Program-made: the position numbers and the translations under genes
The notes under the pieces: generated by a model
What the model was told of the DNA's origin: nothing
The model's input: only the letters and a program-made list of their open reading frames with translations
Database searches by the model: none
In this document: positions 1 through 33,895 of the stretch, in pieces
How positions within the stretch are numbered: the first letter of the stretch is position 1
How the letters are laid out: every line of letters begins with the position of its first letter
DNA from: Clostridiaceae bacterium
Lineage (GTDB): Bacteria; Bacillota; Clostridia; DSM-8532
DNA length: 33,895 nt
NCBI GenBank assembly: GCA_012518025.1
Contig: JAAYTP010000135.1
Coordinates: 1 to 33,895 of the forward strand
Direction: 5' to 3'

Positions 1-34
1 ATCCGAATCGGATGACTCCTTTATTCTTCCCGGG

Positions 35-436
35 TTATTTAAACAGTGCTGTGTATTTGCGATCCTCGAACATGATGTGGGTGCTCACCCATTGGGACAG
101 AAAGTCTGTGATTTCCTGCAGTGTCTCCTCCTGCTCATCGTCAATTTCCCTCGTAAGAAGGCTTTTAACCTTTGCAACGAAGTAATTGTGTGCCTTGGTA
201 TGTTCGGGCAGGTGTTCAAAATTGTGCTTTTCCATGAAGGTTTCTTCGTAATTAAAATGATACTGGGCGTAATCAAAGAGTTCCTTAAGAACCTCCATGA
301 TGTCGTCATAGCGGTCGTAGGCATTGTCCAGGCGCGTGAGTTCATACGCCCGGGCACCTATTTCAAACAGCTTTTTGTGCTGCTTGTCTACCTCTTCAAT
401 ACCCAGCATATATCGTTCTTTCCACTCAAAAGCCAT
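35..436 (-). CDS. Bacteriohemerythrin (single-domain hemerythrin-like protein)
   Basis: This 133-residue protein is a complete hemerythrin four-helix bundle that binds O2 (or senses oxygen/NO) at a non-haem di-iron site. All seven expected ligands are visible with family spacing: H20, H60, E64, H79, H83, H120 and D125, in blocks such as DKQHKKLF, HFNYEE, HLPEHTKAH and HIMFED. The reading frame extends 22 codons further upstream, but I start at the internal ATG at 436 because GGGGAG lies just upstream of it and the protein then begins MAFEWKERY, as hemerythrin domains usually do. There is no signal peptide or fused signalling domain, so it is probably cytoplasmic. It is divergent from galU. 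In an anaerobe an oxygen-scavenging or oxygen-delivery role is likely, but this is inferred. Confidence 0.93.
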   Translation of the reverse strand: MAFEWKERYMLGIEEVDKQHKKLFEIGARAYELTRLDNAYDRYDDIMEVLKELFDYAQYHFNYEETFMEKHNFEHLPEHTKAHNYFVAKVKSLLTREIDDEQEETLQEITDFLSQWVSTHIMFEDRKYTALFK

Positions 437-472
437 ACCAGATCTCCCCTCTATCATAGGTATTTGGTAAGA

Positions 473-501
473 TATATACCACTGTACCGTATTTTGTAAC
501 A
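473..501 (-). promoter_or_regulatory. Candidate promoter of the hemerythrin gene
   Basis: Read on the minus strand: a weak -35 TGTTAC (496-501), a 17-bp spacer, and -10 TATATA (473-478) preceded by TGG, giving an extended -10. It lies about 37 bp upstream of the chosen ATG. Neither hexamer matches consensus well, so the call rests on position, spacing and the TG extension. Confidence 0.4.
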
Positions 502-591
502 TTTTGTGTGCGTAGAAGCGCTGATTGCCCCTGCTTTTCCCTGCAGGTTTTCCACGGCCATGCTCATATTTCCCTCGAAATCCCAGATTTA

Positions 592-600
592 TGGTATAAT
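592..600 (+). promoter_or_regulatory. Extended -10 promoter of galU
   Basis: TGGTATAAT is an exact extended -10 element (TGnTATAAT), about 60 bp upstream of the galU ATG. No good -35 hexamer is found 17 bp upstream, which is common for extended -10 promoters. The hemerythrin gene points the other way, so this gap must serve both genes. Confidence 0.6.
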
Positions 601-659
601 GAATCTGGCTTATACAAGCCCTTTAATCATGGCGATACCGCTGAAGGGGGTTATAGAAT

Positions 660-1532
660 ATGAAGGTAAGAAAGGCAATTATACCTGCAGCAGGGCTTGG
701 AACTCGTTTCTTGCCGGCTACTAAAGCGCAGCCCAAGGAGATGCTGCCCATAGTGGACAAACCCACCATCCAGTTCATCATCGAGGAAGCCGTAGCATCG
801 GGTATTGAGGATATCCTTATCATAACGGGGCGCGGGAAGCGTGCCATAGAAGATCATTTCGACCGGTCCTTTGAGTTGGAGGAGGTTTTAAAAAACAAGA
901 ACAACGGAGAACTCCTGCAGCAGGTCCGGGAAATAGCCAATCTTGTAGATATCCATTACATCAGGCAAAAGGAACCTAAAGGCCTGGGTCATGCCATCTA
1001 CTGCGCCAAGGCTTTTATAGGAGACGAGCCCTTTGCCGTGCTTTTGGGCGACGATATTGTTGATTCCCAAACACCATGCCTAAAGCAGCTCATCGATGTT
1101 TACGATGAATACAAGACCACCATCCTGGGGGTTCAGCATGTGGATCCCAAAGAGGTGAACAAGTATGGCATAGTGGCAGGCAAGCCGGTGGATGACCGGG
1201 TCTACAAGGTGAAGGATCTGATTGAAAAGCCCGATGTAGACGCAGCGCCGTCAGATGTCGCCATACTGGGCAGATATATTATATCTCCCTCCATATTCCG
1301 ATTTTTGGAGAGCGCAAAGCCCGGCAAGGGTGGCGAAATACAGCTTACAGATTCACTGAAAGAGCTCTCCAGGCGTGAAGCCATGTACGCCTATGTTTTT
1401 GAAGGGCGTAGATACGATGTGGGACATAAACTGGGCTTTTTGGAGGCAACAGTAGAATTTGCGCTTAAAAGGAAAGATTTGCGCGACGAATTTAAGGCCT
1501 ACTTAAGGAAAATAGTTGAAAGGGAGGGTTAA
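660..1532 (+). CDS. galU: UTP--glucose-1-phosphate uridylyltransferase
   Basis: This 290-residue protein has the usual GalU length. It makes UDP-glucose from UTP and glucose-1-phosphate for glycolipids, teichoic acids or other cell-envelope glycans. The N-terminal nucleotide-binding signature (AAGLGTRFLPATKA, then PKEMLP) is intact at residues 9-30. The family blocks GLGHAIYCAK, VLLGDDI, GIVAGKPV, VEKP-like LIEKPD, LGRYI and GGEIQLTDSL follow in order. The ATG at 660 is preceded by AAGGGGG with 9-nt spacing. It is probably monocistronic: it has its own extended -10 promoter and its stop codon overlaps that of the convergent mecA gene. Confidence 0.96.
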   Translation: MKVRKAIIPAAGLGTRFLPATKAQPKEMLPIVDKPTIQFIIEEAVASGIEDILIITGRGKRAIEDHFDRSFELEEVLKNKNNGELLQQVREIANLVDIHYIRQKEPKGLGHAIYCAKAFIGDEPFAVLLGDDIVDSQTPCLKQLIDVYDEYKTTILGVQHVDPKEVNKYGIVAGKPVDDRVYKVKDLIEKPDVDAAPSDVAILGRYIISPSIFRFLESAKPGKGGEIQLTDSLKELSRREAMYAYVFEGRRYDVGHKLGFLEATVEFALKRKDLRDEFKAYLRKIVEREG

Positions 1533-1536
1533 CCCT
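1525..1536. repeat. 12-bp perfect palindrome over the galU/mecA stop codons
   Basis: AGGGTTAACCCT is self-complementary and contains both convergent stop codons (TAA on + at 1530-1532; TAA on - at 1529-1531). The symmetry arises partly because each gene ends in GGTTAA. It has no loop, so it is not a classical terminator. Confidence 0.5.
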
Positions 1537-2158
1537 TAAAACCCGCGAAAAAGGCCACGGCATCTTCTGATACCAGTTTCTTGCCATACTCATTAAGATA
1601 GCCTTCCAAGAAATCCACGCTCTGCATTCTGTCGGCATACTCGCTGAGTATGCTGTCAAACAGATTACGGTTGGAGACATTGCCTTCAATTCCGCTGAAC
1701 ACCAAATAATAGGTGGAATCCAGCACATATGCCCTGCTCCTTCCCGTATAAAGCGGGCTTATAAGGCCGCAGAGATGGCAAAGATCCTCAAACCCCTCAA
1801 CGGCATAGATTATGAGGGTTGAGCAGATCTTCTGGCTCTTCTTTTTGGGAGACAGATCCTTTTTGCGGTATCTGTTCTTTATAAACTTCTGTATAGACTC
1901 AAATTCGGCTTCTTCTTCGATTCTCGTAATAGTGATGACAAAGCCATGATCGGTATCGGAAACAGCTTCAATACAGAGCTGGGATTCCTGAGCATCAAAG
2001 CCCAGTTCGATCTCGGCCTGCTCCATGAGATCCCAAAAGAGCTCCTGGGTTTCAGGAGAGTTGTAATTGAACGCCTCAAGATCGATATCCCTCTCCTCGA
2101 GATCATCATATGTTACGAAAATCCGTATTTTATTTTCGCCTACTCTTTCAATCCTCAT
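1529..2158 (-). CDS. mecA: Adaptor protein MecA
   Basis: This 209-residue protein matches MecA, the adaptor that delivers substrates such as ComK to the ClpC-ClpP protease in Firmicutes. The start MRIERVGENKIRIFVTYDDL is typical of the N-terminal substrate-binding domain. An acidic, charged linker near residue 100 (KKDLSPKKK) leads to the C-terminal ClpC-binding domain, with the blocks FEDLCHLCGL and YLVFSGIE. A TTG six codons upstream is possible, but the ATG at 2158 has AAAAGG 9 nt upstream and gives the family N terminus. Its 3' end overlaps galU by 4 bp, tail to tail. In clostridia its substrates are uncertain; competence or sporulation control is known only from Bacillus. Confidence 0.9.
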   Translation of the reverse strand: MRIERVGENKIRIFVTYDDLEERDIDLEAFNYNSPETQELFWDLMEQAEIELGFDAQESQLCIEAVSDTDHGFVITITRIEEEAEFESIQKFIKNRYRKKDLSPKKKSQKICSTLIIYAVEGFEDLCHLCGLISPLYTGRSRAYVLDSTYYLVFSGIEGNVSNRNLFDSILSEYADRMQSVDFLEGYLNEYGKKLVSEDAVAFFAGFKG

Positions 2159-2200
2159 GTCATTAATCCTTTTCAAACATTCTGGACATACTTACACTAT

Positions 2201-2229
2201 ATTATACTTATTGTATCGGCAAAAGAGAA
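2201..2229 (-). promoter_or_regulatory. Candidate promoter of mecA
   Basis: On the minus strand, a perfect -10 TATAAT (2201-2206) is separated by 17 bp from a weak -35 TTCTCT (2224-2229). It lies 43 bp upstream of the mecA ATG. The rest of the 2159-2451 gap shows no hairpin or small gene that I can support. Confidence 0.5.
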
Positions 2230-2391
2230 GTAACAAATTATGACTCGCTTGCCTATTGCATCTGAAGGATGCTTTATTAATACCCTGTTTGGGTTTGGGC
2301 AAAACACCCGGTCAGGAAATATGACCTTATTCTTTCGAACGGATGGTGTCCCGGGAGATTTTCCTCTATTCCAATAAGCCTTATCAAAGTG

Positions 2392-2397
2392 TATAAT
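2392..2397 (+). promoter_or_regulatory. Candidate -10 element upstream of maf
   Basis: A perfect TATAAT lies 54 bp upstream of the maf ATG. The -35 region (about 2369-2374) has no clear match. If real, this starts the maf-mre-min transcription unit. Confidence 0.4.
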
Positions 2398-2451
2398 GAT
2401 ATGGAGTGTTTTATCCATGAAAAACCAATACGACAACGAGGAGAGTGAACC

Positions 2452-3057
2452 ATGCCTAAGCTCATTCTTGCATCTGCATCACCCAGACGTAAAGATCTTT
2501 TAAAGCAGATCGGACTGGAGTTTGAGGCTTACCCTGCGGATATTGATGAAAATTCTCTGGGCTACATGGATGCCGGGAAATACGCCGAGGAAATGTCGAG
2601 GCGTAAGGCTCTCATGGTTGCAAAGGATTTCTATGGTGCAACGGATGAGGAACACCTTATCCTGGGAGCCGATACCACAGTTGAGATAGACGGAACCATA
2701 CTGGGCAAGCCAGAAGACTACGACGATGCCGTTAGAATGCTGGAGTCCATCCAGGGTAAATGGCACAGGGTTATTACCGGAATCACACTGGTCAATGCAA
2801 AAAACCGCGAAGTCTTAACAGACAGCGAGATGACCAGGGTTAAGATAAGAAGCATGACACCCGAGATGATTCAGGCCTATCTCAGGACGGGGGAATCGCT
2901 GGACAAAGCAGGAGCATATGGAGCGCAAGGGTATGGAAGCCTTATTGTGGAAAGAGTGGAAGGCTGCTTCTTCAACGTGATAGGGCTTCCTATCTATAAA
3001 TTGTCCAGGCTTTTGGAGCAGCAGGGCTTTAAAATGCTCTCATGGTTCAGAGGATAG
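2452..3057 (+). CDS. maf: Maf-like nucleoside triphosphate pyrophosphatase
   Basis: This 201-residue protein has usual Maf length. Maf proteins hydrolyse non-canonical or pyrimidine nucleoside triphosphates to monophosphates and affect septum formation when overproduced. The N-terminal signature SASPRRKDLL (residues 8-17) and the catalytic aspartate block LGADTTV (D74) are present. KPED, GKWHRVITG, the ESLDKAGAYGAQG block (about residues 147-160) and VIGLP follow in order. The ATG has a GAGGAGAG ribosome-binding site upstream. It precedes mreB by about 100 bp, the classic Firmicutes arrangement, although radC, often found between the two, is absent. Confidence 0.95.
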   Translation: MPKLILASASPRRKDLLKQIGLEFEAYPADIDENSLGYMDAGKYAEEMSRRKALMVAKDFYGATDEEHLILGADTTVEIDGTILGKPEDYDDAVRMLESIQGKWHRVITGITLVNAKNREVLTDSEMTRVKIRSMTPEMIQAYLRTGESLDKAGAYGAQGYGSLIVERVEGCFFNVIGLPIYKLSRLLEQQGFKMLSWFRG

Positions 3058-3101
3058 GTTTAAAAAAATCCACAGGTGATAAAATACCGAAAGACGGAGG
3101 A

Positions 3102-3136
3102 CAAATAGCTCGCAGCCAGGCTCATCGGGCTATTTG
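3102..3136 (+). repeat. Inverted repeat in the mreB leader
   Basis: CAAATAGC (3102-3109) pairs exactly with GCTATTTG (3129-3136) across a 19-nt loop that itself holds AGCC/GGCT complementarity. It ends just before the mreB ribosome-binding site (about 3144-3152). It has no T-run, so it is more likely a leader RNA hairpin than a terminator. Confidence 0.45.
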
Positions 3137-3159
3137 AGGAGCAAAAGGAGAGTAAGCAG

Positions 3160-4182
3160 ATGTCATTGTTTTCTAAGGAAATAGGAATCGATCTTGGAAC
3201 AGCCAATACGCTGGTTTATTTAAAATCCAAGGGTGTAATATTGAGGGAACCTTCGGTGGTTGCCATCAACAATAACACGGGAGAGGTTCTTGCTGTTGGT
3301 CTTGAAGCAAAGCAGATGATAGGCAGAACTCCGGGCAATATCACGGCAATAAGGCCGCTGAAGGACGGGGTTATAGCCGATTTTGAAACAACTCAGGGCA
3401 TGCTTAAGTATTTTATCAGGAAAGCAGTTGGCAGCAATCCCCTTAAGAAGCCGAGGATCATTATATGTGTACCCTCCGGGGTTACAGAGGTTGAAAAGAG
3501 GGCTGTGGTGGATTCGGCCATATCGGCAGGGGCCAAGGAGGCTTTTCTGATTGAGGAACCCATGGCGTCAGCCATTGGCGCAGGCCTTCCTGTGGCTGAA
3601 CCTTCCGGAAGCATGGTTGTGGATATCGGAGGAGGTACCAGCGAGGTTGCCGTCATCTCCCTTGGAGGTGTTGTGGTTAGCCGTTCCTTAAGGGTTGCCG
3701 GGGATGAATTTGATAATTCCATCATCAACTATATCAAAAAAAAGTATAACCTGATGGTTGGCGAAAGGACTGCTGAAGCTATCAAGATGAAGATAGGCTC
3801 CGCATACCCCTTGGATAAGGAAGAAACCTGCACCATCAGCGGCCGGGATCTGGTCACAGGCCTTCCGAAGGATCTCGATATCTCTTCAGTGGAGATCAGA
3901 GAGGCGCTGAGAGAACCGGTAAATGCTGTGGTGGATTCCATAAGGTTCACCCTTGAAAAAACACCGCCGGAGCTGGCTTCAGACATCATGGAAAGGGGTA
4001 TTATGCTCACAGGCGGAGGCGGCCTTTTAAGAGGGCTGGATCAGCTGATCAGCAAAGAAACAGGGATTCCTGTTTTTGTAGCCGACAACCCCATCGACTG
4101 TGTAGTGGTGGGTACGGGCAAGGTTTTAGAAGAGATAGATACTTTGAGCAGCGTGCTTGTGTCGTCCAAGAGAATTAGATGA
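3160..4182 (+). CDS. mreB: Rod shape-determining protein MreB
   Basis: This 340-residue bacterial actin polymerises under the membrane and guides lateral wall synthesis. Phosphate-1 loop [11 protein letters not shown] (from residue 9), the phosphate-2 block [18 protein letters not shown] (about residues 155-172), the connecting block [12 protein letters not shown] and the adenosine-binding block [12 protein letters not shown] (near residue 284) are all intact. The ATG at 3160 follows AAAGGAGAG. It leads mreC, mreD and the PBP gene in a compact operon, so it is MreB proper rather than an isolated Mbl paralogue, though sequence alone cannot fully exclude Mbl. Confidence 0.96.
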
Positions 4183-4209
4183 GATAACGCTAAGGGGGTA
4201 TTCTGAGAA

Positions 4210-5037
4210 TTGCGCAGATTGCTGAGGAGCAGGTTCTTTATCATTGCGCTGGTGATTGTCGTCATCCTGACGCTGGCCGTGGCTTCCTCAAAAGAGGGGA
4301 GCGGCATCAAGGCTATAGGCAATGTAATCAGTGTGCCCATTGCACCTCTACAAAGCGTTATTTCCTTCATGGCGGAAAGAATTGGCGGCGTGTTTGATTA
4401 TTTCAAGGACGTGAAGATAACAAAAGCTGAAAATGAGGAGCTTCTTCACAGGATCAATGAACTGGAAAAGGAGAACAGGGAACTGGAGCGCCTCGAGAGG
4501 GAGAACAAGGAACTCAGGGATGCGCTGAATTTCATGGATCAGATGGAATCCTTCGAGCCTGTCGGCTGTACCATAATCGCCAAGGATCCGGGGAACTGGT
4601 TTGAGGTTTTCACCATCAACAGGGGGAGCAAGGACGGAATAGAAATCAACTCTCCCGTAATCACAGCCTATGGGCTGGTGGGAAGGGTTTCAGAGGTCAA
4701 TCTTTTTACATCCAAGGTTGTATCGATAATAGATATGGACAGCACAGTGGCGGCCCGCGTATCAAGCTCCCGTGACGTGCTGATTGTGCGGGGCGACGCA
4801 TCCTTAAGAAGCAGCGGCCTTTGCCGCATGGATTACATATCGCCCGATGTGGATATCATGCCGGGGGATGTCATAGAAACCTCCGGTTTGGGAGGCATTT
4901 ACCCAAAAGGAATTATTATCGGCCAGGTCAAGGACGTCATTCGTAACGAAGGCCAGTTCGATTCCTATGCCGTCATCTCTCCCGTTGTGGATTTTAAGAG
5001 GCTTGAAGAAGTAATTGTACTAAAGGAGAAGCCGTAG
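4210..5037 (+). CDS. mreC: Rod shape-determining protein MreC
   Basis: MreC is the bitopic membrane protein linking MreB to the extracytoplasmic wall machinery. The 275-residue product has a basic N terminus (RRLLRSR), one membrane segment at about residues 9-26, a coiled coil at about 64-100 rich in E/L/N, and the extracytoplasmic beta-barrel region with blocks such as DPGNWFEVFTINRGSKDGI, GLVGRVSEV and GDVIETSGLGGIYPKGI. No ATG or GTG lies near the expected N terminus; the start is TTG at 4210 with AAGGGGG about 11 nt upstream. A second TTG three codons later is possible. It follows mreB by 27 bp and precedes mreD by 3 bp. Confidence 0.94.
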   Translation: MRRLLRSRFFIIALVIVVILTLAVASSKEGSGIKAIGNVISVPIAPLQSVISFMAERIGGVFDYFKDVKITKAENEELLHRINELEKENRELERLERENKELRDALNFMDQMESFEPVGCTIIAKDPGNWFEVFTINRGSKDGIEINSPVITAYGLVGRVSEVNLFTSKVVSIIDMDSTVAARVSSSRDVLIVRGDASLRSSGLCRMDYISPDVDIMPGDVIETSGLGGIYPKGIIIGQVKDVIRNEGQFDSYAVISPVVDFKRLEEVIVLKEKP

Positions 5038-5040
5038 AAT

Positions 5041-5562
5041 ATGCGATACAGAATTGTGGCGGCGGCATTTCTCGTCTTGGCTGCCGCTGTGCTTCAAAGC
5101 ACGGTTATGGGTTATCTGGAGGTCTTTTCTGTCAGACCAAATATTCTCATAACCCTGGCAGTGGTCATAGCCCTGCTGAGGGGAACTGTGGAGAGCGCCA
5201 TTATGGGGGCGGTGCTTGGCCTTACCATGGACATCCTTATGGGAAAGACCCTTGGCTGGTATGCACTGCTTCTGTTTTTGCTGTCCATCCTCATATCCAT
5301 GGTCAACGAGAAGCTGTATCGTGAAAAACTACTTGTGCTGATTGGTTTTGGCTTTCTATCAACAGTTGCTGTTGAAACCCTGTTCATACTCGTCATTTTT
5401 CTATTCCGGGGTTACAGGCACATCCCATATCTTTTTACGATGGTTGTGCTGCCCGAGGCTCTACTGAACAGTATACTGATTTTGCCGCTTTTTAAGCCCA
5501 TCGGGAAAGTATATAATATACTTGATACATTGGACAGAAAGAGGAACAGGTTATCATCATGA
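5041..5562 (+). CDS. mreD: Rod shape-determining protein MreD
   Basis: This 173-residue, highly hydrophobic protein has about five membrane segments. The segment at residues 5-25 is followed by VRPNILITLAVVIALLRG (PNI is a family hallmark), a segment near 53-70 containing MDILMGKTLGWYALLLF, and two more before a charged tail (DRKRNR). MreD is a conserved integral membrane partner of MreC in the elongasome. It is co-transcribed: it begins 3 bp after mreC and its stop overlaps the start of the next gene in an ATGA arrangement, implying translational coupling. Confidence 0.92.
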   Translation: MRYRIVAAAFLVLAAAVLQSTVMGYLEVFSVRPNILITLAVVIALLRGTVESAIMGAVLGLTMDILMGKTLGWYALLLFLLSILISMVNEKLYREKLLVLIGFGFLSTVAVETLFILVIFLFRGYRHIPYLFTMVVLPEALLNSILILPLFKPIGKVYNILDTLDRKRNRLSS

Positions 5563-7640
5563 GTAACGAGGAAAAGAAACATAAAGGCTTGGATCGTTAC
5601 ATAGTGCTAGCTGTATGTATATTGGCCGCTGCAGCCATTATTATCTATAATCTTGCCACTATTCAGCTTATCAATGGAGCCTATTATCAGGAGCAATCCA
5701 TCAGCCGCATAGCCACCGAGGGCTATATTTACCCCAAACGTGGCGACATCTTTGACAGGAACGGTATTCCCATCGCCGGAAGCCGTATGGGGTATTGCGT
5801 ACAATATGTTGATGTTGATATGTCCCACGAGGAAAAGAACGCAATGTTCTTTGAGCTCATATCTGTTCTTGAGGAAAACGACAGGGGATTCAAGAGCAGG
5901 CTCACCGATTATATTGATATTGACCCCATACGTTTTAAAACCGATAATACCGAAAGTTTTATCAAAGGAATTGTGGTTAACCAGGAGGATGCCCAGTACC
6001 TTATCACAGCCGATCAGGTCTTCAGGTATCTGAGGGATAAAACCTTTGAGATAGATTCGTCATACACCGATGAGGAAGCCTTTAAAATAATGAAGCTCAG
6101 GTATGAGGTGCTGGTAAACAGGCCATCCATTCAGAATCCTCTGATAATAGCCGACGACATACCGGCTCTGGCCATGGCTGAGATTGAGGAAAGAAGCAGT
6201 TATTTCAAGGGCTTTTCCACCTATGTTAAGCCCTACAGGGTGTATTACAACGCCCAGCTGGTATCCCATGTCCTTGGCTATGTGGGGTACATTTCCCAGG
6301 AACAATATGACAGGTTCTCAGAAGAGTACCCGGACAAATACTATACCAGATCCGATATTGTAGGCATTATGGGGATTGAGAGCGCAGCCGAGCCCCTGTT
6401 GAGGGGTGTGAGCGGCCTCATTTCAAGGGAAGTTGATGAAAGCGGCAGAACCACCGCCTTCACCATTGAACGTCCCCCTGTTCCCGGAAACAAGGTGTAT
6501 CTCACCATTGATCTGGAGCTTCAAAAGGTGGCAGCCGAATCCCTTAAACGTAATATAGAGGAAATACGGAAGAAGAGCCACAACAAGAATTTTGGAGACG
6601 CCGATGCCGGAGCTGTTGTGGTCATGGACGTCAAAACCGGTGAGATTCTGGCCATGGTCAGCTATCCTGACTATGACCCCGCCGTATTCCTTGGCGATGA
6701 TAATGAGGCCAAGGCCGCAATTCTGACTCAGGAAGGCAACCCAATGTGGAACAGGGCTTCCCAGGAAATTTATGCCCCCGGGTCCACCTATAAGCCACTG
6801 GTGGCCGTGGCGGCGCTGGAAAGCGGGACCATAACGCCTACCACCCTGATAAACTGTCCCTACAGGGAAGAGGTTGGGGGACTCATGCTCACTAACCTTG
6901 AAGGAAATCAGGGGAAAATTGCACTTACCAAGGCTCTGGCAACCTCAAGCAACATGTTCTTCTACAAGGTGGGCGTAATGACCGGTATCGACAATATTGT
7001 AAAGTGGGCTAAGGAATTCGGTCTGGCGCAGCCTACAGGCATTGAGATTACAGAATCGGTTGGAAGGATTGCATCCAGGGAGTTCAAGAAGACTTATTTC
7101 GGTGAGGACTGGTATCCGGCCAATACGGTTATGGCTGCCATCGGTCAGCTGTATAATGCCTTTACCCCGGTGCAGATCACCAATTATATCAGTTGCATTG
7201 CCAATGAAGGAAAGCGGTATACGCCCCATCTCATCAAGATGGCGGTGTCACCTGAGGGGAAAATTGTATACGAGGCTCCCGACGAATACTATAAGATTCC
7301 TGTCAAGCAAGACACAATTGATGCCGTCAAGGCCGGAATGGTGGCGGTTACCCACAGGAACGACGGTACTGCTGCCAGCGTATTCAGAGATTTTCCCTTT
7401 GATGTGGCCGGTAAAACCGGTACATCGGAGACCGGCAGGGAGGCTACCGAGTCTTCCAATGGCCTTTTCGTGTGCTATGCACCCTATGATGATCCCCAGA
7501 TCGCTATTGCCGTGGTGGTAGAGCATGGGGTGTGGGGTTCCTGGACGGCACCCATTGCCAAGGATATAATGATGGCATACTTCAGGCTGAATGAGACTGA
7601 GGATACGTCTGGTTCACACACGGTCGAGATTATTTGGTAG
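5559..7640 (+). CDS. mrdA: Class B penicillin-binding protein 2 (elongation transpeptidase)
   Basis: This 693-residue protein cross-links peptidoglycan during lateral growth, in partnership with RodA and MreBCD. It has a short cytoplasmic N terminus, one membrane anchor (about residues 15-35), a PBP dimerisation domain with the hallmark YPKRGDIFDRNG near residue 52, and a transpeptidase domain. The active-site motifs are intact: S409-T-Y-K412, S463-S-N465 and K619-T-G621 (in AGKTGTSE). The family segment YIYPKRG...GIPIAGSR and the pedestal blocks with YVGYISQEQ are present. It overlaps mreD by 4 bp. A rodA gene, often nearby in clostridia, is absent from this window. Confidence 0.94.
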   Translation: MSNEEKKHKGLDRYIVLAVCILAAAAIIIYNLATIQLINGAYYQEQSISRIATEGYIYPKRGDIFDRNGIPIAGSRMGYCVQYVDVDMSHEEKNAMFFELISVLEENDRGFKSRLTDYIDIDPIRFKTDNTESFIKGIVVNQEDAQYLITADQVFRYLRDKTFEIDSSYTDEEAFKIMKLRYEVLVNRPSIQNPLIIADDIPALAMAEIEERSSYFKGFSTYVKPYRVYYNAQLVSHVLGYVGYISQEQYDRFSEEYPDKYYTRSDIVGIMGIESAAEPLLRGVSGLISREVDESGRTTAFTIERPPVPGNKVYLTIDLELQKVAAESLKRNIEEIRKKSHNKNFGDADAGAVVVMDVKTGEILAMVSYPDYDPAVFLGDDNEAKAAILTQEGNPMWNRASQEIYAPGSTYKPLVAVAALESGTITPTTLINCPYREEVGGLMLTNLEGNQGKIALTKALATSSNMFFYKVGVMTGIDNIVKWAKEFGLAQPTGIEITESVGRIASREFKKTYFGEDWYPANTVMAAIGQLYNAFTPVQITNYISCIANEGKRYTPHLIKMAVSPEGKIVYEAPDEYYKIPVKQDTIDAVKAGMVAVTHRNDGTAASVFRDFPFDVAGKTGTSETGREATESSNGLFVCYAPYDDPQIAIAVVVEHGVWGSWTAPIAKDIMMAYFRLNETEDTSGSHTVEIIW

Positions 7641-7649
7641 AAGTGGGGC

Positions 7650-7689
7650 TGTCATTGCGGGCGAAGGGCGGCAATCTCATTATTGCAAT
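7650..7689. repeat. Degenerate copy of the 19.2-kb palindromic intergenic repeat
   Basis: This segment between the PBP gene and minC starts TGTCATTGCG and continues through GGCAATCTC, then ATTGCAAT. The left half follows the same plan as the intact element at 19192-19266 (TGTCATTGCGAGG...GAAGCAATCTC), but the right half is shortened and lacks the GCAATGACA end. It is probably a decayed member of the same dispersed family. Confidence 0.6.
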
Positions 7690-7728
7690 CAAATGAATTT
7701 ATCTTATATACAAGCGAGGTAGACAAAG

Positions 7729-8391
7729 ATGGAGGAAGGAAGAGGCATAGTATTCAAGGGGAATGCCGAAGGACTTATTATTGTTATTCCCCAGGGATAT
7801 ACTCCCGAAGAGATCATGAGTGAAACCGAGGCCAAGGTGAGTGCTGCCTCACGTTTTTTCAAAGGGGCAAAAATCAATGTGGCATACAGGGGGCCGAAGC
7901 TTTCGGATGAGGATGAGGCAAGGCTTAAGGCCATTCTTGACGAGAGAAGCGGGGCTGTCATAGAAAGCTTCTCAAGGCAGGAAGAAAGCGACCTGCCGCC
8001 TAAGAAAGCTGCCCCGGCTGCACCTTCAGCAGGCATTCGCAGGTTCTTTACCAGTGATATAAACGAGGACAGTTGCAAGTTCATCAGAAGTACTGTAAGA
8101 GGCGGAACACGGGTTGAATACGATGGCAGTATTGTTGTTATCGGCGACGTTAATCCCGGCGGGGAGATCATAGCATCAGGGAACGTAATTGTACTTGGAA
8201 CCCTAAGGGGCATGGTTCATGCCGGTGCAGCCGGGAACAGGGATGCCTTCATTTATGCCCTGTCCTTAAAGCCAACCCAGATCCGGATAGCCGAAGCCAT
8301 CGCCAGGCGTCCCGACGATTCAGACGACCATGTTCTCACACCCGAAATTGCTACAGTAAAGGATGGTCTGATAATTGTAGAACCGGTATAG
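7729..8391 (+). CDS. minC: Septum site-determining protein MinC
   Basis: MinC blocks FtsZ ring assembly away from mid-cell and is recruited to the membrane by MinD. The 220-residue protein has an N-terminal FtsZ-inhibiting domain (residues 1-75; the block GLIIVIP is typical). A linker rich in P, A and K (about 90-103) joins it to a C-terminal beta-helix domain with the signature VVIGDVNPGGEIIASGNVIV followed by LGTLRGMVHAGAAGN (about residues 141-175), the MinD-binding and dimerisation region. The ATG at 7729 has GAGGT upstream. It leads minCDE. Confidence 0.94.
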   Translation: MEEGRGIVFKGNAEGLIIVIPQGYTPEEIMSETEAKVSAASRFFKGAKINVAYRGPKLSDEDEARLKAILDERSGAVIESFSRQEESDLPPKKAAPAAPSAGIRRFFTSDINEDSCKFIRSTVRGGTRVEYDGSIVVIGDVNPGGEIIASGNVIVLGTLRGMVHAGAAGNRDAFIYALSLKPTQIRIAEAIARRPDDSDDHVLTPEIATVKDGLIIVEPV

Positions 8392-8398
8392 GCCATCG

Positions 8399-8427
8399 TT
8401 GACTTTTAGTCTAAAAACATATACCAT
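8399..8427 (+). promoter_or_regulatory. Candidate promoter upstream of minD
   Basis: TTGACT (5 of 6 to the -35 consensus) is followed after 17 bp by TACCAT (4 of 6 to the -10 consensus). The 141-bp gap between minC and minD is unusually long for this cluster, which supports an internal promoter letting minDE-mgsA be expressed separately. GACT/AGTC symmetry overlaps the -35. Confidence 0.4.
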
Positions 8428-8532
8428 AAAAAGAGGATAAGCAGCAGGAATCATGTTGCCGGTGCTCGGTTTGCATCCGCTAAAAAGTACATAACGGATA
8501 AAATTTTTTATCAATGCTGAAGGAGTGTACAT

Positions 8533-9333
8533 ATGGGTGAAGTTATTGTAATTACTTCCGGCAAAGGCGGTGTGGGAAAAACCACAACCACTGCCAATAT
8601 AGGTGCCGGGCTGGCTCTTCTTGGAAAGAAGGTAGTCCTGATCGACACCGACATCGGTCTACGCAACCTTGATGTTGTCATGGGGCTGGAGAACAGAATA
8701 GTCTACGATATAGTTGATGTTATGGAAGGTGCATGCCGCCTGAAGCAAGCTCTCATCAAGGATAAACGTTATGAAGGACTGTATTTGCTGCCGGCTGCCC
8801 AGACCCGTGATAAGAATTCCATTACTCCCCCACAGATGGTCAAGCTCTGTGACGAGCTCAGACGTGAGTTCGATTATATACTGGTAGACTGTCCCGCAGG
8901 CATAGAGCAGGGATTCAAAAATGCCATCGCCGGTGCGGACAGAGCCTTTGTTGTAACCACTCCTGAGGTTTCGGCAGTACGTGATGCCGACCGTATCATA
9001 GGTCTTTTGGAAGCCAACGAGATTCGCAGTCCAAAGCTTCTTATCAACCGTGTGAGACAGGATATGGTCAAGCGCGGAGATATGATGTCAATAGAAGATA
9101 TTATCGATATTCTTGCCATTGATCTGATCGGTGTTGTTCCTGATGATGAAAACATCATTATATCAACAAACAGAGGAGAACCCGCTGTTACAGATAACAA
9201 ATCCCAGGCAGGTCAGGCTTATCGCAATATTACCAAACGTGTTATGGGAGAAACGGTTCCCTTGCTGGATTTGAATGGTTCTGAGGGGCTTCTCAGTAAA
9301 ATGAAAAAGCTGTTTGGTATAAAACCTGCTTAA
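8533..9333 (+). CDS. minD: Septum site-determining protein MinD (ATPase)
   Basis: MinD is a deviant-Walker ParA-family ATPase that binds the membrane when ATP-bound, recruits MinC and is released by MinE. The 266-residue product opens with the deviant Walker A SGKGGVGKTTTTANIG (residues 9-24). Switch regions IDTDIGLRNLDVVMGLENR (from about 38) and VDCPAGIEQGF (about 118) follow, as does the C-terminal amphipathic membrane-targeting helix LLSKMKKLFGIK. The ATG is preceded by GAAGGAGTG. It is 13 bp upstream of minE. Confidence 0.97.
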   Translation: MGEVIVITSGKGGVGKTTTTANIGAGLALLGKKVVLIDTDIGLRNLDVVMGLENRIVYDIVDVMEGACRLKQALIKDKRYEGLYLLPAAQTRDKNSITPPQMVKLCDELRREFDYILVDCPAGIEQGFKNAIAGADRAFVVTTPEVSAVRDADRIIGLLEANEIRSPKLLINRVRQDMVKRGDMMSIEDIIDILAIDLIGVVPDDENIIISTNRGEPAVTDNKSQAGQAYRNITKRVMGETVPLLDLNGSEGLLSKMKKLFGIKPA

Positions 9334-9346
9334 GGGAGGGAAATCT

Positions 9347-9631
9347 ATGTTGGACTTGTTCAAACTGCTGCGGTTTAAAAAGGAAACCCCCAGGGATGTA
9401 GCAAAAGAGCGATTGAAACTGGTTCTGATTCACGATCGTTCCAATGTATCACCCCAGTTTTTGGAGATGGTAAAGAGCGAGATCATTAAGGTGATCCAAA
9501 ATTATATGGAGATCGACGAGGACACCCTTGATATACAGTTAACCAAAACCAGCAGCGATGATGGTGAGAGAGTAGTACCGGCACTGGTTGCCAATATCCC
9601 CATTAAAGGGATGAAAAACGCAGGCAGATAA
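9347..9631 (+). CDS. minE: Cell division topological specificity factor MinE
   Basis: MinE stimulates the MinD ATPase and confines MinCD to the poles. The 94-residue protein has an N-terminal membrane-targeting and MinD-interacting segment (DLFKLLRFKKETPRDVAKERLKLVL, cut here in two: residues 3-16, then about 17-31) containing the AKERL..VL contact helix. The C-terminal dimerisation domain is at about residues 36-90. RBS GGGAGGG lies upstream. Having MinE means a pole-to-pole oscillating Min system is likely, unlike Bacillus, which uses DivIVA/MinJ; that behaviour is inferred from the gene, not seen. Confidence 0.94.
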   Translation: MLDLFKLLRFKKETPRDVAKERLKLVLIHDRSNVSPQFLEMVKSEIIKVIQNYMEIDEDTLDIQLTKTSSDDGERVVPALVANIPIKGMKNAGR

Positions 9632-9660
9632 TTGATTCCGAATCTTTTACGGAGGATACC

Positions 9661-10056
9661 ATGAATATAGCCCTCATAGCACATGACAACAAAAAAGAGC
9701 TTATGGAGGCTTTCTGTATAGCCTATAAATTTGTTCTGTCAAAGCATTCTTTGTATGCAACAGGCGGTACCGGGGCTATCATTTCCGAATCTGCCGATCT
9801 GGATGTATTCACACTGGATTTCGGGAGGCTGGGAGAGCAGCAGATTATTGCAAGGATTGCCTACAATGAGATGGATCTGGTTATATATTTTGCCGATCCC
9901 GACGAGATGGTGGCAAATGATACCCTGATGGAAATTTGCTCCTCCTGTGACCGGAACAACATTCCCATTGCTACCAATCTGGCCACGGCTGAGGTTTTAA
10001 TCAACGGTCTCCAGCGGGGTGATTTCGCATGGAGGGAACTGGTTGAAAGACACTGA
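9661..10056 (+). CDS. Divergent methylglyoxal-synthase-like protein
   Basis: This 131-residue protein has the MGS-like fold signature: IALIAHDNKK (H8, D9), LYATGGTGAII (about residues 31-41), and NIPIATNLATAEVLI. True methylglyoxal synthases convert dihydroxyacetone phosphate to methylglyoxal, bypassing lower glycolysis. The catalytic loop is altered here. The usual GGDQQ (E. coli D71) reads GEQQ, with one residue deleted and Glu in place of Asp. Where E. coli has H98 and D101, this protein has N86 and L89. D79 (E. coli D91) is kept. It follows minE by 29 bp, the usual clostridial place for mgsA, and ends at a strong terminator. It may be an inactive or re-purposed phosphate-binding protein; activity is doubtful. 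Confidence 0.85.
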   Translation: MNIALIAHDNKKELMEAFCIAYKFVLSKHSLYATGGTGAIISESADLDVFTLDFGRLGEQQIIARIAYNEMDLVIYFADPDEMVANDTLMEICSSCDRNNIPIATNLATAEVLINGLQRGDFAWRELVERH

Positions 10057-10073
10057 ATACTGAACCCGACGAG

Positions 10074-10096
10074 GCTGCCATATAGGCAGCTTTTTT
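10074..10096 (+). terminator. Rho-independent terminator of the min-mgsA unit
   Basis: GCTGCC (10074-10079) pairs with GGCAGC (10085-10090) around a 5-nt loop ATATA, followed immediately by six T (10091-10096). It sits 18 bp after the mgsA-like stop codon. Confidence 0.9.
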
Positions 10097-10132
10097 CATT
10101 TCAATTTACCCCCGGCCTTAACGTTGATATGA

Positions 10133-10161
10133 GCATATCCCCAGGTGGCATGTCATATGAT
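10133..10161 (+). promoter_or_regulatory. Sigma-E-type sporulation promoter of the spoIVF pair
   Basis: The -35-like GCATATC (10133-10139) matches 6 of 7 positions of the Bacillus sigma-E consensus KMATATT. After a 14-bp spacer, CATATGAT (10154-10161) matches 6 of 8 positions of CATACAMT. The spacer is the standard sigma-E length. The predicted transcript starts near 10168, about 13 bp before the ribosome-binding site AGGGGGAG. spoIVF in B. subtilis is sigma-E dependent, which supports the call. Confidence 0.65.
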
Positions 10162-10196
10162 TCATAAGATGATCAATGCCAGGGGGAGCAATGGTT

Positions 10197-10829
10197 ATGG
10201 CCGTCACCGAATCCGGAGAATTGGAGAAATACCGCAAATACATCCAAAAAAGGCGGATCACGCCTCCTGACGAAGACAAGGCTCAAGAGGCATCGGCAGA
10301 AAACAGCATAACCAGCCTTAAACAGCCAGAATCTGAAACCCAGAGCCATTCCCAGACTCCCTGGTGGGAGAAGGAGGCCTATACCCTCCTTGATAAGGAT
10401 GAGCTAACCCGGCCGACCCAGGAATACAGGAAGCCTAGGCCGGTTCAGACCTACAGGGAGAGGGACAGCCTTTCCGATTCCCTGACAGCCTCCCGAAGGC
10501 GGGACCATGACCTGTACAAGAAGCTGTATTCACGGCAGGGATCCAGGACATCGGCATACCCCTCTTCGTATAAGAGCTATTCTAGCCAGCGTACCCAGAT
10601 TGAGGACAACAGGGCAACCCTGATGGCGATCAAGCTGATCAAGCAGGCTCTGGCCTGTTTTGCCATACTGGGCATTGTAGTTCTGATGCAGAGCCGTCCG
10701 GATATGCAGGATGCTCTGGCAATCATCCGGAAACATGTTGTTGAAACCCATATCGATCCCCAAAACCTTTTTGAAGGTGTTAAGTCTGTATTCAGCCAGC
10801 TGGTTCAGACCGTGGGGGGATCGCCCTGA
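10197..10829 (+). CDS. SpoIVFA-like single-pass membrane protein lacking the M23 (LytM) domain
   Basis: This 210-residue protein is not clearly identifiable by motif; the call rests on context and architecture. It has a long polar, basic N-terminal region starting ELEKYRKYIQKRR, which resembles the SpoIVFA start, with a Trp pair (residues 56-57). One membrane segment (about residues 150-165, CFAILGIVVLM) follows, then a roughly 45-residue external tail. In B. subtilis SpoIVFA the tail continues into an M23/LytM domain cut by SpoIVB and CtpB; here it stops at residue 210. SpoIVFA holds the protease SpoIVFB inactive in the outer forespore membrane. I chose ATG 10197 because AGGGGGAG lies 8 nt upstream; ATGs at 10176 and 10191 are less well placed. 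It overlaps the protease gene by one base. Confidence 0.6.
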   Translation: MAVTESGELEKYRKYIQKRRITPPDEDKAQEASAENSITSLKQPESETQSHSQTPWWEKEAYTLLDKDELTRPTQEYRKPRPVQTYRERDSLSDSLTASRRRDHDLYKKLYSRQGSRTSAYPSSYKSYSSQRTQIEDNRATLMAIKLIKQALACFAILGIVVLMQSRPDMQDALAIIRKHVVETHIDPQNLFEGVKSVFSQLVQTVGGSP

Positions 10830-11584
10830 TTGAAATTATCGCTGCGTGTGTACTGGCGGTTCTTTTTCACGAACTAATGCACATAGTGACAGCGCATCTT
10901 CTTAAAACGCCGCTGGTGCGGATCAGGATCCTGCCGGGCGGGCTGCGCGCCGAACTCAAGGAAAGGGATAGAAGCTACAGGAAACTTGTTCTGATCTATC
11001 TGAGCGGGCCTGTGGGGAATCTCCTGGCAGCAGCCGCATTTTATGGAAGCCAGGGCTTTGGCCAGAATCTTTTTGAGGGCAACCTGGCCATTGGCTTATT
11101 TAATCTGATCCCTGCTCATCCCCTGGATGGCGGGCAGATATTATTAATCATCCTTTACAATAGGATGGGCGGAAGCCGTGCAGTAAGTGTTTTAAAAAGG
11201 TTGTCAGTGGTGCTCAGGATCGTATTCTGCCTGTCAGGAATACTCCAGATTGTGCTTTATAAAAACCCCAGCCTGCTAATAGCAGTCCTTATTTTGCCAG
11301 GTCATAAACTTCTTGAGGAGTCGATGGGTGTGATGAGATTTGAGAACCTTTTTACCAGAAGACAGAGAATTATGAAGAAGAAGGTCTACCCTGTAAGGCA
11401 TATTGCGGCCATGGAGGACTGCAGTCTGGGCGAGGTTTTAAAGAAGCTGGATTACGACAGCTTCCATATTATTTACCTACTAAATAGCTCCATGGAAATC
11501 ACGGGCAGCATCACAGAACAGCAGATCCTTAAAGCCCTTGAGAGCTGCAGCTCTCAGGAACCCATCAAAACTATTATCCATTAA
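10829..11584 (+). CDS. spoIVFB: SpoIVFB-type M50 site-2 protease with non-canonical start
   Basis: This intramembrane zinc metalloprotease would process pro-sigma-K in the mother cell. About 251 residues: the zinc motif H14-E-L-M-H18 lies in the first hydrophobic segment. LSGPVGNLLAA follows, and NLIPAHPLDGG supplies the third zinc ligand D100. The C terminus (about residues 185-250) resembles the CBS domain of SpoIVFB. The frame is open back to TAA at 10781 but has no ATG, GTG or TTG upstream of the zinc motif; ATG 10877 would remove HE from HELMH. I place the start at ATT 10829, 8 nt after the GGGGGGA run and overlapping the upstream TGA; CTG 10826 is the alternative. The usual first membrane helix seen in SpoIVFB is missing. 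An undetected frameshift is possible. Confidence 0.8.
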   Translation: MEIIAACVLAVLFHELMHIVTAHLLKTPLVRIRILPGGLRAELKERDRSYRKLVLIYLSGPVGNLLAAAAFYGSQGFGQNLFEGNLAIGLFNLIPAHPLDGGQILLIILYNRMGGSRAVSVLKRLSVVLRIVFCLSGILQIVLYKNPSLLIAVLILPGHKLLEESMGVMRFENLFTRRQRIMKKKVYPVRHIAAMEDCSLGEVLKKLDYDSFHIIYLLNSSMEITGSITEQQILKALESCSSQEPIKTIIH

Positions 11585-11621
11585 TAAGGCTGCATATATC
11601 CTATACCCGTCAAGCTGCTTT

Positions 11622-11707
11622 CCCCCATAAGAAGGCGTCCATGCCCCTTATCAGAAAAAATGTATGTAACAGGTTATGGATGGGACAATTGATTAAGCTT
11701 ATGGGGG
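11622..11707. repeat. Split 10-bp inverted repeat, one arm inside a promoter
   Basis: CCCCCATAAG (11622-11631) is the exact reverse complement of CTTATGGGGG (11698-11707), 66 bp apart. The right arm lies within the spacer of the candidate promoter at 11689-11718. It could be a pair of binding sites for a dimeric regulator or a long-range RNA/DNA pairing; function unknown. Confidence 0.5.
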
Positions 11708-11718
11708 TATGCTAGAAT
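11689..11718 (+). promoter_or_regulatory. Extended -10 promoter of the small membrane protein gene
   Basis: -35 TTGATT (11689-11694), 18-bp spacer, -10 TAGAAT (11713-11718) with TGC directly before it. The block TATGCTAGAATA recurs at the promoter at 14079-14107, which also uses TTGATT as -35. It lies 48 bp upstream of the ATG at 11766. Confidence 0.6.
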
Positions 11719-11765
11719 AGAACGAGGAAACACTCAAGGGAGATGGTTTCCGGGAGGTATAGGAT

Positions 11766-12263
11766 ATGGATGTATTTATTGAAAAAATTATAAGGCGCAA
11801 GAAGTCCCCTTTGGATATAGCCTACATGATTCTGTTGTTCATAATTGCCCTGATTGTCAGCTATTTTGCATTTGCTTTTCTGGGGCCTTTTGCACCCGTC
11901 GTTATTGCCGGTATTTTTTATTTGGCCTATTTTTTGGCCTCAATGCGCAATATCGAGTATGAGTATATCATTACCAATGGGGATCTTGATATAGACAGGA
12001 TCGTTAACCAGAGGAGCAGAAAAAGGGTTTTTACAGCGAACTGCAAGGATTTTGAAGTGGTTGCCAGGGTGAACTCGGATCAGTATACCCATAATATCCG
12101 GCAGACTAAGACCGTGCTGGACTTTTCATCCAACAACCCCGAAGCTGATAAATGGTTTATTTTCTTGACCAAGGACAACACCCCAAAGGTGATCCTTTTT
12201 GAGCCTGATGAAAAAATGATAAAGAATTTTAGAACCTTTATACCCAGAAAGGTATTCCAATAG
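11766..12263 (+). CDS. Small two-pass membrane protein, function unknown
   Basis: I do not recognise a family with confidence. The 165-residue protein starts with a basic patch (IIRRKKS). It has two adjacent membrane segments at about residues 19-38 and 41-60 (AYMILLFIIALIVSYFAF, then PFAPVVIAGIFYLAYFLA), and a cytoplasmic C-terminal domain of about 100 residues with alternating strands (YEYIITNGDLDIDRI, KRVFTANCKDFEVVAR) that looks like a PH-type or bacterial DUF304-like beta domain. A single cysteine lies in that domain. GGGAGGT precedes the ATG. It stands alone with its own promoter between the spoIVFB and GH18 genes; no functional link is shown. Confidence 0.8.
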   Translation: MDVFIEKIIRRKKSPLDIAYMILLFIIALIVSYFAFAFLGPFAPVVIAGIFYLAYFLASMRNIEYEYIITNGDLDIDRIVNQRSRKRVFTANCKDFEVVARVNSDQYTHNIRQTKTVLDFSSNNPEADKWFIFLTKDNTPKVILFEPDEKMIKNFRTFIPRKVFQ

Positions 12264-12283
12264 ACAAAGGTGTCGGCACTGAG

Positions 12284-12295
12284 GTGTCATGACAC
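12284..12295. repeat. 12-bp perfect palindrome upstream of the GH18 gene
   Basis: GTGTCATGACAC is fully self-complementary and lies 51 bp before the GH18 start. The half-site GGTGTC also occurs at 12269-12274. It may be an operator; no promoter hexamers are clear around it. Confidence 0.4.
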
Positions 12296-12346
12296 ATAGA
12301 TATCCATAATTCATTGATCTGTTATGATTTCACGGGGGAATATCCA

Positions 12347-14086
12347 ATGCGAAGAAGACTGGTCAATCTGTTGTCCATCTATCTGGTGGTGGCCTTATGC
12401 CTGATACTGGGTTATTATTTCTGGCTCAAGGCTAAAGAGCCCAACTCACAGGTTGTCGGCTTCTTTGACGACATCCCCGCCACGCGTCTTGTCATCGGTT
12501 CAGAAGTGATTGTGGAGAGAGAGCCTCCCCTGATCAGGGAAGGCAGAGTCCTTCTGCCCTTTGGTACCGTGAAAAAGCACATCGATCCCTATATCTGGTG
12601 GGATGAAGCCCAGCAAAAAGTGATTGTCACCACAAAGGATCGGGTAATCCGGATGGAAACCGGAAAGCTTGATGCGCTGATCAATGAGGAGCCCATGGAG
12701 CTTCAGTTCCCTCCTGTGGAAGAGGATGGAACCCTGTATATCCCCATGGATTTTCTAAAGGATTTTTACCGGGTCAACATAAGATACATGCCTGAACAGG
12801 ATGTGGTGATCGTGGATCACAGAAACAGCATCTATCGGATGGGAGAGCCTTTAAGCGCCGAGGCGGTCATCAGAACAGGCATGAGCATAAAAGAGCCCAT
12901 TGTCAGGGAGTACGATGAGGCAGAACTGGGCTCCCAGGCTGCTGAGCTGATAATCTTTGAGGAGTATGAATCCTGGTACAGGGTGCGTACATATGAGGGG
13001 ATCTTCGGATACATACCAAAGGCCGATGTGGTGGTGCGGGATATCATCATAACAGAGCGGGATACCGATTCTAACAGTACCTCTTCACCCCTTCCCGCAG
13101 GCAAGATCAACCTGGTATGGGATATGACCTACAGTAAGAAGTACATGGAGTTCAGCAGGGAAAAATCCCCCGGCATTGATATTTGGTCCCCCACCTGGTT
13201 TGAGATTATAGACCGGGAGGGAACCATCAAAAACCGCGCCAACCCTGAGTATGTGGAATGGGCTCATAATAACGGCTGGCAGGTATGGGGGCTTGTGGCC
13301 AACGCATTTAATGATATTGAAGGAACCAGTATAATACTCAACAGCACCGAGCTAAGGCATAATGTCATCAGACAGATACTGGCCTATGCAGCGCTTTATG
13401 ATCTCGACGGAATAAATCTTGATTTTGAGAATATCTATCTTAAGGACAAGGATGCTTACACCCAGTTTGTTCGGGAAATCTCGCCCCTTCTCAGAGAACA
13501 GGGGCTTGTGGTTTCAGTGGCCGTAGGCGTGCCAGGAGGCAGTGAGACATGGTCCCTTTCCCATGACAGGCGTGCCCTGGGTGAGACTGTGGATTTTGTT
13601 TGTCTCATGACCTATGACCAGAACTGGCCTGCACCCGGTTCCAGCGCTGAACTTCAATGGGTGGAGGATCGTCTCGTGGCTACCCTGGAGGAGGTAACTC
13701 CGGACAGGCTGCTTTTGGGTATACCGCTCTACACCAGGCTATGGGCTGAGGAAGAAGTGGACGGCAAGATGAAAACCTCATATCTTGCGGCACTGACCAT
13801 AGACGGTGCCTGGAAAAGGGTTGAGGAGAACGATGCTACGGTTGTCTGGAACCCGTCTCAGGGTCAGTACCATGCCACCTACGAGAAGGACGGGAGAACC
13901 ATAAAGATGTGGATAGAGGACGCTGATGCAGTCAATGCCAAGACCTCGCTGGTACATAAGTATAACCTGGCGGGATCCTGCGTCTGGGCTGCCAATTTTG
14001 CAAATGAAAGCGTGTGGCCCGTTTTTGAAAGGAACCTAAAAAAGATCTCCCACTATGAAGAATGGAAGGCTATTGTTGTTGATTAG
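12347..14086 (+). CDS. Membrane-anchored GH18 glycoside hydrolase with Cu-amine-oxidase-N and SH3-like domains
   Basis: The 579-residue protein has an N-terminal anchor (about residues 5-27, LLSIYLVVALCLILGYYFWL). A stalk resembling the copper-amine-oxidase N-terminal domain follows (about 45-155). Next is an SH3-like segment with YRVRTYEGIFGYIPKADVVV (about 160-235), then a GH18 catalytic barrel (about 255-565). The catalytic motif reads D354-G-I-N-L-D359-F-E361, with E361 the proton donor; the second Asp of DxxDxDxE is Asn. CLMTYDQNW and GIPLYTRLW are further GH18 blocks. Related Bacillus proteins (YaaH/SleL, YdhD, YvbX) act on spore or wall N-acetylglucosamine glycans. I start at 12347 because GGGGGAA is 6 nt upstream; an ATG 11 codons earlier lacks a site. 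Confidence 0.88.
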   Translation: MRRRLVNLLSIYLVVALCLILGYYFWLKAKEPNSQVVGFFDDIPATRLVIGSEVIVEREPPLIREGRVLLPFGTVKKHIDPYIWWDEAQQKVIVTTKDRVIRMETGKLDALINEEPMELQFPPVEEDGTLYIPMDFLKDFYRVNIRYMPEQDVVIVDHRNSIYRMGEPLSAEAVIRTGMSIKEPIVREYDEAELGSQAAELIIFEEYESWYRVRTYEGIFGYIPKADVVVRDIIITERDTDSNSTSSPLPAGKINLVWDMTYSKKYMEFSREKSPGIDIWSPTWFEIIDREGTIKNRANPEYVEWAHNNGWQVWGLVANAFNDIEGTSIILNSTELRHNVIRQILAYAALYDLDGINLDFENIYLKDKDAYTQFVREISPLLREQGLVVSVAVGVPGGSETWSLSHDRRALGETVDFVCLMTYDQNWPAPGSSAELQWVEDRLVATLEEVTPDRLLLGIPLYTRLWAEEEVDGKMKTSYLAALTIDGAWKRVEENDATVVWNPSQGQYHATYEKDGRTIKMWIEDADAVNAKTSLVHKYNLAGSCVWAANFANESVWPVFERNLKKISHYEEWKAIVVD

Positions 14087-14107
14087 CCCCACCTCATATG
14101 CTAGAAT
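14079..14107 (+). promoter_or_regulatory. Promoter overlapping the end of the GH18 gene
   Basis: -35 TTGATT (14079-14084), exactly 17 bp, then -10 TAGAAT (14102-14107) preceded by TGC. The -35 overlaps the last codons of the GH18 gene (stop ends 14086). It shares TATGCTAGAATA and the same -35 with the promoter at 11689-11718. The transcript would start at about 14114, directly at the hairpin 14116-14145. Confidence 0.65.
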
Positions 14108-14115
14108 AAAATACG

Positions 14116-14145
14116 AAAATCTGTATGCTCTTGCATACAGATTTT
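14116..14145 (+). repeat. 13-bp perfect hairpin at a predicted transcript 5' end / possible GH18 terminator
   Basis: The left arm AAAATCTGTATGC (14116-14128) and right arm GCATACAGATTTT (14133-14145) pair perfectly around the loop TCTT. The A-tract before and T-tract at the end allow a bidirectional terminator for the GH18 gene 30 bp upstream. The promoter at 14079-14107 would start RNA right at its base, so it may instead be a 5' stabilising hairpin. Confidence 0.75.
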
Positions 14146-14158
14146 GCCAAGAATCAAC

Positions 14159-14830
14159 ATGAAAAGAGATACTGATTCTATGGAAAAAGTTACTCAGATT
14201 CCGGCCAGCCCAATGGATTTTCTTCTGTTTCCGGTTTGGCTTCACAGAAGGATATCCATAAGACTTCCGGGATTATTGCTTGCCTTTATATTTGTGGGTT
14301 GCTTCGATCTGTTATTCTATGAAAACCTTATCGAGCAGTCGATATTTGTTGGCAGTCCTGGAAGTGTGCTATTCAGGTTCATCCTTTTTTTAATCCTGTC
14401 TTTTCTGATTGGAGCGATAGATGTTATTCTCACCATCTATCCCCTTGGCGATTTTCTACAGATGATAGGAAGGCGAAGCGACAAATATGTCCATAAGAGG
14501 ATTTCAATTATTCTTATGAAATCCTATGCCCTGTCCCATCTTCTGTTTGTCATACCCTATGCTCTCGTCCTTTATTCCGGGGTTGACTGGACACAGGTGG
14601 GACCGGTTTCTGCGAATCAGGTCAGGGTACTCTATGCCATCCTTGCAACCCTGATGCCCGTACTTCCCTTCTTGCAACTGGGAATTTTATACCGCACCAT
14701 CAGCATCAGAACCCGTATCCAGACCTTTGGCAGGATGATTCTCATATTCGCCGCCTATTTTTGGATGCAGATCAGCGGTACCGCCATCCTCTACCTGGAA
14801 AGCCTGGCTTTCAAATTGCTTAAGCCCTAA
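14159..14830 (+). CDS. Polytopic membrane protein (Yip1-like), function unknown
   Basis: The protein is about 223 residues with five hydrophobic segments: about residues 35-55 (PGLLLAFIFVGCFDLLF), 72-95, 119-138, 156-175 and 190-210. The PMDFLLFPVWLHRR N-terminal block and the general layout recall Yip1-domain-like bacterial membrane proteins, but I do not see a decisive motif. No strong ribosome-binding site exists for either ATG 14159 or ATG 14180 (MEKVTQ); I chose the first ATG outside the hairpin. The TTG at 14144 is rejected because it lies in the hairpin. It probably has its own promoter and is followed by a gene-poor stretch with a tRNA. Role unknown. Confidence 0.75.
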   Translation: MKRDTDSMEKVTQIPASPMDFLLFPVWLHRRISIRLPGLLLAFIFVGCFDLLFYENLIEQSIFVGSPGSVLFRFILFLILSFLIGAIDVILTIYPLGDFLQMIGRRSDKYVHKRISIILMKSYALSHLLFVIPYALVLYSGVDWTQVGPVSANQVRVLYAILATLMPVLPFLQLGILYRTISIRTRIQTFGRMILIFAAYFWMQISGTAILYLESLAFKLLKP

Positions 14831-14902
14831 TTGAGTGAGGTTATTCTCTCAAGGCAACAGGGGAAAACCGCAACCGGCCTTGGAGGATGATTATGGATGC
14901 TA

Positions 14903-14931
14903 TTGAAATTAAGCCTCTGCTGGCGTATAAT
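14903..14931 (+). promoter_or_regulatory. Promoter of the tRNA-Arg gene
   Basis: TTGAAA (14903-14908), exactly 17 bp, then a perfect TATAAT (14926-14931). Transcription would start near 14938, about 20 bp before the mature tRNA 5' end. Confidence 0.8.
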
Positions 14932-14958
14932 AAACCATGCGGTTGAATGGCCATACAT

Positions 14959-15033
14959 GTCCCGTTGGTCTAATGGATAAGACAATGGATTCCGGATCCA
15001 TTAATGCGGGTTCGATTCCTGCACGGGATGCCA
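14959..15033 (+). tRNA. tRNA-Arg (anticodon CCG)
   Basis: A 75-nt cloverleaf with encoded CCA. Acceptor arms GTCCCGT and ACGGGAT pair, with one G-T at the first position. The D stem is GTCT/AGAC. The anticodon stem ATGGA/TCCAT encloses TTCCGGA, with CCG at positions 34-36, which reads CGG codons. The T arm is GCGGG-TTCGATT-CCTGC and the discriminator base is G. It stands alone, with its own promoter and terminator. Confidence 0.95.
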
Positions 15034-15065
15034 AACAGCAAAACAATACACATCAAAGTCCTTTG

Positions 15066-15096
15066 GAGTACAGGTTTGGCTTACCTGTACTCTTTT
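15066..15096 (+). terminator. Rho-independent terminator after tRNA-Arg
   Basis: GAGTACAGGT (15066-15075) pairs perfectly with ACCTGTACTC (15083-15092) around a 7-nt loop TTGGCTT, followed by TTTT. It lies 33 bp after the tRNA and 50 bp before acpS. Confidence 0.9.
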
Positions 15097-15145
15097 ACTA
15101 ACAGGCTGATTCCTAAAAGAAACATATCAACCCTGGAGGTGTTCA

Positions 15146-15535
15146 ATGGGGATTCTGGCAGGTATCGACATTGTGGAGATTGATCGTATAGAGCGCGCCA
15201 TCGACAGAGGCGGCGATGGCTTTATCCGCCGTATTTACACCCCCCGTGAGATTGAGTACTGCGAATCGAAAGGCAAGGCCAGAACCAGCAGCTACGCAGT
15301 TCGGTTCTCCGCCAAGGAGGCAGTATCCAAGGCGCTGGGTACAGGTATTTCCCAGGGCATCTCATTTCAGGATATCGAAGTGGTAAATAACTCCAATGGC
15401 AAGCCCCGGGTGGTTCTCCACGGGGAGGCCGAGAAACGTTTTCATATGCTTTTCGGAATATCCTTGGATGTCAGCCTGACCCATTGCAGGGACTATGCAG
15501 CGGCATACGCAGTGATTCAGACAGAGAAAGGATGA
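15146..15535 (+). CDS. acpS: Holo-[acyl-carrier-protein] synthase
   Basis: This enzyme transfers 4'-phosphopantetheine from CoA to the serine of acyl carrier protein, activating fatty acid synthesis. The 129-residue protein has family length. Mg-binding D8 lies in GIDIVEIDRI and E58 in RFSAKEAVSKALGTG, both hallmarks. The C-terminal block VSLTHCRDYAAAYAV (about residues 110-124) completes the fold. The ATG at 15146 follows CTGGAGGTG. The sbcD-like gene begins 5 bp after its stop, so the two genes and sbcC likely form one operon. Confidence 0.96.
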   Translation: MGILAGIDIVEIDRIERAIDRGGDGFIRRIYTPREIEYCESKGKARTSSYAVRFSAKEAVSKALGTGISQGISFQDIEVVNNSNGKPRVVLHGEAEKRFHMLFGISLDVSLTHCRDYAAAYAVIQTEKG

Positions 15536-15540
15536 TGTCC

Positions 15541-16737
15541 ATGGTCACGGACAGGATCAGATTTCTCCATTGTGCGGATATTCATTTGGACAGCCCCTTT
15601 GGAGGCCGCAGCCTTAAGAACTATACCGAAATGCGCCGGATTGATGTGTGGAAAACTTTTGAGTCCATCATCAGGCTGGCGGAGGATGAACGGATGGATT
15701 TCATTCTGGTCTGCGGTGACCTTTACGAGCATGACTATGCATCAAGAGCCACCATCCAAAGGGTGGGCAGCCTCTTTGAACGGCTGACAATTCCTGTTGT
15801 GGTCCTACCGGGGAATCATGATCCCTATGTGGCCAACTCCTGGTATAAAACATGGAACTGGCCTGGTAATGTGGTTATTCTGAATCATGAAAAACCCTCG
15901 GTCATGCTTGACGGTGTGAACACTTTTATTCATGGCGTAGGCTTTTCAGCCTTCAGGCAGGATACCCCCGACCTTTCAATGATACCCCGGCCTTTTAGTA
16001 ACTGTTTTAATATCTTCATGCTTCACGGTACATTGGATATGAACTTCAGCAGCCGTCCATTTAACCCGGTTTCATCCGGGGAATTGGCCGATTTGGGCTA
16101 TGACTATTACGCCCTGGGGCATTTCCACAACCGTAAAACCGATTTCAGGCTTAAAAATGCCGCAAACCCGGGAAGCCCGGAACCTCTTGGATTCGATGAG
16201 ACCGGGGATCACGGAGTTTTTTTGGTGACCATGGAAAGGGATGAGAATGGTAAAAAGGCGTTGGATATCCGGGAAATCAATCTGGCTCAGAAGAGGTATG
16301 TATGGTTGGACCTTGATATGGCTGCCGTCAGAAGTCAGGAGGAAGCCAGCGCAAGGCTGGGGGAATTGCTCTGCAGCCTCGACCCAGGCCAGGATCTTCC
16401 CAGGGTGATACTAAAGGGGCGAACCCCGCTGGCGGTGGATTGCGAGGCGTTGAAAAAGCCCTGGACGGAGGACTTTCCCTGGCTCCAGATCCTTGATGAA
16501 ACCCGGGATTGCTACGACTATGGAGCCATATCCAGTGAGCAGAACCTTAAAGGAGCTTTTACGCGGGAGATGCTTCAGCGATTAAAAGACTGTGAAGACA
16601 ATGGCGACGAAGAGCAGGCCAAGATCCTCAGCGCTGCTCTGGATCTTGGCATTGAAGCCCTTGAAAAGGGTCGCATAGACGCTCGTTTTGACGGTGGCCT
16701 GTTTAAGGGATCCGACCGGGAAAGGCGGCTGATATGA
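15541..16737 (+). CDS. SbcD/YhaO-like metallophosphoesterase (DNA repair exonuclease subunit)
   Basis: The 398-residue protein is a calcineurin-like phosphoesterase of the Mre11/SbcD type, which with its ATPase partner cuts hairpins and protein-blocked DNA ends. The metal-binding motifs are in order: CADIHLDSP (about residues 10-18), VCGDLYEHD (about 57), PGNHDPY (near 92), MLHGTLD (about 160) and LGHFHNRK (about 195). Start choice: ATGs at 15532, 15535 and 15541 are in frame. GAGAAAGG is 10 nt from 15541 but almost touches the first two, so 15541 is preferred. It overlaps the downstream ATPase gene by 4 bp (ATGA). The length and partner fit the YhaO/YhaN branch rather than classical SbcD/SbcC. 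Confidence 0.92.
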   Translation: MVTDRIRFLHCADIHLDSPFGGRSLKNYTEMRRIDVWKTFESIIRLAEDERMDFILVCGDLYEHDYASRATIQRVGSLFERLTIPVVVLPGNHDPYVANSWYKTWNWPGNVVILNHEKPSVMLDGVNTFIHGVGFSAFRQDTPDLSMIPRPFSNCFNIFMLHGTLDMNFSSRPFNPVSSGELADLGYDYYALGHFHNRKTDFRLKNAANPGSPEPLGFDETGDHGVFLVTMERDENGKKALDIREINLAQKRYVWLDLDMAAVRSQEEASARLGELLCSLDPGQDLPRVILKGRTPLAVDCEALKKPWTEDFPWLQILDETRDCYDYGAISSEQNLKGAFTREMLQRLKDCEDNGDEEQAKILSAALDLGIEALEKGRIDARFDGGLFKGSDRERRLI

Positions 16738-19142
16738 GAATAGGGTTGCTTGACATAAAGGGGTTTGGTAAATTCAGCGATAAACGCATCCGGCCTTCCG
16801 GTGGATTCAACCTGGTTACAGGCTCCAATGAGTCCGGAAAATCCACGTTGGTCGATTTTGTGATGGCAATGCTCTATGGTCTTGGAGGAGGCAAGCGTTC
16901 AAAGAAGGCCTCTATAAGTCACGGAAAGGCATATAAGCCCTGGAACGGGAGCCAGTTTGCGGGTGTACTGGAATATGTACTCGATGATGGATCTGCATAC
17001 AGGGTGGATCGCAATTTTGATAAAGGGCTGACCCATATACACGATGGTATGTCGAGGGACATCACCTCCGGTTTTGCGCTCAGCAGGGATACCGGTCCCA
17101 GATTTGCGGAGGAGCACCTGGGACTCTCTGAGGAGGTATTTGTAAGGAGCGCTCAGATACGTCAGATGCAAACGGCCATGGATCCTGACGGAGCCCGCAT
17201 AATCATGGAGAAGCTGACCAACCTTTCTACCTCCGGGAGTGAGGATCTGTCCCTCAGTCGGGCTCTTGAGGCTTTGGACAATGCCCTTCTGGAAAAGGTT
17301 GGCACGGGAAGATCCACCACAAGACCTCTGGACAGGGTGGAGGCGCGTCTTAAGGAACTGGAGAGCATCAGAGCAGAAATGCTGGAGCAGCATGAGAGAT
17401 ATCTGGATGCATGGTCCATGCTAAAGAGGGAGAAAGAAAGGCTTAAGGATCTGAGGCAAAAACATGATGAACTGAAGATGAAACATAATGCCAATCTGAA
17501 GAACCATCTCAGTGATCTTGCCAGGGAATGCCATGAGTTGGACAGGTCTTTGGAGGAGATGAAAGCCGAACTGGTCCATCTGGAAAAGAAGCTGGAATGC
17601 TCGGGCGTTTTCAGTGAGATGACCGAAAAGGCTATGGAAACTCTTAATGATGTCTGGTATGAGTATAAGGAAATCTATAGACAACTGGAAGAATGGGAAG
17701 CAAGCATTAAAACGCTGGAACAGCAAAACGCTGACCTGAGCCTGAGGCTGGAAAGGCTTCAGCCTGTGAAGGAAAAGGTGGACAGGATAGACAGGTTCTT
17801 AAAGGATCAGGAAAAAGAAGCTGCGGCGACTTCATACCAAGGCCAAAAGCGCGGTGGAGGCATTCCCTTATTTGTACCTGTGATACTTCTAATACTAGCA
17901 GCCGCTATTATGGCTTTGCCTGTATTACTGAACCGGGAAATGGAGATGTCCATGCTTACAGCTGCAGGGGTGTCTGCCCTGGCTGGTATCTTGACAGCCC
18001 TTTTCCGGGGCACGAAAAAGAAAACCGTTTCCATAAGTCCAGCAGATTCGCAGCTTGCATTCCTGCATGAGGTGGGCTTTTCGGGACTCAATGACTACCT
18101 TTCGCAAAAAGAGGAGCTTCAGGGCGTCCTGTCGGGATCAGAGACTTGCAGGAGCGAGCTGGCGGGAGCCCGGATAAAGAAAGATTATCTGTTGGAGAAG
18201 AAGGATGCCCTGCATAAGACCCTTGCATCATGCCTGGACGGGTTCGCATCAGCATCAACTGATCCGGGAATTATGGAAGGTGTTATGGAGGGCTTCAGGG
18301 CAGGATTTAGTCAGTTCAGAGAGAATGACAGGCGTGCCAATGATCTGCGTCAGCGGATTGAAGCCATTGAGGAAAAAAGAAGGTTGATTCTCAGGGAGGC
18401 ATCAGCATTAGCCAAAAAGGAAATAGCCTCTGCCGCCCAGCTGGATGCTGCTGCCTCAGTGATGTCTGGCGGGAGTTCCGAACCTGAATCTGCCATGGGT
18501 CAGGAAGATGTGTCGGAGCATCAGATCCGGGAGACAGAAGAGGAGATTAAAAACTGTGAGATCCGTATTGGCAGTCTGAAAGCACGGCTGGAAAGAGCAC
18601 CCTCCCAGGGGGATCTTGCAGATGTTGAGGAAGAGGTCAGCCAGCTTCAGGAGAAAAAACGCCACTTGGAACTGGCCGGCAGGAGCATCCGGGCCGCCCG
18701 GGATGTATTGCTGGAGGTGGGTTCCCGCCTCCAGATGAATTATACTGCCATGCTTAACGATGAGATGGGAAGGTTCATTTCCGTGATCACCGGTGGCAGG
18801 TATCAGAGCATAAAAACCGATCCGGAAGGACGGTTGTATCTTGAGGTTCCTGAATGTGAGGAGCTTGTGCCGGTGGCCAGGCTCAGTTCCGGAACCATAG
18901 ATCAGGTCTATTTATCCATGCGTCTTGCGGCTCTTGCCCTGATGGAAAGAGGGAAGGAAACCATTCCCCTGTTCTTGGATGAGCCCTTCCTTCAGTATGA
19001 CGAGGAGAGGACTCTTATGGCTTTTAAGCTGCTGCGGGAAGCCTCAGCCAACAGGCAGGTGTTCTTCATGACCAGCCACAGCCGCGAGGTTGAACTGGCC
19101 AAAGAGATATGGGGCGACGGGCTGAATCTTATTGAGCTATAG
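16734..19142 (+). CDS. SbcC/YhaN-like SMC-type ATPase with central membrane hairpin
   Basis: The 802-residue protein is a Rad50/SbcC-type ATPase partner of the upstream nuclease. Walker A is GSNESGKST (G30-T38). A long coiled coil occupies about residues 200-375. The ABC signature LSSGTIDQVYLSMRLAAL lies near 717, and Walker B IPLFLDEPFLQYDEERT near 745, with a D-loop and an H-loop-like TSHSRE near 785. Two hydrophobic segments (about 377-400 and 407-424) sit where the Rad50 zinc hook would be. No CxxC hook is seen. YhaN-like proteins are known to carry such central membrane segments. It overlaps the nuclease gene by 4 bp. Its 3' end is followed by two repeat elements. Confidence 0.9.
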   Translation: MRIGLLDIKGFGKFSDKRIRPSGGFNLVTGSNESGKSTLVDFVMAMLYGLGGGKRSKKASISHGKAYKPWNGSQFAGVLEYVLDDGSAYRVDRNFDKGLTHIHDGMSRDITSGFALSRDTGPRFAEEHLGLSEEVFVRSAQIRQMQTAMDPDGARIIMEKLTNLSTSGSEDLSLSRALEALDNALLEKVGTGRSTTRPLDRVEARLKELESIRAEMLEQHERYLDAWSMLKREKERLKDLRQKHDELKMKHNANLKNHLSDLARECHELDRSLEEMKAELVHLEKKLECSGVFSEMTEKAMETLNDVWYEYKEIYRQLEEWEASIKTLEQQNADLSLRLERLQPVKEKVDRIDRFLKDQEKEAAATSYQGQKRGGGIPLFVPVILLILAAAIMALPVLLNREMEMSMLTAAGVSALAGILTALFRGTKKKTVSISPADSQLAFLHEVGFSGLNDYLSQKEELQGVLSGSETCRSELAGARIKKDYLLEKKDALHKTLASCLDGFASASTDPGIMEGVMEGFRAGFSQFRENDRRANDLRQRIEAIEEKRRLILREASALAKKEIASAAQLDAAASVMSGGSSEPESAMGQEDVSEHQIRETEEEIKNCEIRIGSLKARLERAPSQGDLADVEEEVSQLQEKKRHLELAGRSIRAARDVLLEVGSRLQMNYTAMLNDEMGRFISVITGGRYQSIKTDPEGRLYLEVPECEELVPVARLSSGTIDQVYLSMRLAALALMERGKETIPLFLDEPFLQYDEERTLMAFKLLREASANRQVFFMTSHSREVELAKEIWGDGLNLIEL

Positions 19143-19191
19143 CCTATTTCGGGGATTCCTTATTGTCTTTGCGAACAGAGCGCTTTCCTTC

Positions 19192-19266
19192 TGTCATTGC
19201 GAGGAGAGAAACAACGAAGCAATCTCCGAGATTGCCCCGCTCCACTCCATTCCGCTTGCAATGACA
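19192..19266. repeat. Palindromic dispersed intergenic repeat (GTCATTGCGAGG family)
   Basis: A 75-bp element with inverted ends TGTCATTGC (19192-19200) and GCAATGACA (19258-19266), and the inner motifs GAAGCAATCTC and GAGATTGC. Elements with this sequence are scattered in many unrelated bacteria; their translation gives the familiar spurious CHCEERNNEAI peptide. It looks like a non-coding MITE/REP-like repeat. A decayed copy lies at 7650-7689. Confidence 0.85.
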
Positions 19267-19310
19267 CAGAGGGAAATGCTTCTCAAAATTCTATATTCTA
19301 TATTGTTAAC

Positions 19311-19356
19311 AAAGGGACAGTACTTTTTGCAAATGGGACAAAAGAACTGTCCCTTT
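19311..19356. repeat. GGGACAGT-type inverted repeat
   Basis: AAAGGGACAGT (19311-19321) and ACTGTCCCTTT (19346-19356) are exact reverse complements around a 24-nt centre holding TGGGACA. This kind of hairpin repeat recurs between genes in clostridial genomes. It could also end transcription of the sbcC-like gene, though no long T-run follows. Confidence 0.75.
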
Positions 19357-19424
19357 AGTCTCTTTTATATTTTCGGCATAATACAGGATTTATCATGAAA
19401 GAATAGCAAAGAGGTGAAATGGTC

Positions 19425-19874
19425 ATGAAATTCAGAAAAATCATTGTCATCTTTGCACTCTTTGTTGGTCTTTTCATAGTGCTGTATCCGGGCCAGGCAC
19501 AGAACTCCAGCGGCCGGGTAAGCGATGTGCAGCTGCTTGCCCGGGCTATCAACGGCGAAGCACGTGGAGAACCTTACGAGGGGCAGGTGGCGGTTGGAGC
19601 AGTCATCCTCAATCGAGTCAAGGACTCCAGATTTCCCAATTCAATAGCCGGCGTCATCTACCAGCCAGGAGCTTTTACAGCTGTCAGCGACGGTCAGATA
19701 AATGTGCCCATTGATCCCAACAGCACAGTGGTGAAGGCTGCTCAGGATGCCCTCAATGGCTGGGATCCCACCTATGGTTGCCTGTATTACTGGAATCCGG
19801 CTACAGCAACCAGTAAATGGATCTGGTCAAGACAGATCGTGACTAAGATCGGCAAGCATAATTTCGGCAAATAA
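19425..19874 (+). CDS. sleB: Spore cortex-lytic enzyme SleB-like (Hydrolase_2 domain)
   Basis: SleB is a germination lytic transglycosylase that cleaves cortex peptidoglycan containing muramic-delta-lactam. The 149-residue protein has an N-terminal signal or anchor segment (about residues 5-21) and then only the catalytic domain, with ARAINGEARGEPYEGQVAVG (about 39-58; E45 the likely catalytic Glu), AVILNRVKDSRFP, YQPGAFTAVSDG and YYWNPATATSKWIW. Full-length Bacillus SleB also carries an N-terminal peptidoglycan-binding domain, which is absent here. I chose ATG 19425, about 8 nt after GAGGTGA, over ATG 19419. It lies 22 bp upstream of ypeB, the standard pairing. Confidence 0.9.
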   Translation: MKFRKIIVIFALFVGLFIVLYPGQAQNSSGRVSDVQLLARAINGEARGEPYEGQVAVGAVILNRVKDSRFPNSIAGVIYQPGAFTAVSDGQINVPIDPNSTVVKAAQDALNGWDPTYGCLYYWNPATATSKWIWSRQIVTKIGKHNFGK

Positions 19875-19896
19875 ATGGATGGAGAGGAGATAGACC

Positions 19897-21333
19897 ATGG
19901 ATTATGACGAGAAGGAATACATTCTGGAAAATCGCAGAGAACGCCGTGTTTCAGAGCATGAGAGGGACGAAAGCCCCGGGTATCATGCCAGGAACAAAGC
20001 AAAGAATGTGGTAATAGCCATACTTGCTCTGACCACCCTGTTCGGAGCCTACCAGTACCACCGGGCAGTTCTGCTGCGCCGCCAGTTGGACGCCCAGTAC
20101 AATAGGGCTTTTTATGAAATGACAGGGTATGTCCAGGATATGGAGGTGTTGCTGTCAAAGGCTATGCTGACTTCTTCTCCCCAAAAGGCCGCAGACATTT
20201 TAAAGGATATCTGGCATCGTGCCGAGTTGGTTTCCACCAACCTGGGTCAGTTGCCAGTGCAACAGGGTGCTCTGGTGAACACCCAAAAATTCATCAGCCA
20301 GGTGGGGGACTATGCCAAGACCCTTAACGGTCAGAATGTTAAGGGGCAGGTCATGAACCAGGATCAGATGGACACAATCAAAAGCCTTCATCAGTATGCG
20401 GTTTCCCTCAATGATAATCTGGACAAATTCCACGGTGAGCTGTCGGCGGGAACCATGAAGTGGGAGAACCTGGCCGGGGGCGGCGCCAAGCTCTTTTCAA
20501 AGTCCGATGTGGAAGTGCCCATGAGCATTTCCAACATTGACGGAACCTTCGAAGAGATGCCGACCCTGATCTATGACGGCCCGTTTTCGGAGCATATGAC
20601 CAACCAGAAGGCTCTTGGCCTCTCAGGAGAAAACGTGTCGGAGGATCAGGCCATAGAAAACCTGGGCAAGCTCTTTGGGAAGGAGAATATACGCAACATA
20701 CAGAAGGTTTCAGACAACAAGAACGGTGTCATTGATACCTATAATTTCAGTTTTGAGTTGGAAGGCAAGAAGGAAAAAAGTGTGGCCGAAGCTGATGTTT
20801 CTGTCGTGGGCGGCAGGGTGGTCTGGTTCCTGTACAACCGTGATGTGGGGGATGTGGAGCTTGATATCGACAAGGCAAAGGAGATAGGAAAGCAGTTCCT
20901 CGAAAAGAGCGGTTTCAAGAATATGAGGGACACCTATTATACCGAACAGCAAGGGGTTGCCACCATCAACTATGCCTACGAACAGGACGGGGTTACTGTA
21001 TATGCCGACCTTGTAAAGGTTAAGGTAGCATTGGACAACGGGGAGATAGTAGGGTTTGAAAGCAAGGGATATCTCATGAGCCACAGGGAGAGGGATATAC
21101 CCACGCCGGTTCTCTCTGAGGCCGAGGCGCTCCGGAAGGTTGCCAGGAAAGAAAACATCGTTTCCACAGGGCTTGCCATCATCCCCACAGACTATGGCAG
21201 TGAACTGTTCTGCTATGAATTCAAGGGAAAGCTCGATGATCAGGACTTCTTGGTATATATTAACGCAATAACCGGAGAAGAGGAGGATATTCTGCTTATC
21301 ATCAACTCAGAAGAGGGAATACTGACCATGTAG
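19897..21333 (+). CDS. ypeB: Germination protein YpeB
   Basis: YpeB is required for SleB to accumulate and stay inactive in the spore inner membrane until germination. The 478-residue protein has a charged N terminus, one membrane segment (about residues 37-54, NVVIAILALTTLFGAYQY), an extended helical region with YNRAFYEMTGYVQDMEVLLSKAM, then C-terminal PepSY-like repeats. The motifs TLIYDGPFSEHM, ADVSVVGGRVVWFLYNRDV and YVNAITGEE-like YINAITGEEEDILLI are typical of YpeB. The ATG has GGAGAGGAGA upstream. It is in an operon with sleB and ends at a hairpin shared with the convergent dnaI-like gene. Confidence 0.93.
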   Translation: MDYDEKEYILENRRERRVSEHERDESPGYHARNKAKNVVIAILALTTLFGAYQYHRAVLLRRQLDAQYNRAFYEMTGYVQDMEVLLSKAMLTSSPQKAADILKDIWHRAELVSTNLGQLPVQQGALVNTQKFISQVGDYAKTLNGQNVKGQVMNQDQMDTIKSLHQYAVSLNDNLDKFHGELSAGTMKWENLAGGGAKLFSKSDVEVPMSISNIDGTFEEMPTLIYDGPFSEHMTNQKALGLSGENVSEDQAIENLGKLFGKENIRNIQKVSDNKNGVIDTYNFSFELEGKKEKSVAEADVSVVGGRVVWFLYNRDVGDVELDIDKAKEIGKQFLEKSGFKNMRDTYYTEQQGVATINYAYEQDGVTVYADLVKVKVALDNGEIVGFESKGYLMSHRERDIPTPVLSEAEALRKVARKENIVSTGLAIIPTDYGSELFCYEFKGKLDDQDFLVYINAITGEEEDILLIINSEEGILTM

Positions 21334-21355
21334 ATGTGCCAGTTCTTAAATAGGG

Positions 21356-21383
21356 AGCGGCAGGGAATAAGCCCTTGCCGCTT
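21356..21383. terminator. Bidirectional terminator between ypeB and the dnaI-like gene
   Basis: AGCGGCAGGG (21356-21365) pairs with CCCTTGCCGCTT (21372-21383), with one bulged T and the loop AATAAG. It sits between two convergent genes (stops at 21333 and 21393). The T-run on the plus side is weak (CTTCGCTTTCATT). Confidence 0.6.
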
Positions 21384-21392
21384 CGCTTTCAT

Positions 21393-22409
21393 TCAGCAAA
21401 ATTTTTTAAGGATGCGTATGTCATCACCGAAGAATTTAATAGGTTCGAATTCCCCCAGGATCCTGGAGGCAATGCGCTCATTATAGGCCTGGTATATTTG
21501 TTTTAAGTCTAAATTGGACGAGATAATTGTACGGGCCATATGGTGGCTGGCTCTGGTCTTACGTGCCTCCAGAAGAGTCAAAAACTCAGCATACCGGGCA
21601 TCGCTGGCAGGCTCGGTTCCAAGATCATCCAATATCAAGAGCTGGGTTTCCACAAGATCCCGGTATGTGGCATCCAATTCGCTGTCATCAGGGGAAAAGC
21701 GCGCCCTTCGGATCACATCGAACAGGACGGGGGCTGACAGGTAAAGGACGGTATACCCCCTCTTAAGCAGTTCAAGGCCTGTGGATTTTGCCATGAAGGT
21801 CTTGCCGGTGCCAACTGCGCCATAAAAATAGAGATTGGACTGACCTGGATCCATGAAGTTCTCAATGAAGGCCAGGCACCGATCCCTGATGGCCATGATC
21901 TGATCCCGCGGTGAAATATCCGAGCCATAGCGCTTTTTGTCGGGTTTGTCATCATAGAGGCTTTCATCAAAGTATTTAAAGCCCGTCATGCCATCATCAA
22001 GAATATTTGAAACCTGATAGAGCTTTTCAAGGTAGAGCTGGCGATAGCAAACGCAAGGTTGTGTTTCAAGGGAATCCTGCCCGGTGATAAGTCCCGTATC
22101 CCCACAGATCCTGCAGGTGAAGCGGGGCTCCAGAAAATCCGCCGGATAGCCATTGTTTAAAAGGAGCTTTTCCTTTTCCTTTTTTAATTCGGTGATACGT
22201 CTGGCCAGAGCTTCAGCATCAGCTACACCCGAATCGCCGCGTATAACCATCCGGGCATGGTGAATACCCTCCAGTGTTATTTTCTGATCCAGGACTGCAA
22301 GTTCCGGTATTCTGGCCCAAGCCTCGGCCTTTCTTTGATCCAGATCTGCTCTTGCCCTGTCACGTCTTGCTTCAAGGATTACTTTGATCTCCCGATTAAT
22401 CCGGACCAT
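21393..22409 (-). CDS. DnaI/DnaC-type replicative helicase loader (AAA+ ATPase)
   Basis: This 338-residue AAA+ ATPase would load the replicative helicase onto primed DNA. The N terminus is a charged helical region (helicase-binding). Four cysteines at 99, 102, 119 and 121 form a zinc-binding site of the DnaI type. Walker A is G197-A-V-G-T-G-K-T204 and Walker B is LLILDDLG (D261, D262). The C-terminal block TIISSNLDLKQI and the arginine-finger segment ERIASRILGEFEPI are as in DnaC/DnaI. It starts inside the end of the dnaD-like gene (14-bp overlap) with AGAGG very near the ATG, so it is probably translated by coupling. The pair is common in clostridia. Confidence 0.92.
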   Translation of the reverse strand: MVRINREIKVILEARRDRARADLDQRKAEAWARIPELAVLDQKITLEGIHHARMVIRGDSGVADAEALARRITELKKEKEKLLLNNGYPADFLEPRFTCRICGDTGLITGQDSLETQPCVCYRQLYLEKLYQVSNILDDGMTGFKYFDESLYDDKPDKKRYGSDISPRDQIMAIRDRCLAFIENFMDPGQSNLYFYGAVGTGKTFMAKSTGLELLKRGYTVLYLSAPVLFDVIRRARFSPDDSELDATYRDLVETQLLILDDLGTEPASDARYAEFLTLLEARKTRASHHMARTIISSNLDLKQIYQAYNERIASRILGEFEPIKFFGDDIRILKKFC

Positions 22410-23394
22410 TGCCTCTGTCCTTTCCTTTCACTGATACATTGTCAAGCATATCGAAGAATGCATCGTCATAGGATCTCTGCGTGAAGGCACTTCTGCGGGA
22501 TGCGGTTTCTGCAGCCTTCTTGCCGCTCTTTGACGCCGCTGCCTGGGAGGCGGCCAGGATCTGATCCTTTGTCCTCAGCCCGTCATTGAACCAGCCCTTT
22601 AACACTCCATGGATATATCTGAAATTGGGGTTGGTCTTTCCCGTGGTCTTTTCCAGCGCCAGGTCAATGATATCCATATCGAAGCCATACTCATAAATCC
22701 ATGTTTCCAGATAGCGCTCTTCATAGGATGTCAGCTTTCTGCCCAGCCGGAGCTTTCTTGCAATCCGGCTTCCCAGTTCATTTACCTTTTCCATCTTCTC
22801 CATGTATTTTTCCAGTTCCCAATGGTTTGTAATGCCACGGTCTGACCAGGTTGAGGCTACTTTCTCTATGTATTTGGCATTGAGGGCGTTGCGGTCATAG
22901 CAGTATTTGAACAGAGAAACCATGACATCCTCATCAAATTTGAAGGTTTCAAACCAATGGTCTATGGTGGTGTACCAGGTTGATGACATGAGCCCCTGAA
23001 AGAACATCTTGTTGATGGAATCCACGCACTGGTTCCTCTTAATGTTTATGGAGGTGCGGGAAACAGCCTCGTCGGCATCGGAGGAGGTCTTTTCGCGGTA
23101 GAGCTTGCTGATCTCACGTTCCTTCAGATCAATTATGGTGATGACCTGAGGGGTTTTGATGATGAGGCCCTCTCTCTCCAGCATGGTGAAGGCGGTATCA
23201 ATCGATTCCACACTCATCCCCATCTTGGCGGCAATATCGTCAGGTCGTGCTTCTTTTCCGTATTTACTCAGAAAAACACAGTACAGATAAACCTTCACAG
23301 CATCTGATGGGAGAGTTGGCATGATGTCGCCGATAAAAATATCCGGCACCAATGTATCGGAAAACAATATATCCTTAATCGCTTCGAATTGCAT
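22396..23394 (-). CDS. DnaD/DnaB-domain replication initiation protein
   Basis: The 332-residue protein belongs to the DnaD/DnaB primosome family, which remodels origin DNA and helps load the helicase. The N-terminal 100 residues form a winged-helix-like domain (LPSDAVKVYLYCVFLSKYG, then IAAKMGMSVESIDTAFTMLEREGLI, split here at residue boundaries). Two DnaB_2-type repeats follow at about 140-215 and 225-290; the second contains YIHGVLKGWFNDGLRTKDQI, close to the family YxxxIxxxW signature. The C-terminal tail is polar. The ATG has AAGGGGTG 5 nt upstream. It is the first gene of the minus-strand pair with the dnaI-like loader. Confidence 0.9.
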   Translation of the reverse strand: MQFEAIKDILFSDTLVPDIFIGDIMPTLPSDAVKVYLYCVFLSKYGKEARPDDIAAKMGMSVESIDTAFTMLEREGLIIKTPQVITIIDLKEREISKLYREKTSSDADEAVSRTSINIKRNQCVDSINKMFFQGLMSSTWYTTIDHWFETFKFDEDVMVSLFKYCYDRNALNAKYIEKVASTWSDRGITNHWELEKYMEKMEKVNELGSRIARKLRLGRKLTSYEERYLETWIYEYGFDMDIIDLALEKTTGKTNPNFRYIHGVLKGWFNDGLRTKDQILAASQAAASKSGKKAAETASRRSAFTQRSYDDAFFDMLDNVSVKGKDRGNGPD

Positions 23395-23423
23395 TAGCGC
23401 ACCCCTTACTAAACAGTAAATTA

Positions 23424-23432
23424 ATTATAGCA
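23424..23432 (-). promoter_or_regulatory. Extended -10 promoter of the dnaD-dnaI pair
   Basis: On the minus strand, TGCTATAAT is an exact extended -10 element, about 30 bp before the dnaD-like ATG. No good -35 is seen. A short inverted repeat TTACT-AAAC-AGTAA (about 23407-23420) lies over the transcription start and might be an operator. Confidence 0.65.
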
Positions 23433-23603
23433 TAACAAGTGCCCGGCAGGTAGGAATTCTTGGTGCCGGCAAATCCCGCTCAAACTCCTCCTTTTTAAAT
23501 GTTTATGCTGTAATCAGCAGGGCAGGTTATTCCGATAAAATAATTGTAGGGATATTTATACCCTTTTTTAGGCGTGGACAAAGTTACACTGAGGAGAGGT
23601 TTT

Positions 23604-26600
23604 ATGAGAAGAAGAGTTTTTCACAGGTTCATCTCCTGGTTTATGGTATTCATATTTGCTTTATCGATTATGTCTTCTGTCAATCTGACCCGTTCTAATG
23701 CGCAGGAAGTGCAAACAGGAAGGATCAGTGTAAATTACAACAAAGATACAAGGAAGCATGAAATCTCATTCCCTGTCGACGGAGAGCCGGAACAGGTGAC
23801 TGTGGGCTGGCATGACGATACGGGCGCACCTCAGTCAGAGGATGATTTTCCTTATAGTTATGCAAACGGAAACATCATGCTTGAGTTTTCTGAACAAACA
23901 TTTAAAAAAGACCATATCTATGATTTGCAGGTTAACGTAAAGGTCAGAGGAAGCGCTGAACCTGTAACCGCTAAGTTCTTCTATTTATTCGGCATAACCT
24001 TTAAAGGGGAATCCTTCAATGTTATGACCGATGGCACCAATAATATAGACATGGGACGGCTCATTGAGGGTCAGTCCATAGTGAGTGGTCGTAATCCCAG
24101 AATAAAGCTTACATGGAATGTTCCCACCATATATGTGGATAGGGAAGGAGTTAAAGCATTAACGGAATTGGTTGATGAGGTTATCCTTGGAGGTGTTTTC
24201 GGAGCTGACATCGATGAGGTTCGTTTCCATATTGATATGAATGTGGGCAGGGGCAGCAATAATTCATATTCCCGCGCAATGGTTTACAACGATGATTGGT
24301 CCTGTTTTAGCGGGAATACACAGGAGACGCTGAATGAACCGATTATCTATAACACCACAAAACATGAAGTCTCTGTTATTCTGGACAGGAGTAATGGTAT
24401 TGAGCCGGGAACCGAATATGAGAATACACGGATAAGGTTTGATTTTAAAAAAAGGGGAGTTGGCGAACCAATAGCGCTGGACCGTATTGGACTTAAGACC
24501 GCCAGCGCTTCGTTTTCAGTTAAGAATGAAGACATAGACACTACCGGCATTGATTTTTCAAATCCATCTTCCATCTATACACCCATAGAGTTCAGGATTA
24601 AAAAAGTTGATGAAGACATGATCATGGTAGAATTCGACGAGATCAGAAACGGAAACTATCCCGAACTGTTCTACCAGATACAATATGACACAAACCCCAA
24701 CCTGATATATCATGATATCCATAAGTGGCCAAGGATAAAATGGATTGACCCCTACGCTGACAAGGTGGCGGAGATAGTACCCTTCGGACCGGGCGATTAT
24801 ATAGCGGTGGTGTTCTTTGCAAACAAGGACTCGAACCGTCCCCTAGGTGCATCTTTGAACCTGAGATCCAGTTTTCTTGATGAGATCTCCATTGATGCGC
24901 CCCCACCTCTGCCAAAGAACATTGAAGCCTCGGTAGGGGATACCAGAAAGAAAAATGTAACGGTTGTTGATGTGGGCGGCGCAGAATATGGAACCGAGCT
25001 TCTCTTGAGTGATCTGAATATTTCATTTGATGCGCCCCTGGCCTGGAAACAACTTCGCGATGATGGAAAATGGGAAGCTTTCCAGCAGGCTCCGTACGGC
25101 GGATATGAGGACACCTCAGTGGATAAGGAGGATATAGAGTATACCTTCCATGTTCTGCTGAGCTCCTATCGCCCGGATGCAGCTATTGAGGACGGAGAAA
25201 GAAGAGAGATCGGTCAGGAAAATATCCAGATCTATATGCCGGTAAAGCAAAAAAGGGTGCTGGTTATCGGAAAGAAAAACCTGACATGGGATCCCAGAAA
25301 CCCGGATCGGTTGATTGTGGATATGGATTCGGGATCAGATGGAAATCAGTTCATTCCCGGAGATAGGCTGTTCTGGGATTATACTCTAGATTCCGACATT
25401 TATTTTGAAAACGATGCGGATCTTAACGAAGATGGCAGGGATGGAGATTATCCTGACTTTTTGGTACCCAACACCATTTACTATATGCAGATCTTCACAT
25501 CCCGTTATAAGGATAATGGGGATATCAGATGGGCAGAAGGTGTCTCGGATGATTTGAGGATCAGGCTGTCATACCTCTCACCTGTTGTGAGCTTTACAAC
25601 ACTGCCTTTGGATAAAAAGGCCGTCCCCGTACCCAGCATAAAAGATATAGAGGAAAAGCTTGACATTGACGAAGAAAATGAAACCATTGACCTTGCAGGA
25701 ATCTGGGTTAAAATGGACCGAGTGCTGACCAAAACCGACTGGCAGCGCTATACAAGCATGCTGGAAGACAGGATACTGGAATATGTGATCCATATCAGCC
25801 AGAGTCCTTCCTTTGAAGATGAATATATAACAAGAGAATCCTTCAATTACGATGCTCCGGGCTTTGCCGAGACAGATCCGGTACCTGTATTCATTGACAG
25901 CCAGGACGCGGGTTTAAAGCCCAACACGACTTATTATTTCAAGGTGATGGTAAACCTGTATGCACCATATGAGGATTCTGAAGACAAACCTGCAGACCCA
26001 AATCCTAATGGCAAGCTGGTTGCGTGGTCCGATTTTTCTCCCATCAAGGCTTTTACCACACCCAAGATTGCGCCTAAGGATATTGACGATATCACGAGAA
26101 AACCCAGTGCGCCTACCGACTTTGCCATTGCAAAAGACGAGAATGGTGAAGAGAGGATAACCGATGCCCGGGCGGATTTGACATGGAGGCACAGGGAAAA
26201 TGATGTGATATACGAATTGATCTGTACAGTGAATGGCGATACCGAAAACTTTGCTGATGATGAATACAATAAGTGGCTTATTGAAAGCTATGAAAGCATT
26301 GCTTCCGGCGGTGTAATAGTAATTGATCCTGAAAACCCCAGGCTTGAGGCATACGGCTTCAGCATTGATGACAACAATCAGATCATAATGCCCATCGGAG
26401 AAGGTTTCCTCAGGCCAAATAATATTTATTTCTTCAGCCTGCGTACTGTACGGAAGGATGGAAAAGGAGAGCCGAGCGACTGGGTGACGCTTCCTGTTAC
26501 CACCAGAATGGTAAAGGCGCCAGAATACTTTGAGGTGGTAAGAGATCTGCAAGTGGGCTTTAATGTAGAATGTGACACCCGCGGAACCGATGCAGATTCC

Positions 26601-28679
26601 ATGGAAGTGTACATGAAAAAGCGCGGACAGCCTGACTCTGCATACACAAAGCTACTCCGCTCCCAATACACAGTGGTGAAGGACGGCACCACATACTATT
26701 TCAGGGTATATAACCTGGAACCCGATACCTTGTATCACTTCAGGCTGTATAACAAAGCGGGAGAGGAATGGTACGACTACGATGAAGACGGCGGTTACTG
26801 GGGTGACAGCCGGGGAGAACCGATCCCGGTCAAAACAAGGGATACCTTCAGCGAGATTGAGGTTCGATGGGTGGGCGAGGAGCTCTACGATTATTTCCTG
26901 GAGCTTCGCAGCGAACATGAAACAGTCTATAAGGAACTGACCGAGCTCGTACACTATGGGTATGAGCTGCCCGATGGCAGCCAAATGGTGTTTTATAGGG
27001 AAAAGACCAATGCATTTGTGAGGGAAGGAGCCGTCAACAAATATGTCTATTATGCCCTCATTTCCAGAAGACCTGTTCAGGATGAAAGAGGTCTTGAAAG
27101 CCACAGGCCTCTTGAAACCAATACCCTCTATTATGTAAGGCTGTGGGCTAAGAACAAGGCAGAGGACAAATACGGAGAATCCCTTCGGGTAGGCCCTGTC
27201 AGTGTCCGTACTGACTTTAGCCAGGATGATTATGACAAGGACAGAAAAAAAGACGATTTGGAAGATGTATACAACATGGAGGCCGATCAGCTCCTTCAGA
27301 AGCTGTATTGGTTGGTTGACTCAAGAAGCACTTCTAAAGTACGGGCGTTGGTAAAGGGTGATATGGTATCGGGTCTTTTACAGGCATCTCCAGGTATGAC
27401 TGTAACCATTGACTTTTCAGGTGAACTGCCCAATGCTGAAAGCTACGAGATTCTGGTGCCCCAAAGAGTACTGGAAACCATTGAGAGCAACGATTCGCGA
27501 CTGAACCTTAAGCTGTCCGGTACTGAACTGACCATAAACAGGGGGAGTATTGACATAAGCGATCTGAAACTGCAGGGACAAGGCGGCGGAGCAAAGGAGG
27601 CCATGCTGTGCCTGCGTGTCCAGCGGGTATCAAAATCCAGTGAGCCCCTCCCACAGGGCACAAAGCTGGTTTCCAGGGTATATGATTTGAGCATACATGC
27701 GGTAGGCTCTAAGTATACCTATGCCGAGCTTGGTACCATAATTTATGATATACTGGTGAATCCTGAAGCTTCAGGTCCTTTCAACTATGGGATTTTTGAC
27801 AGGGAAATGGCCAGGGTGCTGGGTCAACTGGAGAGGTACAGCTACCGCTCCCATACCGAACTAAAGGATATGATAAAAGAAATCATGAAGAGTATAGAGA
27901 CTGAACTGTCCTGGTATCTGAAGGATATATTGGATGGAGGCAGCGGCCGGTCTGCCGGTATAGTTGTCAACAAATCCATACATGCTTTTCCGGGAAGGGT
28001 GGGACTCAGAATCGAATATCAGCCTGAGGCCGGGCTCATCCTTCCCTATGTCAATTATAACTCAAAAGGCTGGGGCGAGGTTTCCGGAGCCAAGGGCTAT
28101 GTCATGCAGTATGTTCTGTTCCGGGCAGATGCTCCCGGAGAGTATGCGGTATTGGCCAGGTCCAGCGTTTCGGTAAGCCCCGGAAGCTCCCATGAAGGCG
28201 TCATCGGTGCTTTAGGGAGCAAGTATGATCTTACAAAGGTCTTCGGAAATACCACCATCTATCCTGGTGATCCCATGACGGGGCAGCAGGCGGTTATGCT
28301 CTATGCAGTCATCACCGGGAGGGAGAATGAACTGACCGGGCTGACACCCAATCAAAAGGTTATTGCCCTTGGAATCGGAGATGTTCTGGGAGTGAAGGAG
28401 CTGACGGGCTATATGGAGAACCAAAGCTCGGTGTCCTTAGCGGTCATGCTCTACTGTGAGAAGTCAGGAATACCCCTGTCCATGCTGCAGCCTTCAAAAA
28501 CCATTGTAATATCCAATGCGGCTCAGATCAGCACCAGATTGTACCGTTATGTTGTTCTCGGGATAGATCTGGGGCTTGCGCCTTTAAAGAATTATGAGTT
28601 TGATGCTACGGGCAGGAGCACCATAGGACAGGTTCTGGATATGATATCAAAGGTGCTGGAAGAGGTTGGCGAAATATAG
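23604..28679 (+). CDS. Giant secreted protein with fibronectin-III-like repeats and SLH-like C terminus (paralogue 1)
   Basis: A 1691-residue protein not attributable to a named gene. It has an N-terminal signal peptide (MRRRVFHRFISWF, then a hydrophobic run ending near residue 33 at SNAQ). Most of the body is beta-rich, with FN3-like units ending in a recurring L-x-P-N-T-x-Y-Y motif near residues 620, 771, 935, 1038 and 1170. Next comes a linker SQDDYD and a beta module (about 1260-1325) also found in the next protein. The last 150 residues hold degenerate SLH-like repeats (YPGDPMTGQQAVMLY near 1550). It is rich in acidic residues. The ATG at 23604 follows GAGGAGAGG; a GTG 10 codons earlier is less likely. 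It is probably a cell-surface or spore-surface adhesin or scaffold; substrate unknown. Confidence 0.85.
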   Translation: MRRRVFHRFISWFMVFIFALSIMSSVNLTRSNAQEVQTGRISVNYNKDTRKHEISFPVDGEPEQVTVGWHDDTGAPQSEDDFPYSYANGNIMLEFSEQTFKKDHIYDLQVNVKVRGSAEPVTAKFFYLFGITFKGESFNVMTDGTNNIDMGRLIEGQSIVSGRNPRIKLTWNVPTIYVDREGVKALTELVDEVILGGVFGADIDEVRFHIDMNVGRGSNNSYSRAMVYNDDWSCFSGNTQETLNEPIIYNTTKHEVSVILDRSNGIEPGTEYENTRIRFDFKKRGVGEPIALDRIGLKTASASFSVKNEDIDTTGIDFSNPSSIYTPIEFRIKKVDEDMIMVEFDEIRNGNYPELFYQIQYDTNPNLIYHDIHKWPRIKWIDPYADKVAEIVPFGPGDYIAVVFFANKDSNRPLGASLNLRSSFLDEISIDAPPPLPKNIEASVGDTRKKNVTVVDVGGAEYGTELLLSDLNISFDAPLAWKQLRDDGKWEAFQQAPYGGYEDTSVDKEDIEYTFHVLLSSYRPDAAIEDGERREIGQENIQIYMPVKQKRVLVIGKKNLTWDPRNPDRLIVDMDSGSDGNQFIPGDRLFWDYTLDSDIYFENDADLNEDGRDGDYPDFLVPNTIYYMQIFTSRYKDNGDIRWAEGVSDDLRIRLSYLSPVVSFTTLPLDKKAVPVPSIKDIEEKLDIDEENETIDLAGIWVKMDRVLTKTDWQRYTSMLEDRILEYVIHISQSPSFEDEYITRESFNYDAPGFAETDPVPVFIDSQDAGLKPNTTYYFKVMVNLYAPYEDSEDKPADPNPNGKLVAWSDFSPIKAFTTPKIAPKDIDDITRKPSAPTDFAIAKDENGEERITDARADLTWRHRENDVIYELICTVNGDTENFADDEYNKWLIESYESIASGGVIVIDPENPRLEAYGFSIDDNNQIIMPIGEGFLRPNNIYFFSLRTVRKDGKGEPSDWVTLPVTTRMVKAPEYFEVVRDLQVGFNVECDTRGTDADSMEVYMKKRGQPDSAYTKLLRSQYTVVKDGTTYYFRVYNLEPDTLYHFRLYNKAGEEWYDYDEDGGYWGDSRGEPIPVKTRDTFSEIEVRWVGEELYDYFLELRSEHETVYKELTELVHYGYELPDGSQMVFYREKTNAFVREGAVNKYVYYALISRRPVQDERGLESHRPLETNTLYYVRLWAKNKAEDKYGESLRVGPVSVRTDFSQDDYDKDRKKDDLEDVYNMEADQLLQKLYWLVDSRSTSKVRALVKGDMVSGLLQASPGMTVTIDFSGELPNAESYEILVPQRVLETIESNDSRLNLKLSGTELTINRGSIDISDLKLQGQGGGAKEAMLCLRVQRVSKSSEPLPQGTKLVSRVYDLSIHAVGSKYTYAELGTIIYDILVNPEASGPFNYGIFDREMARVLGQLERYSYRSHTELKDMIKEIMKSIETELSWYLKDILDGGSGRSAGIVVNKSIHAFPGRVGLRIEYQPEAGLILPYVNYNSKGWGEVSGAKGYVMQYVLFRADAPGEYAVLARSSVSVSPGSSHEGVIGALGSKYDLTKVFGNTTIYPGDPMTGQQAVMLYAVITGRENELTGLTPNQKVIALGIGDVLGVKELTGYMENQSSVSLAVMLYCEKSGIPLSMLQPSKTIVISNAAQISTRLYRYVVLGIDLGLAPLKNYEFDATGRSTIGQVLDMISKVLEEVGEI

Positions 28680-28730
28680 ATGGCTTCCAGATGGTTGCAT
28701 TTACCGAATATGGAATGGAGCTGAATGCGT

Positions 28731-31700
28731 ATGAGAAAAAGATCAGTACTTAATAAGCATATTTCACGATTCATGGTTTTGATCATGCTGCTGACCTTAT
28801 ATACCGGGAATGCCGCCTTTGCTGATACTGCCATCGTAGATTCCCCCAAGAACTACAGGCTGGATGATATAGGCTATGATGAAAATGGAGAATGGTACGC
28901 AGATCTTAGCTGGCAGCACGATGGATTTCCTTCAGGTTCCAGTGAAGAGCAGATAACAGCCAGCTTCCATGAGATAGAATATGGAACCGGGAGGCGGATC
29001 CCAAACGCGATACAGGTTACTATGCCCGGGAGTCAAAGGAGTTTGGGCATCAGTGATGGCTTCGACTCAGAGACCAATCCGAACGGCCTGAAGCCCGGCC
29101 ATATATATGAATCCAATTTAACAGCGTCCTGTATGATTCCAAACACAGGCTACCGCATTTCATCCCAAAGATCTAACATGATTAAATTCCTCACCGGTGT
29201 TCGTACTGAAGTGAAACTTGTGCCCGGTACCAACCACATCAGGATTATATGGGATGATGTATGGGATGCGGACGGGCGAATTAATTATGAGATCCTGATT
29301 TCCGACATCAGCTCGGATGCGATTGGAAGCATCTCCCACACAGAGCGTATCATAGGTTCGAGGATTGGTGAGCCTGGATCTCCCCCCGTTACCGTTAACG
29401 CCACCGAGGGGAAACTGGAGTTCACCTACACGGGCGCCCACCCAGGCAGAAGGTATTCCATCAAGGTTGTACCCATTCCGGACAGCAACACAGTGGTAAC
29501 GCCCTCTGAGAGGATACCCGTGATCTCTGTAAACACCAGCATATTGCTCAGAGCATCCCGAATCGGCTATACACCGGAAGGCGATACCATATGGAATCTT
29601 TCATGGGATCCCATCGTCCTTGACGAGGATGAGTTCAGGGTGGACAGGATCGACTATATCCTTTACCGGTATAGTCACGAGACCGATGATAATCCTGCTC
29701 AATACATATTGCCCAATACAAACAGCTACCGGATTATTATTCCCAAGGATGATAAAACTCCTTACAGTTTCAGTGTTGTGGCCTACGCACGTTCTGCCGA
29801 CAGCAGCCAGGTTGATATTTATTTCGACTCAAGTACCAGGGTGGAGCTCAAGGAGATGATTCCCCACAGGCCAGAAGCGCCTGAAATTGTTGATAGTTTT
29901 TATCCCGATGCGGAGCTCTCCTATGATGAGAATCTGACTCCCCACAGCGCAACGGTAATGTGGAAGGTTCCCTATAACGGCGAGGGAATTGGTGACGATT
30001 ATATCGACAGGGATATCGTATATGATATCTATCTTGTGGACGACATCCGTTATGTGGAGTCGCCTCCGGAAGAGTTTAAGATCGCTTCTGATATCAGTAT
30101 GGGTGGAGCCAATGAAATTAAGGCAAAAAACCCGGTTCCTGAACGTTCCATACTTGGTTACAGATACGATTTAACTGGCCTTAACTCCCACTCCATCTAT
30201 TATTTTGTGATACGGGCCAAGAAGTATTATCCGGTGGAAGAGCGAAGGGGAGGATTGGTGGTATACACTCCCAAGGAGTTTGTTTCCGACTTATCGGTCA
30301 AGGTTATTATCACCAAGCCGGACACCGGTGCCGATAGAATTCCTGAAGCGCCTTCGGCACCGCCTTTTGGGGTGGATCAGGAAAGCATTACCCTGACCAG
30401 TGCTACTCTTCATCTGAAGAAGAGTTGGGAGGCCTATTTCAAAGATAATCGCTGGATGGACATATCCATGTTTGACGGTGATGAAGAAGAATTCACCCGG
30501 CTGGAGAAGAAAACCATCAATTACGAGCCCGGCTGGATAGTGGTTCCCCATTTGATAAGGTACCAATATGCCGTGGAGCTTATTGGTGATCCCAATATCA
30601 GTTACAGCGATTTGAGTGGAATACTAAAGGATTTTGCAACAACCCAGGCGGGTGTTCCTGTTCCGGACATACCTGAGCATGAGGATCAGACCTTTGAATT
30701 TGATATCACCGGGCTGATGGAGAATACAGCCTATGTTGTATGGGTGACCATTGAAAACCATGACGGGATCCCTTCAAATCCTTCAGACCCCATCATCATA
30801 AATACAAAACCACCCGAGGTCATCAACCCAATCACCCCAACTGCTCCTGAGAATCTGCATTGGATAGTTGCAGACAGCTTTGTAGACCTGTTTTGGGACT
30901 TCATTCCCGGAATGAACTATGAAATACGCTGCGGAACCGAAGAGGATCTGGAAGCTGCCACTATCAGCAGAACAGTTACTTATGAGGAGTTGGCGGAAAC
31001 CTCCTACTACAGACTGGATGGCCTTTTGCCGGATACGCAATACTTTATCTGGATTAAGACTATAAATCCTGCGACAAACAAGGAATCAGTCTTCTCAAAT
31101 CCTGTAATCGTGAGAACGGAGGCCTACAGCCCGCCGCCACCGCCCACCGGATTCGGTGTGAGCGCCGCTCCTGGCGGAGTTACCGAGAACAGCATCACCT
31201 ATGTATGGGAAGCCCTGCCGGGATATTCCTACATCCTTGAGTTTTCGGATAACAGTAGCTTTGATAGTGCCCGGCGTTTTGAGGTGAATGGAGATACCTA
31301 TACAGTTTCTTCCCTTATCTCCAACAGGCGCTATTATGCAAGGCTTTATGCCCGGGACAACGCAACCACACTCATATCGGAGCCTACCAGAACCATCATG
31401 GTGGTTACCAGCAAGAGCAGGGATGATTATGATTCGGGCTTCGATTTGGATGATGTGCCCACCGGTGATGTTCTGGTGATATCACCCAGGGTTGTTGATG
31501 GTATATGGACGGCAAGCTCCACCGGGATAAATGCCCACAGAATGGCGGAGCAGATAAGGGATATGCAGGGCTATGTGGTAAGGATTGATTTGTCCAGGCC
31601 GCCCGGAAGGGTTCATACAGTCCGCCTTGAGTTGGGGGCTGTATTGATCGATGCGCTATCGGAGCTTAAAAAGGAGCTGTATATAGAGCTTCCGTCAAAC

Positions 31701-32597
31701 AATATACTCATCCGTCCGCAGACCCTCCAGACCGACGAATATTTCAGAATGAAGGGTGTGGACACCAATTTCACCCTGAGACTCGATGCAGTATCGCCCG
31801 CCACAGGGTTTACGCCGCCATCCAATCTGAGCCTTGTAGCTCCGGTCACCGAATTCAGGATAGGCCCGGCATCCACCGGACGCTCCTTTGCCAGCCTGGT
31901 GCGGCCCATCCGTGTTGATTTTGTGGTTCAGAACCTGACAAGCTATATGGCAGGTGAGATAGGAGCCTATCTCTATGACAGCAGGGAAAGATCCTGGGTC
32001 GAGCAAAAAACAGTCACAGACTATGCTAATGGCAAGGTATCTGGCGAAATGACAAAACCAGGTGCTCTGGCTGCTGCCACTCGCAATGCAGCCCCGGTGG
32101 GCTCTGTCCCCCGGGACGTGGCCGACAGTTTAAAAGCAATTCAGGCTGTTTATCGCCTAAATTCCCTTAATAATAAGAACTTCCGCCATACCGATCCGGT
32201 GATGCAGGCAGATATTATAAAGCTGCTTCTGGATATTGCGGGTGCCTCTTATGATGATGGTAATTTCCTTACCCAGGCTGTCAGAAGCGGAATGATCAAG
32301 GATGCGCAGGATATCACCGGAGGTTTTGCCCAGAAGGATCAGGCAATCAGTTTTTTGGTTTCCTATTACCGGTTCAGAACAAGGCTTCCTGCCAATCCGG
32401 AGAATCCATCGGCCTGGTCTCATTATCGGAATCTGAACAGGGTATCGCCCAAAGCCCTGGATGATGTAAAATTTGCCATTGAAAACGGTGTGGTTCAGGA
32501 AAATCAAACCAATTATCTTAACCCGGATGAAACCATAACCTATGGCGAATTATTCAAAATGCTTGAAAGGCTTTTGATTATTTGCGGCGATTTGTAG
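28731..32597 (+). CDS. Giant secreted protein with fibronectin-III-like repeats and SLH-like C terminus (paralogue 2)
   Basis: This 1288-residue protein is the tandem paralogue of the preceding one. The signal peptide (RKRSVLNKHISRFMVLIMLL, cleavage probably after AFA near residue 29) resembles its neighbour's (MRRRVFHRFISWFMVF). FN3-like units carry motifs such as LKPGHIYESNL, LNSHSIYYFVIR, LMENTAYVVWVT, LLPDTQYFIWIK and LISNRRYYARLY (near residues 120, 483, 662, 765 and 862). The linker SRDDYD and the beta module (about 950-1005) match paralogue 1. The C terminus (about 1127-1288) has three SLH-like units ending LNPDETITYGELFKMLERLL. The start is ATG 28731 (GGAG 10 nt upstream); ATG 28725 is possible. 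It is in an operon with paralogue 1 (about 50 bp). Confidence 0.85.
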   Translation: MRKRSVLNKHISRFMVLIMLLTLYTGNAAFADTAIVDSPKNYRLDDIGYDENGEWYADLSWQHDGFPSGSSEEQITASFHEIEYGTGRRIPNAIQVTMPGSQRSLGISDGFDSETNPNGLKPGHIYESNLTASCMIPNTGYRISSQRSNMIKFLTGVRTEVKLVPGTNHIRIIWDDVWDADGRINYEILISDISSDAIGSISHTERIIGSRIGEPGSPPVTVNATEGKLEFTYTGAHPGRRYSIKVVPIPDSNTVVTPSERIPVISVNTSILLRASRIGYTPEGDTIWNLSWDPIVLDEDEFRVDRIDYILYRYSHETDDNPAQYILPNTNSYRIIIPKDDKTPYSFSVVAYARSADSSQVDIYFDSSTRVELKEMIPHRPEAPEIVDSFYPDAELSYDENLTPHSATVMWKVPYNGEGIGDDYIDRDIVYDIYLVDDIRYVESPPEEFKIASDISMGGANEIKAKNPVPERSILGYRYDLTGLNSHSIYYFVIRAKKYYPVEERRGGLVVYTPKEFVSDLSVKVIITKPDTGADRIPEAPSAPPFGVDQESITLTSATLHLKKSWEAYFKDNRWMDISMFDGDEEEFTRLEKKTINYEPGWIVVPHLIRYQYAVELIGDPNISYSDLSGILKDFATTQAGVPVPDIPEHEDQTFEFDITGLMENTAYVVWVTIENHDGIPSNPSDPIIINTKPPEVINPITPTAPENLHWIVADSFVDLFWDFIPGMNYEIRCGTEEDLEAATISRTVTYEELAETSYYRLDGLLPDTQYFIWIKTINPATNKESVFSNPVIVRTEAYSPPPPPTGFGVSAAPGGVTENSITYVWEALPGYSYILEFSDNSSFDSARRFEVNGDTYTVSSLISNRRYYARLYARDNATTLISEPTRTIMVVTSKSRDDYDSGFDLDDVPTGDVLVISPRVVDGIWTASSTGINAHRMAEQIRDMQGYVVRIDLSRPPGRVHTVRLELGAVLIDALSELKKELYIELPSNNILIRPQTLQTDEYFRMKGVDTNFTLRLDAVSPATGFTPPSNLSLVAPVTEFRIGPASTGRSFASLVRPIRVDFVVQNLTSYMAGEIGAYLYDSRERSWVEQKTVTDYANGKVSGEMTKPGALAAATRNAAPVGSVPRDVADSLKAIQAVYRLNSLNNKNFRHTDPVMQADIIKLLLDIAGASYDDGNFLTQAVRSGMIKDAQDITGGFAQKDQAISFLVSYYRFRTRLPANPENPSAWSHYRNLNRVSPKALDDVKFAIENGVVQENQTNYLNPDETITYGELFKMLERLLIICGDL

Positions 32598-32695
32598 TGG
32601 CAAGTTGACATGCTTTTACCACGTATGAATTAATCACGCGATCGGATAATAAAAAGTGTGGCTGATCAATTGAACACCCGGCGTGTACATATTGG

Positions 32696-32719
32696 AAAGC
32701 CGGCCTACGAGCCGGCTTT
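32696..32719 (+). terminator. 9-bp perfect hairpin before murA
   Basis: AAAGCCGGC (32696-32704) pairs with GCCGGCTTT (32711-32719) around CTACGA. It is GC-rich and ends in TTT, so it may terminate transcripts from the surface-protein genes in either direction. It ends only about 10 bp before the murA ribosome-binding region, so it could also be in the murA leader. Otherwise, the 32598-32738 gap shows only a TTGACA at 32605 with no matching -10. Confidence 0.5.
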
Positions 32720-32738
32720 CAGAATGGAAGGTAGAGAT

Positions 32739-33895
32739 ATGGGAGCATTCTTGATTAAGGGCGGCAAGCCACTTTCCGGGACAGTTCAGATCAGCAGTTC
32801 AAAAAACGCAATACTTCCGATAATTTCAGCCTGCCTGCTGACGGCAGAAGAATGTATCATCAAGAATATTCCTGGGCTTGACGATGTTTCGGTCATGTGT
32901 GAGCTGATCTCCAGTCTGGGCGCCAGGGTTGAAGCCAATATCAGGGAAAGGGAGCTGTATGTCAGCACCCCGGAACTTACCGGTCATACTGCGCCCTATG
33001 ATCTGGTGAGCAGGATGCGTGCCTCATTTCTGGTCTTAGGGCCATTGCTTACACGCGCTGGAAAGGCAAAGGTGGCACTTCCCGGGGGATGCCCCATCGG
33101 CACCAGACCTGTGGATCTGCATGTAAAAGGCTTTGAGGCCATGGATGCCCAGATCGAATATGGCAATGGCTATATTGAAGCAAGGGCAAGAACCGGCAGG
33201 CTCAGGGGTTCCAGGGTTTATCTGGACTTTCCCAGTGTGGGAGCAACAGAAAACCTGTTGATCGGAGCTGTTTTGGCTGAGGGCAGCACCTCCATTGAAA
33301 ATGCGGCATCGGAGCCGGAAATCGTTGATCTGGCTGATTTTCTCAACAAGATGGGAGCCAGGATCAAGGGTGCGGGAACTGATACCATCACCATTGAAGG
33401 GGTAGATCGTGTTCACGGTGCTGAGCATGCGATCATGCCCGACAGGATTGAGGCAGGAACTCTGATGACGGCTGCCGCTATAACTGGTGGAGATGTAACC
33501 CTTAAAAATGTTGTGCCCGAGCATCTGAAGCCTGTTACCGCAAAGCTTTTGGAAGCGGGCATGGAGATCTCGGAAGGGCTTTCCGAGATCAGGGTAAAGG
33601 GTGTGCCAAGACCTGCTCCACTGAATATCAAGACCCACCCGTTTCCAGGATTCCCCACGGATATGCAGGCTCAGTTTCTGGCCCTGATGGCAAAGGCGCA
33701 GGGAACCAGCGTCATTGTTGAGACAATTTTTGAAAATCGTTTTATGCATGTGAACGAGCTAAGAAGAATGGGAGCACAAATACGTCTGGATGCCCGTACA
33801 GCTGTTATTGAAGGATGTGAAAGCCTTGAGGGCGCCCGGGTTCGGGCTACCGACCTGAGAGCCGGAGCAGCACTGATTCTGGCCGGGCTGGCGGC
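32739..33895 (+). CDS. murA: UDP-N-acetylglucosamine 1-carboxyvinyltransferase (3' end cut by window)
   Basis: MurA performs the first committed step of peptidoglycan synthesis, transferring enolpyruvate from PEP to UDP-GlcNAc. About 385 of roughly 420 residues are present and the frame stays open to the edge. The N-terminal block SSSKNAILP has the conserved K22-N23. The flexible loop block GGCPIGTRPVDLH holds C118, the residue fosfomycin alkylates. VGATENLLIGAVLAEG, MPDRIEAGTLMTAAAI and PGFPTDMQAQFLALM follow in order. The Cys predicts sensitivity to fosfomycin at the enzyme level. The ATG at 32739 is preceded by GGAAGGTAGAG. Clostridia often have two MurA paralogues; I cannot tell which this is. 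Confidence 0.95.
   Translation, partial: MGAFLIKGGKPLSGTVQISSSKNAILPIISACLLTAEECIIKNIPGLDDVSVMCELISSLGARVEANIRERELYVSTPELTGHTAPYDLVSRMRASFLVLGPLLTRAGKAKVALPGGCPIGTRPVDLHVKGFEAMDAQIEYGNGYIEARARTGRLRGSRVYLDFPSVGATENLLIGAVLAEGSTSIENAASEPEIVDLADFLNKMGARIKGAGTDTITIEGVDRVHGAEHAIMPDRIEAGTLMTAAAITGGDVTLKNVVPEHLKPVTAKLLEAGMEISEGLSEIRVKGVPRPAPLNIKTHPFPGFPTDMQAQFLALMAKAQGTSVIVETIFENRFMHVNELRRMGAQIRLDARTAVIEGCESLEGARVRATDLRAGAALILAGLA

Follow-up and report, generated by a model that had tools for sequence, protein, structure and literature searches.

Two adjacent genes, here called P1 and P2, encode very large multidomain proteins that are undescribed as a pair yet widely conserved in the class Clostridia, and we hold it probable, at roughly 0.6, that their products are co-inherited, wall-associated structural proteins of the Ig-array-plus-SLH kind whose anchoring has eroded in the lineage studied here. 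This architectural kind is known, and it is the loss of the SLH ligand residues that sets the present pair apart. The genes lie in a window of 33,895 nucleotides (the whole stretch of DNA that was analysed) from a Thermoclostridium-like genome, with P2 97% identical to that of the MAG DTU059 and ~68% identical to that of T. caenicola DSM 19027. The host is a heat-loving, plant-degrading type of clostridium.

Gene pair and domain architecture

The first-pass annotation had described two large, paralogous reading frames at 23604-32597; both were present, with murA directly downstream, and their features are as follows:

23604..28679, + strand: P1, 1691 aa, putatively exported FN3/Ig-array protein with a degenerate SLH-like tail (open reading frame, ribosome site, orthologues)
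23604..23705, + strand: putative P1 signal peptide, with RRR, a hydrophobic core and presumed cleavage between SNA and Q (sequence reading)
23706..27212, + strand: P1 all-beta domain array, residues ~35-1203 (AlphaFold2 model of residues 30-1190, FN3 matches)
27222..27236, + strand: P1 QDDYD linker (sequence reading; also kept in the orthologue alignment)
27291..28223, + strand, bounds approximate: P1 beta-module with a helical insertion (profile homology to the P2 beta-module)
28224..28676, + strand: P1 degenerate SLH-like tail, arginine-equivalents G, N and I (sequence alignment)
28725..32597, + strand: P2, 1290 aa, putatively exported FN3-array protein with an SLH-fold tail (open reading frame, orthologues)
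28827..31418, + strand: P2 FN3/Ig-like array, residues ~35-898, best FN3 domains at 537-898 (Pfam, AlphaFold2, structural match)
31422..31433, + strand: P2 DDYD linker (sequence and AlphaFold2; modelled with low confidence, as a flexible joint would be)
31497..32084, + strand: P2 beta-module, residues ~925-1120 (AlphaFold2; sequence relatives at SLH protease C-termini)
32085..32594, + strand: P2 SLH-fold trimer, residues ~1121-1290, arginine-equivalents Q1161, K1204 and Y1273 (match to 3pyw; motif table)
32694..32721, + strand: hairpin GAAAGCCGGC-N6-GCCGGCTTTC between P2 and murA (compensatory base change in T. caenicola, L090)
32740..33895, + strand: murA, running off the window, the conserved downstream neighbour (NCBIfam TIGR01072, E 2.8e-155)

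P1 starts at the ATG at 23604, preceded by a strong GAGGAGAGG ribosome site, and P2 starts at 28725, 45 bp past P1, the next alternative ATG (28731) giving 1288 aa. When the orthologue alignments of the two proteins were compared profile to profile, they matched at E 5e-38 over 743 columns with 18% identity, which points to ancient paralogues. The signal peptides, repeated FN3-type motifs, DDYD linker and C-terminal homology that had been noted earlier all proved real. Both N-termini read as basic and hydrophobic in the manner of signal peptides, and each protein has a single YD linker. The repeat motif, first given as L-x-P-N-T-x-Y-Y, occurs in both proteins in the tolerant form L-x-[PS]-[ND]-T-x-Y-Y (four times in P1 and twice in P2, far above the ~0.04 expected from shuffled sequence), whereas the strict PNTxYY is found only in P1 (twice). 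A repeat scan found no DNA-level tandem repeats in the P1/P2 region, and promoter and terminator scans did not score above shuffled sequences.

Pfam fn3 was clear in P2 (1.7e-19) and just below threshold in P1 (24.2 vs 25 bits). For SLH (PF00395), P2 scored 20.1 bits against a cut-off of 20.8, reaching 24.8 bits, above the cut-off, in a single-domain genome search; P1 had no match, and matches at E 0.01 or better were obtained in 9 of 18 P2 orthologues and 2 of 19 P1 orthologues, so that by Pfam score the membership of P2 in this family appears borderline. NCBIfam holds no named family for either protein; family and profile matching recovered no catalytic family in P1, P2 or their orthologues, and no aligned member matched a carbohydrate-binding or cohesin/dockerin family. 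Close homology to a characterised S-layer or enzyme family had been named as what would undo the initial interpretation, and the pair matches no characterised family and has no close solved homologue.

Modelling of the repeats, as the first-pass annotation had suggested, returned all-beta domain arrays. AlphaFold2 models of P2 residues 150-1290 (49 sequences) and P1 residues 30-1190 (46 sequences) were nearly all beta, with mean pLDDT of 83.6 and 82.7, respectively; their pTM was low (0.35 and 0.46), as expected for flexible strings, and the domain packing in these models is therefore untrustworthy. Foldseek lists for both models were dominated by FN3/Ig arrays. In a second-look structural alignment, P2 residues 537-898 matched FN3 domains at Z 12-14, and P1 matched them at Z ~9-10 within residues 434-1079, its first ~400 residues being poorly covered by the comparison. 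FN3 assignment is consequently supported for P2 by both predicted fold and sequence family, and for P1 by predicted structure with a subthreshold Pfam score. An enzyme hidden in the array was considered and rejected, since there was no family or profile match and nothing catalytic stood out in the Foldseek lists, a check that barely probed the regions outside the best-matching FN3 parts.

The borderline SLH score of P2 was settled by its model, because the predicted fold of residues 1121-1289 matches the B. anthracis Sap SLH trimer 3pyw (Z 16.1, rmsd 2.9 A, 160/178 residues aligned) as well as the ligand-bound Sap SLH structure 6bt4 (Z 15.9). The P2 tail is accordingly modelled as a three-lobed SLH trimer, and the earlier description of SLH-like tails holds for P2 by predicted fold, with a borderline Pfam score there and none in P1. 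In other clostridia, ordinary M6 and S8 proteases with SLH tails end in close relatives of the P2 beta-module and tail, and for this reason these parts of P1 and P2 are not novel.

Distribution and gene neighbourhood

Among 61 relatives, P2 matches were found in 34, counting a weak partial match at 3e-4 in G036, and P1 matches in 35. When 293 genomes of the class were searched with a profile, full or near-full P2 matches were recovered in ~34, distributed over families f1, f16, f22, f24, f26, f52, f61, f73 and f77; the 61-relative search added f2 and f4, bringing P1/P2 to at least 11 families. A scan of named genomes yielded 60 loci, including Acetivibrio, Ruminiclostridium, Pseudobacteroides, Herbivorax, Anaerobacterium and Thermoclostridium. 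Acetivibrio, Ruminiclostridium and Pseudobacteroides are known cellulose degraders. The search for orthologue spread that had been proposed at the outset thus overturned the idea of a lineage-specific system: with orthologous pairs in at least 11 families and ~60 named-species records, a lineage-specific orphan was rejected. What endures of the proposed undescribed surface system is a putatively exported, SLH-tailed FN3-array pair of no characterised family. The pair appears to be a long-lived wall component in a group of clostridia, well-known cellulose degraders among them.

P1 stands directly before P2 in 56 of the 57 loci that reach far enough, on the same strand, usually less than 200 bp apart and sometimes overlapping, and the length of the tandem pair is near-constant across families. 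One locus (L111, 9818-13738) is the only one with P2, P3, YwmB and murA that lacks an adjacent P1. Identity to T. caenicola is 56% for P1 and 68% for P2, compared with 88% for MurA and 77-88% for the neighbours, and this faster divergence would fit surface exposure. The distribution of P1/P2 tracks phylogeny, not sporulation.

Divergent to P1, the upstream genes encode a DnaC-like ATPase and a DnaB_2/DnaD-like protein, with YpeB and a cell-wall hydrolase farther up. Downstream, the coding start of murA lies at ~32740 rather than 32658, leaving a P2-murA gap of ~141 bp. The strong hairpin in this gap was found in all four genus members examined, just before the murA ribosome site and with no T-run after it, and no similar element was evident at its spot in other genera; it is possibly an attenuator, a processing site or an unusual terminator, and joint transcription of murA with P1-P2 seems plausible from this arrangement.

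The pair is nearly always found just upstream of murA, the next gene being P3, YwmB or MurA at most of the 60 named-species loci. Relatives not belonging to the Thermoclostridium family most commonly have the order P1-P2-P3-YwmB-murA, which we infer to be ancestral from its spread rather than from a tree; behind murA there often come spoIID, the gene for an M23 peptidase, a SpoIIID-like gene and mreB/mbl, and in some loci the atp genes lie ahead of the cluster. In these loci, the spoIID, spoIIID, atp and flagellar names come from sequence reading, and YwmB (DUF1779) and the P3 SLH triad from Pfam. P3 is a 288-residue SLH-triad protein; its first repeat has the arginine intact (TRAE or TRAS type), and its profile matches the C-terminus of P2 (E 9e-9). 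The 21 Thermoclostridium-family genomes searched yielded no full-length P3. A displaced P3 elsewhere in the host genome was rejected, only SLH-level matches being obtained (best 1.4e-10), compared with 6.8e-113 for the true P3 of an f2 genome. In the Thermoclostridium family YwmB is not at the locus either, and the pair has left the spoIID cluster, keeping only murA. The earlier remark that no polysaccharide genes lie nearby needs qualifying, as the polysaccharide-precursor gene galU is inside the window, but 22 kb away from the pair.

Several further observations concern the surroundings of the pair. A LysM-GH18 relative lies directly upstream of P1 in other family members, and the window itself encodes, at 12314-14086, a GH18 protein that has a copper amine oxidase N-terminal domain and matches SH3 weakly. 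Ruminiclostridium and one Hungateiclostridiaceae MAG (L126, L127, L129, L142, L145) encode an extra giant protein (~1500 aa or more) immediately upstream of P1, and a conserved, apparently cytoplasmic protein of ~583 aa occupies that place in some Acetivibrio and relatives (L146:3053-4807, L122:3214-4962). An Mre11/SbcD-like and Rad50/SbcC-like pair is encoded at 15484-19142, the second protein (802 aa) matching known families weakly. A viral-contig scan queried with the neighbouring germination protein YpeB, not with P1/P2, gave no match.

Erosion of the SLH ligand site

Pyruvylated ManNAc is bound in grooves of the SLH trimer, where the TRAE arginine contacts the pyruvate, and the contribution differs from repeat to repeat (PMC6081394). 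Neither window protein has this arginine in any of its three SLH repeats; the corresponding residues are Q, K and Y in P2 and G, N and I in P1. In relatives outside the Thermoclostridium family, repeat 3 carries R or K in 25 of the 25 P2 proteins having a residue there, and in nearly all P1 proteins; inside the family, only 4 of 22 P2 proteins keep R. In the Thermoclostridium lineage, therefore, the tails appear to have kept their fold (for P2, according to the predicted model), and the pyruvate-reader site has eroded. Arginine erosion and P3 loss in this lineage are coincident observations, and a cause-effect link between them is not demonstrated. Canonical SLH anchoring of the window proteins appears doubtful because the TRAE arginine is missing from every repeat of both.

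The host genome encodes a CsaB pyruvyltransferase (G000 C91:3445-4353; 266.6 bits vs a cut-off of 213.1) and other SLH proteins of ~500-810 aa; as both have been kept, the pyruvylated polymer ligand is probably made in this lineage. Among the 61 relatives, CsaB-type matches and SLH proteins accompany P1/P2 in every genome that has the pair, and the seven genomes without CsaB all lack the pair, a correlation confounded by phylogeny.

Interpretation and comparison with known systems

In the reading we prefer, P1 and P2 would be Sec-exported to the vegetative cell wall surface, each folding as a long FN3/Ig rod followed by a beta-module and a three-lobed SLH-type domain resting on the wall, and with N-terminal domains that either project outward or pack laterally. 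The small P3 of the ancestral operon, with its intact SLH triad, would have provided or reinforced the hold on the pyruvylated secondary wall polymer. With P3 lost and the arginines gone from the still folded tails, the Thermoclostridium proteins would probably be retained through weaker contacts with the polymer, through mutual packing or through packing against other proteins of the wall. The surface location, the scaffold or wall-layer role and this mode of tethering are suggested by sequence and predicted structure. Our literature search, by terms and by guessed A. thermocellus locus tags, found nothing on the pair, nor any experiment or proteome placing P1/P2 on the surface.

Another possibility is that ordinary anchoring persists and the tails bind pyruvylated wall polymer without TRAE. 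The SLH fold and CsaB are both kept, a lysine is retained at the site in P2 repeat 2, and in Paenibacillus alvei SpaA the repeats differ in their contribution, one natural repeat reading TVEE with no arginine (PMC6081394). Against this reading, which we regard as tentative and somewhat unlikely, stand the lack of the pyruvate-contacting arginine in every repeat of P1 and P2 in the window and the invariance of R or K at P2 repeat 3 outside the family. It is also unlikely that the SLH-fold tails of Thermoclostridium P1 and P2 have ceased to read pyruvylated wall polymer and have become a protein-protein assembly or alternative-ligand module, in a self-assembling wall sheath under joint control with MurA. 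Ig-like arrays joined to SLH domains are a common combination in published S-layer proteins (PMC10120038), and together with the conserved great length and the SLH fold this makes surface-layer formation by P1/P2 possible from architecture; that one or both are the principal lattice proteins of the lineage is nevertheless improbable, given the lost arginines, the other SLH proteins in the same genome, the position of the genes beside housekeeping wall and replication genes, and an average codon adaptation (0.776 and 0.772), a weak test of expression in a genome of such slight codon bias.

The cellulose-degrading habit of many carriers (Acetivibrio, Ruminiclostridium, Pseudobacteroides) and the frequent use of FN3 arrays as spacers would suit adhesins, or display proteins binding carbohydrate, for plant fibre. 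The lack of any carbohydrate-binding or cohesin/dockerin match in the aligned members, and the retention of the pair beside murA rather than cellulosome genes, make that role quite improbable. The first-pass annotation had also proposed a spore appendage, and a spore-stage role, in the exosporium or an appendage, can draw on the murA-spoIID-M23-spoIIID cluster in which the locus of relatives lies and on the fact that most carriers are spore formers. This proposal fared poorly: many spore formers lack the pair (e.g., G035, G036, G050 and G053, with SpoIVA present), G032 (93% complete) carries the pair together with P3 yet yielded no match to SpoIVA, and the Thermoclostridium pair sits outside the spoIID cluster with murA alone retained, all of which leaves it highly improbable.

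If P1 and P2 do build a wall layer, as the preferred reading of wall-associated structural proteins would allow, their place beside murA, and in relatives beside the spoIID cluster, would provide a genetic entry point for studying the coordination of surface layers with the synthesis of peptidoglycan. Moreover, the tails range naturally from those with the arginine, alongside P3, to those with neither the arginine nor P3, and this gradation offers a test of what an SLH fold is still capable of after its ligand site is lost.

Like the Ig-array S-layer proteins with SLH domains (B. anthracis Sap; the SbsB/SbsC types of G. stearothermophilus), P1 and P2 combine probable export with an Ig/FN3-type array and an SLH trimer. 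They differ in that their SLH domain is C-terminal and, in the window, has lost the ligand arginine, their array domains are FN3 rather than generic Ig, and they are two co-encoded paralogues beside murA, for which lattice formation is hypothetical. In common with the SpaA and SlhA trimers of P. alvei (PMC6081394), the predicted P2 tail has a fold that matches solved SLH structures, and the host has CsaB, but the arginine is present in two of three SpaA repeats and in none of three in P1 or P2. Clostridial M6 and S8 proteases with SLH tails (L158, L159, L161) share a homologous C-terminal beta-module and SLH tail, but have a catalytic domain and intact TRAE motifs, P1/P2 having FN3 arrays and no recognised enzyme. 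With the HPI S-layer of D. radiodurans (PMC10120038), which has no SLH and belongs to a diderm host, the likeness is at most a long Ig-like run at the cell surface.
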